From the NCBI GenBank assembly GCA_020073345.1, contig JAIQFI010000027.1, positions 1-64,000 of the forward strand: DNA of 64,000 nucleotides. Reading direction: 5' to 3'. The translations under genes and the position numbers were made by a program. Source of the stretch: Terriglobia bacterium. GTDB taxonomy: Bacteria > Acidobacteriota > Terriglobia > Bryobacterales > Bryobacteraceae. Below the pieces are notes generated by a model that made no database searches, had not been told where the DNA came from, and worked only from the letters and a program-made list of their open reading frames with translations. Positions 1-64,000 of the stretch are shown piece after piece; positions within the stretch are counted from its first letter, which is position 1, and each line of letters starts with the position of its first letter.

Positions 1-1
1 T

Positions 2-1801
2 TGTCACTATGTTGATCGGTTCCATCCGGTTCTTCGCCGCATGATGCAGGAACCGGGCGTCGTCGATCTCAACGTGCACGAATCCCCCGAGGTGTTTCTC
101 GCTCGCATGGCCGAATGTGAAACCGTGATTAGCTCCTCTCTGCATGGACTCATCTTTGCGGAAGCGCTAAACATTCCGAATTTGTGGATCAAGGCGAGCG
201 ATGAGATCGGCGGCGGCGATTTCAAGTTCAGAGATTGGTTCACGACGACTCGGCGGCCGCAGGCGAGTCACCATGTGCTCACAGCCGGCGATACAGCCGA
301 AGCCTTGGCCAAGAACGCGGAGTGCCACGAGAGCACCATCGACGTGGAGGCATTGACCGCCGCCTTCCCGCATCGTCATTTGGAGGAAATGGAGCTTCCG
401 CCCGGGACGCGTACCGTGCCAGCCGGTGATTGCCGGACTCGTCCGGTACCCGTCTTCCTAATATCGTTCAACCGGGGCGGCATTCTGAAGCGTGCCATCG
501 CTGCGATCCGCCGCCTGTCCACTCCAACCGAAATCGTGGTTCACGATAACGGCAGCACCGACGCAGCCACCCTCGCGGTTCTGGACGAACTTGAAAAAAG
601 CGGCATCCAGGTGTTTCGCTATCCCGCCATTCACTTGGACGCCGAGTTGAATCGGGTGGACGAGACCGTAGCGAGCTATTTCGCGGAGTGGGGTGAGCCC
701 GGCCGCTACGTAGTGAGCGATTGCGACGTGGATGTGTCCATTGCCGACCGACGACTCCTGGACGTTTATGATGAGTTACTAAACAAGTTTCGTCAGGTCG
801 AATGCGTCGGTCCGATGCTGCGGATCCGTGATGTTCCGCGAACCTACCCGTTGTTCAACCGGGTGATGAACCGTCATATCGAGCAATTCTGGCAGCACAT
901 TCCGAGCATCACGGAAACGTCTTTCGGTGAAGTTGCCATCCTTAAGGCAACGATCGATACTACCTTCGCTCTTCACCGGGCTGGCGAAGCTTTTCGAAGG
1001 CTGAAGTCCGGTTTACGTGTCTACGAGCCATTCGAAGCGCTGCACCTCGATTGGTATTCGGATGAGAAGGACCAAGCCGCCAGCGCCTATGCACACAGCT
1101 CCAGCCCATTGATTTCCCACTGGAACAACAACGAAGAGCTCAGCAGACACCGAACCGCGCCTCTTGAATACTCCGATTTTTATGCCGTGAGAAGGACTCC
1201 AGCGGGTGCTCTGGAGGTCTATAAGGATCAGGTAGCGGCCAGCGTGGAAGCCGCATGCCCGCCGATCCCCGCTTTCTCCTCGGCCACCACTGCGGAACGA
1301 GACGAGCGCATCGGCCATACGGAGGCTCTGCGTGCGTCCGGTGCGAGCGATGTCGCCCGTTGGAGTCAGGCTGCCTACCACTACGGCAGTTGGGGGACGA
1401 GGGGGGCTGCATTGGCGCACCTAGTCAAGCCGGGAGAGAGGGTTTTCGAGTTCGGCGCCGGGCGGTCCGCCGTGCCTGGGGAGCTTCCTCCAGGATGCAG
1501 CTACACCGCCAGCGACATCGCTCCGCTGGCCTCTGGAATCATCTCTTACGACCTGAATGCGCCCACCCTGGCGCCCATCGCTGACCACGATGTGGCCCTG
1601 TTCAGCGGAGTGCTCGAGTACGTACATGATCTTTCACGTGCCGCCCATTTCCTGGCTGGCAGCTTTGCAGGTGTGGTGTGTTCATATGCTGCTCTGGGAG
1701 ACGGGTCTTCGGAAGAAATCGAACGAAGGCGGTATTCCGGCTGGTTCACCGATTTGACGGAGGCTGATTTCATCGCGCTGTTCAGCGGCCGCAGGGTTTA
1801 G
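2..1801 (+). CDS. Fusion: polysaccharide pyruvyltransferase C-terminus + glycosyltransferase + methyltransferase (5' partial)
   Basis: The frame is open from the window edge, so the true start lies upstream. Residues before about 95 carry a serine-rich motif ending in SSSLHGLIFAEAL and a later GGGDFKFRDW segment, typical of the C-terminal half of polysaccharide pyruvyltransferase (ExoV/CsaB-like) proteins. From about residue 155 a family-2-like glycosyltransferase begins (VFLISFNRGG, VVHDNGSTD, and an SDCDVD acidic cluster near 240). The last 130 residues look like a SAM-dependent methyltransferase (VFEFGAGRS, then an acidic SDIAP and an LEYVHD stretch). Together this suggests assembly and decoration of a surface polysaccharide. 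The ORF stops with FSGRRV, but the natural C-terminus appears to continue in another frame (see 1788-1868). Domain assignment is from motif recall; the exact sugar is unknown. Confidence 0.7.
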   Translation, partial: CHYVDRFHPVLRRMMQEPGVVDLNVHESPEVFLARMAECETVISSSLHGLIFAEALNIPNLWIKASDEIGGGDFKFRDWFTTTRRPQASHHVLTAGDTAEALAKNAECHESTIDVEALTAAFPHRHLEEMELPPGTRTVPAGDCRTRPVPVFLISFNRGGILKRAIAAIRRLSTPTEIVVHDNGSTDAATLAVLDELEKSGIQVFRYPAIHLDAELNRVDETVASYFAEWGEPGRYVVSDCDVDVSIADRRLLDVYDELLNKFRQVECVGPMLRIRDVPRTYPLFNRVMNRHIEQFWQHIPSITETSFGEVAILKATIDTTFALHRAGEAFRRLKSGLRVYEPFEALHLDWYSDEKDQAASAYAHSSSPLISHWNNNEELSRHRTAPLEYSDFYAVRRTPAGALEVYKDQVAASVEAACPPIPAFSSATTAERDERIGHTEALRASGASDVARWSQAAYHYGSWGTRGAALAHLVKPGERVFEFGAGRSAVPGELPPGCSYTASDIAPLASGIISYDLNAPTLAPIADHDVALFSGVLEYVHDLSRAAHFLAGSFAGVVCSYAALGDGSSEEIERRRYSGWFTDLTEADFIALFSGRRV

Positions 1802-1868
1802 CCTCACCAAGCGCAGCATTTGGGAGACACAGATACTCTTCCGCTTCGACCAAGATCGGCCGGGATAG
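1788..1868 (+). other. Out-of-frame C-terminal tail of the preceding gene (apparent frameshift)
   Basis: If one G is removed from the run at 1786-1789, the reading frame passes the stop at 1799-1801. It then continues as AAGFSLTKRSIWETQILFRF and ends at a TAG at 1866-1868. That continuation reads like a normal methyltransferase C-terminal strand (GF-x-L-x-K-R, then an aromatic-rich end), whereas the annotated end FSGRRV does not. Either a real single-base insertion or an assembly error is possible. Confidence 0.6.
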
Positions 1869-1957
1869 GGCTCCCAGCCGTCCTCGGATGTATCTCCTTG
1901 CTCTTTTGAGGATTTCGGTTCAGGAAATACGCCGAATGGGGGGGCGGAATCCTTAAG

Positions 1958-1986
1958 TTGACAAGGCCATCCACGTCGGCTATAGT
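1958..1986 (+). promoter_or_regulatory. Sigma-70-type promoter for rpsA
   Basis: TTGACA at 1958-1963, exactly 17 bp, then TATAGT at 1981-1986. The predicted transcription start near 1993 gives a leader of about 35 nt before the rpsA ATG at 2028. This is the closest match to the consensus seen in the window, fitting a highly expressed ribosomal gene. Confidence 0.8.
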
Positions 1987-2027
1987 TCTGAAGTACTGAG
2001 CTATCAACGATTTGTCGAGACTTGGCG

Positions 2028-3755
2028 ATGGCAAACGGCACCGATGAACGGGATCTCGAAGTCGCCTTCACAGCGGAAGACGATCTCGAGCATCTCATCG
2101 AGGACTATAGCCATCTAGCACCGCCCTCGGAAGGCGAGCTGCTTCAGGGTCACGTCGTCAAAGTCACTCCCACGGAAGTGATCGTCGACTTCGGATACAA
2201 GCTGGAAGGTATTGTCCCCATTGAGCAGTTGCGCCAGCCGGACGGTTCGGTGGCGGTCAAAGCGGGCGACAGCATCGATGTGATGATCGACCGGCACGGG
2301 CCGCAGCCGGAAGGCTACGTCCTGCTGTCCTATTCGCGGGCCGCGCAACTGCGGATCTGGGACACGCTGGAGCGCGCCATGCGCGAGCAGCTCCTGATCT
2401 CGGGCCACGTGACCGAACGGACCAAGGGCGGATTGATGGTGGACGTGGGCGTGCCCGCGTTCATGCCCGGCTCGCAGGTGGATGTGCGCCCCTCGCACGA
2501 TCTGGATTCGCTGGTGGGGCAGGATATTCCCGTCAAGGTCATCAAGCTGAACCGGCGGCGGGGCAACGTGGTGGTTTCGCGCAAGCTGGCTCTGGAAGAG
2601 GATATGAAGGCGCGCAAGGCCAACGCGCTGGAACATCTGTTCGAGGGCGCAGTGGTGCCGGGCGTGGTCAAGAACCTCACCGAATACGGTGCGTTTGTGG
2701 ATCTGGGCGGCATCGACGGCCTGCTGCATGTGAGCGACATGTCGCACGGACGCGTGGGGCATCCCTCGGCCGTCGTCCATGTGGGTGAAGAAATCACGGT
2801 GAAGGTCCTGAAGTTCGACCGCGAGAAAGAGCGAATTTCTCTGGGCATCCGGCAACTGCGGCCCGATCCGTGGGAGACGCTCGCGGAGCGGTATCCGCCC
2901 GGAAGCCGGGTGATCGGACGCGTGATGACCACCACCGATTACGGCGCGTTCGTGGAGATCGAGCCGGGCGTGGAAGGCTTGATCCACATCTCGGAAATGA
3001 CCTGGAGCAGGCGCATGAAGCATCCCACCAAGCTGGTGAAGGTGGGCGATCAGGTGGAGGCGGTGGTCCTGGAAGTGAAACAGAAAGACCGCCGCGTGTC
3101 TCTAGGAATAAAGCAGTTAGAGGCGGATCCGTGGACCACGGTGGGCGACCGCTACAGCATCGGCAGCGTGGTGGAGGGCCGGGTGCGGAAGCTCACGGAT
3201 TTCGGCGCGTTTCTGGAAATCGAGGAGGGCGTGGACGGGCTGGTGCACGTCTCCGATCTGTCCTGGATCAAACACGTCAAGCATCCCTCCGAAGTCGTGA
3301 AAAAGGGCCAGGTAATGCAGGCTGTGATTTTGAATATCGACGCGCCCAACCGGCGGCTGTCGCTGGGCGTGAAGCAGCTTCAGCCGGACTCCTGGGAGAG
3401 TTTCTTCCGGTCGCACGAAGTGGGAGATCTGGTCCGCGGCCGTGTATGCCGGGGAGCGCAGTTTGGGGTGTTCGTGGAACTGGCGCCAGGGGTGGAGGCG
3501 CTGTGTCACAAGTCGGAGATTCCGGTCATGCCGGACCGGGGAGAAGCGGGCGACACGCCGTTACCGATCGGGGATGAGTACGATTTCAAGATCGTCAAGA
3601 TGAACGAGGCGGAAAAGAAAATCGGACTGAGCTTGCGCGCCGTGGCCGAAGACGAGGAGCGGACGCGCCTGGAGGATTACCAGCGCCAGGCCGCAGCCGC
3701 GACCATGACCATCGAAGAAGTCATCAACATAAAAGGAAAAGGGGAAGGCCGGTAG
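2028..3755 (+). CDS. rpsA: 30S ribosomal protein S1
   Basis: S1 binds mRNA on the 30S subunit and helps initiation on structured messages. The 575-residue product holds six successive S1 (OB-fold) repeats. The four later repeats are the clearest, each with the pattern G-x-V-x-(5-7)-(Y/F)-G-(A/V)-F-V, then G-(L/V)-(L/I)-H-(V/I)-S and a terminal (I/L)-SLG-(I/V)-(K/R)-QL. Repeats 1-2 are divergent, as in other S1 proteins. ATG 2028 is preferred over the in-frame TTG at 2022 because a GAG lies 8 nt upstream and MANGTDER is a plausible start. It is followed after 3 nt by an HU/IHF gene, the same order as rpsA-ihfB in proteobacteria. Length agrees with the 550-590 residues usual for six-repeat S1. 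Confidence 0.97.
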   Translation: MANGTDERDLEVAFTAEDDLEHLIEDYSHLAPPSEGELLQGHVVKVTPTEVIVDFGYKLEGIVPIEQLRQPDGSVAVKAGDSIDVMIDRHGPQPEGYVLLSYSRAAQLRIWDTLERAMREQLLISGHVTERTKGGLMVDVGVPAFMPGSQVDVRPSHDLDSLVGQDIPVKVIKLNRRRGNVVVSRKLALEEDMKARKANALEHLFEGAVVPGVVKNLTEYGAFVDLGGIDGLLHVSDMSHGRVGHPSAVVHVGEEITVKVLKFDREKERISLGIRQLRPDPWETLAERYPPGSRVIGRVMTTTDYGAFVEIEPGVEGLIHISEMTWSRRMKHPTKLVKVGDQVEAVVLEVKQKDRRVSLGIKQLEADPWTTVGDRYSIGSVVEGRVRKLTDFGAFLEIEEGVDGLVHVSDLSWIKHVKHPSEVVKKGQVMQAVILNIDAPNRRLSLGVKQLQPDSWESFFRSHEVGDLVRGRVCRGAQFGVFVELAPGVEALCHKSEIPVMPDRGEAGDTPLPIGDEYDFKIVKMNEAEKKIGLSLRAVAEDEERTRLEDYQRQAAAATMTIEEVINIKGKGEGR

Positions 3756-3758
3756 CAA

Positions 3759-4058
3759 ATGACCAAGGCTGAATTGATCGAGGAGGTCTCGCGCGTAGTC
3801 GAAATGACCCGCAAGGACTCGGAGGTGATCGTCGAGGCTATTTTTGACAGCGTCGTAAAATCCTTGCGAGGCGGGGACAAAATTGAAATCCGGGGATTCG
3901 GAAGCTTTCGGACCCGCCAGCGGCAGCCGCGTGTCGGGCGGAATCCAAAAACAGGCGCGCGGGTGGATGTGCCGGCGAAACGGATTCCTTATTTCAAACC
4001 GAGCAAAGAGCTGAAGGACCTGGTGAACGGGGAGCAGGGGCCGGGCACGCCGAGCTAA
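3759..4058 (+). CDS. HU/IHF-family DNA-bending protein
   Basis: A small nucleoid protein that bends DNA as a dimer. The 99-residue sequence has the whole family pattern: MTKAELI at the start, KIEIRGFGSF in the middle, and the DNA-binding arm R-x-x-R-x-G-R-N-P-K-T-G followed by VPAKR and YFKPSKELK. The arm and the C-terminal FKPSKELK favour an IHF-beta-like assignment, but HU cannot be excluded. It lies 3 nt after rpsA with a strong GGGGAAGG ribosome-binding site inside the rpsA end, so the two genes are probably co-transcribed. The last eight residues are a non-conserved tail. Confidence 0.93.
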   Translation: MTKAELIEEVSRVVEMTRKDSEVIVEAIFDSVVKSLRGGDKIEIRGFGSFRTRQRQPRVGRNPKTGARVDVPAKRIPYFKPSKELKDLVNGEQGPGTPS

Positions 4059-4080
4059 CCAGGCGCCCATCACCAGAACA

Positions 4081-4581
4081 ATGGACCGTTTGTGGACCCC
4101 GTGGCGGTACCGCTACGTGTCTTCTGCGAAACCTACGGCCACGGGTCGTCCGGATAGCGGCTGCATCTTCTGCGAAAAGGCGGCGTCTTCCGACGATCGC
4201 GGCAACTACGTGGTGCTGCGGGCGGAGCGCAATTTCCTGATCCTGAACCTGTATCCCTACACGACCGGTCATCTGATGATCGCGCCGTACGAGCATATCG
4301 CGACACTCGGAGGCGCGCCCGTTGAAACGCTCGAAGAGATGATGCGGCTGACCGCGCGGGCGGAGCAAGCTTTGCGTCAGGTCTACGGACCCGACGGGCT
4401 CAACATCGGGATGAACCTGGGCGAATCGGCGGGGGCGGGCGTGGCCGGCCACATCCACATGCACGTTCTGCCGCGCTGGACCGGCGACGGCAGCTTCATG
4501 ACCACGGTGGCGGAGACGCGCGTGCTGCCGGAGACGCTGGAGACCACGTACGAGAGGGTAAAAGCGGCTCTGAGTGCATAA
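4081..4581 (+). CDS. HIT-family nucleotide hydrolase/phosphorylase
   Basis: HIT proteins hydrolyse or transfer nucleotidyl groups; this subgroup is usually annotated as AP4A phosphorylase-like. The histidine triad is GHIHMHVLPRW near residues 138-148, preceded by LNIGMNLGESAGAGVAGH. The N-terminal MDRLWTPWRYRYV and the CIFC pair near residue 29 (likely zinc-binding with a later His) are hallmarks of the roughly 165-residue bacterial HIT branch. It follows the HU/IHF gene by 22 nt on the same strand, so it may be the third gene of the rpsA transcript. The true substrate is not shown by the sequence. Confidence 0.9.
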   Translation: MDRLWTPWRYRYVSSAKPTATGRPDSGCIFCEKAASSDDRGNYVVLRAERNFLILNLYPYTTGHLMIAPYEHIATLGGAPVETLEEMMRLTARAEQALRQVYGPDGLNIGMNLGESAGAGVAGHIHMHVLPRWTGDGSFMTTVAETRVLPETLETTYERVKAALSA

Positions 4582-4589
4582 GTCGAGCG

Positions 4590-4595
4590 TATAAT
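4590..4595 (+). promoter_or_regulatory. -10 element TATAAT just upstream of the 4604 gene
   Basis: A perfect TATAAT ends 8 nt before the ATG at 4604 and there is no purine-rich ribosome-binding site between them. This predicts a leaderless or nearly leaderless mRNA. Confidence 0.55.
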
Positions 4596-4603
4596 CGCGG
4601 CAG

Positions 4604-5287
4604 ATGGGCTACACGCACTACTGGGAGCGGCCCCAGGAAATCCCGCAAGATTTGTTTAGCCGGATTCGAGCCGACTTTGAACGCTTAATTCTGCCGCTTA
4701 GTGACATGGGGGTTGATCTGGCCGACTGGGACGGGACAGGCGCGCCAACGATCACGGATGATCTGATTCGGTTTAACGGGGTGACCGATTGCGGACACCC
4801 GGAGAACGAAGACTTAGTCATTCCCTATCCCACCCAGGAGGCGCAAGGGGTTGGCGCGAGTTCGACCGCAGTCGCGGGAGACTTCTATGGTTGTGGCGTC
4901 ACGGTCCGGCATCGATCCTGTAATGGCCACTGCAGTTATGAGACCTTTACCTTGGCCAGAAAGAAAGACCTGGGGTCTGGCGAAGGTCCAGATGAAAACG
5001 GATTGTATGGGGAATCGGTCAAGACGGGATTTCGGCCCTACGACGTTGCGGTAACTGCCGCCCTGTTGATTGCCAAGCGACACCTGTGTGATCGCTTTGT
5101 CGTTCAGACGAATGGCGCCGAGGCACAGTGGTCGGACGGGAAACGGCTGTGTCAGAAGGTATTGGGGTACGGCGACTGGTTCGGCATCGTGGAGGAGGAG
5201 GTCGAAGAGCACGTGCCCGGGCAGAACGAACCGCGAAGGTTTCTGCTGCGCATCTTAATCGGAGTCCCCGAACCCAGGTTCATTTGA
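4604..5287 (+). CDS. Hypothetical protein (MGYTHYW start)
   Basis: A 227-residue soluble protein whose function I do not recognise. The N-terminus MGYTHYWERP is distinctive and, from memory, occurs in uncharacterised proteins of phages and plasmids. The middle has a cysteine/histidine-containing stretch (GNGHCSYET-like, CGVTVRHRSCNGHC) that could bind metal, then an acidic C-terminal third. No signal peptide or membrane segment is visible. It starts directly after a perfect -10 box and ends 4 nt before a 29-bp palindrome, next to a toxin-antitoxin pair, so it looks like part of an acquired accessory patch. The start is the first ATG and keeps the conserved-looking N-terminus. Confidence 0.7.
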   Translation: MGYTHYWERPQEIPQDLFSRIRADFERLILPLSDMGVDLADWDGTGAPTITDDLIRFNGVTDCGHPENEDLVIPYPTQEAQGVGASSTAVAGDFYGCGVTVRHRSCNGHCSYETFTLARKKDLGSGEGPDENGLYGESVKTGFRPYDVAVTAALLIAKRHLCDRFVVQTNGAEAQWSDGKRLCQKVLGYGDWFGIVEEEVEEHVPGQNEPRRFLLRILIGVPEPRFI

Positions 5288-5291
5288 GCTG

Positions 5292-5320
5292 TAGTGGGTC
5301 TATTTGAAATAGACCCACTA
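5292..5320. repeat. 29-bp perfect palindrome
   Basis: Two 14-nt arms that are exact reverse complements surround a single central G at 5306; the left arm begins TAGTGGGTC and the right arm ends GACCCACTA. It starts 4 nt after the stop of the 4604 gene. As RNA it would form a strong hairpin, but no T-run follows on either side, so a classic intrinsic terminator is not shown. It may be a protein-binding or recombination site. Confidence 0.75.
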
Positions 5321-5338
5321 CCATCTTGACTGGTTCGA

Positions 5339-5366
5339 TTGACAAGTGTTGTCACATATGACAACA
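5339..5366 (+). promoter_or_regulatory. Promoter/operator of the HigBA-like module
   Basis: TTGACA at 5339-5344 is followed 17 nt later by a weak -10 (CAACAT, 5362-5367). Covering the spacer is an inverted repeat, TGTTGTCA (5347-5354), CATA, TGACAACA (5359-5366). Its position over the promoter is what is expected of an operator bound by the antitoxin for autoregulation. Confidence 0.65.
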
Positions 5367-5392
5367 TGAGAGCATGAAGTAACAGACGGCCA

Positions 5393-5740
5393 ATGATCCG
5401 AAGGACACGGCCCGTTTCATGGATCAGGGCGGCACTGAAGGAATTCGAGACCTTTCCGGAAGGAGCCAGATTGATCTGTCTTGCGGCCCTGACGATCGCT
5501 GCAGAGGGCGGCAAGGCCGATGTTGCCAAGCCCATGCACGGCCTGGGCTCAGGCGTGTTCGAGATCGCGCTGCCGTTCAAGGGCGATGCGTTCCGCGTGG
5601 TCTATGCCGTGCAACTGGCCGATGACATCTGGGTTGTTCACACGTTCCAGAAAAAGTCGACACAGGGGATCAAGACGCCGCAACGGGAACTGGACCTGAT
5701 CAGGGACCGTTTGAAGAGACTGAAGGAGATGTTGCGATGA
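5393..5740 (+). CDS. HigB/RelE-like toxin (phage Gp49-like family)
   Basis: Type II toxins of this family are ribosome-dependent mRNA endonucleases. The 115-residue product has the family pattern: a short helical N-terminus, GLGSGVFEIALPFKGDAFRVVYAV (an L-x-E-(I/L) strand followed by R-(V/L)-x-Y) near residues 51-73, then HTFQKKSTQGIKTP and a Lys/Arg-rich end. The motif HxFxKKSxxTPxxE is typical of Gp49-like HigB. The gene overlaps the antitoxin gene by 4 nt (ATGA), with toxin first as in higBA. A palindromic operator lies upstream. The ribosome-binding site is weak, which may limit toxin synthesis. Confidence 0.85.
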   Translation: MIRRTRPVSWIRAALKEFETFPEGARLICLAALTIAAEGGKADVAKPMHGLGSGVFEIALPFKGDAFRVVYAVQLADDIWVVHTFQKKSTQGIKTPQRELDLIRDRLKRLKEMLR

Positions 5741-6063
5741 AGAGCCAGAAGCTGGAAATGGTGCGGGGAAGCGGCAACGTGTTCCGCGACCTCGGGCACA
5801 AGAACGCCGACGCGGAGCAGGTCAAGGCTATCCTAGCCGCCGAAATCATCAAGGCTCTCGACCGGGAACACCTGACGGTGCGCGCGGCGCACGGTCGAAC
5901 CGGCATCGCCGCGGCCGACTTCTCGCGAATCCGACATGCGGACCTAGGGCGATTTACCGTCGATCGCCTCATGTCGATCATCAACCGGCTCGGCTCCCGC
6001 GTAGAAGTGAAAGTTCGGGTGCGTCGCGCTGAAAGCGTCGCGCAAGAGGCGCGACCTACCTAA
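5737..6063 (+). CDS. HigA-like antitoxin, XRE-type helix-turn-helix
   Basis: The 108-residue protein should neutralise the upstream toxin and repress the operon. A helix-turn-helix spans about residues 30-80 (AEIIKALDREHLTVRAAHGRTGI-, then ADFSRIRHADLGRFTVDRLMSIINRLG), with the R-x-R-x-A-D-L-x-x-F-T-x-(D/E)-R-L-M pattern of the HTH_37/XRE antitoxin branch. The start codon overlaps the toxin stop. The C-terminal ten residues (EAREVAQEARPT-like) are likely disordered. Partner assignment rests on gene order and overlap. Confidence 0.85.
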   Translation: MKSQKLEMVRGSGNVFRDLGHKNADAEQVKAILAAEIIKALDREHLTVRAAHGRTGIAAADFSRIRHADLGRFTVDRLMSIINRLGSRVEVKVRVRRAESVAQEARPT

Positions 6064-6162
6064 GCATCCACGCCGATCGCGATCGTGGTCAGCCCCACGG
6101 GGATTCTTCGCTCCCGATTCGCCCATTCACACATGACTGTCTGATGGCACGTCAAGCTCCAC

Positions 6163-6651
6163 CTACTGGAACATCCCGACCCAGTTCATTATCGGAATCG
6201 ATGAGAACGCGGCACCATTGAACCTTATACCCATGGCGGCAAGGCGGTTTGTATCGCTCGTCACATACAGCGTACCGAGCCGGTTCGCCAGCGCCGGAAG
6301 AACAGAACTGATGGCAAAAGCAAGATGCCCGTTGGGCGGCAGCGTCACTGTAGTCTGGTCGATGAAGTTGCCCTGTAAGTCGTTCGCCGTGAACCAGCAG
6401 GCGAAAGATCGCATAACCTCCGAGCCGACCAATCGAGGAATCATATTGAATTGAAGAGTTGCCCAGCCGACGTGAAGATCGGGCGTAACAGAGAACAAGG
6501 CAAAGTTGAAGCTGGTTCCCGGCGGTAGCGTTCCTGCGGCGGCAGTGGTTGTTGTGATGTTCGAGTTTGGATAGTCCTTGAACGTAACCGACATTGGCGA
6601 GCCATCTTCCGCGTAGAATCTCTGGGTGAAGTTCCAGAACGACGTAAGTAC
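6163..6651 (-). pseudogene. Remnant of a secreted acidobacterial protein (C-terminal repeat region only)
   Basis: The open frame runs from just after an in-frame TAA at 6652-6654. It reads FTQRFYAEDGSP, then SVTFKDYP, GTLPPGTSFNF, LPPNGHLAFAIS, and ends AAMGIRFNGAAFSSIPIM. This LRFY-x-x-DG ... LPPGGH ... (G/A)-(L/M)-G-(L/I)-RF-N-x-(T/A)-G-A-F-(T/S)-S-(L/I)-P pattern is, from memory, the repeated C-terminal module of large secreted proteins in Solibacter-like genomes. There is no signal peptide and no start consistent with the domain boundary. The ATG at 6594 falls inside the module. The upstream frame is closed, so this looks like a truncated relic. Confidence 0.6.
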
Positions 6652-6773
6652 TTAGAAATATGGCGGTAGCGACCAAAGGAACGTCCCTTGAGTATGCAGC
6701 ATTCCGTGGAAACCTGATACCCATTGCTCACGTCTCCAGACAAGGGTAAAATCTATCTCAGGTGGATAAACCT

Positions 6774-8450
6774 ATGCGGTCTAGAGTGTTGCTCGCTTTT
6801 TGCGCGATTTTGGCGCTGGTGGTGGGGTCCCAGGCGGCGGACGACAAGAATGCTGCTAAGGATAAAACCAAGCAGAAAGAAACCATCGCGAAGCCTATGA
6901 CCGATAGGCAGAAGCGGCAGGCAGAGGACCGGCTGCGAAAAGAGCTGCAGTCGCCCTACAAGAAGTGGCTGGACGAGGAAGTGCGCTGGATCATCAGCGA
7001 CGAAGAGCGTACGGCGTTCAACCGGCTGCAGACCGATGATGAAAAGCAGGCCTTCATCGAGGAATTCTGGCTGCGCCGCGATCCTTCACCCGACACTGAG
7101 GAAAACGAATTTAAGGAAGAGCACTACCGCCGCATCGCCTGGGCCAATGACCGGTTTGCGTCCGGCGTTCCCGGATGGAAAACCGACCGCGGGCAGATCT
7201 ACATCAAGTTCGGACCGCCGGACGAGAACGACTCGCATACGTCGGGCGGTCCGGGCGAACGGCCTATCGAAGAAGGCGGCGGCAGCACCACGTTCTTCCC
7301 CTACGAGATCTGGCGGTATCGATACCTAGAGTGCTGTGGCTCGGATGTAATGATCGAGTTTGTCGATCCGTCCATGACCAACGAGTATCACCTCACCATG
7401 GACCCGTCGGAGAAGGACGCGCTCGCGCGCGTGCCCGGCGCTGGTCTGACGATGTACGAGCAAATGGGGTTGGCCAATAAAGCCGATCGTTTCACCCGCA
7501 CCGATGGAACGCTGCTGGGAACGGGGACCATGCCCCTGCCGGCGCGCATGAATCAATTCGACCGGCTGCAGCAATATACCAACCTGCAGAAGGCCCCCGG
7601 CATCAAGTTCAAAGATCTGGAAGCGTTGGTGCAATCGACCATCAAGTACAACCTGCTGCCGATGAAGGTGCGCGTGGACTACTTCCCGCTCACCAGCTCC
7701 AACGTGACCACCAATCTGACCCTGCAGTTTGAGCGCAAGGATTTGCAGTACAAGCAGAAAGACAATTACTCGGAAGCCGCGGTGAATGTCTTCGCCAAAA
7801 TCGAGACGCTGACTCGCCGCCAGGTGATCCGTCCCATCGAGGAAGTGGTTTCCATTCCCCCCGTACCAACGGAAATGCTGCAGCAGGCGACCCAGGGCTC
7901 GGCCATCTACCAAAAGCAGATCTACCTGGCGCCGGGCACCTATCGGCTGACGGTCGCGGCGAAGGACATCGTGAGCGGCAACACTACCACCTACGAGCAA
8001 CGGCTCGACGTTCCGCGGGCCGAAGACGACCGGCTAACCATGAGCTCGCTGGTGCTGGCGGACCTGATCGAGACCTTGCCCACCCGGAACATCGGCGAAG
8101 GACAGTTTGTGATCGGGGCCAGCAAGGTTCGCCCGCGCGTCAATTCCACGTTCCGGCGCGACGAAAAAGTCGGGATCTACCTGCAGCTTTATAACTTCCA
8201 GATGGACGAGCTCACCCACAAGGCGGATGGCGAAGTCCAGTACGAGGTGATCAAGAACGGAACCAATGAAAAAGTCCTGGATTTCAGCGAGGATCTGACC
8301 ACGCTGACGGGCGGCGCATCCCAGATGATTATAGAAAAGCGGTTGCCGCTGCTGAATTTCGAGCCCGGCAGCTATACGCTAAAAATAAAGGTGACCGACA
8401 AGAAACGGAATGAGACGCTGACCCCCACCGCCACGTTTACGGTATTATAG
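6774..8450 (+). CDS. GWxTD-domain exported protein
   Basis: A 558-residue protein with a clear signal peptide (MRSRVLLAFCAILALVVGSQAA). The family signature GWKTDRGQIYIKFGPPDE lies near residue 135, preceded by the usual RRDPSPDTEENEFKEEHYRRI segment. The C-terminal 300 residues are beta-rich (LEYVI-like sandwich with LPLLNFEPGSYTLKIKVTDK). GWxTD proteins are common in Acidobacteria and their role is unknown. ATG 6774 is chosen over the in-frame GTG at 6762 because AGGTGG (6760-6765) sits 8 nt upstream and the signal peptide begins there. A TAAAAT -10-like box is at 6747-6752. The gene is followed after 18 nt by another exported protein. Confidence 0.88.
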   Translation: MRSRVLLAFCAILALVVGSQAADDKNAAKDKTKQKETIAKPMTDRQKRQAEDRLRKELQSPYKKWLDEEVRWIISDEERTAFNRLQTDDEKQAFIEEFWLRRDPSPDTEENEFKEEHYRRIAWANDRFASGVPGWKTDRGQIYIKFGPPDENDSHTSGGPGERPIEEGGGSTTFFPYEIWRYRYLECCGSDVMIEFVDPSMTNEYHLTMDPSEKDALARVPGAGLTMYEQMGLANKADRFTRTDGTLLGTGTMPLPARMNQFDRLQQYTNLQKAPGIKFKDLEALVQSTIKYNLLPMKVRVDYFPLTSSNVTTNLTLQFERKDLQYKQKDNYSEAAVNVFAKIETLTRRQVIRPIEEVVSIPPVPTEMLQQATQGSAIYQKQIYLAPGTYRLTVAAKDIVSGNTTTYEQRLDVPRAEDDRLTMSSLVLADLIETLPTRNIGEGQFVIGASKVRPRVNSTFRRDEKVGIYLQLYNFQMDELTHKADGEVQYEVIKNGTNEKVLDFSEDLTTLTGGASQMIIEKRLPLLNFEPGSYTLKIKVTDKKRNETLTPTATFTVL

Positions 8451-8468
8451 GGTCTAGCGCTCCGAGGC

Positions 8469-10265
8469 ATGAGCTTGCCGAAGTTTGCCATTAAGTTCGG
8501 CTTGATCGCAGGCATAGTTGGCCTGACACCCGCGATGCACGCGGCTGAGCCGGGCGCTATTTTCTCACCTACCCTCTCCGGACAAATCCTGGGCGAGGTC
8601 CGAAATTCGAACGGTGTGGTTCAGATGGGCGCGGCTGTGTCCCTGTACAACCGGTACGACGAGTTGATTCACCGGACCTTTAGCAACCAGGATGGGAAGT
8701 TCGTCTTCGAGAGCCTCACTCCGGATATATATTCGATCGGCGTGAATCTGGCAAGTTTCGTGCCGGCGTTGCGGCGGAATATCGCGGTCGTGGCGGGATC
8801 TGAGAAGCTTCTGAGGATCCAGATGGCCAGCGCACTCAGCACCATCGAGGTCGTTCCCATCGCTTCCCCCGAAGGGGCGCTGATGAACGATTCCTGGAAA
8901 TGGGTGTTGCGCTCCTCGCATGCCACCCGGCCGGTCCTGCGGCTGCTTCCACAGACGAGTTCGTCCCGCAGCTCCATGGCGTCGCTGTTTTCAGGAACCA
9001 GCGGCCTGGTGAAGGTTTCGGCCGGCGACAGCGATCCCTTCAGCGGCGACCCGCAGGATCTGGGCACGGCTTTCGTGCTGGCGACCTCGGTCAACGGATC
9101 TTCGCAGATCCATGTAAGCGGGAACGTCGGCTACGCATCCAGCGGCTTTCCATCGGCCGGCTTCCGGACGACCTACCGCCGCGATAATGGAACCGGCGAG
9201 GGCCCGCAGTTGGCCCTGACGGCCCGGCAGATCTACCTTCCCAGCCTGATGGGATCGGGCGCACCCGGTTCGGATACGCCTGTGTTGCGGACCGGGTCCA
9301 TTTCCACTTTCGACAAGATGGACGTGGCCGGCCTCATCCATCTGGAATATGGTGTCAGCTTGGAATCGGTCTCGCTGTTCGGCCGGATGAACTCCGTGAA
9401 TCCATTCGCGCGAGCCACCTACGATCTGGGGGACAAGAGCGCACTCCAGGTGGCGGCGAGTTCGGGAACGCGGCCCATCGAACTGCTAGCGAGCGCAGCA
9501 AACGATTCCCGCCAAGATGGGAATGGCGGTCTGAATGGGGACCTGCTGGCGCTGGGACAAATGACGCGGATCTCGCGGCGCGGCAACCAGGCCACGGAGG
9601 AGCGGAACAAGGTGATCGAGGCGGGGTATCGCGCGGTCCAGGGTTCCCGGACCTATCGGGCGTCGGTGTACGGTGAAGAGGTCTTCGACGCTGCATTTCT
9701 CATGTCCGGCGAGTCGGGGTTCGTGGACCCGGGCGACTTGCTTCCCGATTTAGCCTCGCGCGGGGTTGTATTCAACCTGGGCGACTATCGCCGGATGGGC
9801 TTTTCCGCATCTGTAACGCAATCGGTAGGCGATCGCGTGGAAATCTCCGTGGCAGCCGGCCGCACGGATGCTTTGCAACTTCAATCATCGCCGGATGTCC
9901 TCCCGGCCAGCGGGGACGAGCTTCGGTCCGCGGTTCGGAACACGCCACGGCCTTGGGTGACGGCGGAGGCAGAAGCTTCTCTGCCGGTCACCGGGACGCA
10001 TCTTGCGACCAGCTACGGCTGGACGGACCCCGGCGTCCTGATGCCGCTGCACGTGTCGTTGACCGGCAAGAGCGATCAGCAAATCGGCTGGAACATCTAT
10101 GCCCGCCAGCCTCTGCCGGCGATCGGTGGCATGCGCATGGAGATGACCGTGGACCTGCGCAACCTGCTGGCGCAGGGATATGTGGGCATCCAGTCAAACG
10201 GACGGCACGCTGTGCTGACTAATGTTCCGCGCGCAGTGCGGGGCGGCGTCAGCTTCATTTTCTAA
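8469..10265 (+). CDS. Exported carboxypeptidase-regulatory-like domain protein, probable outer-membrane barrel
   Basis: The 598-residue product starts with a signal peptide ending near AMHAAEP. A carboxypeptidase-regulatory-like (CNA-B type) domain covers about residues 35-125, with GEVRNSNGVVQMGAAVSLYNR and SNQDGKFVFESLTPDIYSIGV. The remainder has alternating beta-strand composition and finishes with VRGGVSFIF, an aromatic terminal residue typical of outer-membrane barrels. It resembles a shortened relative of the TonB-dependent Oar proteins but has no recognisable plug. It lies 18 nt after the GWxTD gene with GAGG just before the ATG, so the two are probably co-expressed. Confidence 0.75.
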   Translation: MSLPKFAIKFGLIAGIVGLTPAMHAAEPGAIFSPTLSGQILGEVRNSNGVVQMGAAVSLYNRYDELIHRTFSNQDGKFVFESLTPDIYSIGVNLASFVPALRRNIAVVAGSEKLLRIQMASALSTIEVVPIASPEGALMNDSWKWVLRSSHATRPVLRLLPQTSSSRSSMASLFSGTSGLVKVSAGDSDPFSGDPQDLGTAFVLATSVNGSSQIHVSGNVGYASSGFPSAGFRTTYRRDNGTGEGPQLALTARQIYLPSLMGSGAPGSDTPVLRTGSISTFDKMDVAGLIHLEYGVSLESVSLFGRMNSVNPFARATYDLGDKSALQVAASSGTRPIELLASAANDSRQDGNGGLNGDLLALGQMTRISRRGNQATEERNKVIEAGYRAVQGSRTYRASVYGEEVFDAAFLMSGESGFVDPGDLLPDLASRGVVFNLGDYRRMGFSASVTQSVGDRVEISVAAGRTDALQLQSSPDVLPASGDELRSAVRNTPRPWVTAEAEASLPVTGTHLATSYGWTDPGVLMPLHVSLTGKSDQQIGWNIYARQPLPAIGGMRMEMTVDLRNLLAQGYVGIQSNGRHAVLTNVPRAVRGGVSFIF

Positions 10266-10280
10266 ACTGCCAAATTGAGA

Positions 10281-11300
10281 CTACGCGGGCTGCTGCTGAG
10301 TCATGCAGTGCAGCGTTCCCAGACCCAGAACCAAGTCGCGGCAGGGAATGCCGACCACAGCGCGATCGGGGAACAGAACCTCGAGCGCGCACAGCGCCAT
10401 CGTATCGTTCTTGTCGCCGAAGGTCGGCGCCAGCACAAGTTTGTTGGCGATGTAGAAATTCGCATAGCTCGCGGGGAGCCGCTGGCCGGCGAAGTACACC
10501 GGCTCGGGCATTCGAAGAGGCGTAATGCGCAGATCTTTCCGGGCGAGTAGACGCTGCAGGTTCTCCTGGAGCGGCTCGTGATTCACGTCGGACTTATCGA
10601 GCTCGACCATCGTGATCACCCGATCGGCGGCGGTAAATCTCGCGATATCGTCAATGTGCCCGTGGGTGTCGTCGCCCGCAATACCGCGGTTCAGCCAGAT
10701 CACTTCTTGAATACCAAGGTATTCTTTGAAGGTCTGCTCCAGCTCGCGTCGTCCGAGGCCGGGGTTGCGGGCTTGCACGTCCGAGAGCAGGCACTCTTCG
10801 GTCGTGAGCAGCTTCCCCGCCCCGTTTACATCGATGCTGCCGCCCTCGAGCACCAGCCCGGGCTCAAAGCGCTGCATTTTTAGCTTTCGGGAAATGAAGG
10901 CCGGGGTACGCGCGTCCTCGCGGCAATTGTCATACTTGGCCCAGCCGTTGAAGCGCCAGTGCGTGGCGGCGACCTCCCCAGCCTGGTTCTTTACAAACAG
11001 CGGGCAATAGTCGCGAGTCCAGCTTCTATTCGTAAGGTGATGGAAAAATTCCACCGCGGCCAGCTCGGCGTGGCACTTTTTGAGAATCTTGCGGGCCCTT
11101 TCTTCGGCGTCACGATCCTGAACCAGGATGCGGACTCGTTCCACTCGCGCCAGGTGGCGGACGATTTCTCCGTACAGCCACAGGATCTGCGCGAACTTGC
11201 CGGGCCAGTCGGATGTCTCATGGGGCCAGGCCAGCCAGGTGGCTTCATGCGGCTCCCACTCCGCCGGCATGCGGAAGCCTGCGACTATTTGTCGAGCCAT
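10281..11300 (-). CDS. aguA: Agmatine deiminase
   Basis: Converts agmatine to N-carbamoylputrescine and ammonia. The 339-residue product shows MPAEWEPHEATWLAWPH near the start, EGGSIDVNGAGKLLTTEECLL in the middle, GDDTHGHIDDIARF with catalytic acid and histidine, and the active-site cysteine in LGTLHCMTQQQP (about C332). ATG 11300 is used: the longer upstream reading would run through the neighbouring aguB gene in the wrong frame. The start overlaps the aguB stop by 16 nt, so the genes form an operon for the two-step agmatine route to putrescine. Confidence 0.96.
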   Translation of the reverse strand: MARQIVAGFRMPAEWEPHEATWLAWPHETSDWPGKFAQILWLYGEIVRHLARVERVRILVQDRDAEERARKILKKCHAELAAVEFFHHLTNRSWTRDYCPLFVKNQAGEVAATHWRFNGWAKYDNCREDARTPAFISRKLKMQRFEPGLVLEGGSIDVNGAGKLLTTEECLLSDVQARNPGLGRRELEQTFKEYLGIQEVIWLNRGIAGDDTHGHIDDIARFTAADRVITMVELDKSDVNHEPLQENLQRLLARKDLRITPLRMPEPVYFAGQRLPASYANFYIANKLVLAPTFGDKNDTMALCALEVLFPDRAVVGIPCRDLVLGLGTLHCMTQQQPA

Positions 11301-12166
11301 CGTTGCAGAATGGGAGCGTAGGCGTCGATGCGGCGGTCGCGCAGGAAGGGCCAATTGCGGCGAACTTCCTCCACGCGGCGCGGATCGCACTCGGCGATCA
11401 GGATTTCTTCCTGGTCGCAGGAGGCTTGGGCAATCACCTGGCCAAAGGGATCGGCGACAAAGGAAGATCCCCAGAACTCGAGCCCGTGATCGGGCGGTCC
11501 TTCGTAACCGACGCGATTCACGGCAGCGACGTAAATGCCGTTGGCAATGGCATGCGCGCGCTGGATGGTGCGCCAGGCATCCAGTTGAGCCGCTCCGTAC
11601 TGGGCTTTTTCGGACGGGTGCCAGCCGATGGCAGTGGGGTACACCAACAAGTCCGCGCCGGAAAGCGCGGCGATGCGGGCGCCTTCCGGATACCACTGAT
11701 CCCAGCAGACTAAGACGCCGAGCCGGCCGTAAGGCGTGGCGATGCTGCCGAAACCCAGATCGCCCGGCGTGAAATAGTATTTCTCGAAATACAGGGGATC
11801 GTCCGGAATGTGCATTTTCCGGTACAGTCCGGCGATTTCCCCATCGGCCGAAAGCACCGCGGCGGTGTTGTGATAAAGACCCGCGGCGCGCCGCTCGAAC
11901 AACGAGGCTACGATCACTACCTTCAGCTCACGCGCGAGCTTGCCCAAGGTATCGGTAGAGGGCCCGGGGATGGACTCGGCGAGCGCGAACAGCTCAGCAT
12001 TCTCCTCGCGGCAAAAATACTGGGACCTGAAAAGCTCCTGCAGGCAGATGACCTGCGCTCCACGAGCGGCAGCTTCGCGGACTTTCCACTCCGTCTTGGC
12101 CAGATTCTCGTTGGGATCGAGCGAGCAGCTCGACTGCACCAGGCCGATCCGGAAAGATTCTTGCAT
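11285..12166 (-). CDS. aguB: N-carbamoylputrescine amidase (nitrilase superfamily)
   Basis: Hydrolyses N-carbamoylputrescine to putrescine, CO2 and ammonia. The nitrilase catalytic triad is visible as E44 (CLQELF), K117 (YRKMHIP) and C154 (VCWDQWYPE). PDDPLYFEKYYFTPGD and the FAANRVG-like VAAVNRVG segment match the AguB branch. At 293 residues the length is normal. It is the first gene of the aguBA operon and diverges from queG; the 29-bp gap must hold both promoters. No arginine decarboxylase gene is present here, so the agmatine source is outside the window. Confidence 0.95.
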   Translation of the reverse strand: MQESFRIGLVQSSCSLDPNENLAKTEWKVREAAARGAQVICLQELFRSQYFCREENAELFALAESIPGPSTDTLGKLARELKVVIVASLFERRAAGLYHNTAAVLSADGEIAGLYRKMHIPDDPLYFEKYYFTPGDLGFGSIATPYGRLGVLVCWDQWYPEGARIAALSGADLLVYPTAIGWHPSEKAQYGAAQLDAWRTIQRAHAIANGIYVAAVNRVGYEGPPDHGLEFWGSSFVADPFGQVIAQASCDQEEILIAECDPRRVEEVRRNWPFLRDRRIDAYAPILQRWLDK

Positions 12167-12195
12167 AACTTTCTATTCTCGCCGATACTCGGCTT

Positions 12196-13134
12196 ATGCG
12201 CGCGGAGACCGTCCGGCGAATTGCCCACGAGTGCGGCTTTGAGCTCGCAGGCGTCGCTTCCTGTGATCCGCCGGAGGATTTCGCGCGGTATCAGGACTGG
12301 GTCGCGAGCGGTATGGCTGGTGAGATGCGCTACCTGACCGATCGCCGCGCGGAGATGCGCCGGGACGCTCGCAATCTTTTGCCAAATGCGCGGTCCGTGA
12401 TCTGCGTCGGCAAGCTGTACAACACACCGGACCCGCCCAGAGAGGAAGGTCACGCCCGGATCTCGCGCTACGCCTGGGGGAAAGATTATCACGTGACCAT
12501 GCGCGCGGCGCTGGAGCGGATGAGCGCGCGGCTGCTCGAAATCGAACGCTTCGATTGGAAGATCTGCGTGGATACGGCGCCGCTGCTGGAGCGCAGCTTC
12601 GCGCGGCTGGCGGGCTTGGGCTGGATCGGCAAGAACACGTGCCTGATCAACGAGCCTCTGGGATCGTGGTTTTTTCTCGGCGAGATCCTCACGTCTCTAG
12701 ACCTCGAACCGACCTCCCCGCCGCCGGACCGCTGCGGGAGTTGCACGCGCTGCATCGAGGCTTGCCCCACCGATGCGCTAGTCCCGGATGGGAGTGGCTG
12801 GACACTGGACGCTCGGCGCTGCATTTCGTATCTGACCATCGAGCTGCGCGGTCCGATTCCGGAAGACTTGCGCGCGGGCATGGGGGAGCATGTTTTCGGC
12901 TGCGATATCTGCCAGGATGTCTGCCCGTGGAACGCCCGCGCGCCCGTCACACAGGATCCGGATTTCGCCGGCGCCCCGATTCCGCTTGTTGAACTCGCGC
13001 GGTTATCGGCTGAAGATTTTCACCGGCGCTTCGGTAGCAGCGCGATCGCACGCGCGAAGCACGCGGGACTGCTACGCAACGTTGCTGTCGTTACCAGCAA
13101 CATGGCCGGTCCGGGTGGCCAGAATCACCACTAA
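12196..13134 (+). CDS. queG: Epoxyqueuosine reductase, shortened C-terminus
   Basis: QueG is a cobalamin- and Fe-S-dependent enzyme that reduces epoxyqueuosine to queuosine in tRNA. The catalytic half has RYAWGKDYH, the aspartate in VDTAPLLERSFA, and GLGWIGKNT. Two [4Fe-4S] motifs follow: CGSCTRCIEACPTDAL and CDICQDVCPWN. The protein ends after LLRNVAVVTSN at 312 residues; many family members continue with a HEAT-like tail. The last 63 nt are antisense to the end of the convergent membrane protein gene, suggesting loss of the original end. TATTCT at 12174-12179 is a candidate -10. Confidence 0.94.
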   Translation: MRAETVRRIAHECGFELAGVASCDPPEDFARYQDWVASGMAGEMRYLTDRRAEMRRDARNLLPNARSVICVGKLYNTPDPPREEGHARISRYAWGKDYHVTMRAALERMSARLLEIERFDWKICVDTAPLLERSFARLAGLGWIGKNTCLINEPLGSWFFLGEILTSLDLEPTSPPPDRCGSCTRCIEACPTDALVPDGSGWTLDARRCISYLTIELRGPIPEDLRAGMGEHVFGCDICQDVCPWNARAPVTQDPDFAGAPIPLVELARLSAEDFHRRFGSSAIARAKHAGLLRNVAVVTSNMAGPGGQNHH

Positions 13135-15474
13135 CGCACACAGATACAGTGCAGCGCCCACCAGCAGCGTCGAGCGCAGGCCGATGTAGATCGCCAGAAA
13201 AATCGCGCTGGCCGAACCGAGCACGCTCGCGGCCGCATTCAGTGACCACGCCCAGCGTACTGACGGCGCGTGGCGCTTTTCCAACCGCCGCAAGCCGCTC
13301 GGGAACGGCATGCCCATCAGGAACGCCGCCGGAGCGACGGACAGCGTCGTCAGAAGCACCTTGGCGGCCAGCGGCCAGCCAGCCGCAGCGGTGACCAGCG
13401 GCGCGGATACGAAAGCCAGTATTCCCACCAGCACGGCGACGGCGGATAAGATGAGCACCAGCCGCGTGTCGTCGCCGGCGACCACGCGACTGCTCAAGTA
13501 GCTGCCAATGCCGCTCGCCACCAGCATCGAGAAGACGATCACGGTCAAGGCGTAGGTCGGATGACCCAGCAAGAGCACGAACTTCTGGATCAGGGCAACC
13601 TGAACCAGGATGTAGCCTGCCCCCAGGCACAGGAAATACCACAGAAACGAGATTACATTCTTCTGTTTGGGAAGACGGCTTCCCAGAACAAGCCGGGGTA
13701 AAACCAGAATCAGACCGGTAACCACGATGCTCAAACCCATGAGCCCGAACAGCAGCGGCACGGCTCGGTTGATCTTATAGTCCGCGCTCTGCTGATTGGC
13801 GTTGCGAACGAAATTCCACAGGTCGCGCGGCTGAACGGTGTAGAAGAAGAACGGGCGATCGTCGCCCACGGGCGAAACGTCGTATTGGTAGCTGTTCCAG
13901 AACTCGGCCGGATTCGCGCTGGACAGTAGCTGTCCGAACGCGTTGTTGGCAGGCTCCCCCGGCAGATAGACGATGTCCATGTGTGACTCCGCGGTCAGCC
14001 GGCGGGCGTTTTCGAGATCGGCGGCGGAGAAAGGCTTGCGGGAAATGAGCACCGTATCCTGCGCACCCCAGCCGTTGATCTTGGTGGCATCGTCGCGCAC
14101 GGCGATTACGTGGGCGGCAGCGCTCGGCTCGCCCAAACGCGCCAGGGCATCCATGGCCAGCGATACCAGACGCAGCGATTCGCGCGGCGGCTCGAATCCC
14201 CAGCGTGTAAATACCAGCAGACCGTCATCGGTCAGGTGCGATAGATAGTCGAAAAAGGCATCCGAAGTGTAGAGATTATTCTCGGACAGCGCGAACGCCC
14301 CCGCGGCCGTGGAGGCCCAGGTGTCGACCAGCGTCGCCTGCAGCACCTGATACTTCTCCTTGCTGCTGCGTACGAACGAGCGGCCGTCTTCGACATACAG
14401 GTGAACCTCGGGACGAAAGTAGATCCCGTAGTTCTCTGTCACCATGACATCCTGCATGATCTTATTGGCGATCAAAGGATTGATCTCGACGGCGGTGACA
14501 TCCTGGCTGCCGGACGCGAGCGCGCGAGAGACGTCGTATCCGCCGCCTGGACCGATGATCAGCGTCTTGGCGCCGCGCCGTAGCGCATAGGGTAGTCCCT
14601 GGCCCTGCCGAAGCAAACCGGCGCGCTGCTCTTCGAAGAGGCCGCGAGCCCAATCGTAGGTGGCGATCCCGGTGGCGGCGTCGGCATCGATACGAATCAG
14701 CCAGTACGGGCTGCCATCCGGATTGTGGTTCTGAATGACGCCGACGCGCGAGAAGCTGTTCCACGCCGAAAAGCGCTCTTCGGGTATGCGCTCTCCTTTG
14801 GCCCACCGGACATCGAACCAGTGGGTCTTGCCGTTGACCACCAGCAGCGTCACCATGAGCAGCGCGGCCAGCACGGCCATGATGCGAAGACTATCTTGCC
14901 GGGCCTGGTTATACCAAAGCGCGGCCGCGATCGCATATACAGCAGCGGCGGCGATCACAGCGCCGGGTCCGCCGGCCACGTCCAGAAAGAGGATCAGCAG
15001 GAGACAGCCTACGGCCGCGCCCGCCAGATCGAAGAAATAGGCGCGATGAACACGTTCGATAGCTTCGTCGATGGCGATCGAGACGATCGCCCCGGCGAGG
15101 AAAAAGGGAACCGCCGCCGCGAAGTACACCGCAGTCAGCGTCCAGACATCGTTGTTTTCCCTGGAAAGGATAAACCAGAGAACAAACAGGACCGACAGGC
15201 TGGCGGCCAACGCGAGCGAGCCCAATTTCTGATACACGTTTCCAGGACGCGCCGCGATGACGTACGAAAAGACTCCTCCGGCGCCCAATCCGAACAGGGC
15301 TACGGAGATCGCCAGGAACGCGAAGTGGTAGTAAAAGACCACAGAAAAGATCCGTGTAAGCGCCAGCTCCATGATGAGCGTCGCCATGGTGGTGAAGCCC
15401 AGGCCCAGATAGAGCTGGGTCCAGAGGACACCGCTGGCCGAACCCGAATTTGGGGAGGATACGACGCGAGACAA
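13072..15474 (-). CDS. Polytopic membrane protein with spermidine-synthase-like domain
   Basis: An 800-residue protein. About seven hydrophobic segments lie before residue 220. A Rossmann domain of the spermidine synthase/methyltransferase type is centred at 285-400 (TLIIGPGGGYDVSRAL, then TAVEINPLIAN and VEDGRSFV). A second set of membrane helices fills residues 560-790. The canonical substrate residues of SpeE are not obvious, so true aminopropyl transfer is doubtful. Such membrane SpeE-like proteins are common in Acidobacteria and Bacteroidetes, with unknown function. It is the last gene of a three-gene minus-strand operon (4 nt after its neighbour) and overlaps queG by 63 nt. Confidence 0.8.
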   Translation of the reverse strand: MSRVVSSPNSGSASGVLWTQLYLGLGFTTMATLIMELALTRIFSVVFYYHFAFLAISVALFGLGAGGVFSYVIAARPGNVYQKLGSLALAASLSVLFVLWFILSRENNDVWTLTAVYFAAAVPFFLAGAIVSIAIDEAIERVHRAYFFDLAGAAVGCLLLILFLDVAGGPGAVIAAAAVYAIAAALWYNQARQDSLRIMAVLAALLMVTLLVVNGKTHWFDVRWAKGERIPEERFSAWNSFSRVGVIQNHNPDGSPYWLIRIDADAATGIATYDWARGLFEEQRAGLLRQGQGLPYALRRGAKTLIIGPGGGYDVSRALASGSQDVTAVEINPLIANKIMQDVMVTENYGIYFRPEVHLYVEDGRSFVRSSKEKYQVLQATLVDTWASTAAGAFALSENNLYTSDAFFDYLSHLTDDGLLVFTRWGFEPPRESLRLVSLAMDALARLGEPSAAAHVIAVRDDATKINGWGAQDTVLISRKPFSAADLENARRLTAESHMDIVYLPGEPANNAFGQLLSSANPAEFWNSYQYDVSPVGDDRPFFFYTVQPRDLWNFVRNANQQSADYKINRAVPLLFGLMGLSIVVTGLILVLPRLVLGSRLPKQKNVISFLWYFLCLGAGYILVQVALIQKFVLLLGHPTYALTVIVFSMLVASGIGSYLSSRVVAGDDTRLVLILSAVAVLVGILAFVSAPLVTAAAGWPLAAKVLLTTLSVAPAAFLMGMPFPSGLRRLEKRHAPSVRWAWSLNAAASVLGSASAIFLAIYIGLRSTLLVGAALYLCALVVILATRTGHVAGNDSNVA

Positions 15475-15478
15475 GTTA

Positions 15479-16642
15479 TTACTTTAACAGGTGGGATGCC
15501 ACACCGATGATCTGCTTCAAGAAGTTCAATCCGATACGCGCGTCAATCAGCGCCACGGGTGCGAACGCCAGCCGCGGGCGGGTATCTTCCGCAGCGTCTT
15601 CTGCAGCCAGCAGGACCATCAGCGGTGTCACGACACGGCCGTAGCCAAACGCGTCTTCCCACACGCTGCGGCTGCCGATAAAAATGATTGCGGCCGCGAA
15701 GACGTAAATCGCCGCGGCGCGGGCATTCCAGCGCCGTGCCCAGGCTAGCCAAGCGGCGTGTCCGAGCATCAGGGCGACGCCTGCCAAAGCGATGTAATCC
15801 AGTTCGATGGCAGCCAGCGCCTGCCAGCGCGGTAGTGGATACGCAACCGGTTGCGCAACCCGCTCGATCCATCCGGCCAGGGGAATCAGAGTGCCAACTT
15901 CAGGCGGCTGCTGGTGCGGCGTATGGCCGTTCACGTACACGTACCAGAAGATAGCCGGTAAAACGCTGGTGGCGGCCCAGAGCAGATCGGCAAAGCGGCG
16001 GCGCGAAAGGAGAAACACGCCATAGCCGGCCGTCAGCAGCAGTCCGGTTTCTCGGGCCAAGGCTGCACAGACTAGAATCGGAAGCAGCTTCCACCGGGAG
16101 TCAGAATACAAAACGAACCCAACCGTGAGCGCAGCCAGAGCCACGTCCACGGTCATGCGGTCCATGGACACCAGGGTGGCGGGCATCAGCACGAACATCA
16201 GGCCCCAGGCCGGATGCCGGCCTCGTAATACCATGGCCCGTGCCAGCCAATATACGCCCAGAAACACGAACCCAAGAATCACCGCCACATAGGCCGCATG
16301 GATGGAGGAATCGCGGCCCAGCGCCACGGCCCACGCCAGCGCGGGAACCAGAATGCGCCGATAGCGCAGGGCGGGATCGTCCAAGGCAGCGATGGTGCCT
16401 CTCTGTATCCACGGATCATGGGCGATGAAGTGGTACATCTGGCCGTCGTAGCCCAGTGAACCCGGCGGAAAAGTATATATGTCCTCGGACGCGAGGAACG
16501 CCGGGCGCGGCCAGTTGGGTGCAGTGTTGAACAGAGCGGTCCAGTTGCCGCCGTAGTTGAAGTGAACCGTGGCGAGCTGCCACAGCCACATCCCGAGAAC
16601 AGCCGCCAGCGCAAGAACGGCAGGGCGCTTCACAAAGATCAA
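15479..16642 (-). CDS. Polytopic membrane protein, glycopolymer-type
   Basis: A 387-residue membrane protein with about nine hydrophobic segments. The first periplasmic loop has the distinctive GSLGYDGQMYHFIAHDPWIQRG, followed by LRYRRILVPALAW. That combination resembles, from memory, uncharacterised cell-surface glycopolymer formation proteins and GT-C-like integral glycosyltransferases, but no catalytic motif can be named with confidence. It is squeezed between the OPT transporter and the SpeE-like gene, with only 4 nt on each side, so the three genes are almost certainly co-transcribed. Confidence 0.75.
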   Translation of the reverse strand: MIFVKRPAVLALAAVLGMWLWQLATVHFNYGGNWTALFNTAPNWPRPAFLASEDIYTFPPGSLGYDGQMYHFIAHDPWIQRGTIAALDDPALRYRRILVPALAWAVALGRDSSIHAAYVAVILGFVFLGVYWLARAMVLRGRHPAWGLMFVLMPATLVSMDRMTVDVALAALTVGFVLYSDSRWKLLPILVCAALARETGLLLTAGYGVFLLSRRRFADLLWAATSVLPAIFWYVYVNGHTPHQQPPEVGTLIPLAGWIERVAQPVAYPLPRWQALAAIELDYIALAGVALMLGHAAWLAWARRWNARAAAIYVFAAAIIFIGSRSVWEDAFGYGRVVTPLMVLLAAEDAAEDTRPRLAFAPVALIDARIGLNFLKQIIGVASHLLK

Positions 16643-16646
16643 GGGA

Positions 16647-18680
16647 TCACATGATCACGGCGGGCGGAGCGGGATCTTCCGGCCGGCCGGCTTTTGAAAG
16701 CGGCAGCTTGACCATCAGCATCCCCAGTAGCGCCATGACAATCAGGCCGGCGATATAGGAAGGCGACGTGAAAACCTGAGGGATCTCCAGGTCCCTGAAC
16801 TTGAAATAGGCCACCACCAAACCGGTGAGGGCTTCTCCGGCGATCAGGCCACTGGCAATCAGGATGCCGACGCTCTCGACGCGCGCTCGCTGCGCTTCAT
16901 TGTTCCCTGCCCGTAAGCTGAAGGTGTCCGACGCCCAGCGGAGCATGCCACCGACGAAAATGGCGAAGGTCGTGGCGATGGGCAGATACATGCCGACGGC
17001 TACCAGCATGGGGCTGCGGACGCGTAGCAGGATCAGGGCGAATCCGAAGAGGATTCCGGTAACAACCAGCGGCCAGGGCATATCACCGCCCACGATGCCC
17101 TGCGAGAGCACGGCCATCAAGCCGGCTTGCGGCGCGGGGAGCTTGGGATCGCCGAATCCGGTACCGCCTCCCTTGATGTTAGCCACTTGCAGGATGTAGA
17201 CCGGATAGTACATGACGACGCTGGCCAGAACCACCGCGATCAATTCAACGATCTGAATGCTGCGCGGGGTGCCCCCCAGAATGTATCCAGCCTTGAAGTC
17301 CTGCAGCAATTCGCCCGCCACAGCCGAGGAAACACAGACCACCGCGGCCACGCCCAGCACCACGGCGACGCCACTGGTTCCGCGCACACCCAGGGCGACC
17401 ATCAGCAGCGCGGCAATGATCAGAGTGGAGAGCGTAAGCCCGGAAATCGGATTGTTGGACGATCCGATCATGCCTACCAGATTCCCGGATACAGTGGCGA
17501 AGAAAAAACCCACGATCAACATCACGACGGCGGCCACCAGCCCTGCGATCCAGTTACCGGAAATATAGACGTACAGCCCGATCATCACCAAGAACATCAA
17601 AGCGATCAGGGAGAGCACGGTTTTCGAACCCATATAACGTTCGGTGCGCGCGACGGACTCCATAGGTGGAGCACCCTGGCGTACTTCACTCAGCGCGCGT
17701 CCCAGGCTGGAGGTTAGTTTGCTGCCCATGCGGAATAGCGTGTAGCCCGCGCCCACCAGCATGCCGCCCACGGCGATCGGCCGAACAATGTAGCGCCACA
17801 CGGCTGCGGCCTGCCCTTCCCATCCGGCTTCGCCAGCGCCTGCCGGTATGAACGCCTGGAGCTGGGGTCCCAAGAAGTACATCATCAAGGGCACCAGCAA
17901 ACCCCACGCCAGAACGCTGCCGGAAAACTGCAGGGCGGCGAGTTCCGGTCCGATTACGTATCCCACTCCCATGTAAGCAGGGCTGACCGTGGGACCCGAG
18001 AGCACCGACACGCCACCGGTCTGGAGGACGTTAGTGCTGCCGAGCGCACCCAGGCGCACGCCGCTGCGGCCCAGTTCGCCGATCGGAATAGCGACGTCTT
18101 TGTCCGTTCCGTATAGGCCAAACGTCCCCAAAAGCTGCACCAGAGAGCCCACGCCAATATTCCAGAAGAGATAGCGGGCAGCTTCGGCGCCACGCTGTCC
18201 GGCTTTGTGGATCTCCGCGGCGGCCAGGGATTCCGGGAACGGAAGCGAGGGATCCTCCACCATCACGCGTCGAACGAGGGACACGAACAAGACGCCCAGG
18301 ATCGCGCCCACAATCATCATGGATGTGGATTTCCAGTAGGCCTCACCAGGCTCGAAACTCACCCAGGCGCCGGTGATGACGAATGCGGGCAACGTAAAAA
18401 TGGCTCCCGCCGCAACGGATTCGCCGATGGACCCGGCGGTTCGGGCCAGGTTCTCCTCCAGCACGGACCCTTTCCATATACGCAGCACGGCCATGCCGAT
18501 CACTGCCGCCGGATACGTTGCCGCGATGGTAACGCCGGATTTCAGGCCCAGGTAGGCGTTGGCGGCACCGAGGATCACACACATCACCAGGCCCAGCAGC
18601 ACCGCCCGCAGCGTGAACTCCTTCATGCTGGTGTTTGCAGGGACGAAGGGGACGTGCTTAGGCGGCGTGGAGGTATCCAT
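16647..18680 (-). CDS. OPT-family oligopeptide/metal-chelate transporter
   Basis: OPT proteins are proton-coupled importers of oligopeptides or metal chelates. The 677-residue product has the N-terminal FTLRAVLLGLVMCVILGAANAYLGLKSGVTIAATYPAAVIGMA block characteristic of prokaryotic OPTs (residues about 22-65), GGVSVLSGPTVSPAYMGVGYVIG, and NPISGLTLSTLI, with about fifteen hydrophobic segments in all. It heads the OPT - membrane protein - SpeE-like operon. A TACTAT box at 18687-18692 (minus strand) ends 6 nt before the ATG. The substrate is not predictable from the sequence. Confidence 0.92.
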   Translation of the reverse strand: MDTSTPPKHVPFVPANTSMKEFTLRAVLLGLVMCVILGAANAYLGLKSGVTIAATYPAAVIGMAVLRIWKGSVLEENLARTAGSIGESVAAGAIFTLPAFVITGAWVSFEPGEAYWKSTSMMIVGAILGVLFVSLVRRVMVEDPSLPFPESLAAAEIHKAGQRGAEAARYLFWNIGVGSLVQLLGTFGLYGTDKDVAIPIGELGRSGVRLGALGSTNVLQTGGVSVLSGPTVSPAYMGVGYVIGPELAALQFSGSVLAWGLLVPLMMYFLGPQLQAFIPAGAGEAGWEGQAAAVWRYIVRPIAVGGMLVGAGYTLFRMGSKLTSSLGRALSEVRQGAPPMESVARTERYMGSKTVLSLIALMFLVMIGLYVYISGNWIAGLVAAVVMLIVGFFFATVSGNLVGMIGSSNNPISGLTLSTLIIAALLMVALGVRGTSGVAVVLGVAAVVCVSSAVAGELLQDFKAGYILGGTPRSIQIVELIAVVLASVVMYYPVYILQVANIKGGGTGFGDPKLPAPQAGLMAVLSQGIVGGDMPWPLVVTGILFGFALILLRVRSPMLVAVGMYLPIATTFAIFVGGMLRWASDTFSLRAGNNEAQRARVESVGILIASGLIAGEALTGLVVAYFKFRDLEIPQVFTSPSYIAGLIVMALLGMLMVKLPLSKAGRPEDPAPPAVIM

Positions 18681-18686
18681 CGCACG

Positions 18687-18692
18687 ATAGTA
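18687..18692 (-). promoter_or_regulatory. -10-like TACTAT before the OPT gene
   Basis: Read on the minus strand, TACTAT ends 6 nt before the ATG at 18680. This is the spacing expected for a leaderless start. No ribosome-binding site is seen in between. Confidence 0.4.
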
Positions 18693-18708
18693 TCATTCCG
18701 GCCTACGT

Positions 18709-18714
18709 TAGAAT
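18709..18714 (+). promoter_or_regulatory. -10-like TAGAAT before queC
   Basis: TAGAAT ends 12 nt before the queC ATG at 18727. It would give a leader of only about 5 nt; GAGG at 18715-18718 lies between the two. Confidence 0.4.
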
Positions 18715-18726
18715 GAGGTTCTCGTC

Positions 18727-19404
18727 ATGAAAGCCGTGTGTTTATTGAGCGGAGGGCTGGACTCCTCCACGTGCCTGGGCGTGGCCCGCCGCGACGGCTT
18801 CCAGTGCTACGCGCTTTCCTTCGATTACGGCCAGCGGCATAAAATCGAGCTGCAGGCGGCGGCGAGCATCGCCTGGCACTTCGGCGTGCGCGAGCACAAG
18901 GTTATCCAGATCGACCTGCGAGCCTTTGGCGGCAGCGCGCTGACCGCGGATATCGCCGTACCGAAAGACAGCCTGGAACAAGGAACACAAGGCATCCCAA
19001 TTACGTACGTCCCTGCGCGCAACACGATCTTTCTTTCCTACGCGATGGCGTGGGCGGAGGTGCTGGAATGTTCGGATATCTTCATCGGCGTGAATGCGAT
19101 CGACTACTCCGGTTATCCGGATTGCCGGCCGGAGTTCATCGCCGCGTTCGAACACCTGGCGAACCTCGCCACCAAGGCGGGTGTCGAGGGGCGGACGCTG
19201 CTGCGGATTCACACGCCGTTGGCGCAGCTCGACAAAGCGGGCATCGTAAAGCTGGCATTGGACGTGGGAGTCGATTTCGGGCTGACGCATAGCTGCTATG
19301 ATCCCGATCGGGAAGGCCACCCGTGCGGGCACTGCGATTCATGCCTGCTGCGGCAGAAGGGATTTCGCGAGGCAGGTCTGGTAGATCCTTTAGAGTATCA
19401 ATGA
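18727..19404 (+). CDS. queC: 7-cyano-7-deazaguanine synthase
   Basis: Converts 7-carboxy-7-deazaguanine to preQ0 using ATP and ammonia, in queuosine biosynthesis. The PP-loop SGGLDSS is at residues 8-14, with [10 protein letters not shown] and the highly conserved [10 protein letters not shown] and [17 protein letters not shown] downstream. A zinc site is formed by cysteines in [17 protein letters not shown] near the end. At 225 residues the length is standard. It overlaps queE by the ATGA junction, so the two consecutive steps are translationally coupled. Confidence 0.97.
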
Positions 19405-20084
19405 AGATCTCCGAGATTTTCTATTCTATTCAAGGCGAGGGGATGCTCACAGGCGTTCCCAGCGTGTTCGTGCGCACGTCGGGATGCAATCTTCGATGCG
19501 TGTGGTGCGACACGCCTTACACTTCGTGGGCGCCGGAAGGGGCCGACATGACCGTCGAAGAGATTCTCGCGGCCGTGCAAGCGCATCCGGCCAGGCATGC
19601 GGTGGTCACGGGGGGCGAGCCGATGATCGCTCCGGGGATCGTGGAACTGACGCAGGGGCTCAAGGGGGGCGGCCTGCATATCACAGTCGAAACCGCGGGG
19701 ACTGTCTATCACCCGGTCGCCTGCGACTTGATGAGCATCAGCCCGAAGCTGGAGAATTCCACGCCGCGCGAGCGCGAAGGCGGCAAGTGGGCGGCGCAGC
19801 ATAATCGGCTTCGCTATCAGCCTGAAATACTCAGACAACTGATGTCGGAATACGAGTACCAGCTTAAGTTCGTGGTGGCCTCGCCGGGCGATTTGGTGGA
19901 GATTGCGAAGATGATCGAGGATACCCACGCCGATCGTAGCCGGGTCGTCTTGATGGCCGAAGGCACTACATCAGACGTGATCCGCGAACGCGCGCTGTGG
20001 CTCGCCGAGATCTGCAAGCGCGAAGGTTTTCGCTACAGCCCGCGCCTGCACATCGATCTATGGGGCAATCGAAGAGGCGTTTAA
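19401..20084 (+). CDS. queE: 7-carboxy-7-deazaguanine synthase (radical SAM)
   Basis: Radical SAM enzyme that makes 7-carboxy-7-deazaguanine from 6-carboxytetrahydropterin. The 227-residue product begins [14 protein letters not shown], has the cluster motif [12 protein letters not shown] (C-x3-C-x2-C), the SAM-binding VVTGGEPM and the C-terminal [12 protein letters not shown] 19401 is chosen because it overlaps the queC stop by 4 nt and gives the conserved N-terminus; an upstream GTG extension would only read through queC. Its 3' end overlaps the convergent mutY by 27 nt. queD and queF are not in the window. Confidence 0.96.
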
Positions 20085-21017
20085 ACACCGCAGCGCTTTT
20101 TTGGCCGCCGTGCTTAGGGGGATTTCGCCTAGCTTATTTTCATCCCACCACCGGCATTCGCGCGGACGGGTCGCAATTCGCGCTTCGCGGACTTCAAAGT
20201 AATACTGGCTATTCGTGATGGCGTGGCGGAACGCGCCCAGCTTGGTCCCCAGCCGGACGCCTGGGAAGACTTCGGGCAGCTCCCAAAATCCCGAGACGCG
20301 GGCGCTGGGGGTTAGCAGAATGCGGCCCTTTCGGCGGATGACCAACAAGGATCGCTCCTTTCGCACGATCGCCGGCTTCTTCTTCGGTGGCGGCAGGTTT
20401 CGTTGGATGCCAAGACGGTGCGCTTCGCATTCTCCCGATACAGGGCATCCCGCACAGAGTGGCTCCCGTGGCAGGCACACGACCGCCCCGAGCTCCATCA
20501 CACCCTGGTTCCAGCGCCCTGGGTCGCGCCGGGACATTAATTGAGTCGCTGTCGCTCCGACATCGACGGAGGGATCACCCGCCAGACGCATGACCACGCG
20601 CCGGACGTTGCCGTCGATCGCCGCATGCGGCAGCCCGAAGGCAATACTCGCCACGGCCGCGGCGGTGTAGTCTCCCACGCCGGCCAGCGCCCGGATGGAT
20701 TCGTAGTCCCGCGGAAAACCGCCCGCCTCGACGATCTGACGCGCGGCCTTCTGCATGTTGCGCGCCCGCGAATAGTATCCAAGTCCGCTCCATAGCGACA
20801 GGACCTCGGCCTCGGCTGCCTGCGCGAGATCCTCCACACGCGGGAAGCGCTTCAGGAAGCGTTCGTAGTAGGGGATCACCGCCACCACGCGCGTTTGTTG
20901 CAGCATGATCTCGGACACCCAGATGGCGTAGGGATCGCTGGTGCGCCGCCAGGGAAGGTCGCGCCGAGCGCGATCATACCAGCGCGTCAGTTTCCGCCGA
21001 ATGGCCGCTTGGTCCAA
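20058..21017 (-). CDS. mutY: A/G-specific adenine glycosylase
   Basis: Removes adenine mispaired with 8-oxoguanine. The 319-residue product shows WVSEIMLQQTRV (with the catalytic glutamate), the helix-hairpin-helix LAGVGDYTAAAVASIAFG with its aspartate, DGNVRRV, and the iron-sulfur loop C-x6-C-x2-C-x5-C in CLPREPLCAGCPVSGEC. A Nudix-like 8-oxoG recognition domain forms the C-terminal third (FWELPEVFPG) but is short. The start is 27 nt from the divergent uvrA start. The 3' end overlaps queE. Confidence 0.95.
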   Translation of the reverse strand: MDQAAIRRKLTRWYDRARRDLPWRRTSDPYAIWVSEIMLQQTRVVAVIPYYERFLKRFPRVEDLAQAAEAEVLSLWSGLGYYSRARNMQKAARQIVEAGGFPRDYESIRALAGVGDYTAAAVASIAFGLPHAAIDGNVRRVVMRLAGDPSVDVGATATQLMSRRDPGRWNQGVMELGAVVCLPREPLCAGCPVSGECEAHRLGIQRNLPPPKKKPAIVRKERSLLVIRRKGRILLTPSARVSGFWELPEVFPGVRLGTKLGAFRHAITNSQYYFEVREARIATRPRECRWWDENKLGEIPLSTAAKKALRCLNASSIAP

Positions 21018-21044
21018 TTTCCTATACTAGTAGGTACTCCTCCC
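21018..21044. promoter_or_regulatory. Shared 27-bp divergent mutY/uvrA promoter region
   Basis: The whole gap between the two repair genes is 27 bp. TATACT at 21023-21028 is a good -10 for uvrA. On the other strand TAGTAT (21031-21026) can serve mutY, the two boxes overlapping around a central ACTAGT. Any -35 elements must lie inside the opposite coding sequences. Firing of the two promoters is probably mutually exclusive (inference). Confidence 0.5.
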
Positions 21045-23843
21045 TTGAACGACTCCATTCGTATTCGTGGCGCCCGGGTTCATAACCTGAAGGGCATCTC
21101 GCTGGCGATCCCGCACGACCGCCTGACCGTGATCACAGGTGTGTCCGGATCGGGAAAATCGTCGCTGGCATTCGACACTATTTACGCCGAGGGCCAGCGT
21201 CGCTACGTGGAATCCCTGTCGGCTTATGCACGCCAGTTCCTGGAGCGGATGGAGAAGCCGGACGTGGATGACATCGACGGCATCGCGCCGCCGGTGGCAA
21301 TCCGGCAGAAGAACACCACCCGCAATCCGCGTTCGACCGTGGCGACCTCCACCGAACTGTACGATTTCCTCCGGCTGCTGTGGGCGCGCGCGGGACGCAC
21401 GTTTTGTCCCAACTGCAATATCTACGTCGAGCGCGATTCCGTGGACCAGGTGGCCGCACGGATGATGGCCCAGGCCGACGGCTCGCGCTGGTACGTCTTG
21501 TTTCCCCTCACCCCGGAGAAGAACACCGATGCCCTGCGCGACAAGTTGTTCGACCTACGAAAGCGCGGCTTCAACCGGCTCTATCAGGGTGGGAAGATAT
21601 TTGAATTCTCCACACCAGAGTCGCTGCTCGATGTCGATTTCTCAAAGCCCGTATTCATCCTGGTGGATCGTCTGGCGATCACTCCGGATATTCGCCAGCG
21701 CCTGGTCGATTCTGTCGAGATCGGCTATCGCGAATCCGGCGAGGTACTCTTTGAGCCTCCCGCAGGCGGCGGGCAGACGGTTCGTTTCAACGAAAAGTTC
21801 TCCTGCAAGCTGTGCGGCAAGATCTTCACCGAACCAGAACCCAGCCTATTTAGCTTCAACAGCCCTTACGGCGCCTGCAAGCGTTGCCAGGGGTTTGGGA
21901 ACACCATCGACTATGACCTGGACCTGGTGATTCCGAACCGGGCGCTGTCGATTCAGCAGGGTGCCGTGGATCCATGGACCAAGCCGCAATATTCCGGATT
22001 CGCGGTCGATTTCAAGAAGGACACCAAGGGCAAGGTTCGCCTGAGCGTACCGATCTTCGATCTCCGAAAGGACGAGTTGGCGATCGTCCACGAACATATT
22101 CGTGATTTCTTCAAAGAAGTGGAGAAGAAAAAGTATAAAGTCCATGTGCGCGTGTTCTTAAGCCGGTATCGCGGTTACACGCTGTGTCCGGACTGCGGCG
22201 GCTCGCGTCTACGGGCCGACGCCTTGTGGATCCAGGTGGGTGGGAAGAATATGGCCGAGGTCACGCGCATGAACATCGCGCAGGCCCAGGAGTTCTTTCT
22301 TTCTCTCCAGCTCGCGCCCGAGGAAATGGCGATCGCCGACAAAGTGTTGATCGAAATCCGGCAAAGGCTGAAGTTCCTGAACGATGTGGGATTGGAGTAC
22401 CTCACCCTCGATCGGCTTTCGGCGACCCTTTCGGGCGGCGAAGCCCAGCGCATCCAACTGGCGACGTGCCTCGGTTCGCGATTGGTGGGCGCGTGTTACG
22501 TGCTCGACGAACCGTCCATAGGTTTGCATAGCCGTGACACGGCCCGGTTGGTGGGCATCCTCGAGGAACTGCGCGATATCGGCAACACGATCCTGGTAGT
22601 GGAGCACGATCCGGACGTGATGCGCTCGGCGGATCATATTGTCGATCTGGGGCCGGGCGCAGGTGAGAACGGCGGCAGCATCGTCTTCGAGGGCGACTAC
22701 AAAAAGCTCATTTCGGACGGAGCCACGTCGCTCACCTCCAAGTATCTGCGCGGCGATCTGCAAACATCCTACATCAGCGGCCGCCGCACGCCGCACCCCA
22801 AGCGCGTGGTTCGATTCTTAGGCGCGCAGGCGCACAATCTCAAAGGTATCGACGTATCGATTCCGCTCAACCTGATGGTCGCGGTCACGGGTGTTTCAGG
22901 ATCGGGCAAATCGACGCTGGTGCATGACGTGATCTATCAAACATTGGAGAAGCGTCTCAGCCACGAAGAAGGAAAATCAACACTACTGACGGGCACGTCA
23001 CCCGAGGATTGGGGCGTACCTCCGGAAAAACTCACTTGCCGCAAGGTGGAAAAAGCGGAGCTGTTGAAGGCGGTGGTGCTGGTAGATCAGTCGCCTATCG
23101 GCCGCACGCCGCGATCCAATCCCGTCACTTACATCAAGGCGTTCGATTTGATCCGTGAGCTGTTTGCATCCACGACTGAAGCCGATCGCCGCGGCTACAC
23201 CGCCGGGCATTTTTCGTTCAACATCCCGGGCGGACGCTGCGAAACCTGCCAGGGAGACGGAACCGTGACGGTGGAGATGCAATTCCTGGCGGACGTCGAA
23301 CTGGTCTGCGACGATTGCAAGGGCACGCGCTTCAAGCCGGGCGTTCTGGAAGTTCTGTATCACGGCCTGAACATTCACGAGGTGCTGCAGCTCACGGTGA
23401 AGGAGGCGATCTCGTTCTTCTCGGCGACTCCCCGCCTGGCGCAGAAACTGGAGGTTCTGGCCGATGTCGGCCTCGGGTATCTGCGCCTGGGCCAATCGGC
23501 TACCACGCTCTCCGGCGGAGAAGCCCAGCGCGTGAAACTCGCAGCCCACCTGTCGCAGGCCACGACCGGGGGTACGCTTTACATTTTCGACGAGCCGACC
23601 ACCGGACTGCACTTTGACGACATCGCCAAACTCCTGGACGCGTTCGAGCGGCTATTGCGATCCGGCGCGAGCATCCTGATCATCGAGCATAATCTGGAAG
23701 TGATTCGCAGGGCGGATTGGGTGATCGATCTGGGCCCGGAGGGCGGCGATGGCGGCGGACGTATCGTGGCCGAAGGCACACCGGAGCAGATCGCGCAGGT
23801 CGCGGAATCTTATACTGGCAGATATTTAACTGCCACACACTAA
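21045..23843 (+). CDS. uvrA: Excinuclease ABC subunit A
   Basis: Damage-recognition ATPase of nucleotide excision repair. The 932-residue protein carries two ABC modules: Walker [20 protein letters not shown] and [14 protein letters not shown], signatures [12 protein letters not shown] and [12 protein letters not shown], and [22 protein letters not shown]. Zinc-finger cysteines are present ([30 protein letters not shown]). The start is taken at TTG 21045 ([15 protein letters not shown]). No ATG or GTG occurs in frame nearby, and the longer upstream reading lies antisense to mutY. No ribosome-binding site precedes it, consistent with a short leader from TATACT. Confidence 0.96.
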
Positions 23844-24538
23844 TGCCACAAACTCTGCACGTTGAAAAACATTTCGAGTCATCGCTGGTGGTGCGCGACG
23901 TGGTCATCGGTATGGCCGATGGCCTCACGGTGCCCTTCGCGCTGGCCGCGGGCCTCAGCGGCGCGGTGAACGCTTCCACCGTGATCATTGTCGCCGGGCT
24001 GGCCGAAGTAGCCGCCGGCTCGATCGCCATGGGGCTGGGTGGATACCTGGCCGCCAAGGGCGATGCGGAACACTACGCGAGCGAGCGCCGGCGTGAAGAG
24101 ATGGAGATCGTCGAACGGACCGACGACGAACGCCACGAGGTCATCCAGATTCTGGAATCCTACGGCCTGACGCACGAGCAGACCACGCCAATCCTGGCCG
24201 CGTTCGAAGCCCGGCCGAAAGTCTGGGTGGATTGGATGATGCGATTCGAGCTCGGCCTCGAAGAGCCGGACCCGAAGCGAGCCGTCACCAGCGCCATGAC
24301 TATCGCGGGCTCTTATATCGCCGGCGGACTAATCCCGCTGGCGCCTTACATGATCACGCCCGATACCCACACCGGCTTGCTCTACTCGGTGGGCTCCACG
24401 ATCGTAGCGCTGGCTGTTTTTGGATATGTGAAGGGACATTTCACTGGCGCGCCCAAGCTCCGCAGCTCTTTGCGGACCACGGCCATCGGCGGGCTGGCCG
24501 CAGGGGCCGCTTACTTGATCGCGCGTTTAATCAGCTGA
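23843..24538 (+). CDS. VIT1/CCC1-family Fe2+/Mn2+ transporter
   Basis: Membrane exporter of iron or manganese. The 231-residue product has SLVVRDVVIGMADGLTVPFALAAGLSGA at residues 14-41, AGSIAMGLGGYLAAKGDAEHY, the cytosolic metal-binding helices (ERRREEMEIVERTDDERHEV), and three C-terminal hydrophobic segments. The start ATG shares one base with the uvrA stop (TAATG at 23841-23845), which implies translational coupling. A longer upstream start would overlap uvrA and lack the family N-terminus. Linking iron removal to DNA repair is an inference from gene order. Confidence 0.9.
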   Translation: MPQTLHVEKHFESSLVVRDVVIGMADGLTVPFALAAGLSGAVNASTVIIVAGLAEVAAGSIAMGLGGYLAAKGDAEHYASERRREEMEIVERTDDERHEVIQILESYGLTHEQTTPILAAFEARPKVWVDWMMRFELGLEEPDPKRAVTSAMTIAGSYIAGGLIPLAPYMITPDTHTGLLYSVGSTIVALAVFGYVKGHFTGAPKLRSSLRTTAIGGLAAGAAYLIARLIS

Positions 24539-24542
24539 GCGT

Positions 24543-25661
24543 CTACTTGTGTTCGGGGGCGGCGGGAGGTTCTTCCGTCGCTTCCACCAATTTGTCCACC
24601 GCGATACGGTAAACAGCGGGTTTCCCGTGCTGATCGCTCAGGAAGAATACATTCTGGCTGCTGGGTGAAAAAATCGGCGACACCATGGCTGGATCGCTGG
24701 CACGATGTTCGCATAAGGTGAATTCGCGATGCACGGCGCGCACCAGCAACAGCACGTACGGCGAGGCTTTGCTGGCGCTGGCGCCCACCAGCACGCTGCC
24801 GTCGGCGTTCCGCTCGAAGCAGGCGTACTGAGTTGTATCCGAGACCGCTTTATCCTCATTTGTGTCCGGGGTGAACTCGCGGATGTTGCGTAGCTTGCGC
24901 GGATCGGGCGGCACGTTGAGATATAGAACACTTCGGCCATCCGGATTCCAGGTAGTGGTGGTGTACTGGCCATCGGCTAGCCTCAGCCGGTAATTCTGTT
25001 TGCCGTCCACATTCGCCAGCCAAACGCCGCCGGCACGCCGGTAGAGCACCGACGCGCGACGTGGGCGCGGCATGGGATCGCTCAACTCCTCATCCGCTTC
25101 CGCGAGCGTGGCGGCAGTGCCGTCGATCATGCGGATCCACTGCAGGCGGTAACGCGGACCTTTCTCCACAAGCGCAGCCGAGAGCCCATCGTCGGTGACG
25201 CTCATGCTGGCGGGTTGATACCCCTCCGGAGACCGGTACACCTCGCGCGGCCGGAGCGACGTCAGGCTGCTCAGGTACAGGCGGCTGCCGTCGATGTAGC
25301 AAAAACTTCGCTCATCGGCGGCCAGCGTAAAACAGGCGGGATTGAAGTTCTCCGCATCGGTCAGAAGACGCGTCTGGCCAGTCTTGAGGTCCAGCCGGTA
25401 TGCCTGCATCGTACCGGATGTGTCGGAGGCACACAGCAGAAAGCTTCCCTTGCGCGAGACGGCTCGTGCATAGTGCGGCGGCAGCGCGCTGGTGTGTGCA
25501 GGATCGGTAAGCCGGAAAACGGGGAGTTCCGTGGCCGGATCGGAGTAGCGCGAAACGGCCGAAGGGAGCAGACTGCCCTTGCCGGTGGTGGCAGCCACGC
25601 AAACGCCGGGGATCGCCGCCAGGAATAATCGCCGCGAACACAGAACGTTCGCAGGGCTCAT
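24543..25661 (-). CDS. Exported WD40/TolB-like beta-propeller protein
   Basis: A 372-residue protein with a Tat-like or Sec signal (SRRLFLAAIPGVCVAA). Repeated blades follow, such as GTMQAYRLDLKTGQTRLLTDA, RSFCYIDGSRLYLSSL and SPIFSPSSQNVFFLSDQHGKPAVYRIAVD. The pattern of TDP...LPPHYARAVSRKGSFLLCASDTSG recalls oligogalacturonide-lyase-like propellers, but the catalytic histidine cluster cannot be confirmed, so no enzyme name is given. It converges on the VIT gene with a 4-bp gap, so both share their downstream region. TACCAT lies 6 nt before the start. Confidence 0.7.
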   Translation of the reverse strand: MSPANVLCSRRLFLAAIPGVCVAATTGKGSLLPSAVSRYSDPATELPVFRLTDPAHTSALPPHYARAVSRKGSFLLCASDTSGTMQAYRLDLKTGQTRLLTDAENFNPACFTLAADERSFCYIDGSRLYLSSLTSLRPREVYRSPEGYQPASMSVTDDGLSAALVEKGPRYRLQWIRMIDGTAATLAEADEELSDPMPRPRRASVLYRRAGGVWLANVDGKQNYRLRLADGQYTTTTWNPDGRSVLYLNVPPDPRKLRNIREFTPDTNEDKAVSDTTQYACFERNADGSVLVGASASKASPYVLLLVRAVHREFTLCEHRASDPAMVSPIFSPSSQNVFFLSDQHGKPAVYRIAVDKLVEATEEPPAAPEHK

Positions 25662-25676
25662 TCTTCGATGGTAACG

Positions 25677-26564
25677 CTAGAAGGGGAGGTCGGGAGGCGC
25701 GGGCTCTACCAGCGTGGATTTCGCCAGATAAGGATAAGGGTTTACAGGATTGCCTTGACGGCGCACTTCAAAGTGCAGATGGGGAGAGGTCGCGCGTCCG
25801 GTTGCGCCCGAATAGCCCAGGATCTCGCCACGCCGGATTTCCTGGCCGGGAACGACCTCGAAGCCGGACAGGTGCGCATACCAGGTCTGGATTCCGTTGC
25901 CATGATCGATCACAACCAACTTGCCGTAGCCGCCCGAGGCCCACTCGGCATGTTCCACCACTCCGTCCGCGGCCGCGCGGACCGAAGTTCCCTGGGCGGC
26001 AGAGATGTCGACTCCCGTATGAAACGCTCCTTCGCCCGAGAACGGATCCTGCCGGTCGCCGAAGTGGCTCAGCAGCCTGCCGTTGACCGGCCAGATGGCG
26101 GGCATGGTGTTCTTTTGCCAGGCTCTGGGATAACCGCGTTGGAGGCGCGAGAAACTTGCCGACTTGAGGAAGTTGTATTCGTCGATGGACTCGCGGAAAG
26201 TAGGCACCAGCAGGCCCTCATCCACGAAATCGCTGGAGCTATCCAGCGTTCTCTTAAGTCCCAAGGCCAGGGTTACTTCACTGGCTAACAGTTGCAGTTC
26301 CGCGAGCTGGGCATTCTTCTGATCGTTTTCCCGCTGGAGCGCATGGTATTGGTTACGAAGGGTGTCAACCTCCGTACGAAGGGTGTTGTAGTTCGATACT
26401 TTCCAGGTCATCCGCAGGTAGCTCGAGACCATGCCAAACAGCGAGAATGAACCGAGAAGTGCAAGTCCTAGAAGGACATACAGCGCCTGGTGGGGTATGT
26501 GAATGCGCCGAAGGCGTCCGTGAAGCGAGTGGGCCAAGACGACCACGAAATAATGCTGCTTCAT
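25677..26564 (-). CDS. M23-family murein endopeptidase, membrane anchored
   Basis: Cuts peptidoglycan cross-bridges or acts as a regulator of cell-wall hydrolysis. The 295-residue product has one membrane helix (about residues 28-48), a coiled coil at 55-100 (LRTEVDTLRNQYHALQREND), and a LytM domain at 160-275 with zinc motifs HTGVD and HLHFE. All expected ligands are present, so it is probably active in the periplasm. It has a good promoter 105-140 nt upstream and a structured leader (26590-26625). A weak purine stretch (GAGAGAG) precedes the ATG. Confidence 0.92.
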   Translation of the reverse strand: MKQHYFVVVLAHSLHGRLRRIHIPHQALYVLLGLALLGSFSLFGMVSSYLRMTWKVSNYNTLRTEVDTLRNQYHALQRENDQKNAQLAELQLLASEVTLALGLKRTLDSSSDFVDEGLLVPTFRESIDEYNFLKSASFSRLQRGYPRAWQKNTMPAIWPVNGRLLSHFGDRQDPFSGEGAFHTGVDISAAQGTSVRAAADGVVEHAEWASGGYGKLVVIDHGNGIQTWYAHLSGFEVVPGQEIRRGEILGYSGATGRATSPHLHFEVRRQGNPVNPYPYLAKSTLVEPAPPDLPF

Positions 26565-26589
26565 AACTCTCTCATTTAACCTTCGGCTG

Positions 26590-26625
26590 CGCCCCTCGGG
26601 GATTGTACCCCGGGGCCAAGGGGCG
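26590..26625 (-). other. Nested hairpin in the leader of the M23 peptidase mRNA
   Basis: Outer arms CGCCCCT/AGGGGCG (26590-26596 and 26619-26625) enclose a second stem CGGGG/CCCCG (26597-26601 and 26608-26612) with a six-base loop. It lies between the predicted transcription start (about 26668) and the ATG at 26564. No U-run follows, so it is not a plain terminator. Confidence 0.5.
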
Positions 26626-26674
26626 AGCTGGACATCTTACCGCAGGCGAATTAACAGAAGATGAACGAACCGTA

Positions 26675-26703
26675 AGGATAGCGCAACAGAGCCATGTAGT
26701 CAA
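26675..26703 (-). promoter_or_regulatory. Sigma-70-type promoter for the M23 peptidase gene
   Basis: On the minus strand, TTGACT (26703-26698), 17 bp, TATCCT (26680-26675). The spacing is ideal and predicts a leader of about 105 nt. Confidence 0.6.
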
Positions 26704-26757
26704 GTTCGGGGCGTGACGGACCGAGGCCGCCTAAATAGGGGCTACAAATCCGCAAAG

Positions 26758-26787
26758 AGCCCCGCCACCCGGCAGGGTGGCGAGGCT
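26758..26787 (-). terminator. Probable terminator after the TonB receptor gene
   Basis: A 13-bp stem with one mismatch (AGCCCCGCCACCC against GGGTGGCGAGGCT) and a GGCA loop begins 29 nt beyond the stop of the receptor gene. On the minus strand it is followed by TCTTTG, a short and imperfect T-tract; on the plus strand by TGATTTT. Confidence 0.6.
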
Positions 26788-26815
26788 TGATTTTAGCGCG
26801 GAGTATGGGACCGGA

Positions 26816-29800
26816 TCAGAACTGGAACCGTCCCACCAGCAATCCGGACCGTTCGCCGATTACGGCGTTTGCCCCGAGGGTCTGAATGACCCCAAATCCG
26901 GAGTTGTTTACCTTCAGTCCGCCGGGAACGCCGTTGACTATCCCGTTGGTGGTGCTGACCGCCGAAACGTAAGTAACCCCCGTGAACCCGCCCGTCCCGT
27001 TGAAGGGATTCGGAACCTGGGCACGGTTGAAGGGATTGGTGAACTCCGCGCGAGCCGTGAAGGTGACGTTTTCCTTGATCCGGAACGTGCGGCCAAAGCT
27101 GAAGCTTTCCCGGGGAATACGACGGTAGCGGTAGTCGTTGTAATAAGCGGCCGACGGGCTGAAAGTTCCCGTCGCCGGATCCTTCCACGCCGCCGGATTC
27201 AGCACTTGCGTCTGGGCCGGATCGAAGCAATGGCAGTTCAGATCCTGCAGGAACAAGGGTACGCCCGGAACTCGCTCGGCGTACGTGCCGCGAAGGAATG
27301 AAGTAAGCAGGTTGCTGGTGGCCACGGCAGTGGTCGGGACCTGGATCGGAAGGCCGCTGGCGTATTGGAACGAGCCAGCTACAATCCAGTCGGCCACTGC
27401 GTACCGGACCCACTTGTTCTCTCCCCACTTGGGAGTCGTATAGTTCAGAGCCAGGATGCTGACAAACGGTCTGGAGAAGCTAGAGAGTTGCTTGTTGCTC
27501 CCCCGGTTGAGGATGTCATTGATCGCGCCCCCGCCGCCATCGGTATCGGCGCCCAACTGGAGTTCCTTCGCCCAGGTGAAGGAGTAGCTGGCATCCAAGC
27601 CGTGGGAGAAACGCTTGGTCGCCTTCGCCTGGAGTGAATCGTACCAGGTATCGCCCAACGGTCCCGCTCCCTGCAAATTTGTGAACTGCGGGAAGGGACG
27701 CAGCGACTGCGCCACGCTGTTAGAGAGGGAGAAACCGGTGTAGGGAATCTTGCCCTGGAACTGCTTCGCACCTACTTGCCCCAATTGAGATGTCAGAATG
27801 GCGCGGTCAGCGGCGTTGGTGATGTCCAAATTGTACTGGGTTTTCAGAAAGTCTTGAGAGTACACGTTGAGGTTCGTGAGCGCGTTGGTGCGCCACCAAG
27901 CGCCGCGATTCGCTACGTAAGAGGCCTCCACCACCAGGTCGCGGAAAATCTCGCGCTGCAGTCCGATGCTCCACTGCACCTGCCGGGCCGGGCGGCCGCT
28001 ATTCTGGTCAAACACCAGAGGGGCGCCGGAGATAGTTCCGGGAGCCGGGAACAGGCCCGGACGGATGTCGGGCCAAATGGGCCGGAAGGGCGCGGTGACG
28101 CCGTTGACGGTATTAGTGAATCCGCCGCTAAGGATCATCGCGGGATCAGCCACGCCCGGAGCGTTCACGGTTTGGTTCGCGCCCGGTGCGCCGGCGTAAC
28201 GGCCGCCAGTGTAAGGCGCGTAGGTCACGCCAAACCCGGCGCGGAACACGGTTTTCGGATCGATCTGATAAGCGACTCCGAGCCGCGGTCCGAAAGCCAA
28301 TCCGTAATTGTTCGCCAGATTGCATCCGCAGCGGCCCGGTCCGTCGCCTTCAAAGATGGAAGCGCCGGGATGGCCGCCAGCCGTCGGATTGGGCGTGGTC
28401 GCCGAGAAGCCCGGCGCGCGGCCGTATTGCTCCTTGGCGTAGGTGGAGAAGTCATAGCGCAAGCCGTAGTCCAGGGTCAGCTTGCGAGTTACCTTCCAGG
28501 TATCCTGCCCGAAGAAACTCAGATACAGCCGGCCGCCGCGGAACGCCGAAAGAGGCGACAGCTGGTAACTGGTGACGTGACCTAGGAGGAAGCTGGCGAA
28601 GGGGAAGCCCGAAGCGCCGCCCGACAGCACGGTACCGTTGTCGGAGAACCAGGGATTGGCAGTCTGATCCGCGCCGATGGTGAAGTTCCCGGTGGTGTTG
28701 GAGAAGGTGTAATCGATGAAGCCTTCCACGCGGCTATCGCCGCCAAACTTGTAGGTGTGGTTGCTCTTCACCCAGGAAACGCTGGCGTTGAAAGTGGGTT
28801 TGATTTCGACCGCGCGAACCTGGCCCGCGCCAGGACCCATTCCGTTCATGCCACCCGAGCTGTTTTGACCCGTCATTGCGGCGAACACCGGGAAGCGGCC
28901 TCCGTCGGTTCCGACCGGAGCGCCAGCGATGCCCAACACGCCAGCCAGATCGAAGTTCGTGATGGGAGCCTTGTCCTTGAAGTCGTTATGCGCGAGGCCC
29001 GCGCCCAAGTGCAGCAGCATTGTGGGTGTGAGCGTGTAATCGAAATTCAGGCGCTGGGTATACGACTCGATAAAGGTTCCACGAGTAGCCGTGATCGGAT
29101 CGGGCAAACCATCCGATCCGCACAGGGGCGTGCAATATTGCACGGCGGTCTCGGTGGTGGACCAATAGTAGGAGACCTTCATCTTCGAGCTGAGCGAATG
29201 GTCCAGCTTCAGAGCTGGAATGGGAGTCCTGCGGTCCGTGTTGTACGGTTGATTAAAGTTGCTGACCAGCGCACCGGATGTGGCATGAGGAATTAGAGCA
29301 AGAACTTTCTTCGCGGACGAATCAAACAGCGCGGGCTGGATGATATTGCCCGGGTACGGAAGCCTCACTCGTTTGCCGTCGGATCCGGGGAATTGCGAGG
29401 CTGGGTCGAAGATCTGCCCGTCGTAGGCGATCTGGCCGGTGATGTCCTTGATGGAATTGTTCAGCGGCTTCAGTGAACCGCCGGGACCGGTCAGCATGGC
29501 TTTCGAAAAATCGCCCCCGCGATAGGCGTCGGTCGGAACCGTCGGAAACTGATTGGAGATAATGCCGACTTCCCGAAACATTTCATAGCTGAAGAAGAAG
29601 AACGTGCGATCTTTACCGTTGTAGACCTTGGGAATCCATACAGGGCCGCCAAACGTTCCGCCCATATCGTCGCGGCGCGTCTTCGGCCGGTTGTGCGTAT
29701 AGGATTGGCCCGCATTGTAGGCTTCATTCGAGTTGTAATCGAACAGCGATCCATGGAAACTATTGGTGCCGGATTTGACGGTATAGTTGAATACTCCCGC

Positions 29801-30502
29801 ACCAGCCGTGCCAAATTCGGCGGAGTAGTTACTGGACTGGACCGTGAGTTCCTGGAGCGCCTCCACGCTCGGCTGCGTCTGCGCCTGGGAGAACGTCACA
29901 ACGCCGTTGGTCACGTCCTGGCCTTCCACACGCACCGACTCGGTGTTGCTGGGAGCGCCGTTGACGCGCACTTGCAGGTTAGGATCGAAATACGTACCGG
30001 GAGACAAGGTGGCCACGGCCATCGGATTCCGGACGCCGTGTGAGCTCGAAAAGCCGTTTCCGATGGGCAGCACGCCGAGGTTGACCAGCCGGTCTCCGGT
30101 GACATTCACGCTGACGTCGCTGCTTTCGGTCTTGAGCAACGAAGTTTCCGCGCTGACCGTGACCGACTCAGCCGCGGAACCCACTTCGAGTGTCGCGTCG
30201 ATGCGCACTGTCTGCGTCGCCTGAACGGTTACGTTCTGGCGGACGAACTTCTTGAAGCCCGCGACTGTGACCGTGATTTCGTAGCTGCCGATAGGCATCT
30301 GGGGCAATGTGAAGTTGCCCGTGTCGCTGGAGGCGGCCTGATACGTGGCTCCGGTCTGCGTGTTCTTCACTTCAATGGGAGCGTTGGCAACCACGGCGCC
30401 TGCCGGGTCTGAAACTGTCCCTGTAATAGTGCCGCGGTCAGTTTGCGCAAAGGCAGCGAGCGCGCACACACATAGCATCACGAAAACGGATAAAGAACGC
30501 AC
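26816..30502 (-). CDS. Oar-like TonB-dependent receptor with carboxypeptidase-regulatory domain
   Basis: A 1228-residue outer-membrane protein of the large acidobacterial TonB-dependent group, whose ligands are mostly unknown (glycans and metal chelates are suspected). The signal peptide is VRSLSVFVMLCVCALAAFA. A carboxypeptidase-regulatory domain follows at about 25-110 (GTITGTVSDPAGAVVANAPIEV, GNFTLPQMPIGSYEITV). A plug lies near 110-270, with VRVNGAPSNTESVRVEGQDVTNG and SNYSAEFGTAGAGVFNYTVKSGTN. The rest is the barrel, ending in VGRFQF with terminal phenylalanine. GTG 30502 is chosen: AGGGGGG lies just upstream and the signal peptide begins there. Upstream codons to 30580 are probably leader. 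Confidence 0.93.
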   Translation of the reverse strand: MRSLSVFVMLCVCALAAFAQTDRGTITGTVSDPAGAVVANAPIEVKNTQTGATYQAASSDTGNFTLPQMPIGSYEITVTVAGFKKFVRQNVTVQATQTVRIDATLEVGSAAESVTVSAETSLLKTESSDVSVNVTGDRLVNLGVLPIGNGFSSSHGVRNPMAVATLSPGTYFDPNLQVRVNGAPSNTESVRVEGQDVTNGVVTFSQAQTQPSVEALQELTVQSSNYSAEFGTAGAGVFNYTVKSGTNSFHGSLFDYNSNEAYNAGQSYTHNRPKTRRDDMGGTFGGPVWIPKVYNGKDRTFFFFSYEMFREVGIISNQFPTVPTDAYRGGDFSKAMLTGPGGSLKPLNNSIKDITGQIAYDGQIFDPASQFPGSDGKRVRLPYPGNIIQPALFDSSAKKVLALIPHATSGALVSNFNQPYNTDRRTPIPALKLDHSLSSKMKVSYYWSTTETAVQYCTPLCGSDGLPDPITATRGTFIESYTQRLNFDYTLTPTMLLHLGAGLAHNDFKDKAPITNFDLAGVLGIAGAPVGTDGGRFPVFAAMTGQNSSGGMNGMGPGAGQVRAVEIKPTFNASVSWVKSNHTYKFGGDSRVEGFIDYTFSNTTGNFTIGADQTANPWFSDNGTVLSGGASGFPFASFLLGHVTSYQLSPLSAFRGGRLYLSFFGQDTWKVTRKLTLDYGLRYDFSTYAKEQYGRAPGFSATTPNPTAGGHPGASIFEGDGPGRCGCNLANNYGLAFGPRLGVAYQIDPKTVFRAGFGVTYAPYTGGRYAGAPGANQTVNAPGVADPAMILSGGFTNTVNGVTAPFRPIWPDIRPGLFPAPGTISGAPLVFDQNSGRPARQVQWSIGLQREIFRDLVVEASYVANRGAWWRTNALTNLNVYSQDFLKTQYNLDITNAADRAILTSQLGQVGAKQFQGKIPYTGFSLSNSVAQSLRPFPQFTNLQGAGPLGDTWYDSLQAKATKRFSHGLDASYSFTWAKELQLGADTDGGGGAINDILNRGSNKQLSSFSRPFVSILALNYTTPKWGENKWVRYAVADWIVAGSFQYASGLPIQVPTTAVATSNLLTSFLRGTYAERVPGVPLFLQDLNCHCFDPAQTQVLNPAAWKDPATGTFSPSAAYYNDYRYRRIPRESFSFGRTFRIKENVTFTARAEFTNPFNRAQVPNPFNGTGGFTGVTYVSAVSTTNGIVNGVPGGLKVNNSGFGVIQTLGANAVIGERSGLLVGRFQF

Positions 30503-30563
30503 AGTTTCCCCCCTGGTGAGTTTCAAGTTCAGAATTCCCCAACGATAAGCGTACTTCTGGCCG

Positions 30564-30593
30564 ATGTTACGCCGGATCATTAACGTATGTCAA
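30564..30593 (-). promoter_or_regulatory. Sigma-70-type promoter for the TonB receptor
   Basis: Minus strand: TTGACA (30593-30588), 18 bp, TAACAT (30569-30564). It predicts a leader of about 55 nt to the GTG at 30502 and supports that start over the ATG at 30580, which would lie at or before the promoter. Confidence 0.65.
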
Positions 30594-30855
30594 GAAAAAA
30601 GACACATTTCTGCCCCTCTATGACTTCTGGAAGACTGGCCCGGCTTAGCTCCGGTTTACTGGAGAACGGACGGACCGCGCAAAGTCGCGACTCCACATGG
30701 GCTGGGGGCGTTCGGGAGGGTTCAAGAAGACCCGCAGATGAAACCCACTATTGAATACCGAAGGAGTGCGGGATGAGTTTGGGGGCCTTGCTTTCCTCGC
30801 GTGGATGAACTAAACGTAGTGTCGGCAAACCGAGGGCGGGAAGGTCCTAGGTCTA
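30594..30855. other. Intergenic stretch without recognisable gene
   Basis: About 260 bp between the receptor promoter and the small membrane gene. I see no credible reading frame, RNA gene or repeat. It presumably contains the promoter of the 30869 gene; no convincing -35/-10 pair stands out. Confidence 0.5.
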
Positions 30856-30868
30856 GGGAGGTTCTATG

Positions 30869-31129
30869 ATGAACATTCTGAGCATAACGTGGGGATCGGT
30901 AACTTTGATTCTGGTGGCGCTGCTGATCTACCGGGCGCTGATCGGACTGCGTGAAGAAGACCAGCTATTCCTTGCATCCGGCGAAGAGCACCTGGCGCGT
31001 GAGCAGCAGGTCCTGCAGGCGCGCATCTCCACAGTGAACAAGGCCGCCGTGTGGCTAGGCATCCTTTCCGCCGTGCTGCTGATCGCGGTGGCTGCCGTGT
31101 GGGTTTCAGCCAATCTCGGCCAGCGCTAG
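30869..31129 (+). CDS. Small protein with two transmembrane segments
   Basis: An 86-residue hypothetical protein: hydrophobic segment at about 6-24 (TWGSVTLILVALLIYRALIG), an acidic/polar middle helix (REEDQLFLASGEEHLAREQQVLQ), and a second hydrophobic segment at about 60-80. GGGAGG (30856-30861) lies 7 nt before ATG 30869 and 4 nt before the tandem ATG 30866, so 30869 is slightly favoured. Function unknown; the middle helix could form a coiled coil. No operon partner: the next gene starts 41 nt on with its own -10-like box. Confidence 0.75.
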   Translation: MNILSITWGSVTLILVALLIYRALIGLREEDQLFLASGEEHLAREQQVLQARISTVNKAAVWLGILSAVLLIAVAAVWVSANLGQR

Positions 31130-31156
31130 AGCTCAGACGGATCGCGTCCGGCTTAG

Positions 31157-31162
31157 TAGAAT
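31157..31162 (+). promoter_or_regulatory. -10-like TAGAAT before the DCC/LMF fusion gene
   Basis: TAGAAT ends 8 nt before the TTG start at 31171. A GAGG at 31163-31166 lies between them, so either leaderless or Shine-Dalgarno initiation is possible. Confidence 0.4.
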
Positions 31163-31170
31163 GAGGTGGC

Positions 31171-32961
31171 TTGCAGCCGCTACTCATTTATGATGGCCGG
31201 TGCGGTTTCTGCCGCATCTGGGTCGACTATGGGAAGCGGCTCACCGGCGAGCGGATCGACTACGCTCCGTCGCAGGAAGTGGGCGGCCGGTTTCCCCAAA
31301 TTCCTCCTAAGTCGTTCTCCGAAGCGGTTCAGCTGGTCCGCGCTGACGGCTCGATTGCCAGCGGCGCATGCGCGGTATTTGAAACCCTCGGGCTTGAGCG
31401 GATCTACGAATCGTCACGCTGGGTTGCGGCGTTCTCGGAAGCCCTTTACCGCTTCATCGCTCGGCGGCGGAGTTTCTTTTACTGGCTGACGCGGCTGACC
31501 TTCGGCAAGCGGATTGAACCGGCGCGGTTCGCCCTCACGCAATGGCTGTTCCTAAGATTGCTTGCGGCGATCTACATAGTGGCCTTCGCGTCGCTGGCGG
31601 TGCAGATGACCGGCCTTCTGGGCGAGCACGGCATATCTCCGGCCCATGAATTCTTCGAACGGGTGGGGACGAATCTCGGCTGGATGCGCTGGTGGGCAGC
31701 GCCCAGCTTGTTTTGGTGGAATTCGACCGACCTAGTGCTTGCGGGCGCCGCATGGGCGGGCGTGGCGCTCGGAGCTGTTCTGCTCGCCGGCTACCTGGAG
31801 CGCCTCGCTCTGGTGTTGCTGTACGTGCTGTATCTTTCCTTCAGCCTGGCGGGTCAGGAGTTCCTGTCCTTCCAGTGGGATGCCTTGCTGCTCGAAACAG
31901 GATTCCTGGCGATCTTTTTCGGCCACACCAGAACCACGCAAAAGACCATCGCGTGGCTGTATCGCTGGCTCGCATTTCGTCTGTATTTTCTGTCGGGGTT
32001 GGTGAAGCTGGCGAGCGGCGATCCGACCTGGCGCAGTTTGAGCGCGCTCGATTTCCATTACTGGACGCAGCCCTTGCCGACCATCGTCGCCTGGTACACC
32101 GATAAGCTGCCGCGATGGTTCCAGCACACGTCTACGTTCCTGGTTCTCGCGGTGGAACTGGGCGCGCCGTTCCTGATCTTCATGCCGCGACGGATCCGTT
32201 TGTTCGGCGCAGGATTACTGCTGGGCTTGGAAGCCCTGATCTTCCTCACGGGCAATTACACGTTCTTCAACCTGCTGGCGGTGGCGATTACATTGTTTCT
32301 CTTTGATGATCAAGCGCTGCGCGGCATCGTGTGGACGCCTCGTCGGGTCCGCGAATGGCTCATGTCGGAGCCGGCGCGAACCGGACGAGCGGGCCGCCTG
32401 GCCGCTGCGGTGCTGACGCTGCTCATCCTGCCGCTCGGCCTGGTGCGGATCTTGGAAAATATGACGCCGCAAGTGCCGGAGCCGCTTCAGGCGCTGGCCC
32501 GCTACACGTCGCCCTTTCAGGTGGTCAATTCCTACGGGTTGTTCGCAGTGATGACGACGGAGAGAATCGAGATCGTGGTCGAAGGGTCGGAGGATGGCGA
32601 GCAGTGGCGGGCGTACGAATTCCCGTATAAACCTGGAGATGTGTCCCGCGCACCGCGCTGGGCCGCGCCGTATCAGCCCCGCCTGGATTGGCAGATGTGG
32701 TTCGCCGCCTTGAGCGATTACCGCACCAACCCCTGGTTTGTGGCTTTCGTCGAGCGCTTGCTCGAAGGCTCTCCCGAAGTAGCCGCCTTGCTCGGGAAGA
32801 ACCCGTTTCCGGATCATCCGCCGCGCTTCGTACGGGCGGTGACGTACGACTACCGGTTCTCGACGTGGGAGGAGCATCGCGAAACGGGTGCCTGGTGGCA
32901 TCGCGAGCCGCGTGGCCAGTATCTGCCGCCGGTGGGATTGCGCACTACGGCTTCAAAATAG
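31171..32961 (+). CDS. Fusion of DCC thioredoxin-like domain (DUF393) and lipase maturation factor-like membrane protein
   Basis: The first 115 residues are a DCC-family domain: LLIYDGRCGFCRIWV with the DxxCxxC redox pair, then SGACAVFETLG. From about residue 120 the protein matches bacterial lipase maturation factor homologues. Several membrane helices are followed by FLSFQWDALLLETGFLAIFF, LSGLVKLASGDPTWRSLSALDFHYWTQPLPT and the soluble end WAAPYQPRLDWQMWFAALSDYRTNPWF, all hallmark blocks. LMF1 assists folding of secreted lipases in animals; the bacterial role is unproven. A disulfide-active domain fused to it fits assisted folding at the membrane (inference). TTG 31171 is the only start that retains the DCC motif; the preceding frame has a stop. 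Confidence 0.88.
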   Translation: MQPLLIYDGRCGFCRIWVDYGKRLTGERIDYAPSQEVGGRFPQIPPKSFSEAVQLVRADGSIASGACAVFETLGLERIYESSRWVAAFSEALYRFIARRRSFFYWLTRLTFGKRIEPARFALTQWLFLRLLAAIYIVAFASLAVQMTGLLGEHGISPAHEFFERVGTNLGWMRWWAAPSLFWWNSTDLVLAGAAWAGVALGAVLLAGYLERLALVLLYVLYLSFSLAGQEFLSFQWDALLLETGFLAIFFGHTRTTQKTIAWLYRWLAFRLYFLSGLVKLASGDPTWRSLSALDFHYWTQPLPTIVAWYTDKLPRWFQHTSTFLVLAVELGAPFLIFMPRRIRLFGAGLLLGLEALIFLTGNYTFFNLLAVAITLFLFDDQALRGIVWTPRRVREWLMSEPARTGRAGRLAAAVLTLLILPLGLVRILENMTPQVPEPLQALARYTSPFQVVNSYGLFAVMTTERIEIVVEGSEDGEQWRAYEFPYKPGDVSRAPRWAAPYQPRLDWQMWFAALSDYRTNPWFVAFVERLLEGSPEVAALLGKNPFPDHPPRFVRAVTYDYRFSTWEEHRETGAWWHREPRGQYLPPVGLRTTASK

Positions 32962-32979
32962 TTGTGATAGTCTCTGGTC

Positions 32980-33426
32980 ATGCGAGCCCTGGTTCTGCTC
33001 CTTCTGGCCGGTATCCTGCTAGCCCAAGCTCCTCCCGCGCCGGCTCCGGCGCCCAAGGCTGTCGGGACTATGAGCGAGCTGATGATCGATGTGGTTTACC
33101 CGACCTCGAACGCAGTGTTCTATATTTTTCGCGAGCCGCCCAAGAACCAGGTGGATTGGGACAACTTCAAGACCCAGGCTTTGACGCTGGCTGAATCGGC
33201 GAACCTTCTAATGATGCCCTCACGCGCGCGGGATCAGGACAAGTGGATGGCGGACGCGAAGCTCCTGTGGGATGTCGGTAATAAGGCGTACCGGGCAGCG
33301 CAGGCCAAGAACCTCGAGGCGATTCTCGCGTTGAACGACGAACTCAACACCGCTTGCGTCCAGTGCCACATGGACTATCGTCAGGCGTACGGCCGCCGTC
33401 CGACTGGCGCCAAGCAGCAGAAATAG
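32980..33426 (+). CDS. Periplasmic c-type cytochrome (cytochrome c'-like)
   Basis: 148 residues. A signal peptide (MRALVLLLLAGILLAQA) is followed by a Pro/Ala linker and a helical domain with the haem site CVQCH at residues 126-130, close to the C-terminus. A haem motif in the last helix of a four-helix bundle is the arrangement of cytochrome c' and relatives. The methionine near position 31 is a candidate sixth ligand. It lies 18 nt after the fusion gene and 90 nt before the secreted cassette, which has its own promoter. Its electron partner is unknown. Confidence 0.88.
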   Translation: MRALVLLLLAGILLAQAPPAPAPAPKAVGTMSELMIDVVYPTSNAVFYIFREPPKNQVDWDNFKTQALTLAESANLLMMPSRARDQDKWMADAKLLWDVGNKAYRAAQAKNLEAILALNDELNTACVQCHMDYRQAYGRRPTGAKQQK

Positions 33427-33447
33427 GCCCGCGGGCGCCCGCTCGCC

Positions 33448-33476
33448 TTGACTCTGAAGATCTTGTGCAGTAACAT
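33448..33476 (+). promoter_or_regulatory. Sigma-70-type promoter of the three-gene secreted cassette
   Basis: TTGACT (33448-33453), 17 bp, TAACAT (33471-33476), giving a leader of about 35 nt to ATG 33517. A GC-rich inverted repeat (GCCCGCGGGC, 33427-33436) just upstream may help terminate transcripts from the cytochrome gene. Confidence 0.65.
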
Positions 33477-33516
33477 CTTAGCCGTGCCGCGGGCACGCTC
33501 AGGAGAAGCGAGTTTC

Positions 33517-34338
33517 ATGCGAAATTGGATTTCGGCGGCAACCGCAGCGATGGCGTTGTTGATGCTCGCGGCGACCCCCACTCCCAGCCGGGCGCAAGCT
33601 CAAAATCAGGCTTACAAGGCGCCGAAAGCCGCCGATGGGCATCCCGACCTGGGCGGAATCTGGCAGTACATGGGCACGGCCAACTGGGATCTCCAGGATC
33701 ATCCCGCCGAGCCAGGTCCAATGTGGCAAACGGGGGCGATCGGAGCGGTTCCTGCCGGGCAGAGCGTGGTCGAAGGTGGCGGCGAGATCCCCTACCTGCC
33801 TGCGGCGGCGGCGAAGAAGAAGCAGAATTTCGAGAACCGGCGCACGCTCGATCCGGAAGCGAAGTGCTATCTGCCGGGTATTCCTCGAGCGAACTACATG
33901 CCGTATCCGTTCCAGATCGTGCAGTCGCCGCGCGGGATACTGTTCGTTTACGAGTACGCCACCGCCAATCGCATGGTCAACATGGGGAAGCCCCAAGAGG
34001 CGGGCTCCGATACATGGATGGGAACCAACTACGGGCATTGGGAGGGCGACACGCTGGTGGTGGACGTCACCGGCCTGAATGGGCTGGCGTGGTTTGACCG
34101 CGCGGGCGATTTCGCCAGCAGCAAGCTCCACGTGGTGGAGCGCTTTACGCGCACGAGTCCTTATCACCTCACCTACGAAGCCACCATTGAAGATCCGTCG
34201 GTCTTCTCGCGGCCCTGGAAGATCAGTCTGCCGCTGTACAAGAGAATGGAAAAGAACGCACAACTGCTGGAGTTCAAGTGCGTGGAGTTCGCCGAAGAGC
34301 TGCTGTACGGACAGTTTAAGAAACAACCTGCCAAGTAA
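33517..34338 (+). CDS. Secreted protein of the HWxGDTLVV group (cassette gene 1)
   Basis: 273 residues with a signal peptide ending at SRAQA. It reads HPDLGGIWQYMG early, CYLPGIPRANYMPYPFQIVQ in the middle, and YGHWEGDTLVVDVTGLNG near residue 180. The same G-H-W-(E/D)-G-D-T-L-V-V motif recurs in the third cassette gene, so the two are distant paralogues. I do not know a biochemical function; such proteins are numerous in Acidobacteria. ATG 33517 follows AGGAGA by 10 nt and starts the signal peptide; the longer frame to 33448 would begin inside the promoter. It is 11 nt from the DUF6152 gene. Confidence 0.8.
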   Translation: MRNWISAATAAMALLMLAATPTPSRAQAQNQAYKAPKAADGHPDLGGIWQYMGTANWDLQDHPAEPGPMWQTGAIGAVPAGQSVVEGGGEIPYLPAAAAKKKQNFENRRTLDPEAKCYLPGIPRANYMPYPFQIVQSPRGILFVYEYATANRMVNMGKPQEAGSDTWMGTNYGHWEGDTLVVDVTGLNGLAWFDRAGDFASSKLHVVERFTRTSPYHLTYEATIEDPSVFSRPWKISLPLYKRMEKNAQLLEFKCVEFAEELLYGQFKKQPAK

Positions 34339-34349
34339 GGAGCGTTGCG

Positions 34350-34772
34350 ATGAAGAAATTATTGTGGGCTATGAGCGTTTGCGTGGGGCTGCTGCTGGCC
34401 GCATCGGCGCCGGCGTGGGCGCACCATGCGTTCCAGGCGGAGTTCGACCAGCGCAAGCCGATCAAACTGGAAGGCAAAGTCACGGACATGGAGTGGATCA
34501 ACCCGCATGCCTGGATCCACATCGACGTGAAGAATCCGGACGGCACGGTGACCAACTGGATGGTGGAATGTGGCAGTCCGAACATCATGCTGCGGCGCGG
34601 ATTCACCAAGCGGTCTCTGGAAACGGGCACGGATATCGTCGTGCAGGGTTACCAGGCCAAGAACGGATCATTGCGCGCCAACGGCAGCAGCGTGACGTTC
34701 GCGGATGGGAAGAAGCTGTTCGTCGGCGGGTCGAACCCGGACTTGCCGGAGAACGATCAAAAGAAGCAATAG
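34350..34772 (+). CDS. DUF6152-family secreted protein (cassette gene 2)
   Basis: 140 residues with a signal peptide (ending in PAWA), then HHAFQAEFDQRKPIKLEGKVTDMEWINPHAWIHIDVKNPDG, the recognisable core of DUF6152. The double histidine at the mature N-terminus and the NPH motif suggest metal binding, though this is an inference. The domain is predicted to be an OB-like beta-barrel. AGGAG lies 7 nt before the ATG. It is sandwiched between the two HWxGDTLVV proteins with gaps of 11 and 9 nt, so the three are certainly one operon. Confidence 0.82.
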   Translation: MKKLLWAMSVCVGLLLAASAPAWAHHAFQAEFDQRKPIKLEGKVTDMEWINPHAWIHIDVKNPDGTVTNWMVECGSPNIMLRRGFTKRSLETGTDIVVQGYQAKNGSLRANGSSVTFADGKKLFVGGSNPDLPENDQKKQ

Positions 34773-34781
34773 GAGGTTGCC

Positions 34782-35822
34782 ATGCGACGACTTGTGTTCA
34801 CAGCGATCGCGCTTACGGCGTTGCCGCTGGCGGCGCAGACGGCGAAGCCCGCCGCCAAAGCGAACAAATCATACACGGCCCCGAAAACTCCTTGGGGCGA
34901 TCCTGACTTGCAGGGACAATGGCCAGCGACGGCCAACATCCCGATGCAGCGGCCTGCGAACCTGGGCGATCGGGCGACGTTGACTCCGGAAGAACTGAAG
35001 CAACGCGAAAGCCAGGCTGCGCGCACAGCCGAAGCGGACAGCGAGGAGTTCGTCTCTTCGGACACCACGGTCAACATCAATCCGCCCGGATACTGGGTGG
35101 AGCACGGCAAGCCGCACCCCCAGGCGTCGCTGGTAGTGGATCCGCCCAACGGGAGAATTCCGCCGTTGACACCGGCAGGCCAGGCGTACGCCAAGAGCCT
35201 GCGCGGCGGGCTTGGACCCGGCAGCCATTTCCCGGAGAAGGTGGATACCTACGAAGATTTCGATTTCTACAGCCGCTGCATCACGCGCGGCCTGGTGAGC
35301 AGCATGCTGCCGACGCTCTATAACTTCGGCAATGAAATCGTACAGGCTCCCGGAGTCGTGGTGATTCGCAATGAGATGATCCATGAGACGCGCGTGATCC
35401 CGCTCGACGGGCGCCCGCACGTCGGCAAGGGATTACAGACCTACATTGGCGATTCACGCGGCCATTGGGACGGCGACACGCTCGTGGTCGAGACCACCAA
35501 CCTGAACAACAAGACCGGCACCGGCGGCGGTTTCTTCAGTGACGCGGCCGTACTGACCGAGAAGTTCCGCCGCATCGCCAAGGACGAACTGAGCTACGAC
35601 CTGACAGTCAACGATCCGAAGACCTGGACGGCGCCCTTCACCATCCACATGCCGTACAAAGAGGATCCCAACTACACCATCTACGAGTACGCCTGCCACG
35701 AAGGCAACTATATGATGATCGACGCCCTCACCGGGGCTCGCGCTCTGGAGAAGGAAGGCGTGAACGTAAAGGTGGATAACGACAACTTCGTGCGGAAGCT
35801 GGGAGAGGCTCCTAAGAAGTAG
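34782..35822 (+). CDS. Secreted protein of the HWxGDTLVV group (cassette gene 3)
   Basis: 346 residues with signal peptide MRRLVFTAIALTALPLAAQT. It opens with KTPWGDPDLQGQWPATANIPMQRPANLG, carries YSRCITRGLVSSMLPTLYNFGNEIVQAPG, and has RGHWDGDTLVVETTNLN near residue 226 followed by LTEKFRRIAKDELSYDLTVNDPKTWTAPF. The end holds YEYACHEGNY with a conserved-looking cysteine and histidine. It is a longer paralogue of cassette gene 1. AGGAGG precedes the ATG at good spacing. It ends directly against the convergent dioxygenase gene, with no spacer. Confidence 0.8.
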   Translation: MRRLVFTAIALTALPLAAQTAKPAAKANKSYTAPKTPWGDPDLQGQWPATANIPMQRPANLGDRATLTPEELKQRESQAARTAEADSEEFVSSDTTVNINPPGYWVEHGKPHPQASLVVDPPNGRIPPLTPAGQAYAKSLRGGLGPGSHFPEKVDTYEDFDFYSRCITRGLVSSMLPTLYNFGNEIVQAPGVVVIRNEMIHETRVIPLDGRPHVGKGLQTYIGDSRGHWDGDTLVVETTNLNNKTGTGGGFFSDAAVLTEKFRRIAKDELSYDLTVNDPKTWTAPFTIHMPYKEDPNYTIYEYACHEGNYMMIDALTGARALEKEGVNVKVDNDNFVRKLGEAPKK

Positions 35823-36815
35823 TTAATCCCAGTACACGAAGGCCATTGCGTTACCAGTGCCGGCTTCCGAGCGATAGCACGGGACGTAGTCGACCTTGTG
35901 ATACTTGCGCCCCGCCGCGTTCATAGCGGCGATCACCGGGTACCAGTTCTTAGTTTCGGCGGTCCCGACCTTGAAGACATTCTCGGGAATCTTCTCGAGC
36001 GCAGCCTCATCGCCCTTCTCCATCGCGTTGAGGATGGTCTTGTCCAGATCCTCGTCGATCACGAAATGCGTCAGTCCTCCAGAGGCCATGAGCGCCACGC
36101 GGCCGTAACCCTTGAAATTCTTGATCGCGCGATACAGCGCGTGACCGAACTGGAGGCACCGCGCGTTCTTGGGCACGTTGTGCGGGAAATGGACGTTCAG
36201 GATAATCGGCACGCTAGGCGGAGGCGTGTCGCCCAGGATCGAGTGATACAGAAATCCGTACGCGTGGGGAATACCGCCGCGCGGCGCGGCTTTGGGTGTG
36301 ATGTCCGATTGCGCCAGATCAAAGTTCTCCGCGGCCAGGGAATCGAGGATATGATCCGCCAGCTCCGACGCGCCGGGGTAGGTCGCGCCCTCCGTCGGCG
36401 AATTGCCGGGCTCGGCGATGTTCAGGCCAGGAGCGTCCTCATGCAGGTGCTGCACGTTCTTGATCTGGGCGCCGCGATAGACGGTGATCGAAGGCGTCAG
36501 ACCTTCATCGAAAAATTCGCGCTGGTCATTACCCAAAATAACGACCGCGTCGGGCGCCGTTTCTTTGAACTTTTTGCCGAGCACTTCCATCGCCCTGCGG
36601 CACTGCTGGAAACGGTCGCGCCGGACCTCTACGGTGACCTGGTCGGCGAATCCGGGCGCGCGCTCCTTCAGTAAAGTTTCGAAGTCGTAGGTCTTACCGC
36701 GGAACCAATGTTTCTTGTTCTCGCGATCGGCTTTCGCGCGCAAATCCCATTGCTCCGGTGGCGTCGATAGCAGAGGTCCGTGAGACGATCCAATACCCAG
36801 TACGATTTCTGCCAT
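35823..36815 (-). CDS. Class III extradiol ring-cleavage dioxygenase (LigB-type)
   Basis: Enzymes of this family open catechol-type rings using Fe(II). The 330-residue product starts MAEIVLGIGSSHGPLLSTPPEQW, where the histidine after SS is the expected first metal ligand. It then has AVVILGNDQREFF, FLYHSIL, PIILNVHFPHN and MASGGLTHFVIDEDLD, which is shared with protocatechuate 4,5-dioxygenase/LigB relatives. The exact substrate is unknown; no other aromatic-degradation gene is nearby. It is 21 nt downstream of the substrate-binding protein gene on the same strand, so the two are probably co-transcribed. Confidence 0.85.
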   Translation of the reverse strand: MAEIVLGIGSSHGPLLSTPPEQWDLRAKADRENKKHWFRGKTYDFETLLKERAPGFADQVTVEVRRDRFQQCRRAMEVLGKKFKETAPDAVVILGNDQREFFDEGLTPSITVYRGAQIKNVQHLHEDAPGLNIAEPGNSPTEGATYPGASELADHILDSLAAENFDLAQSDITPKAAPRGGIPHAYGFLYHSILGDTPPPSVPIILNVHFPHNVPKNARCLQFGHALYRAIKNFKGYGRVALMASGGLTHFVIDEDLDKTILNAMEKGDEAALEKIPENVFKVGTAETKNWYPVIAAMNAAGRKYHKVDYVPCYRSEAGTGNAMAFVYWD

Positions 36816-36836
36816 ATGTGAATCTTGAGTGTACTA

Positions 36837-37898
36837 CTACTTGAAAGCCAGTTTGGCTTTTTGGTCTTGCTCCGCCTTGACGGAAGGGCCGAACAGATTT
36901 TCGAAGAAATGTTCGCGGACCAGCCGCTCCACGACGCTGTTATCGATCACCTTGTGGAAGTCGTAAGCCTTAAGCTGGGCGCCGATCTGCGCGTCGGCCT
37001 GATGCTCTTGGATCCACTGCACCGCCGGAGCCAGCACGTAGGGTACGCGCTCGTAGGATTCAGCTTTGCGGTCATGATCGTACAACCGTTCCACGTCGGC
37101 CGGGGTCTGCGGATCGTACACCGCGTAGGCCTTCACCGCCATCGCTTTGTCGTCGTAGTAGCGCTTGATGCCTTCGGCCTGCGCCTTGATCAGCAGCTCA
37201 GGCAGCTTCGGATTGGCCGCGATGACGCTCTTCTTGAAAACATACGCCATGGGCGCGTAGAGATCCTGATAATCCGCCAGATTGGCGATTTCCTTGAAGC
37301 CCTGCGACTCGAGCTTGAAATAGGCAGGAGGAGGCAGCATGGTCGCGTCGACGCGTCCGCTGACCAGCGCGGCGACGCGGCCGTTGCCGTCGGTGCCCAG
37401 CGGGACCCACTGGATATCCCGGGAGGTCAGCCCGTTCTTCGCGAAAATCGCCAGCGCGAAGTTGTAGGGCGGGTCGCCGATCTGGCTGACGCCGAATCGC
37501 TTGCCCTTCAGATCCTTGACGCTTTTGACGTCCTTGCCGGTCATCATGGCGAACAAGCCGCGGTTCATGGGACTGCCCATGATCACCAGCGAGCCGTCCT
37601 TGGAGGCCGCGAGCATGGCCTGCTCCATCGGGTAGTTGGTGGCCTGGGCTTCCTCGCTCACGATCATCGCGATGCCGGCGGGATGGACGCCGAACACCAT
37701 GGTCGCGTTCACGCCGTACTTTTGGTAGTAGCCGCCCTCTTTGGCGAGGAACAGCGGCCAGTTGGCGGGAGCCTTGGCCGGATAGTTGATGGTGACTTTC
37801 TGCGACGGCGCTTGCGCCTGCACATTTATTGCAACGACAGTGAGCGCGGCGGCCGCGACGGCGGCCGCGAGCAGACTGGTCAGGGTGAAGGTTCGCAT
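36837..37898 (-). CDS. ABC-type substrate-binding protein, NMT1/SsuA-like (orphan)
   Basis: 353 residues with a signal peptide ending at VQAQA. The body has the NitT/TauT-type fold features PLFLAKEGGYYQKYGVNATMV, VKDLKGKRFGVSQIGDPPYNFALAIFAKNGL and ALVSGRVDATMLPPPAYFK. No permease or ATPase gene is adjacent, so it must work with components elsewhere or has another role. The tight link to the dioxygenase suggests that the captured ligand is an aromatic or sulfonate-type compound (inference). TATAAT at 37940-37935 (minus) is a likely -10. Confidence 0.87.
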   Translation of the reverse strand: MRTFTLTSLLAAAVAAAALTVVAINVQAQAPSQKVTINYPAKAPANWPLFLAKEGGYYQKYGVNATMVFGVHPAGIAMIVSEEAQATNYPMEQAMLAASKDGSLVIMGSPMNRGLFAMMTGKDVKSVKDLKGKRFGVSQIGDPPYNFALAIFAKNGLTSRDIQWVPLGTDGNGRVAALVSGRVDATMLPPPAYFKLESQGFKEIANLADYQDLYAPMAYVFKKSVIAANPKLPELLIKAQAEGIKRYYDDKAMAVKAYAVYDPQTPADVERLYDHDRKAESYERVPYVLAPAVQWIQEHQADAQIGAQLKAYDFHKVIDNSVVERLVREHFFENLFGPSVKAEQDQKAKLAFK

Positions 37899-37993
37899 GT
37901 TGCCTCGCAGTCTTATAATGCCTTGCCAGAGGGGATTATAGCGGCTCTGTTCGGCGAGCGCAAAGCTCAGCTAAGATGAGAGCAGGGTGTTGC

Positions 37994-38203
37994 ATGGTCA
38001 CACACGACGCATTTAGGCTTGCGCTGATGACGACGATCGTGGCAACGACGATTGTCATCGTGCGCCGCGTCGGTCCTCTTTTTACGGACGCGATTCAAGA
38101 TCTTGCGGATCACTTTCGAGGCGGACCCCGGCCGCCATCGCACCCGTTACCTGGTGATGATTCCGTAGTGATCAGGCGGCGAAGCACCGCGCGGGATCAG
38201 TAA
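37994..38203 (+). CDS. Small hypothetical protein with one hydrophobic segment
   Basis: 69 residues from ATG 37994: a hydrophobic stretch (LALMTTIVATTIVIVRRV), an amphipathic helix, and a proline-rich tail GGPRPPSHPLPGDDSVVIRRR. The tail looks conserved in type among short acidobacterial proteins, but I cannot name a family. An upstream ATG at 37976 would add six residues. TAAGAT at 37972-37977 is a possible -10, leaving about 10 nt of leader. Its stop overlaps the convergent fusion gene by 7 nt. Confidence 0.55.
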   Translation: MVTHDAFRLALMTTIVATTIVIVRRVGPLFTDAIQDLADHFRGGPRPPSHPLPGDDSVVIRRRSTARDQ

Positions 38204-40416
38204 AGAAGAAACGGACGCCGGCGGTTCATAAAGCTGGCGATGTCGTTCATCAAACCCTGCTCGATCACCCGTGGATCGTCGCCTGCCTTCAGTGCGTCGA
38301 TCACCTTGCGGTTGCCGATGAGCTGTTTCGACAACTCAAAGTCGATCTTGCCGGGGTAGAGTTTTTGCAAAGCATGAGCGACTTCCAGCCCCAGGCGAAT
38401 CGAGTCGAACTGATCGCGGTCCGTAATGACGAATCGCATGCCTTCCACGTTTGAAGTAAGGTGCGTCGGATATACGCGCACGCCCGGGATGTAGCGGGCG
38501 TTCAGAAACTCGGCCAGTTCCACGCCTCGCACCCATTCCGCGCCGATCTGCTCAAAAGGAGCGTCGGTGCCCCGCCCTACCGAATAATTCTTCGAAGACT
38601 CGATCAGCGCCAGGCCAGGATAAAGCGTCGCCGCGTTCAGACTCCGCATATTGGGTGAAGTGTCGGTCCACGTTAACCCGGTAGAATCGAACCAGTCGCC
38701 GCGCTCCCAGTTCTGCATTTTGATGACATGCAGATCCGCGTTCCACTTGCGCTCAGCATTGGCCATGGTAGCGAGCTCGCCCAGCGTGAGCCCGTGACGG
38801 ACCGGCAAATCGTAGCAGCCCGCAAAGCTTTGGAGATTCGCGTCCAAAATCGGCCCTTCGACGTGCAGGCCGGTCACCGGATTCGGCCGGTCCAGCACGT
38901 AAAAGGGGACCTTGGCTTTGGCGGCTTCTTCCAGCGCATAGAGCATGGTGCAGGAGTAGGTGTAGAAGCGCGTGCCGACGTCCTGGATGTCGAACACCAG
39001 TGTGTCGACGCCGCGCAGCATCTCCGGCGTGAGCCGGTAGCGACCGTTGTTGTAGAGGCTCCGGATGGGAAGCCCGGTGGCCTGGTCGCGCGCGTCGCCG
39101 ATATCCGGGCGGTCTTCGCGGCCCGTGATTCCATGTTCCGGTGCAAATAGCGCGGCGACCTTTACACCCGCCGCGAGCATCACGTCGACATTACGCCGCC
39201 CCTGGCGGTCGATTCCGGTCTGATTGGTGATCAGCCCGATCTGGTGGCCTTCGAACGGCGCGAACTTCGCTTGCGCGAGCACTTCGAGCCCCGTCAGCAC
39301 GCGAGCGTTCCTCGGGCCGAGGCCCAGACCATCGGCAGCGATGGTGGCGACGGTCCTGCGCCATTCGTTGATGCTGCGACCACCCTTGGGATGGACGCGG
39401 TTAGTCATGATCACTACGAACGATTTGCTGGCCGGGTCGATCCACAGCGCCGGGCCGGTGAATCCGGTATGCCCGTAAGATGTCCCGCGGGGAAAAATAT
39501 CGCCGCGATTGGACGAGTACGGCGAGTCGATATCCCAGCCCAAGCCGCGCAGAATCGGCTGGTCGGGCGGGCCTGCCGGCGAGGTGAACAACTCGATCGT
39601 AGCCGGCGCGAACAAGTGACCGCTCAGCATCATTTCTGCATAGCGCGCCAGGTCGTCGGCCGTCGAGAACACACCAGCATGCCCCGCCACGCCGCCCATG
39701 AAACGCGCGGTCGGATCGTGCACGACGCCGCGCCACGGCGTGCCGGTGGAGGCGTCGACTTCCGTAGGCGCGATGCGCGCGGCCAGTGCAGCAGACGGCT
39801 TGAAAGTGGTCTCCCGCATCCCCAGCGGCTCGAAAATCTGCTCGCGCGCGAACTGATCGAACGGTTTTCCGCTCACCCGCTGCACGATTTCGCCTAGCAA
39901 TTCGAAGTTGATGTCGCTATAAACGAAATTCCGCCCGGGCGGCCCGGTGGGCTTGTCGATCAGCGCCTTGCGAATGCCGGTTTCATACCCGGTCCACGGC
40001 GGGTCGATATCGAGATCCGGGCGCAGTCCTGAGTAGTGCGTCAGTAGGTTACGAATCGTGACGTTGCTCTTGCCGCCCTGAAACTCGGGGAGGTACGCAG
40101 TGACTGGATCGTCGAGCTTGATCTTGCCCTGCTCGTAAAGCTTCATGATCGCCGGCGTAGTCGCCACGACTTTAGTAAGGGACGCGATATCGTAAATCGT
40201 GTCGGGCGTCGCAGCTTCTTTCGCAGGGACCAGCGCGCGGGATCCGTATGCTTTGCGATAAACGATCTTCCCGTCGTGGCCGATGAGAATGACCGCGCCG
40301 GGGATCAGGCCGTCGCGGATCGCCTGTTCGGTAGCTGCATCGAGCGCCGCAGAGCCTGCAAAAACCTGTGCTGACGCAGACGACACTATCAACGTCACCG
40401 CCAGCAGAAGCTTCAT
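38197..40416 (-). CDS. Fusion of serine beta-lactamase-like amidase and NamZ (DUF1343) exo-muramidase
   Basis: 739 residues with a signal peptide (ending at ASAQVFA). Residues 25-355 are a PF00144 serine hydrolase: SLTK nucleophile motif at 79-82, YSD (variant YxN) in FVYSDINFELLGE, and HTGFTG. Residues 360-739 are a DUF1343 domain (IGLITNQTG, LFAPEHGI, VFDIQDVGTRFYTY, DRPNPVTG), the family of NamZ, an exo-beta-N-acetylmuramidase. In Bacillus the same activities are separate enzymes (AmiE and NamZ) encoded beside nagZ. The fusion likely removes the peptide and then cleaves MurNAc from peptidoglycan fragments outside the cytoplasm. It overlaps the pterin dehydratase gene by 4 nt. Confidence 0.9.
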   Translation of the reverse strand: MKLLLAVTLIVSSASAQVFAGSAALDAATEQAIRDGLIPGAVILIGHDGKIVYRKAYGSRALVPAKEAATPDTIYDIASLTKVVATTPAIMKLYEQGKIKLDDPVTAYLPEFQGGKSNVTIRNLLTHYSGLRPDLDIDPPWTGYETGIRKALIDKPTGPPGRNFVYSDINFELLGEIVQRVSGKPFDQFAREQIFEPLGMRETTFKPSAALAARIAPTEVDASTGTPWRGVVHDPTARFMGGVAGHAGVFSTADDLARYAEMMLSGHLFAPATIELFTSPAGPPDQPILRGLGWDIDSPYSSNRGDIFPRGTSYGHTGFTGPALWIDPASKSFVVIMTNRVHPKGGRSINEWRRTVATIAADGLGLGPRNARVLTGLEVLAQAKFAPFEGHQIGLITNQTGIDRQGRRNVDVMLAAGVKVAALFAPEHGITGREDRPDIGDARDQATGLPIRSLYNNGRYRLTPEMLRGVDTLVFDIQDVGTRFYTYSCTMLYALEEAAKAKVPFYVLDRPNPVTGLHVEGPILDANLQSFAGCYDLPVRHGLTLGELATMANAERKWNADLHVIKMQNWERGDWFDSTGLTWTDTSPNMRSLNAATLYPGLALIESSKNYSVGRGTDAPFEQIGAEWVRGVELAEFLNARYIPGVRVYPTHLTSNVEGMRFVITDRDQFDSIRLGLEVAHALQKLYPGKIDFELSKQLIGNRKVIDALKAGDDPRVIEQGLMNDIASFMNRRRPFLLY

Positions 40417-40703
40417 AAGAGCTGTTTCGCGATACCCTCGAGCAGCGTCGCCAAATCGAGGTCCTTCTGCGTGATACCGCCGGCGCTATGGGTCACGAGA
40501 TCGACCGTCACGCGGTTATAGACGTTGGCCCACTCGGGATGGTGGTCGTTCTTCTCGATCGATGGAGCGGCGATGGCCATGAAGCCGATGGCGTGGGGGA
40601 AATCGGCAAACTTGTATTCACGGTGAAGCTTGCCGTGCTCGACTTTCCAGCCAGGCAGCTTACTCAATCCCTCTGAAATCTGCGAATCGGTAAGTTTTGC
40701 CAT
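40413..40703 (-). CDS. Pterin-4-alpha-carbinolamine dehydratase
   Basis: Regenerates pterin cofactor by dehydrating 4a-hydroxytetrahydropterin. At 96 residues it has the full family motif EKNDHHPEWANVYNRVTVDL followed by THSAGGIT and LA, including the catalytic HH pair near residue 54. It is the first gene of a pair with the amidase-NamZ fusion, overlapping by ATGA. No aromatic amino acid hydroxylase occurs in the window, so its partner enzyme is elsewhere. TACAAT at 40718-40713 ends 9 nt before the ATG. Confidence 0.95.
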   Translation of the reverse strand: MAKLTDSQISEGLSKLPGWKVEHGKLHREYKFADFPHAIGFMAIAAPSIEKNDHHPEWANVYNRVTVDLVTHSAGGITQKDLDLATLLEGIAKQLL

Positions 40704-40712
40704 TCCACTCGC

Positions 40713-40718
40713 ATTGTA
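40713..40718 (-). promoter_or_regulatory. -10-like TACAAT before the pterin dehydratase gene
   Basis: Minus strand: TACAAT ends 9 nt upstream of the ATG at 40703, allowing at most a very short leader. Confidence 0.45.
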
Positions 40719-40727
40719 GCGTGTTGC

Positions 40728-42512
40728 TCACACGTCCAAACCGACTGCGCGCATCAGCTCCAGGGCGTTCCCCCGCGCCACCACGCCGGGACGCAAATGG
40801 TAATCAAAGCGGATCTGGCCGCCCTCCAGGTGGTCTTCGAAATGAACATTGACCGCGCGACCGTTGAGATGCTCGGCGATCTCGGCCAGCGCCAGGTCGT
40901 GGGTGGTTGCAAGACCGATCGCGTCGCGATCCACTAATCCCATCAACAGAGCCTGCGCGCCGAGCCGCCGGTCATGGGAATTGGTGCCGCTGAGCAATTC
41001 GTCGAGCAGGAACAGCAGCGGTTGGCCGGAACGCGCCAGGTCCACTACGTCCTTCAAGCGGCTGATCTCGGCGTAGAAACGGGATCGGTGGTCGATTACC
41101 GAATCGCTGGCGCGCATGGACGCGCCCAAACGCAGCCGCGTAAGCCGGAGCCGCCCGGCAGTGACCGGCGCGCCCGCCCACCCGAGCACCACACTCAACC
41201 CGACGGCGCGAAGCAGCGTGCTCTTGCCCGACATGTTCGACCCGCTGACGATCCACAGCCTAGTCTCGCCTCCCAGCTTCACGTCATTCGCTATGGCCTC
41301 CGCGGCGGGAATCAGCGGATGAATAAGACCCTCGGCGTCGTATAAGCGCTCGGAAGAGTCCACGAGTTCGGGAAACACTGCGTCGGGACGCTCGTACGCG
41401 AAGCAGGCTAGAGAGCTCATCGCCTCGAATTCGCCGATGGCGGCAACCCATCCGCCGACGTGAGGACCGTAGCGGATGCGCCACTTCTCGATGGCCATAG
41501 CGAACTGTGGCATCCAGACCAAGGCGGCGGCGATGGGACGGAAGAAGAGATTCTGCGCCCAGTCCAGCCGGTCCACTAAACGCACCAGGCGGCGGATCTC
41601 CCGGGTGGCCGGCGTTCCATCCACGAGCAACCGGCCGCGCAAGCCTGCCAGCCCAGGCGAGGAAAACGGCTCGCGTTCCACGCGTTCGAGCAGCAATGCG
41701 ATCAGCCGCAATTCATGCGCGGGCGTGCCGATGCTCCCGGCCACTTGGGCGGTGGCTCTGTTCGTCGTCATCATGAACATGAGCTCGGCCAAAACTACGA
41801 ACAGGAACGGACGGAGGCTAGTCCAATCGAGCATCGTAGTGACGGCACTCGCGACGGCCGCGATCGCCAAGGCGAGCGCCACCCAGCGCGCCCCCCGGAA
41901 AAAGATCACGGGAGGTTCAGTTCCCCACGTACCCAGTTTTCGATCGTCCAGCGCGGCGCGGAGATCGTCGCCCATCAATGCGATCTCCTCCCGCAGATCC
42001 ACCCCCGGCCGCAGCTCCTTCACGGATTCCTGGCGCTCGGCGACCTCCTTGGGCTCGCCCGGCGTAAGCAGCCATCCGGCGAGCACGCGTTCTCCTATGC
42101 GAGTCCGCGCTGTGGAAAGCAACTCAAAAAGCGATCCGCGGCCAAACAGATCCAGATCGTCGGCGAAAACGTGGCGAGGATCGCGAAACCGCTCGCCTTG
42201 ACTGCCGGTACCGATCCAGCGGTTGTCCAGGCGCGCTACCGCCCGCTCGTAATACGCGTTGGCCCGCGCGGCCCGGCGCAGGGCGCGATCCACGCGGTCG
42301 TGAATCACCACCAGCACCATCAACGCCACGATTGGCAGCAACAGCCACCACGGGGAAATTCGTCCGGCGCCCAGCGACAGTGCGGCGATCACCACCGCTA
42401 ACACACCGCTGGCCAGCCGGGCGTTGCCCAGCCGCCGGTGTAGCAGGTCGCCTCGGGCATGTTCGCTCCGCCAGCCGTCCAGGCGTTGCCGATATAGGTT
42501 GAGGGGATCCAA
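40728..42512 (-). CDS. Membrane-associated MutS-like ATPase
   Basis: 594 residues. The C-terminal 175 are a MutS ATPase: Walker A GSNMSGKSTLLRAVG at about 424, then ASMRASDSVIDHRSRFYAEI, Walker B LLFLLDELLSGTN near 500, and TTHDLAL. The N-terminal half lacks mismatch-recognition and connector domains and instead carries two pairs of hydrophobic helices, about 30-70 and 205-250. Proteins of this build are common in Acidobacteria and Bacteroidetes and their role is unknown; classical mismatch repair is unlikely. The start diverges from the MEMO1-like gene, leaving 50 bp between the two starts. Confidence 0.85.
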   Translation of the reverse strand: MDPLNLYRQRLDGWRSEHARGDLLHRRLGNARLASGVLAVVIAALSLGAGRISPWWLLLPIVALMVLVVIHDRVDRALRRAARANAYYERAVARLDNRWIGTGSQGERFRDPRHVFADDLDLFGRGSLFELLSTARTRIGERVLAGWLLTPGEPKEVAERQESVKELRPGVDLREEIALMGDDLRAALDDRKLGTWGTEPPVIFFRGARWVALALAIAAVASAVTTMLDWTSLRPFLFVVLAELMFMMTTNRATAQVAGSIGTPAHELRLIALLLERVEREPFSSPGLAGLRGRLLVDGTPATREIRRLVRLVDRLDWAQNLFFRPIAAALVWMPQFAMAIEKWRIRYGPHVGGWVAAIGEFEAMSSLACFAYERPDAVFPELVDSSERLYDAEGLIHPLIPAAEAIANDVKLGGETRLWIVSGSNMSGKSTLLRAVGLSVVLGWAGAPVTAGRLRLTRLRLGASMRASDSVIDHRSRFYAEISRLKDVVDLARSGQPLLFLLDELLSGTNSHDRRLGAQALLMGLVDRDAIGLATTHDLALAEIAEHLNGRAVNVHFEDHLEGGQIRFDYHLRPGVVARGNALELMRAVGLDV

Positions 42513-42562
42513 GTCTTTAAGGTACGCAATGGCGCGGTATGCTTGGGATCTGGTGGTTCCCC

Positions 42563-43783
42563 ATGCTGGCTCGCCTGCGTCCCACGCTGGACTTCATGCC
42601 GTCCCCCATTCCGGATCGACCTGGCCTGCTTATCCGTGATCCTTTCCAGTTTTCCGACGCCACGCTGGTGATTCCACCGGTGCTGGTGGAAAGCCTGACC
42701 TTCTTTGACGGTGCTCACAGCTCGCTCGATCTGCGGGAGCATCTGGTCCGTTTGACGGGCGATCTGGACGTCGGAGAGCTGGAGCAGCACCTGATCGACA
42801 CGCTCAGCGAGGCTGGATTTCTCGAAGACGAAAAGTTTTTTCGCCGCAAAGAGGAGGCCGAACGTGGGTTCGCCAACGCGCCCAGGCGGGAACCCGCGCA
42901 CGCCGGCTCAGGTTATCCCGAGGATTCCGCCGAACTCACGTCCACGTTGCGGGGGTACCTAAACGGAAGCTCGACAGCCGCGCCGGGCGGGACATCGGGA
43001 GAAAAGATCCGGGGCATCGCGGCTCCGCACGTGAGCCCCTTCGGGGGCATTGAAAGTTATCGAGCGGCGTACGCCTCCCTCACTCCCTCCGATGCTGAAA
43101 AGACCTTCGTGATCCTGGGCACCTCGCACTACGGACAACCCGACCGTTTTGGCCTAACACGCAAACCCTTCGTTACTCCTTTCGGCGAATCCGGCATCAA
43201 CCTGGCCCTTGTGGACGAGATCGCGCGGGCCGCAGGCGACGGTGCCTTGATGGAAGACTACTGCCACTCGGTGGAGCATTCCATCGAGTTTCAGGTGGTG
43301 TTTCTGCAGCATCTGTTCGGACCAAATGTGCGTGTGCTGCCGGTGTTATGCGGGGCATTTTCGCGCGGAATGCGGATGGGTGCTCGGCCCGAGGACGACG
43401 AAGCCGTGCGGCGAACCATCGGCGCCCTGGGCGACATCGCGGCTCGCGAAGGGGACCGGCTGCTGTGGGTGTTGGGCGTCGACATGGCGCACATGGGCCG
43501 CCGCTATGGCGACGGATTCGAAGCAGCCGCCGGTCGCGGAGAAATGGAAGAAGTCGCCCGCCGCGACTGCTCCCGCATCGAGCGCATGGAACAGGGCGAC
43601 GCGGCCGGCTTCTGGGACCAGGTGCGCGAGAATCATGATGACTTGAAGTGGTGCGGCGCGTCCCCGATTTACACGTTCTTACGCGCGATGCCGAACATCC
43701 GCGGCAGCCTGCTGCACTATCAGCAGTGGAACATCGATCCGCAGAGCGTGGTCAGCTTCGCCGGTTTGCGGTTCCACTCCTAA
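42563..43783 (+). CDS. AmmeMemoRadiSam system protein B (MEMO1-like)
   Basis: 406 residues. The MEMO domain occupies about 150-406, with APHVSPFGGIESY, VILGTSHYGQPDRFGLT, EHSIEFQVVFLQHLFG and LLWVLGVDMAHMGRRYG, which include the histidines of the family metal-site equivalent. The first 140 residues form an extra N-terminal part with a winged-helix-like segment (SLDLREHLVRLTGDLDVGELEQHLIDTLSEAGFL), reminiscent of PqqD-type peptide-binding domains (tentative). ATG 42563 has GGTGG 6 nt upstream; the ATG at 42539 would add eight residues. The radical SAM and AMMECR1 partners are not adjacent. Function unknown. Confidence 0.82.
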   Translation: MLARLRPTLDFMPSPIPDRPGLLIRDPFQFSDATLVIPPVLVESLTFFDGAHSSLDLREHLVRLTGDLDVGELEQHLIDTLSEAGFLEDEKFFRRKEEAERGFANAPRREPAHAGSGYPEDSAELTSTLRGYLNGSSTAAPGGTSGEKIRGIAAPHVSPFGGIESYRAAYASLTPSDAEKTFVILGTSHYGQPDRFGLTRKPFVTPFGESGINLALVDEIARAAGDGALMEDYCHSVEHSIEFQVVFLQHLFGPNVRVLPVLCGAFSRGMRMGARPEDDEAVRRTIGALGDIAAREGDRLLWVLGVDMAHMGRRYGDGFEAAAGRGEMEEVARRDCSRIERMEQGDAAGFWDQVRENHDDLKWCGASPIYTFLRAMPNIRGSLLHYQQWNIDPQSVVSFAGLRFHS

Positions 43784-43792
43784 AAAGGTGAC

Positions 43793-45457
43793 TTAGTTCG
43801 CCGAGGGCGGCGCGCCGTTCGCCGGAGCGCCCCCGCGGCCATTCTGCGCCGGAGGCTGCGGCTTCGGCAGCGGCTCGCGCGGCAGCATTTCGTCGCGAGT
43901 CGCCGCATTGTATACGAACGACGCCACAATCGCCGCCATCTGAGCCATGTCCGCGCGCTGGACGCGATCGTACACATCCATGTTGGAATGGTGTGTCCGC
44001 GAATTGTATTCCAGGCCGTCCTGAATGAACTGGAATCCAGGCAGGCCCACGGCGTCGAAGTTCGTATGATCCGTCCCAGTGGTGTTGCGGATGCTGATAG
44101 TCCCGGCGCCCAGGTCCTGGAATGGCTTGAACCACGCCTCGAAAACGGGACGCATCGCGTCATTACCCTGCAGATACACGCCGCGGATTTTCCCGCTGCC
44201 GTTGTCGACATTGAAATAGCCGGCCAGCTTGGCGTGCTCGGGTTTCAGTTTCATATCCTCGCGATTCGCGAAATGCTCATTGACGTAGGCGCGCGAGCCG
44301 AGCAGACCCTGCTCTTCCCCGCCCCACAAGGCCATGCGAACCGTGCGATCCATGGGCAGATCGAGGGTCTTCAAAATGCGCAGCGCCTCGATCATCACGG
44401 CACAGCCCGCTGCGTTATCCGTCGCTCCGGTCCCACCCTGCCAGCTATCCAGGTGCGCGCCGATCATCACGATCTCATCGCGCTTGCGGCCGCCCGGAAT
44501 CTCGCCGATGACGTTCACCGAATCGGTACGGTCGTCCAGAAATTTCGCCTGGATGTCGAATTCCAGCTTGACGGGTATTTTGTTATCGAGCAGACGCAGC
44601 ACCCGATTGTAGTGTTCCGGCGTCAGCGCGACAGTAGGTGGCGGAACCGGATCCTTCACATCGCGCGTTCCGGCGGCTTGGCCGAACACGGTGCCGCCGC
44701 TGCTTTGCCCGCCGCCCAGGCGAACCACTACAGCCACGCCCTCGTCCTTGAGAAACTTGTTGATCCGGTTCTGGAGCTGCTGCTGAGCATTTTGACCTCC
44801 AGGACCGCCCGGAGCGCCTGGACCACCCCGTCCGCCGCGGCCTCCGCGACCGTCCCCCAGAGCAGCCGCCCCTGGGGCGCCGCCGCGACCACCGCCGTCC
44901 GGGGCGACACTTAACTTGGCAAGTTCATCATCGGTGTATCGTTGGCCCTGCGACGTCGTAATCATCGGCAGCTCCCGGCCCACGCCCATGAACAGAATCT
45001 TGCCCTTCAGCTTGCCCTTGTACTTGTCGAAATCGGTCTCGGCGGCAATGTTGGCGACCATCGCCTCTCCGGTCACCACGCCATTGGTGCCAGGAGAGTA
45101 GGCCAGTGGAAAGCCGATCAGCGGGGCGTATTGCGGCTCAATCAGGTTCGCCGAAAAGTGCGTGTAGGTCCAGCCCCGGCCGAACGGACCCCACTTTTCC
45201 TGGCGCCCTTCGATGCCCCACTCCTTCAACTGCCTCACGACCCAGTCAGCCGCCGCGAAGAATCCGGGTGAGTTGGTCAAGCGCGGGCCGTAGACGTCGG
45301 TGAGCTGGAAGACGTGGTCCATCACCTTGGAATTCTGCAAAGCCTCTTCCCGGATCTTGTGGATCGCGGACAGGTCGACACGTTCTTCCGCCGCAATCGG
45401 CATCACCGCGAAAGCAACCAAGGAGGCTAGGATTGGGAGGCAGCGTGTATTCGTCAT
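43793..45457 (-). CDS. Secreted M28-family aminopeptidase with Gly/Arg-rich insert
   Basis: 554 residues with a signal peptide (ending MPIAAEE). A protease-associated-type domain (110-290) precedes the M28 peptidase domain (about 310-525). Zinc and catalytic motifs are in order: GAHLDSW, TDNAAGCAVM, WGGEEQGLLGS, NVDNGSG and DHTNFDAVG. The start MTNTRCLPIL supports Sec export. An unusual run of GGRGG repeats fills residues 187-227, inside the protease-associated region, and the C-terminus is a Pro/Gly-rich tail. It diverges from the MntR-like regulator, with 38 bp between starts. Confidence 0.9.
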   Translation of the reverse strand: MTNTRCLPILASLVAFAVMPIAAEERVDLSAIHKIREEALQNSKVMDHVFQLTDVYGPRLTNSPGFFAAADWVVRQLKEWGIEGRQEKWGPFGRGWTYTHFSANLIEPQYAPLIGFPLAYSPGTNGVVTGEAMVANIAAETDFDKYKGKLKGKILFMGVGRELPMITTSQGQRYTDDELAKLSVAPDGGGRGGAPGAAALGDGRGGRGGRGGPGAPGGPGGQNAQQQLQNRINKFLKDEGVAVVVRLGGGQSSGGTVFGQAAGTRDVKDPVPPPTVALTPEHYNRVLRLLDNKIPVKLEFDIQAKFLDDRTDSVNVIGEIPGGRKRDEIVMIGAHLDSWQGGTGATDNAAGCAVMIEALRILKTLDLPMDRTVRMALWGGEEQGLLGSRAYVNEHFANREDMKLKPEHAKLAGYFNVDNGSGKIRGVYLQGNDAMRPVFEAWFKPFQDLGAGTISIRNTTGTDHTNFDAVGLPGFQFIQDGLEYNSRTHHSNMDVYDRVQRADMAQMAAIVASFVYNAATRDEMLPREPLPKPQPPAQNGRGGAPANGAPPSAN

Positions 45458-45479
45458 TAATTCCTCTTGGAGTCCATAT

Positions 45480-45485
45480 TACAAT
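45480..45485 (+). promoter_or_regulatory. -10-like TACAAT before the MntR/DtxR-like gene
   Basis: TACAAT ends 10 nt upstream of the GTG start at 45496. No Shine-Dalgarno sequence is visible between them. Confidence 0.4.
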
Positions 45486-45495
45486 TTCGGATAGC

Positions 45496-46152
45496 GTGCA
45501 AATAACCATATCCAAGGAGAATTACTTAAAGGCCATCGCCGAGGCCGAAAGCGAGGGCGAAACCGTCATCGCCGCGACCCTGGCGCGCTGGCTCGACGTC
45601 TCGGCGCCCGCCGTCACTATGGCGATCCGCCGGCTCAAGCGCGATGGGCTGATACGTGTCGCCGCCTCCGGCGAGTTGAGCCTGACGCGGGAAGGCCGCG
45701 AGATCGCCAACCGCGTGCTGAACCGGCATCACCTCATCGAGCGGATGCTGACGGAAGTTTTCGGAATGGAATGGTACAAGGTTCATGATGAGGCCGAGCA
45801 ACTGGAGCACGCCGTCTCGGCGGATTTCGAACGCAAGCTTTTGGACAAGTTGGGCGAGGGCGAGGCTTGCCCTCACGGTAACCGCGTCGGCAGGGATCGC
45901 CCACGCGACCGCCGCGAGCGTGGCTGGATCCCCCTGGATGAAGCGACCGGCGGTGCAGGCGTCCGGGTCATGAGCGTGTTCGAGCGCGATCGCAAGCTGC
46001 TCGAGTATCTGCACGGCCTCGGCATTCGCCCGGGGGCGCAGTTAAAAGTGGTCGGAAAGAATTACGACCAGACCATGACGCTTCGTGTGGATCGCAAACC
46101 GGTGCAGCTCGGCGGGGCCGCAGCCGCGAAGGTGTGGGTTGCTGAGGGTTAG
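45496..46152 (+). CDS. DtxR/MntR-family metal-dependent regulator
   Basis: 218 residues. The N-terminal winged helix (about 5-65) reads SKENYLKAIAEAESEGE, ATLARWLDVSAPAVTMAIRRLKRDGLI, with the VS-x-(P/A)-(A/T)-V recognition helix of DtxR/MntR proteins. The dimerisation/metal domain has LNRHHLIERMLTEVFGMEW and a CPHGN motif. A FeoA/SH3-like domain lies at the C-terminus (GIRPGAQLKVV). GTG 45496 gives the family start; the longer frame runs back into the divergent peptidase gene. Expected to sense Mn2+ or Fe2+. The targets are unknown; the VIT transporter at 23.8 kb is a candidate. It overlaps the convergent kinase gene by 4 nt. Confidence 0.88.
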   Translation: MQITISKENYLKAIAEAESEGETVIAATLARWLDVSAPAVTMAIRRLKRDGLIRVAASGELSLTREGREIANRVLNRHHLIERMLTEVFGMEWYKVHDEAEQLEHAVSADFERKLLDKLGEGEACPHGNRVGRDRPRDRRERGWIPLDEATGGAGVRVMSVFERDRKLLEYLHGLGIRPGAQLKVVGKNYDQTMTLRVDRKPVQLGGAAAAKVWVAEG

Positions 46153-48332
46153 GCCGCCGCGGTCTCCGGCAGATTCATCAGTTTCGCTAGTGCGGGCCAC
46201 CACGGAGTGGGCTGGAGGAACGGCCCCAGGTTCTGGACGAACGGCATGTCCCGCTGCTCGATCGCAAGCTCCGCCCATTTCGCGGCTCGATCGAGATCCC
46301 CGCACACGGCGTGAAAAATCACCAGTCCGCTGGCGGCTCCGGGCGCCGTGCCGGGCCCGAGCTTCTCGATCAAATGGTCTGCCTGGCTTGCGGCTCCCGT
46401 GCGCACCAGCAAGGCCGCGAGCTGTCCGATGACCGGGTTTGACCAAGGCATCACAGCATTCGCCTTTCGAGTGACCGTCAGCGCTTCCTCAAACCTCCCC
46501 TGCTGCGCGCAAATGGAACCAAGCGTAGCCAACGCGTGCGGATAATTCTCATCGATCTCCAGGACGGCGCGCAATTCGGCCTCCACGTCATCCAGCCTTC
46601 CGGCGAGCCGGAGACCGCGAGCAAGTAACCACCGGTACATAAGGTTCAACGGATCCCCCTGGAGTCCCCACTCCATCGCCTCCACCGCCTCCGCTGTGCG
46701 GCCAATCGGCAAGAGGTGATGGTTCCCGTACCAGAAGCGAATGTCGCGCGACGCAGGCTCGCGAGCCATCGCGAGGCGCCAGTGCCGTTCCGCTCCGGCC
46801 CAATCGTACTCATAGCCGCCGATACACACCGCCAGGATCGCGTGGGCCTCCGCCAGCGAAGGATCGACGCGCAGCGCCGCTTGTTCGGCTGCCAGCGCCA
46901 ACGGGACCACCTCGCGCGCCAGCTTCAGGGAAAGGCTGGCTTGCATCGTGTAGTAAATACCGAGGAAGCTGTGCGCCAGGGCGAATTTCGGATCCAGCTC
47001 AATGGCGCGCTCCAGCAATTCCTTGAACCGCGGCAGCAGTTCCGGCCGCGCCCCGTTAAACCATAGGTCTCGAGCCTTAAGATATGCCTCGTAGGCGCGC
47101 AGCGCCGGCACGTGACGCTGGGCAGCGGGCTCCGGCGAGAGCTTCATCTGGAGAGCCGCCGCGATGGCTCGCGTGATCTCGTCTTGTATCGCGAAGATGT
47201 CCGTCAACTCGCGGTCGTATCGCTCCGACCACACATGAAAACCGTCCGCAGCCTTGATGAGCTGCGCCGTGACTCGGATGCGATTGCCCGCCCTCCGGAC
47301 GCTCCCCTCTAGAATATGCTCGACGTTCAGCCTCCTGCCGATCTCTCCGAATTCGACGTCCTTTCCCCGGAAGAAGAAGGAGGACGTGCGAGCGGTCACC
47401 TTCATGCCGGGCACGTTGGCCAGCACATTGATGATCTCCTCGGCCAGACCGTCGCCGAAATACTCGTTCTCTTTGTCCGCGCTCATGTTCGCGAACGGCA
47501 GCACTGCAATGGAGGGCTGCTGCTGGGACACGCTGCCGGCCTGCCCAGCCTGTTCCAGTGCCTTCCTCACCTCGGCCATGGTCTGAAAGCGTTGCGTCGC
47601 CTGCTTCGCCAGACACCGCCTGACGATGCGTTCCAGCGCTTCCGGCGCAGCGAGCGGTGCAGGCTCATCCTTCACAATCGCCGCCAGGGTCGCCATCGGA
47701 GTATCCCCGCTAAAGGCGCGCTTCCCGCTCAACATCTCGTACAACACTAGGCCGAAGGAGAAAATGTCCGATCGCGTGTCAACGGCCAGCCCCTGTGCTT
47801 GCTCCGGCGACATGTAGGCCACTGTGCCGACCACAACTCCCGCCTCGGTCAGCCCCACCGTCAGCGTCGAGAAGGTATCGCCCCGCGGACCCGGCTCCTC
47901 CAACTTCGCCAGTCCGAAGTCGAGCAGCTTGGCCTCACCCTTTCGCGTGATCAGAATGTTTCCAGGTTTCAGGTCGCGGTGTATGATGCCTTTGGAGTGC
48001 GCTTCCTCGAGGGCCCCCGCGATCTGAATCGCGAGTCGCACGGCGTCGTCGACCAGCAGAGGCCCCTTCAGCGGTTTGCCTTCGACATGCTCCATCACCA
48101 GATAATCCACGCCGGCGTCGTAGATCTGGCAGATATGCGGATGATTCAGCGCAGCGATCGCGCGGGCTTCACGCTGGAATCGTTCGGCGTGCTCACTCTT
48201 TAGCCGCTTGATGGCGACCACGCGGCCCAGGCGCGTATCCCGAGCTTTCCACACCTCGCCCATCCCGCCCGCGCCGATCGCGCCGATCAGCTCGTAAGGC
48301 CCGAGTTGCTCGCCGGCCCGCCAAGCGGTCAT
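46149..48332 (-). CDS. Ser/Thr protein kinase with FlgO/AcrR-like beta domain and TPR repeats (intact copy)
   Basis: 727 residues. The Hanks-type kinase covers 12-265: glycine loop GAIGAGGMGEVWKA, K42 in AIKRLK, HRDLKPGN at 118-125, DFG at 138-140, and SPEQ. A second domain at 275-420 begins SIAVLPFANMS and has NEYFGDGLAEEIINVLA, the module common in adenylate-cyclase-like and TPR regulators. TPR units run from about 420 to 720. No membrane helix is seen. It is the second of two tandem paralogues: its ATG overlaps the stop of the preceding one (ATGA at 48332-48329), so it depends on translational coupling. The target is unknown. Confidence 0.9.
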   Translation of the reverse strand: MTAWRAGEQLGPYELIGAIGAGGMGEVWKARDTRLGRVVAIKRLKSEHAERFQREARAIAALNHPHICQIYDAGVDYLVMEHVEGKPLKGPLLVDDAVRLAIQIAGALEEAHSKGIIHRDLKPGNILITRKGEAKLLDFGLAKLEEPGPRGDTFSTLTVGLTEAGVVVGTVAYMSPEQAQGLAVDTRSDIFSFGLVLYEMLSGKRAFSGDTPMATLAAIVKDEPAPLAAPEALERIVRRCLAKQATQRFQTMAEVRKALEQAGQAGSVSQQQPSIAVLPFANMSADKENEYFGDGLAEEIINVLANVPGMKVTARTSSFFFRGKDVEFGEIGRRLNVEHILEGSVRRAGNRIRVTAQLIKAADGFHVWSERYDRELTDIFAIQDEITRAIAAALQMKLSPEPAAQRHVPALRAYEAYLKARDLWFNGARPELLPRFKELLERAIELDPKFALAHSFLGIYYTMQASLSLKLAREVVPLALAAEQAALRVDPSLAEAHAILAVCIGGYEYDWAGAERHWRLAMAREPASRDIRFWYGNHHLLPIGRTAEAVEAMEWGLQGDPLNLMYRWLLARGLRLAGRLDDVEAELRAVLEIDENYPHALATLGSICAQQGRFEEALTVTRKANAVMPWSNPVIGQLAALLVRTGAASQADHLIEKLGPGTAPGAASGLVIFHAVCGDLDRAAKWAELAIEQRDMPFVQNLGPFLQPTPWWPALAKLMNLPETAAA

Positions 48333-48631
48333 GAAGCCGCCTCCGGCAGGTTCATCATTTTCGCCAGCTTGGGCCAGTGGGGACTGCAGACGAGAAGATC
48401 ACCGAACATGTGAGGGAAGATCCAAGGCGCTCTGGTATCGCGCTGCGCAATGATTTTCTCGAACCAAAGCGCGGCCAGATCGATTTCCGAGCGCACCATA
48501 TGATATGCGAAGAACCCGCCCGGTGCGCCGAACGCTGTGCCGTCCCCGAGTGTTTCAAGCAAATGTTGCGCGCGGCTTGCGTCGCCCGTGCGCTCCAGAA
48601 TTCCGGCGAGTAGTCCGGGCATGCTCGGGTT
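48329..48631 (-). pseudogene. Stranded C-terminal TPR tail of the kinase, after the in-frame TGA
   Basis: Codons immediately after the TGA read NPSMPGLLAGILERTG and end with WPKLAKMMNLPEAAS, colinear with ALLVRTG... and WPALAKLMNLPETAAA of the paralogue. An internal ATG at 48622 exists but lacks a good ribosome-binding site. No further stop or frameshift is seen, so the nonsense change is recent, read through, or a sequencing error. Its stop overlaps the ATG of the next kinase gene. Confidence 0.7.
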
Positions 48632-50455
48632 TCAGGGCGCCAAGGAATACGCCTTTTCCGTAAATGCTAGCGCTTCGGCTAGCTGCCCTTGTACCATGCG
48701 AAGAGCGCCCAACCACCCATAGGGAAGCCAAAAGTTCTCGTCGAGTTCGAGGACTTGCCGCTGAATCGCCTCCCCTTCACTCAATCTGCCGACGGCCAAC
48801 AGGCGCCATCCCAAGGATGCGCGGAACAGGAGGTTGAGGGGATCCTCCTGAAGCGCCCGCTGGATCTCCTGATCGGCTTCGATCCCGCGGTTCAGCGGCG
48901 AAAGATAGAACCCGCTGTAGAAGTAGCGCACCATAGGTGGAATCGGCTCGTGCGCCATAGCCAGGCGAAATTGCCGTCCGGCCTCGTTCCAGTCGTAATC
49001 GATCACCGAGGCCATGGCCAGAACAGCGTGCGCGTCCGGCAGCGACGAATCGATCTCCAGGGCTTTCCGCGCTTCCGCGCTCATCAAGGCGGCCGCTTCT
49101 CGCGGAGGGATTTTGTTCTCGGTAACCAGCGTGAAGAAACACCAGCCCAGATCGCTGTGGGCGAGCGCGAATCCCGGATCGATCGCAACCGCCCGCTCCA
49201 GACACTCCCGAGCCTTGGCCGCTGAGTCCGGGGTCCACCTTTGCAGATAATGCCGGGCCTTCAAAACCTCTTCATACGCCGCCAGCTTGGGTGTGTACTT
49301 TCGCGGCGCAGCGGACAGCTTGACCTGCAGCGCCGCGGCGATGGCGGCCGCAATTTCATCCTGCACGGCGAACACATCGGCGAGTTCCCGGTCGTAACGT
49401 TCCGACCAGAGATGGCTGCCGTCGGCGGCGGTGATTAACTGCGCGTTCACCCGGATGCGGTTGCCGGCTTTTCGAACGCTGCCTTCCAGGATGTTGGTCA
49501 CGCCCAGCGCTTCGGCGATCTTGCGGATATCGGTCTGTTGTCCCTTGAACGCGAAAGCCGACGTGCGCGCGATCACTTTCAGGCCGGGCACATGGGTTAG
49601 AGAATTGATAATCTCCTCCGCCAGGCCGTCACTGAAGTATTCGTTGTCCTTGCCGGGACTCATGTCTGCGAACGGCAGCACCGCGATCGAGAGCTGCTCC
49701 GCGGGTCGGGCATGCCCGATTCCTACCAGAGCCGCATGCACTTCCGTCATCGTCTGGAACCGCTGAGCGGGTTCCTTCGCCAGACACTTCATCACAAGTT
49801 CCGAGGCGGGCGACTTCAGCGGCTGCGGATCGTCGCGCAGTAGCTCCGCCAGACTGTTGAAAGCCCGGCGGCCGGCAAGCAACTCATAGAACACCAGCCC
49901 AAAGCTGAAAATGTCGCAACGCGCATCGAGCGGTTTGCCTTCAGCCTGCTCTGGAGCCATGTAAGCCGGCGTGCCCGAGACCCCGATTGTCTGGGTTACA
50001 GACTGACCCGCTGAATCTCCGGTCAGCTTCGCCAATCCGAAGTCGAGCAGTTTGGTGGAGCCCTTGGAGGTGACCAGGATGTTCGCGGGTTTCAGGTCGC
50101 GATGCAGGATTCCGTGCGCGTGTGCTTCTTCCAGCGCCCCAGCGATCTGTATCGCTAGCCGCACGGCCTCCTCCGTCGGCAAGGGGCCGTGGACGGGCTT
50201 CCCTTCGACGTACTCCATTACCAGGTAATCCGGCCCGATATCGTGCAGCGTGCAAATATTCGGATGGTTCAGCGCGGCGATGGCGCGCGCCTCCTGATCG
50301 AACCGGGCCGTATGCTGCCCCTTGAGCCGCTTGATGGCGACAATGCGATCCAGCCGCGTGTCGCGAGCTTTCCACACCTCACCCATCCCGCCCGCGCCGA
50401 CTGGCGCCAGCAGCAGATACGGGCCGAGCTGGATACCGGTTGCCCACGCTGCCAT
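48632..50455 (-). CDS. Ser/Thr protein kinase with TPR repeats, truncated by in-frame TGA
   Basis: The 607-residue product has the same order as its downstream paralogue: kinase 12-250 (GAGGMGEVWKA, K42, HRDLKPAN, DFG at 138-140), SIAVLPFADMSPGKDNEYFSDGLAEEIIN, then TPR repeats. It ends at LAFTEKAYSLAP where the codon is TGA (48634-48632). In the paralogue, KANAVMPW continues with TGG at the matching codon. The reading frame stays open for a further 100 codons (48329-48631) and remains similar to the paralogue. The kinase is intact, so a shortened protein could still be active. An 18-bp palindrome lies upstream. Confidence 0.85.
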   Translation of the reverse strand: MAAWATGIQLGPYLLLAPVGAGGMGEVWKARDTRLDRIVAIKRLKGQHTARFDQEARAIAALNHPNICTLHDIGPDYLVMEYVEGKPVHGPLPTEEAVRLAIQIAGALEEAHAHGILHRDLKPANILVTSKGSTKLLDFGLAKLTGDSAGQSVTQTIGVSGTPAYMAPEQAEGKPLDARCDIFSFGLVFYELLAGRRAFNSLAELLRDDPQPLKSPASELVMKCLAKEPAQRFQTMTEVHAALVGIGHARPAEQLSIAVLPFADMSPGKDNEYFSDGLAEEIINSLTHVPGLKVIARTSAFAFKGQQTDIRKIAEALGVTNILEGSVRKAGNRIRVNAQLITAADGSHLWSERYDRELADVFAVQDEIAAAIAAALQVKLSAAPRKYTPKLAAYEEVLKARHYLQRWTPDSAAKARECLERAVAIDPGFALAHSDLGWCFFTLVTENKIPPREAAALMSAEARKALEIDSSLPDAHAVLAMASVIDYDWNEAGRQFRLAMAHEPIPPMVRYFYSGFYLSPLNRGIEADQEIQRALQEDPLNLLFRASLGWRLLAVGRLSEGEAIQRQVLELDENFWLPYGWLGALRMVQGQLAEALAFTEKAYSLAP

Positions 50456-50468
50456 GGTCCTTCGATTC

Positions 50469-50486
50469 TAGCGGAGCGCTCCGCTA
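50469..50486. repeat. 18-bp perfect palindrome in a divergent promoter region
   Basis: TAGCGGAGCGCTCCGCTA reads identically on both strands. It lies between the kinase start (50455) and the DUF423 start (50499), overlapping the TATTCT box at 50485-50490. Position and symmetry fit an operator for a dimeric repressor. Confidence 0.6.
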
Positions 50487-50490
50487 TTCT
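50485..50490 (+). promoter_or_regulatory. -10-like TATTCT before the DUF423 gene
   Basis: TATTCT ends 8 nt before the ATG at 50499 and overlaps the right end of the 18-bp palindrome, so an operator here could block the box directly. Confidence 0.45.
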
Positions 50491-50498
50491 GTAAAAGG

Positions 50499-50876
50499 AT
50501 GAACTGGACCGCTGCCGCCGCTATCATGCTCGCGCTAGCGGTTTCCATCGGCGCGTTCGGAGCCCACGGATTGCAGGGCCGCCTGGACACCTACTCGCTG
50601 GGCGTTTACGAAAAGGGCGTGTTCTATCATTTCATCCACGGACTGGGGATGCTGGCGGTGCCCTTGCTGGTTCGTGCGGGCTTGATCTCAAAGTCTGCAG
50701 GCGCGTGGGCAGGCTGGCTGCTGCTGGCGGGGATCGTGCTGTTTTCCGGCAGCCTGTACGCTCTGGCGATCACGGGCATGCGGACGCTCGGCGCGATCAC
50801 TCCATTCGGCGGCGCTTCGTTTATCGCCGCGTGGGTGGTGATTGCGGTTTGCGCGTTACTGTCACGCAGGGGTTAA
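50499..50876 (+). CDS. DUF423-family small membrane protein
   Basis: 125 residues and four hydrophobic segments. The family signature is clear: [15 protein letters not shown] near residues 17-31, [30 protein letters not shown] and [18 protein letters not shown]423 proteins are widespread inner-membrane proteins of unknown function. AAAGG abuts the start codon. The 3' end overlaps the convergent epimerase gene by 15 nt. Confidence 0.9.
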
Positions 50877-51800
50877 TCTCGATTTGAAGTACGCCACCGT
50901 TTCCCGCAGCCCATCTTCCAGGTTTACTTTCGGCTCCCACCCGAGCACTTTTTTCGCTTTGGCGATATTCGGCTGCCGCCGCTTGGGATCGTCAGACGGC
51001 AGAGGCTGGTGCACGATCGGCGCCTTGATCCCCATCAACCGTTGAATTCGCTCCGCAAACTCCAGGATGGTGAGCTCCACGGGATTGCCGAGGTTCACGG
51101 GTAAACGTTCCTCGGAGTTCGCCAGCCGGACCAGTCCCTCGACCATGTCGGAAACGTAGCAAAAACTGCGGGTCTGCGAGCCGTCGCCGAACACCGTCAG
51201 CGGCTGGCTGCGCAGCGCCTGATCCAGGAACGCCGGCACCACGCGTCCGTCGTCCAGTGCCATGCGGGGACCGTAAGTATTGAAGATCCGCGCTATGTTC
51301 GTGCGCACACCGTGTGTTCGGTGGTATGCCATGGTGACCGCTTCCGAGTAACGCTTGCTCTCGTCGTAACACGAGCGAAGCCCCACCGGATTGACGTTGC
51401 CCCAGTACGTTTCCACCTGGGGATGCTCCAGCGGATCGCCGTAGCATTCCGACGTCGACGTCACCAGGAACCGCGCGCCGTCGCGGCGGGCGATCTCCAG
51501 CATGTTGCGCGTTCCGGTCGATCCGGATTCGAGCGTTTCGATGGGATATGCCAGATAAAACTTCGGGCTCGCCAGCGACGCCAGATGCCAGACGTGATCG
51601 AACTTGCCCGGCTCGGCAATGGGTTTCGTGACGTCGAACTTGCGAAAGCTGAACTTCGCTTTGCTCTCTAAGTGTTCGATGTTGCGTTCCGAGCCCGTGA
51701 TCAGGTTGTCGAGACCCACCACTTCGCCGCCATCGGCCAGCAGCCGGTCGCATAAATGGGAGCCGATGAAACCCGCAGCCCCGGAAACAAGATGACGCAT
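50862..51800 (-). CDS. UDP-glucuronate decarboxylase / NAD-dependent sugar epimerase
   Basis: Makes UDP-xylose from UDP-glucuronate (or a related epimerisation) for polysaccharide synthesis. The 312-residue short-chain dehydrogenase has GAAGFIGSH at 8-16, [28 protein letters not shown], the STSE catalytic serine/threonine with YDESK (Y-x3-K), and [18 protein letters not shown]. The HLASxASPxxY and [14 protein letters not shown] combination is characteristic of the Uxs branch. TAGAAT at 51814-51809 (minus) ends 8 nt before the ATG. It is isolated from other polysaccharide genes here. Confidence 0.9.
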
Positions 51801-51808
51801 GCTCTAAC

Positions 51809-51814
51809 ATTCTA
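51809..51814 (-). promoter_or_regulatory. -10-like TAGAAT before the UDP-glucuronate decarboxylase gene
   Basis: Minus strand: TAGAAT ends 8 nt upstream of ATG 51800, with no clear ribosome-binding site in the gap. Confidence 0.45.
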
Positions 51815-51829
51815 CCCGGTTGACCCCGC

Positions 51830-53665
51830 ATGCTACATTTTTGGGTGACCATGTTTGAGAGGTTGCTGCTCGCCGTATTGTTGGCCGCGTCCCTCGCCGG
51901 ATTCTGGTGGCGCTTCGGCGCCGTGCTCCGCAGGATCCGCGCGGCTAAGCCGGATGCCGATTTCTCGCTGCTTCCCATCGGCCCGCGAATTCGCGAGCTG
52001 GTCTGGGAAGTGATGCTCCAGGCCAAGGTCATCCGCGAGCGGCCTCTGCCCGGCCTGGCCCACGCCCTCGTGTTCTGGGGATTCTGCGCCTTCTCCCTGG
52101 TCACGCTGAATCACATCGCGATCGGTTTCGGCGGAGCCTTTTTATCCCCTGGCAGCTTCTACTTCCAACTGGCGGCCGTATTCGCAGTCCTGGTGGCGAT
52201 CTCAATCTCGGCACTATTCGTCCGCCGGTTCATCCTGCGCCCGAGGTGGCTCGGCGAGCTTTCGTACCAGTCCGGCGTAATCGCTTTTCTGATTCTGGCG
52301 CTCATGCTGACCTACCTGGCGGCGTTGCGGATGGCCGATTCCAAACTGTTGTGGTGGTCCCACACTGCGGCGTCGCTCGTGTTTCTTCCTTTGATCCCGC
52401 ACACCAAACATCTGCACCTGGTGTTAAGCCCGTTTTCGATATTCCTCTCGCGCGGCGGCTTCGCCAAAATTCCGCCGCTCGCCGACGATGAAGACTTCGG
52501 CCTCGACACCGGCAAGGACTTGACGCAGATCGCCGCCCTGCAGGCCTACTCTTGCGTCGAGTGCGGCCGTTGCACCGAACACTGTCCGGCCAACAACACC
52601 GGCAAGATTCTCGATCCCAAGAAGATCGCGCTGGGCGTGCGCGGCTACCTGAATGAGTTCGGGCCGGCATCAGAAGAGCCGCTTTTCGGCAAACATCTCT
52701 CGCAAGAAGCTGCGTTCCAATGCACCACCTGCGGCGCGTGCGAATACCAGTGCCCGGTGGGCGTCGAACACGTTCCCATCATCGTGGGGCTACGGCGCGG
52801 CGCGGTGAATACCGGCAAGTGGGAGGACAGCTACGGCACCAAGTTGTTTCTCGCGCTCGAGCGCAACGGGAACGCGCTCGGCTTCAGTTCCGCCGAACGC
52901 GACAAGTTTATCGCCAGGGAACAGTTGCCGATCTTCGACGGAACGCAGGAGTACTGCCTGTGGCTCGGCTGCATGGGCGCCTACGATCCGCAGGGCCGCG
53001 AGATCATCACCGCCTTCGCCCGTGTGATGAAACACCTAGGGACCACTTTCGGCGTTCTGCAGAAAGAGAAATGTACCGGCGATCCCGCACGTCGCTTGGG
53101 CAACGATCTCGTGTTCCAGCAGCTCGCCGAATCGAATCTCGAAGCGCTGAAGCAGAGCAAGACGACCAAGATCGTTTCCATCTGCCCGCATTGCGTTCGC
53201 ACCATCTCCACTGATTGGCAGGAATACGGTCAAGCCCCACCCATCGAACATCACAGCGAATTCATGGCGCGCCACATCGACCGGCTGCCTCAGTCTAAGG
53301 GCGAAGATATCGTCTATCACGATCCCTGCTATCTGGGCCGTTACCGCAACGTGTATGACCAACCTCGAGCGGTGCTCGCTCGATCCGGTGAAGTCTTGGA
53401 TCCCCCGCGTGCACGCGAACGAAGCTTCTGTTGCGGCGCCGGCGGCGGCCTCGCATTTCTGGGCGAAGAGCAAGGCGAGCGCGTCAGTCACAATCGTGCA
53501 CGCGAGTTAGCAGCGACGGGAGCAGGCACCGTGGCGGCGGCATGCCCCTTCTGCAACACCATGTTTCGCGATGCTCTCGCGGCCGTGTCACCGGCGCCGC
53601 CGAAGTTATTAGACATCGCTCAGATCGTGGCCGCCTCACTTCCCACCAAGAGTGAGATCCTATGA
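51830..53665 (+). CDS. Membrane Fe-S oxidoreductase, HdrD/FadF-like
   Basis: 611 residues. Five or six membrane helices occupy the first 215 residues (NarI-like cytochrome-b-type part with histidines at HALVFWG, HIAIGFG and HTKHLHLV). Two [4Fe-4S] motifs follow, SCVECGRCTEHCPANN and QCTTCGACEYQCPVG. Two cysteine-rich CCG-type blocks end in YHDPCYLGRY and SFCCGAGGG. This is the layout of proteins that move electrons between quinones and a heterodisulfide-like or acyl-CoA dehydrogenase system. The partner is not present. An alternative start at ATG 51851 is possible. It overlaps the nagZ-like gene by ATGA. Confidence 0.9.
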   Translation: MLHFWVTMFERLLLAVLLAASLAGFWWRFGAVLRRIRAAKPDADFSLLPIGPRIRELVWEVMLQAKVIRERPLPGLAHALVFWGFCAFSLVTLNHIAIGFGGAFLSPGSFYFQLAAVFAVLVAISISALFVRRFILRPRWLGELSYQSGVIAFLILALMLTYLAALRMADSKLLWWSHTAASLVFLPLIPHTKHLHLVLSPFSIFLSRGGFAKIPPLADDEDFGLDTGKDLTQIAALQAYSCVECGRCTEHCPANNTGKILDPKKIALGVRGYLNEFGPASEEPLFGKHLSQEAAFQCTTCGACEYQCPVGVEHVPIIVGLRRGAVNTGKWEDSYGTKLFLALERNGNALGFSSAERDKFIAREQLPIFDGTQEYCLWLGCMGAYDPQGREIITAFARVMKHLGTTFGVLQKEKCTGDPARRLGNDLVFQQLAESNLEALKQSKTTKIVSICPHCVRTISTDWQEYGQAPPIEHHSEFMARHIDRLPQSKGEDIVYHDPCYLGRYRNVYDQPRAVLARSGEVLDPPRARERSFCCGAGGGLAFLGEEQGERVSHNRARELAATGAGTVAAACPFCNTMFRDALAAVSPAPPKLLDIAQIVAASLPTKSEIL

Positions 53666-55428
53666 ACATGCGAGCTGTCCGGCTGATCGCAGCATTGCTG
53701 ACCGCTGTGACCGCCTTCGCCGCATCAAAAACTCCCAAACCTAAGCCCGCTCCGCTCACCGCCGATCAACGCGCGGCGCAAGCCTTGATGAGGCCCATGA
53801 GTTTGCGCGATAAGGTCGCGCAGCTGGTAATCGTCGTCTCCAATGGCGACGTCTACAGCACCAAGTCACCGGATTACGAGAAGTTCCGCCACTGGGTCGC
53901 CGATCTGCGCGTCGGCGGCATCATCGTCAACAACGCGTCACAAAACGGACTGGTTCGCAACGCCGAGCCTCATGCCATGGCGCTGTTTCTGAACCAGATG
54001 CAGAGGCTGGCGAAGACTCCCCTGCTGGTCGCCTCCGACTTCGAGCGCGCCGCTTCCATGCGCGTCACCGGCGGCACGCGTTTCCCGCACAGCATGGCCT
54101 TCGGCGCGGCGGACGATCTTGCCGCCACCAGGTATGAGGGCTTGGTCGCCGCACGCGAGGCTCGTGCGCTGGGCATTCACTGGATCTTCGCGCCTGTAGC
54201 CGATGTCAACAATAATCCACTGAACCCGATCATCAACCTGCGCTCCTATGGCGAGAATCCGGAAAAGGTATCGCGCCACGTGGCCGCGTTCATCGAAGGC
54301 GCGCATTCCGACCCCGCCAACCGTGTCCTGGTCACCGCGAAACATTTCCCAGGGCATGGCGATACCGATGTGGATAGCCACCTCGGTCTGCCGCGTCTCG
54401 AAGTCCCGCGCGAACGTCTCGACGCCATGGAGCTGAAGCCGTTCGAGGCGGCCATCATGCGCGGCGTCGATTCCATCATGACCGCGCACATGGCGGTACC
54501 GGCGCTGGACCCTTCCGGCATGCCTGCCACCGTATCGCGAAGTGTGCTCACCGCACTGCTGCGCGACGAGCTCAAGTTCAATGGCCTGATCGTCACCGAC
54601 TCGATGGCCATGCAGGGCCTGTCCATGCTGTTCGACAGCGGCGAGGGCTCAGTGCGTGCCGTGATCGCGGGCGCGGACGTGCTGCTGATGCCCCCGGATC
54701 CCGACAAAGCCATCCGCGCGGTGGTGGGCGCCGTGGAGGACGGCCGCATCTCTCGCCAGCGGCTGGAGCAGAGCGTTGTGCGTGTGCTCACCGCGAAGAT
54801 TGCGCTCGGGTTGAGTAGTAAAAAGAAGCTGGTCAACCTGGACGCGATTTCCGACGTCCTGGACTCGCCCCAAGCCGTCGAGAGAGCCCAGGCCGTCGCC
54901 GATCACGCGGTCACGCTGATCCGCAACGACCGCGACCTGCTTCCACTAGCCGCGTCAAGCCGCCCTTGCCTGATCGTGGTAACCGAGCTGCGCATCTCGC
55001 AATTCGGTCAACGGACTATGCAGGAATTTCGGCGCCGCGTGCCCAACGGACGCGTGGTGGCACTCGATACTTCACTGCCTCTCGCCGCCCTCGAAGCCAC
55101 CGCTGGCGACATGACCGCGTGTTCGGCGATCGTCGCGGCATCCTTCGCCTCCGTCTCCGCCGATCTGAAGGACGTCAAGCCATTTCTCACAGCGCTGTCC
55201 ATGAGCCCCGTGCCGCTGGTGCTGCTGCCGTTCGAGAATCCTTACCTGTTGACGAGTATCCCGAACGCAACCGCCTTCGTCACCACGTTCAGCTCGTCGC
55301 TGCCCTCGGAAATAGCCGCCGTCAAGGCGCTGTTCGGCGAGATCCCGATCACAGGACACACGCCTGTGACGATTCCGGGTTTCGCCCAGCTTGGCGACGG
55401 CATCCAGTTACCGGCGCGAGCCCGCTAA
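53662..55428 (+). CDS. nagZ: Beta-N-acetylhexosaminidase, GH3 family
   Basis: Releases terminal GlcNAc from peptidoglycan fragments. The 588-residue product has a signal peptide (ending VTAFAAS), a GH3 catalytic barrel with KHFPGHGDTDVDSH (Asp-Ser-His dyad at 238-240) and the nucleophile Asp in IVTDSMAMQGL (D313), and a second C-terminal GH3 domain (from about 400). This two-domain exported form resembles Bacillus NagZ rather than the single-domain cytosolic enzyme of E. coli. It overlaps the oxidoreductase stop by 4 nt, but the functional link is more likely with the amidase-NamZ fusion at 38.2 kb. Confidence 0.9.
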   Translation: MNMRAVRLIAALLTAVTAFAASKTPKPKPAPLTADQRAAQALMRPMSLRDKVAQLVIVVSNGDVYSTKSPDYEKFRHWVADLRVGGIIVNNASQNGLVRNAEPHAMALFLNQMQRLAKTPLLVASDFERAASMRVTGGTRFPHSMAFGAADDLAATRYEGLVAAREARALGIHWIFAPVADVNNNPLNPIINLRSYGENPEKVSRHVAAFIEGAHSDPANRVLVTAKHFPGHGDTDVDSHLGLPRLEVPRERLDAMELKPFEAAIMRGVDSIMTAHMAVPALDPSGMPATVSRSVLTALLRDELKFNGLIVTDSMAMQGLSMLFDSGEGSVRAVIAGADVLLMPPDPDKAIRAVVGAVEDGRISRQRLEQSVVRVLTAKIALGLSSKKKLVNLDAISDVLDSPQAVERAQAVADHAVTLIRNDRDLLPLAASSRPCLIVVTELRISQFGQRTMQEFRRRVPNGRVVALDTSLPLAALEATAGDMTACSAIVAASFASVSADLKDVKPFLTALSMSPVPLVLLPFENPYLLTSIPNATAFVTTFSSSLPSEIAAVKALFGEIPITGHTPVTIPGFAQLGDGIQLPARAR

Positions 55429-55454
55429 AATCGTTTTGGAATACAAAAGAGACC

Positions 55455-56483
55455 ATGCAATTCACCAACTTCGGAAATACCGGAATCACTGTGTCCCGCC
55501 TGTGCCTGGGCTGCATGAGCTACGGCGGCGGCGATCTGCCGGACTGGGCGCTGGGCACCAAAGGCTGGCACGTCAATAAAGAGGATGCGCGCGAGCACTT
55601 CCGCATCGCACTCGACGCCGGCATCACTTTTTTCGATACCGCCGACGTGTATTCCATCGGCCTCAGCGAAGAGATTACGGGAGCGCATCTCAGAGAGATG
55701 GCTGTTCGCGATCATATCGTCGTCGCTACGAAAGTCCATGGCGTCATGGGGCCGAGCCCGAACCAGCGCGGCCTCAGCCGCAAGCACATCATCGAAGCCT
55801 GCGACAATTCCTTGCGCCGCCTGCAAATGGATTACGTCGATCTCTATCAGATCCATCGCTGGGATCCCAAGACACCTGTCGAGGAGACACTCGAGGCGCT
55901 CGATTCGCTGGTGCGAGCCGGCAAGGTACGCTACCTGGGCGCCAGCAGCATGGCTGCCTGGCAGCTCTCGAAAGCCTTGTACACGGCCAAAGAGAACGGC
56001 TGGCACCGGTTCGTGTCCATGCAGAACCATTACAACCTGGTCTACCGCGAAGAAGAACGCGAGGTCATTCCTCTATGCGTGGACCAAGGGCTCGCCGTCA
56101 TTCCCTGGAGTCCTTTGGCGCGTGGATTCCTGACCGGAAACCGCCGGCGCGACGGCGACGCGACCACTCGCGCCACGGTGGACACGTTCGCGAAAGACAT
56201 GTATCACTCGGAAGATGACTTCCTGGTGGCAGACGCTGTTATCAACGTGGCTAAGAAGCGCGGCGTTTCGCCCGCGCAGATCTCCTGCGCGTGGGTCTTG
56301 CAGGCTCCCGGCGTCACTGCACCTATCATCGGCGCCACTAAGGCCGCACAACTCCAGGACCTGATCGGCGCGGTTGATCTCAAGCTCACCGCGGAGGAAG
56401 TCGCGGCATTGGAGAAGCCTTATCGTCCGCATCCCATCCTGGGGCACGCCCAGCCCTCCGCGAAGAGCATGCTGAAGCGCTGA
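55455..56483 (+). CDS. Aldo/keto reductase
   Basis: NADPH-dependent carbonyl reductase. The 342-residue TIM barrel starts MQFTNFGNTGITVSRLCLGCMSYGG. The catalytic tetrad is visible: Asp and Tyr in FFDTADVYS, Lys in VATKVHG, and His in YQIHRWD. PIIGATKAAQLQDLIGAVDLKL near the end is the cofactor-loop region. ATG 55455 has AAGAGA upstream; upstream codons belong to the nagZ gene in another frame. TAAAAT at 55426-55431 is a possible -10. The substrate is not predictable. Confidence 0.93.
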   Translation: MQFTNFGNTGITVSRLCLGCMSYGGGDLPDWALGTKGWHVNKEDAREHFRIALDAGITFFDTADVYSIGLSEEITGAHLREMAVRDHIVVATKVHGVMGPSPNQRGLSRKHIIEACDNSLRRLQMDYVDLYQIHRWDPKTPVEETLEALDSLVRAGKVRYLGASSMAAWQLSKALYTAKENGWHRFVSMQNHYNLVYREEEREVIPLCVDQGLAVIPWSPLARGFLTGNRRRDGDATTRATVDTFAKDMYHSEDDFLVADAVINVAKKRGVSPAQISCAWVLQAPGVTAPIIGATKAAQLQDLIGAVDLKLTAEEVAALEKPYRPHPILGHAQPSAKSMLKR

Positions 56484-56507
56484 GCTTCTCCTGCCCGAAG
56501 GCGCCCC

Positions 56508-57503
56508 TCAGTTTTCTGAAGGCTTCTCGACATGGTCGATAACAAGAGTATCCATTGATACTTTCGCAGACTTCAGTTTCAGTCCAAGTTGATCTTGCAG
56601 AGCCTCGTGAAATGTCGTTCCCTGAGTATCAGGCTGAACTTCTTGTGCGGGTACAGGGTTATTTGACTCCGGAGTCCATTCGAGCGTGAAATCGAACCGC
56701 CCGCCCAGTCCGGTTTGGTCCACCACCGCATGCGCCAAGTGTCCGACTTCGCCAAGGAACGCTGCTATCTGAGCCATAGTCACATTTCGGGAGCCTATCA
56801 AGATCGAGTGATTGGGCTTAGGTATTGCCTGGAACTCATCGCAGACAGGCGGAAAGACGTCACTGGGATTTGTCGGGGAGCCCGGAGGCTGCGGAGGCTT
56901 TGAAACATCGCAAGGAAGACCACGAGAATGAGGATATAACTTTGGCCCTGTTTTTCCTGGCTTGTCCAGAACGAGAGCGAGCACCGGCCCTTTCTTGGCC
57001 TCGAAATGAACCGCCAACTTGAAGCGATCCGCAAGCAAAGATTGCATCATTAGGCGCATCTGGTCCTTTGTAGGATTACCTTCCGCCTGCGCATTAATCG
57101 CATAGCTATCCGTAGAGACCCACTTCGGTAAGTGGGCAAGCATGGTGTCCATCTGCTCTCGTGAGAGCCAAAGCTTATAGGCGAACTCGATGTGGGTTTC
57201 CAGTGGAAACTCAGCGACGAAGTGTCCGTGGGGACTCGCACCACCGAAGGAGTCGCTGTTATCCAAGGCGAAGTTCGGCGGCGTGAACGTCCCCGGCTTG
57301 CCCTGCTTGATAGAGGCAACCTCAAATGACCGCTTGCCGCCCGCCACTTTCTGCCATTCAGGAACCTTAGGCGATTTAATCGACAGTGTACTAGTAGCAG
57401 TTTGAGCCTGCACAGCACCTGCGAGGCTAAGCCCAACCAGTGCGGCGATGCCCGCAACTCCACAGGTGCTAACCAACAGGCCGTTCCGGAGTTTCATCTT
57501 CAA
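56508..57503 (-). CDS. TIGR03435-family secreted protein
   Basis: 331 residues with a signal peptide (ending AGAVQAQ). The family pattern is present: FEVASIKQGKPG, then the long variable part, LMMQSLLADRFKLAVHFEAKKGPVLALVLDKPG, and the C-terminal VVDQTGLGGRFDFTLEWTPE with LGLKLKSAKVSMDTLVIDHVEKPSEN. This family is expanded in Solibacter-like Acidobacteria; its function is unknown. The frame starts at TTG 57503, 7 nt from AGGAGAGG; ATG 57497 is the alternative. It is convergent with the aldo/keto reductase. Confidence 0.9.
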   Translation of the reverse strand: MKMKLRNGLLVSTCGVAGIAALVGLSLAGAVQAQTATSTLSIKSPKVPEWQKVAGGKRSFEVASIKQGKPGTFTPPNFALDNSDSFGGASPHGHFVAEFPLETHIEFAYKLWLSREQMDTMLAHLPKWVSTDSYAINAQAEGNPTKDQMRLMMQSLLADRFKLAVHFEAKKGPVLALVLDKPGKTGPKLYPHSRGLPCDVSKPPQPPGSPTNPSDVFPPVCDEFQAIPKPNHSILIGSRNVTMAQIAAFLGEVGHLAHAVVDQTGLGGRFDFTLEWTPESNNPVPAQEVQPDTQGTTFHEALQDQLGLKLKSAKVSMDTLVIDHVEKPSEN

Positions 57504-57704
57504 AATCCAACCTCTCCTGCGTTAAGAAGCAACGCTACGAGCCAAGACGCGAGTCGAAAGCAATCCGCACGCCGGCAACGGTCGAGCAACGAGTTCCCTT
57601 CCTGCGAAGGATAGACGATGTCAAGGTTCAGAACGTGTAGTTGATCTCTCAAGCCCAATCCTGTCACGGGAACGCCGGCGCGGTCCCGTCCCGCACCCAC
57701 GTCA

Positions 57705-57996
57705 ATGTCCCGCCGTTACTGCAATTTCCCGCTCCGCCCGCTCGGCCTCCCGCTCCCTTGGGCTATCGTTTGACCAGGAGTTCGAGTGCTCTTCCATCGG
57801 AGGACTTGGACCGGCCCAGTCTGGCGAAGAAGCGGCATTGCCGCGCAAAGGGCCGCCCCGGCGCCCGGTCTGGTCGATTAATCGCTTCGACACTGGGGCA
57901 GGCTCCGTTTTGCGCGGCTGACTGCTTTAGAAGATCCTGCGGTGAAGGGCCTGCGTACGATAGATGTTGCCGGCATAGTGACCGGACTCCCGCCGC
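57705..57996. repeat. Dispersed repeat, copy 1 (with 90-bp insertion)
   Basis: Matches 62443-62646 in the same orientation. Identical blocks include CTATCGTTTGACCAGGAG, GAGTGCTCTTCCATCGGAG, GTGAAGGGCCTGCG and GTGACCGGACTCCCGCCG. Copy 1 has about 90 extra bases (57842-57931). It occupies most of the gene-free 57504-57995 interval and ends exactly at the stop codon of the permease gene. The rest of that interval shows nothing recognisable. Confidence 0.75.
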
Positions 57997-60500
57997 TATT
58001 CGTAGCGCAAAGCCACAGTGGGATTCACCGTTACTGCCCGCCGCGTGGGGACCAGGCAGGCGATCAAAGCCACGGCCCCCAGCATCAGCGAAACTGCGGC
58101 GTACGTTGCTGGATCGGTCGCCGTAACTTCGTAAAGCGCGGACGAGAGATAGCGCGTGAGGACCAGAGAGCCCGCGAGGCCCAGAACCAGACCGGCCCCG
58201 AATAGAATGAGGGAGCGCAACGCGACGAGCTTGAAAACATCCCCCGCCTGCGCTCCCAAGGCCATCCGGATTCCAATCTCCCTGGTTCGTTCCGCCACGG
58301 AATATGCCATCACGCCGTAAATCCCGACTGCGGCCAGCACCGCCGCGATCGCGCCGAAAATACCCAGCAGCAGAACATACAGCCGGACATATCGTACCTG
58401 TTGATCCAGGAGGTCTTCCACGGTCCGAACGTTCGCCACCGGATGGGTGTGGTCCACTTCCGCCACAGCCAGGCGCACGCTCGGAGCCAGGCTCAGCGGC
58501 TTGCCCTTAGTGCGCATCACGAAGAACATCCCCGCGCGCGCTCCGTACCCTGCGCCCATCCACCGGGGAGTCTGCTGAAGATACGGCACGTAGATCGTGG
58601 GCCTCAGTTGGCGCTGCTGGCGATTCATGCGGATGTCGGTGGCTACTCCCACGATCTCTCGCAGGGGTTCATCCGGGACGTAGTCGAGCCGAATCTGCTT
58701 CCCGATCGGACTCTCGTCGGGCCAGTAACGTTTCGCCATGGTCTGGTTGATCACCACCACGTACGGCGCGCTGGCGGTATCGCGATCGTTAAATTCGCGC
58801 CCTTGTATCACCGGGCTTCGCAAGGTAGCGAAATAATCCTGAGTAATCGCGATGTAATTGGCAGTTTGAGACGGTTGTCCGTTGGCGTCCGGCGCTGGCG
58901 CGGGGCGTCCCAGAATCAGGAAACCCATGTTCAGCGCTCCTGCCAGCGGCGGTGTACTTGCACCGGCGGCGGACACTACACCCGGAACACTCCTAAGTCG
59001 CTCATAGACCCGCGTGAACGTCAGCGTGGTTACCGGCAGAACGTCCCACAGGCCGGCATTCCGGTATCTTGCATAGGGCTTGATCGCTTCATCGCGGGAG
59101 AAACGGAAATCGAAGGTAAGCAGATCCTTAGGATCGGCGCCGAGGGCATTGCTTTGAATTCGGACGAAGCTGTTGATCATCAATCCCGCTCCGATCAGCA
59201 GCACCAGGGCCATGGCGATTTGGAGAATCACCAGACCGCTGCGCAAGCGCTGCCGGATCACTCCGTCCGTGCCGCTCCGCGTGCTTTCCTTGAGCGAGCC
59301 GGCTAGATCCGTCTTGGACGCCTGAACCGCCGGAGCGATTCCAAACAGTACCGCGGCCAGGATGGAGATCAGCAGTGTAAATCCCAAAACCGGCAGATCC
59401 AGCGAAAGCTCATTTAGCCTCGGAAAGCCGGGGGGAGCAGCCGCTACAAACAGCCGCAGCCCGCCCCAGGCGAGGAGAATCCCTACCAGTCCGCCCAGCA
59501 GGGCCAAGGGAATATTCTCAGTCACCAGTTGCCGGACGATCCTTCCCCGGCCAGCCCCGATCGCTGTGCGGACGGCAATCTCGGTCCGGCGCGAGGCTGC
59601 GCGAGCCAATAAGAGTCCGGCCACATTCGCGCATCCAATCAACAGCACGATGCCGACCGCTCCCTGCAGCAGCAGCAGGGGAGATCGCAGCTGGCCGTAC
59701 AGTGATTCCGTCATGGTTTGCAGCACCGCGCCGACATTCTTATTTCGAGCGGCATCGGAGCTCGCCAATTGTGCCGCCAGGCCGTCCAGCTCGGACTGCG
59801 CCTGCCGGATGTCGACTCCAGGTCTGAGCCGCGCCGCCACGCCCGAGGTGTACTGCGTGCTCTGCATCTCAGTCCGCGTCCAGTACACCGGAGTCCAGAA
59901 ATCGGCCTCTTCATCGAACAGATAAAAGTTCCGCGGCATTACGCCGATGATGGTCTTGTCGACGCCGTCCACGCGCAGGGTCTGGCCGAGCACGTTGCGA
60001 TCCCCGTTGAAATGCCGCTGCCAGAAACGATCGCTGATCAAGAGCACCGGCACCTGGGTGTCCACCGGGTTCTCGTCGTCCGCTAAAACCCGCCCTAAGA
60101 GAGGCTTCACACCAAGGGTCTTAAAGAGCGACGGTGTGAAGTTCTCGCAGTCCACTCTCTCGGGCGGCTGCCCGTGTTCGTCCGACCCGATGTTGCAGAC
60201 ATTGGTTCGAATGAGTCCCATCGCCTCGAACGACTTCGCCGTCTCCTGGAAAGAGAGATAGTTGTACGCCGTCACCCCGTTGAGCTGATCGCGATGGTCC
60301 AGCGGCACGGACCAGATCATCACCAGCCGGCCCGCATCCGGGTACGGAAGAGGCCGCAGGAGCGTGGTGTTGATGAGGCTGAAAATAACGGTGTTCGCCC
60401 CGATCCCCAGCGCCAGTGACAGCGCCGCAATGATCGTGAACGTTGGCTTCCGGAGAAGCATCCGAAAGCCGAAAAGGAGATCCTGCCGCCAAGTCGTCAT
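57996..60500 (-). CDS. MacB/FtsX-type ABC permease (acidobacterial orphan type)
   Basis: 834 residues. Two FtsX-like permease units form the protein. The first helix is near residue 22 (TIIAALSLALGIGANTVIFS). The MacB-type periplasmic domain with GVMPRNF follows, then helices at about 280-420 (NVAGLLLARAASRRTEIAVRTAIGAGRGRIVRQLVTE). A repeated periplasmic domain comes next, and final helices finish with AVGIYGVMAYSVAERTREIGIRMALGAQ and RAVTVNPTVALRYE. The ATPase partner is absent, as is typical for this abundant acidobacterial group. The substrate is unknown; efflux or lipoprotein handling is only a guess. Confidence 0.9.
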   Translation of the reverse strand: MTTWRQDLLFGFRMLLRKPTFTIIAALSLALGIGANTVIFSLINTTLLRPLPYPDAGRLVMIWSVPLDHRDQLNGVTAYNYLSFQETAKSFEAMGLIRTNVCNIGSDEHGQPPERVDCENFTPSLFKTLGVKPLLGRVLADDENPVDTQVPVLLISDRFWQRHFNGDRNVLGQTLRVDGVDKTIIGVMPRNFYLFDEEADFWTPVYWTRTEMQSTQYTSGVAARLRPGVDIRQAQSELDGLAAQLASSDAARNKNVGAVLQTMTESLYGQLRSPLLLLQGAVGIVLLIGCANVAGLLLARAASRRTEIAVRTAIGAGRGRIVRQLVTENIPLALLGGLVGILLAWGGLRLFVAAAPPGFPRLNELSLDLPVLGFTLLISILAAVLFGIAPAVQASKTDLAGSLKESTRSGTDGVIRQRLRSGLVILQIAMALVLLIGAGLMINSFVRIQSNALGADPKDLLTFDFRFSRDEAIKPYARYRNAGLWDVLPVTTLTFTRVYERLRSVPGVVSAAGASTPPLAGALNMGFLILGRPAPAPDANGQPSQTANYIAITQDYFATLRSPVIQGREFNDRDTASAPYVVVINQTMAKRYWPDESPIGKQIRLDYVPDEPLREIVGVATDIRMNRQQRQLRPTIYVPYLQQTPRWMGAGYGARAGMFFVMRTKGKPLSLAPSVRLAVAEVDHTHPVANVRTVEDLLDQQVRYVRLYVLLLGIFGAIAAVLAAVGIYGVMAYSVAERTREIGIRMALGAQAGDVFKLVALRSLILFGAGLVLGLAGSLVLTRYLSSALYEVTATDPATYAAVSLMLGAVALIACLVPTRRAVTVNPTVALRYE

Positions 60501-60538
60501 AGGCTATATCACACCCCCGGGGTGGCGACTGCTTCATA

Positions 60539-61120
60539 TTATGACGCAGCTAGTCCCATTTCGTTCCCTTCCGATCCTGGGAAATCCGCCGCCTGTTTGA
60601 CCCGTTCCGCTTGCAGCAAATGGCGGTGCTGATGTCTCGTGACGATGAGCAGCCCCGTGCCGGCGGTGAAACGCAGCACCGGGATAAAGGGATTCCGGTA
60701 TCGAATGCGGTTTACGTCGTAGCCGCTGGCACGGCGGACCAGCTCGCGTACGGCCAAGTTGCTGGTCAGGAAAAGGTCCAGAATATGAGGGTCCACTTGA
60801 CTCGCCGGCGCAATCTTCCCGGGAGCCCGAGCCCGTTTGGATTCGGGCGACGGCTCGATGTAGTTGCGAAGGAACCACCGCCCGAACCAGCCCGGCATGA
60901 TGTCCTCAACCGCATGGAGTGGGCGGCCAGTCAAGGAATTCGTGATCGCCGGCAGCATCACCTCGTTGGCGGCCCGCAGGTGTTCCAAACATTGCCCGAC
61001 ACTCCACGAGCCTGGACTCGGCCTCCAGTTGAGCTGGAATGGAGTGAGTCCCTCGGCGACCGTTTTGGCGCGCTGATCGGCTGCGTCTAACTCCGAGATG
61101 AGTCGCGTCGCCCAGGACAC
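60539..61120 (-). CDS. DinB-family protein
   Basis: 193 residues with the DinB metal-site histidines: CLEHL near residue 45 and the pair in HQHRHLLQAERV near residue 163. WSVGQCLEHLRAAN is the family N-terminal signature and IPVLRFTAGTGLLIVTRHQHRH fits the C-terminal helix. DinB proteins are often thiol transferases or metal-dependent hydrolases with bacillithiol-like cofactors; the activity here is unknown. The start is GTG 61120; a TAAACT box at 61132-61127 ends 6 nt upstream. Confidence 0.87.
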   Translation of the reverse strand: MSWATRLISELDAADQRAKTVAEGLTPFQLNWRPSPGSWSVGQCLEHLRAANEVMLPAITNSLTGRPLHAVEDIMPGWFGRWFLRNYIEPSPESKRARAPGKIAPASQVDPHILDLFLTSNLAVRELVRRASGYDVNRIRYRNPFIPVLRFTAGTGLLIVTRHQHRHLLQAERVKQAADFPGSEGNEMGLAAS

Positions 61121-61126
61121 ACAGTA

Positions 61127-61132
61127 AGTTTA
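61127..61132 (-). promoter_or_regulatory. -10-like TAAACT before the DinB gene
   Basis: Minus strand: TAAACT ends 6 nt before the GTG at 61120, another leaderless-type arrangement. Confidence 0.35.
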
Positions 61133-61270
61133 CCGGTCCGAAGTGCGCGCTTAGGCCGATCCCCGCCCCTGCCGCGATTGCCGACAGACCAGCTGGTTCG
61201 TAAACACTGCGCCGTTACTCGCGAGTAATCCTCTCCCTCGCTGCGAGTACCTTCGGTTATCCATTGAAAT

Positions 61271-61642
61271 CTAGCGATCTTTGTAGCCCGGCATGGTGGC
61301 CTTGTCCCAAAGCAGGACGCGATACCCGTCTGGATCCAGCAGTTCGGTGCCATATCCCCACGGTACATTTTTCGGCTCGTGCACGAACTGGATGCCACGC
61401 GCCGAAAGGTCGGCGTGCTTGGCGTGAACACTCTCACACTGGAAACTCAGGGAACAGTCCCGCGCGCGGTCTTGCATGACCGTCTGGACCAAAATCAATT
61501 CGGTGTTGCCGTCATCTTCAAGTCCGCCAAAACCCGCATTCAGGTCTTCAAACTCAACGCGCAGACCGAAATTGTTGGCATACCAATCGCGCGAGGCGAC
61601 GTAGTCGGATACATTAATCGTGATGTGATCGAGCCGGCTCAT
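61271..61642 (-). CDS. VOC-superfamily protein (glyoxalase/bleomycin-resistance fold)
   Basis: 123 residues with the paired beta-alpha-beta-beta-beta units of the VOC fold: MSRLDHITINVSDYVASRDWYANNFGLRVEFED at the start, ELILVQ, then VHAKHADLSARGIQFVHEPKNVPWGYGTELLDPDGYRVLLWD. The metal residues H6, E52-like and E103-like are plausibly present. Substrate unknown. It overlaps the GNAT gene by 4 nt and is second in that pair. Confidence 0.88.
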   Translation of the reverse strand: MSRLDHITINVSDYVASRDWYANNFGLRVEFEDLNAGFGGLEDDGNTELILVQTVMQDRARDCSLSFQCESVHAKHADLSARGIQFVHEPKNVPWGYGTELLDPDGYRVLLWDKATMPGYKDR

Positions 61643-62286
61643 AAAGATATTGGCAGTAGGAAACGCACGAACCCAGGTGTTCCGAGCGCGGCCTCCAGCG
61701 TTTCACAGCGCCTCTCATCCGAGAAATGAAACCCGGCGCGTTCGTAGACGGCCATGGCCTCGTTACCGATATACGTGCTAACTTGCGCTAGTTTGAACCC
61801 CTTCGCGCGTGCCTCCTGCACCGTTTCTCTGAGGAGCGCGTCAACTGCTCCCTGTCCTCGAAACTCGGGCAGTACCGCGACGTTTTCGATACCCCAATCC
61901 GCACCCGCATCGGCGAGGAAGCAAGACCAAACAGGGGCCGTCCGTTGTTGCGAGGCTGCCAGATCCGCTTCGGTCCAACCTAGACCTTGCTGAACCTGAG
62001 ACAGAGCCGCGCTCACGCGGCTCCAGCGGCTGGCATCGAGAGGGAATCCGCCCAGTGCCGCAGCTTGCGTTCCTTCAATTTCGGCCACCTGGAAAGACTC
62101 ATTGTGGTACAGCGACTTTGGCTCAGCGACTACTAAGCGACTTAAGTACTCAAGACACCCCTTATCGTCCTTGCCGATGATAAGATCCCAAACGCCGCGC
62201 GGCAAGTGTGCACGAGACGAGGATAGTAGAATACTTGCGAGGAAGGGTGCATCGTCGGCGCTGCCTCGCCGAATCTTAATGGTCAT
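61639..62286 (-). CDS. GNAT-family N-acetyltransferase
   Basis: 215 residues. The acetyl-CoA site is ENVAVLPEFRGQGAVDALLRETVQEARAKG (V-x-P-x-x-R-G-x-G type) near residues 134-164, followed by QVSTYIGNEAMAVYERAGFHFSDE, the usual GNAT end. The first 60 residues (TIKIRRGSADDAPFLASILLSS) also match. Substrate unknown. The gene is the first of a two-gene unit with the VOC gene and has GGAG in its leader. Confidence 0.87.
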   Translation of the reverse strand: MTIKIRRGSADDAPFLASILLSSSRAHLPRGVWDLIIGKDDKGCLEYLSRLVVAEPKSLYHNESFQVAEIEGTQAAALGGFPLDASRWSRVSAALSQVQQGLGWTEADLAASQQRTAPVWSCFLADAGADWGIENVAVLPEFRGQGAVDALLRETVQEARAKGFKLAQVSTYIGNEAMAVYERAGFHFSDERRCETLEAALGTPGFVRFLLPISL

Positions 62287-62442
62287 TTTGATGCTCCGTT
62301 CGCAATATTAAACCATTCCTCCCACAAAGTCGGGTAGCGTTTACCAGCCTCGCGATGACCTGGGACAGTCACCTGTCCGCTTAATGGCCGATTCGTATGA
62401 CCCGCGGCCGTGCAAACACCCCGATCCCGCCCCTCTCCCGCA

Positions 62443-62646
62443 TCAATCTCCCGCCGCGACCGCGACTTGCCGTTCCGCCTCGCTTCGCCTCCGCTCCTTT
62501 GAGCTATCGTTTGACCAGGAGTCCGAGTGCTCTTCCATCGGAGAACCGGACCGGTCCAGCGAAGCGAAGAAGCGGTATTCTAGATCCTGCCGTGAAGGGC
62601 CTGCGCGCGATGGATGTTGCCGGCACAGTGACCGGACTCCCGCCGC
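62443..62646. repeat. Dispersed repeat, copy 2
   Basis: Same-orientation partner of 57705-57996, lacking its 90-bp insertion. It lies in the 422-bp gap between the GNAT and UPF0173 genes (62287-62708), which otherwise holds only the UPF0173 promoter. Both copies preserve a 31-codon minus-strand frame beginning MEEHS and ending in TGA. Confidence 0.75.
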
Positions 62647-62696
62647 CGGGAGTAAAACGGACGGCAAAGGGATCCCTGAGAAACAATCCGAGCAGC

Positions 62697-62702
62697 TAAA
62701 AT
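62697..62702 (+). promoter_or_regulatory. -10-like TAAAAT before the UPF0173 gene
   Basis: TAAAAT ends 6 nt before the ATG at 62709; GAAGG directly abuts the start codon. Confidence 0.4.
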
Positions 62703-62708
62703 CGAAGG

Positions 62709-63407
62709 ATGGTTGAGATCACCTGGCTCGGTCACGGGACATACCAGTTCCGCCTGACTACCGGCGAAGTCATTCTCGTGGACCCGTGGATCGAAGGAAA
62801 CCCCTCGTACCCCAAGGGTTACTCCATCGACCGCGTGGACGTCATCCTGGTTTCCCACGGCCACTTCGATCATATTCACGATGTGCTCCCGCTTGCCAAG
62901 AAGTTCTCGCCGCAAATCGTGGCGATTTATGAGACCGCTCGCTGGCTCGAAACCAAGGGAGCCAAGAACACGCTCGGCATGAACAAGGGCGGGACCGCCG
63001 CTGCGGGACCGGTTTCGGTCACCATGACGCACGCCATCCATAGCTGCGGCATTCTGGACGGCGATCAGATCATCTACGGGGGCGAAGCGGCCGGGTACGT
63101 AATGCGTTTGCCCGACCGCCGCGTGGTCTACTGCGCCGGCAACACCAACGTCTTCACCGACATGCAGCTCATCGAACGCCTGTATCATCCCGAGCTCGCG
63201 TTCCTGCCCATCGGCGATCTCTACACCATGAGTCCGCGCGAAGCGGCGCTCGCGTGCCGCATGCTGAATGTGCGCCGAGTCATTCCCTTGCACTTCGGAA
63301 CATTTCCGGCGCTCACCGGCCGGCCCGAGCAACTAGCCGAACTGCTCCGCGATCTTCCTGGCACTGAAGTCTGGACGCTGAAGCCGGGTGTCCCCGTTCA
63401 GTGGTGA
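62709..63407 (+). CDS. UPF0173 metallo-beta-lactamase-fold hydrolase
   Basis: 232 residues. The metal site is VSHGHFDHIHD (H-x-H-x-D-H) near residues 49-59, with LVDPWIEGNPSYPKGY before it and VTMTHAIHSCG, YCAGNTNVFTDM (acid ligand), and RVIPLHFGTFPALTG after it. This is the pattern of the UPF0173/YtkL hydrolases, whose substrate is unknown. Its stop overlaps the GTG of the next gene (GTGGTGA), indicating coupling to the glycosyltransferase. Confidence 0.93.
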   Translation: MVEITWLGHGTYQFRLTTGEVILVDPWIEGNPSYPKGYSIDRVDVILVSHGHFDHIHDVLPLAKKFSPQIVAIYETARWLETKGAKNTLGMNKGGTAAAGPVSVTMTHAIHSCGILDGDQIIYGGEAAGYVMRLPDRRVVYCAGNTNVFTDMQLIERLYHPELAFLPIGDLYTMSPREAALACRMLNVRRVIPLHFGTFPALTGRPEQLAELLRDLPGTEVWTLKPGVPVQW

Positions 63408-64000
63408 AACAGACCCTTGCGATCGTCGCGCTGGCGATCCTGCTGCGGCTGCCGTTCCTGAATCAGCCCATCCAAGGCGACGACGTTTACTATCTCTACG
63501 GCGCCGAGCACGCCCAGATCGATCCACTGCATCCTCTGAACACTCGCTACATGTTTCTCGGTGACATGGTGGACATGCGCGGGCACCCGCACGGCCCCCT
63601 GAACCCTTGGATCCTGGCGATCCTGCTGGCCGCCTTCGGCGACGTCCGCGAAGTTCCATTTCACCTGGCGTACACTTTGTTTTCGGTGATCGTCTCGCTG
63701 GCGATGTGGTCGCTGGCACGCCGGTTCTGCGAGCGCCCGTTTGCCGCCACGCTGCTGTTCCTCGCGGTTCCGGCCTTCGTGGTGAATGGGAATTCTTTCG
63801 AAGCCGATCTCCCCTTCTTGGCGTTCTGGATGGCGTCTGTTGCGCTGTTTGTAAAGGCCGTAGATGATCACTCCGTAGTCGCGCTGGCAGGTTCGGCCGC
63901 CGCGGGCGTGCTCGCCGGACTAACAGCGTATCAGGCCGTATTGCTCACCCCGGTTCTTGCCGTGTACCTGTTCGAGAGGCGGCGTAACTGGCGTGCAGCA
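63404..64000 (+). CDS. GT-C-type membrane glycosyltransferase (PMT/ArnT-like), 3' partial
   Basis: The frame opens at GTG 63404, overlapping the hydrolase stop, and runs without a stop to the window edge (199 codons). It starts VKQTLAIVALAILLRLPF (first helix), then NQPIQGDDVYYLYGAEH, an acidic DD pair in the first periplasmic loop as in dolichyl- or undecaprenyl-phosphate-sugar-dependent GT-C enzymes. At least four further helices follow (YTLFSVIVSLAMWSLA, AATLLFLAVPAFVV, LPFLAFWMASVALFV, AAAGVLAGLTAYQAVLLTPVLAVYLF). The donor and acceptor are unknown. GTG is the only start that keeps the first helix. Confidence 0.85.
   Translation, partial: MKQTLAIVALAILLRLPFLNQPIQGDDVYYLYGAEHAQIDPLHPLNTRYMFLGDMVDMRGHPHGPLNPWILAILLAAFGDVREVPFHLAYTLFSVIVSLAMWSLARRFCERPFAATLLFLAVPAFVVNGNSFEADLPFLAFWMASVALFVKAVDDHSVVALAGSAAAGVLAGLTAYQAVLLTPVLAVYLFERRRNWRAA

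Follow-up and report, generated by a model that had tools for sequence, protein, structure and literature searches.

An S12 serine hydrolase fused to a NamZ exo-muramidase in Terriglobia and its probable role in MurNAc salvage

The fusion gene and its active sites

The window (the whole analysed stretch of 64,000 nucleotides, contig JAIQFI010000027.1 of a Terriglobia bacterium) encodes on its reverse strand a 739-amino-acid protein in an open reading frame with an ATG start and no internal stops (Table 1). Pfam places a PF00144 (Beta-lactamase) domain (E 1.9e-73), a short linker, NamZ_N (PF07075, E 9.1e-78, 260.7 bits against a cut-off of 26.9) and NamZ_C (PF20732, E 8e-31, 108.3 bits against a cut-off of 25) in a row. 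NamZ_N followed by NamZ_C is the order expected for a NamZ, and all three domains score far above their gathering scores. The first-pass annotation had described a single protein of PF00144 and DUF1343/NamZ; the Pfam matches, the uninterrupted frame and the recurrence in other loci bear this out. The N-terminus, MKLLLAVTLIVSSASAQ, was judged by eye to be a typical Sec signal, and a similar hydrophobic N-terminus is common to many fused homologues in the alignment. The protein is presumably exported.

Table 1. Features of the fusion gene, its upstream neighbour and the nagZ gene of the window.
Feature	Position	Strand	Remarks
S12 serine hydrolase::NamZ exo-beta-N-acetylmuramidase fusion, 739 aa	38197..40416	(-)	open reading frame, Pfam, fold
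Probable Sec signal peptide, residues 1-16, MKLLLAVTLIVSSASA	40369..40416	(-)	read by eye; lipobox cysteine absent
PF00144/peptidase S12 domain, residues 27-351	39364..40338	(-)	Pfam; S12 structural matches with Z 37-39
SLTK, residues 79-82, nucleophile Ser79 and Lys82	40171..40182	(-)	S79 and K82 invariant, n=34 fused
YSD, residues 166-168, Tyr of the second S12 motif (YxN/YxD)	39913..39921	(-)	invariant, n=34
HTG, residues 316-318, third S12 motif (KTG-equivalent)	39463..39471	(-)	n=34
NamZ_N domain PF07075, residues 393-593	38638..39240	(-)	Pfam
PEHG, residues 426-429, Glu427 candidate NamZ catalytic acid	39130..39141	(-)	invariant, n=34 fused
NamZ_C domain PF20732, residues 598-739	38200..38625	(-)	Pfam
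Pterin-4a-carbinolamine dehydratase gene, 96 aa	40413..40703	(-)	upstream neighbour; stop overlaps fusion start (ATGA)
Exported-type two-domain GH3 NagZ, KHFPGHGDTDVDSH motif	53662..55428	(+)	the genome's single GH3; predicted partner enzyme

Conservation was checked by aligning 34 fused proteins. The three S12 (PF00144) motifs SxxK, YxN/D and HTG are all present as S79-K82, Y166-S-D168 and H316-T-G318. S79, K82, Y166, S167, D168, H316 and G318 are invariant, and the third motif reads HTG or HSG in 34/34 sequences. SLTK and HTGFTG had been picked out before and were found again, the latter within GHTGFTG (residues 315-321). Invariant positions of the NamZ half are P426-E427-H428-G429, D476, D509, R510, N512 and P513, further R572, W575, D577, R591, E606 and R615. 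PEHG also occurs in the Bacteroides structures 4k05 and 4jja. Its glutamate, Glu427, is the candidate catalytic acid, an assignment based on conservation. Both active sites look intact. Loss of catalytic residues in either half, the objection to look for according to the first-pass annotation, was rejected at the sequence level because the S12 and NamZ motifs are kept throughout the 34 fused sequences.

An AlphaFold model from a 28-row alignment reached a mean pLDDT of 88.1 and a pTM of 0.67. Each domain is well defined in the model, but how the two sit relative to each other is less certain. For residues 367-739, the DUF1343 structure 4k05 matches over 364 residues (Z 47.7, rmsd 2.2 Å), and the match of the model to 4jja has a Z of 38.4. 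Residues 16-369 match S12 hydrolases with Z 37-39 (6kjh, Z 39.2; EstG 7u1b, Z 37.2; Foldseek was also run).

The fusion gene and the upstream dehydratase gene are probably co-translated, as the stop of the one overlaps the start of the other. The same dehydratase overlaps or abuts the fusion in eight other Bryobacterales-type loci (L062, L063, L064, L068, L069, L072, L078 and L089). It has no obvious tie to cell-wall salvage.

Spread and ancestry of the fusion

Of 61 relatives, a set that includes the window genome, 59 have NamZ, and 28 of the 30 loci drawn from relatives carry the fusion. The two exceptions are a locus cut by a contig end (L023) and a stand-alone gene (L003). The fusion is near-universal in the order. 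In the phylum as a whole, 232 of 297 genomes have NamZ, and a further copy is common. At least 581 relatives emerged when bacterial and archaeal genomes were scanned, and the best 80 of these were examined as a second collection. Fused loci make up 77 of these best 80 and represent Acidobacteriota, Verrucomicrobiota, Planctomycetota, Armatimonadota, Hydrogenedentota, Myxococcota, and Gamma- and Betaproteobacteria. The remaining three are a MAG gene broken into two reading frames (L140), adjacent but separate NamZ and S12 genes in a verrucomicrobial locus (L139) and an S12 protein alone in Gluconobacter (L141).

A FastTree phylogeny of 135 NamZ domains gathered 103 rows in one group, composed of 101 fused proteins, one frame-shifted and one truncated; three divergent fused rows lie outside. 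A single origin of fused NamZ is likely but not proven, because deep tree supports are weak. Fusion of the two domains is ancient and common among soil bacteria. Looking for phage copies turned up nothing beyond metagenomic 'bacteriophage' contigs and weak matches. Three loci of the same phylum (L038, L048 and L056, family f34) have a different NamZ fusion, in which 250 to 480 residues precede NamZ at the N-terminus; this extension matches no Pfam family (L048 was scanned whole).

The architecture was tabulated in 2008 as DDPept-DUF1343 for one protein, YP_439122.1, under 'cell wall biosynthesis' (PMC2605481). The novelty implied by the first-pass annotation was therefore overstated: the fusion is both widespread and previously tabulated. 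A fused protein on a Burkholderia plasmid, named 'exo-beta-N-acetylmuramidase NamZ domain-containing protein' in RefSeq, has the same two domains, and their order was read directly in this protein. Fused proteins of Burkholderia and Cupriavidus share 38-40% identity with the fusion over the whole length. We rate the novelty as low to moderate, since the architecture is conserved and was already on record.

Salvage genes in other genomes and in the window genome

The gene for the MurNAc-6P etherase, murQ, lies in 17 of the 77 fused loci, always within 3.5 kb. The flanks of the 77 loci add up to 682 kb, in which a gene present once per 4.5-Mb genome would be expected about 0.15 times; chance co-location was rejected on this ground. 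The 17 loci belong to Terriglobia, Blastocatellia/Pyrinomonadaceae, Planctomycetota and Hydrogenedentota, that is, several lineages and not 17 independent events. NagZ is encoded in four of the 77 loci. In L130, a BadF-type kinase, MurQ, an SSF symporter, NagZ and the fusion are encoded consecutively on the same strand. The order in L074 is SSF, MurQ, fusion, NagZ; in L103, genes for NagZ, SSF, MurQ and kinase are transcribed divergently to a LysR gene and the fusion. L136, from a Hydrogenedentota MAG, combines the fusion with AnmK, a SpoIID protein and a kinase::MurQ fusion. This conserved clustering with murQ, nagZ, kinase and symporter genes, seen elsewhere and outside the window, is the strongest functional support. 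It amounts to an AmiE-type genetic linkage to MurNAc salvage genes, present in other fused loci and absent in the window genome itself. The kinase::MurQ gene (L136:9508-11340) joins a BadF-type kinase and a MurQ-like SIS protein in one open reading frame, so that two consecutive cytoplasmic MurNAc steps are likewise fused.

Other neighbourhoods differ. Burkholderiaceae have a conserved, partly plasmid-borne trio of a polysaccharide deacetylase gene, a DUF4015-type putative glycoside hydrolase gene and the fusion (L132, Caballeronia; L160, Burkholderia; L162, Cupriavidus). A haloarchaeal cluster keeps unfused S12, NamZ and NagZ together with AnmK; it was found on plasmids of Halorussus halophilus (L159, NZ_CP044525.1, 3183-14227) and Haladaptatus salinisoli (L161, NZ_CP085329.1, 2556-14112). 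These clusters encode a family-5 peptide-type ABC transporter, an SDR, AnmK, a HAD hydrolase, the S12 hydrolase, a protein that matches no Pfam family, NamZ and NagZ. Haloarchaea lack peptidoglycan. As little precedes the domains in their S12 and NamZ proteins, these may work in the cytoplasm on bacterial muropeptides that have been imported. A plasmid of Paenibacillus guangzhouensis carries a MurNAc catabolic cluster (L163, 767-19041) with murR, murQ, a sugar ABC transporter, AnmK, GNAT, a PIG-L deacetylase, NamZ, a BadF kinase, a family 10 hydrolase, nagA and nagB; an S12 gene was sought beside this cluster and is absent.

The window genome has one NamZ, the fusion, one MurQ above the cut-off and one AnmK, and the three genes lie on separate contigs. 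It encodes one BadF-family kinase. The candidate for a MurNAc kinase matches the NagK family only, below its cut-off. An SSF protein is 46% identical to the symporter of L130. AmpG (TIGR00901) and PTS EIIC gave no match in the window genome, with positive controls in E. coli and B. subtilis; both absences are tentative, as the genome is 97.5% complete. The NagZ to which the first-pass annotation had pointed is real. It has the KHFPGHGDTxxDSH motif, a second domain and, by eye, a signal peptide, as in Bacillus-type exported NagZ, and matches BsNagZ 3bmx at 1e-60, with 3sql and 6k5j scoring higher. Its position says little: it is on the opposite strand, 13.2 kb and several genes away from the fusion, so no operon joins them here and their proximity was not used as evidence.

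On contig C37 of the window genome, murQ is directly followed by an overlapping murA-like gene (L146:8622-10782). The pair is conserved in many Terriglobia, also in L071, L075, L082, L084, L085, L087, L121 and L122, and a second S12 gene is often near. This adjacency puts MurNAc salvage beside the first committed step of MurNAc synthesis.

Proposed route and competing readings

In B. subtilis, ybbC now goes by the name namZ, and AmiE (YbbE) is presumably an S12/PF00144 protein. The B. subtilis genes form a cluster, murQ-murR-murP-amiE-nagZ-ybbC, and AmiE, an N-acetylmuramyl-L-alanine amidase, acts with NagZ sequentially outside the cell (PMC5061867). The comparison with Bacillus in the first-pass annotation was correct in this respect. 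Our protein resembles B. subtilis NamZ by its full NamZ_N and NamZ_C, PEHG, its fold and the association with murQ and NagZ. Unlike the stand-alone NamZ and the separate amiE gene of B. subtilis, NamZ here follows the S12 hydrolase in one protein.

The interpretation of the fusion as a muropeptide-processing enzyme is supported. It is probably an exported amidase and exo-muramidase that carries out two consecutive exo-lytic steps of peptidoglycan breakdown in MurNAc salvage. The S12 domain would be an N-acetylmuramoyl-L-alanine amidase of the AmiE/YfeW type and would strip the stem peptide from the non-reducing-end MurNAc of a glycan or muropeptide. NamZ requires MurNAc without peptide; the NamZ half would next release this bare MurNAc from the non-reducing end. 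The exported GH3 NagZ would then remove the following GlcNAc and expose the next MurNAc-peptide for another cycle. Free MurNAc could be imported by the candidate SSF symporter, phosphorylated by a candidate BadF/NagK-type kinase and cleaved by MurQ, which yields GlcNAc-6P, with AnmK handling anhydroMurNAc ends. Gene inventory and linkage, spread, folds, domain content and motif integrity are observations; the amidase reaction, the order of steps, export, processivity and the identity of transporter and kinase are what we infer. Extracytoplasmic breakdown of muropeptides to free sugars is the economical reading, given the apparent absence of AmpG and MurP.

The later steps have a parallel in the MurT-MurK-MurQ route of Tannerella forsythia with NamZ1/NamZ2. 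MurNAc import, kinase and MurQ are shared, and the clustering of kinase and symporter genes with the fusion in other loci parallels that route. Unlike in T. forsythia, the importer candidate here belongs to the SSF family. T. forsythia has AmpG (PMC7670621), whereas the window genome gave no AmpG match. A wider proposal, to which we give nearly an even chance, makes the fusion the core of a large AmpG- and PTS-independent route in Acidobacteriota, Verrucomicrobiota and Planctomycetota. This route would consist of the exported amidase::exo-muramidase with NagZ, an SSF importer, a BadF-type MurNAc kinase and MurQ, and would recycle or eat peptidoglycan; the tether would make the steps processive at the chain end.

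The same chemistry may serve another role, the digestion of peptidoglycan from dead bacteria as food and not of the cell's own turnover products. We regard this as a serious contender, below even chances. The SSF importers in the clusters, the missing AmpG match and the same enzyme set in haloarchaea, which lack peptidoglycan, fit such a diet, yet housekeeping recycling is what the near-universal presence in the order would lead one to expect. The position of murQ beside murA, a gene of cell-wall synthesis, in the window genome and several relatives also speaks for recycling.

The amidase label is the weakest link of the interpretation, as S12 enzymes include esterases and carboxypeptidases. 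The best curated family of the S12 half is PBP4B/YfeW (NCBIfam PRK03642) with 153 bits, followed by AmpH with 95 bits and AmpC types with at most 65 bits. The equivalog cut-off of PRK03642 is 385 bits, which makes the S12 half a relative of PBP4B/YfeW and not a member. It shares 33% identity with E. coli YfeW over 347 columns, and yfeW is the S12 gene of the murQ operon in E. coli, the last of the run murQ-murP-yfeW. YfeW differs in having no NamZ domain. The physiological reaction of YfeW is, to our knowledge, not settled, and a literature search on GH171 and on the function of YfeW/PBP4B yielded nothing usable. It is conceivable, though unlikely, that the S12 half instead works as a DD-carboxypeptidase/endopeptidase or as an esterase, for example one that strips O-acetyl groups from MurNAc or cleaves another envelope ester, and in this way readies the chain end for NamZ. 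The name of the closest family, 'penicillin binding protein 4B', points in this direction, as do the nearest solved structures, esterases and acyltransferases such as EstG, EstB and 6kjh; fold alone thus cannot pick an amidase. The need of NamZ for peptide-free MurNAc makes an amidase its natural partner. Among the S12 genes that adjoin murQ and nagZ is that of the B. subtilis amidase AmiE (PMC5061867). We infer an amidase.

Drift of the NamZ half to another hexosaminide, or its inactivity, is quite improbable. The fused NamZ domains branch away from most stand-alone copies, but they keep every invariant position including PEHG, the fold match is close (Z 47.7) and the genes cluster with murQ. 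An assembly or frame-shift artefact is refuted and has virtually no probability left, because the same one-frame S12::NamZ fusion recurs in more than 100 loci from other genomes, 28/30 from relatives and 77/80 in the second collection.

Dead-cell peptidoglycan is a large pool of nitrogen and carbon in soil, and Acidobacteriota are among the most abundant soil bacteria. In phyla where MurNAc salvage has received little study, the fusion gene is a marker of a route for it. The gene also suggests a likely function for many proteins annotated as 'serine hydrolase' or 'beta-lactamase' and calls for caution against reading them as resistance genes. A conserved two-step enzyme in a single protein, linked to murQ, offers a testable entry to MurNAc salvage without AmpG or PTS in poorly cultured phyla.
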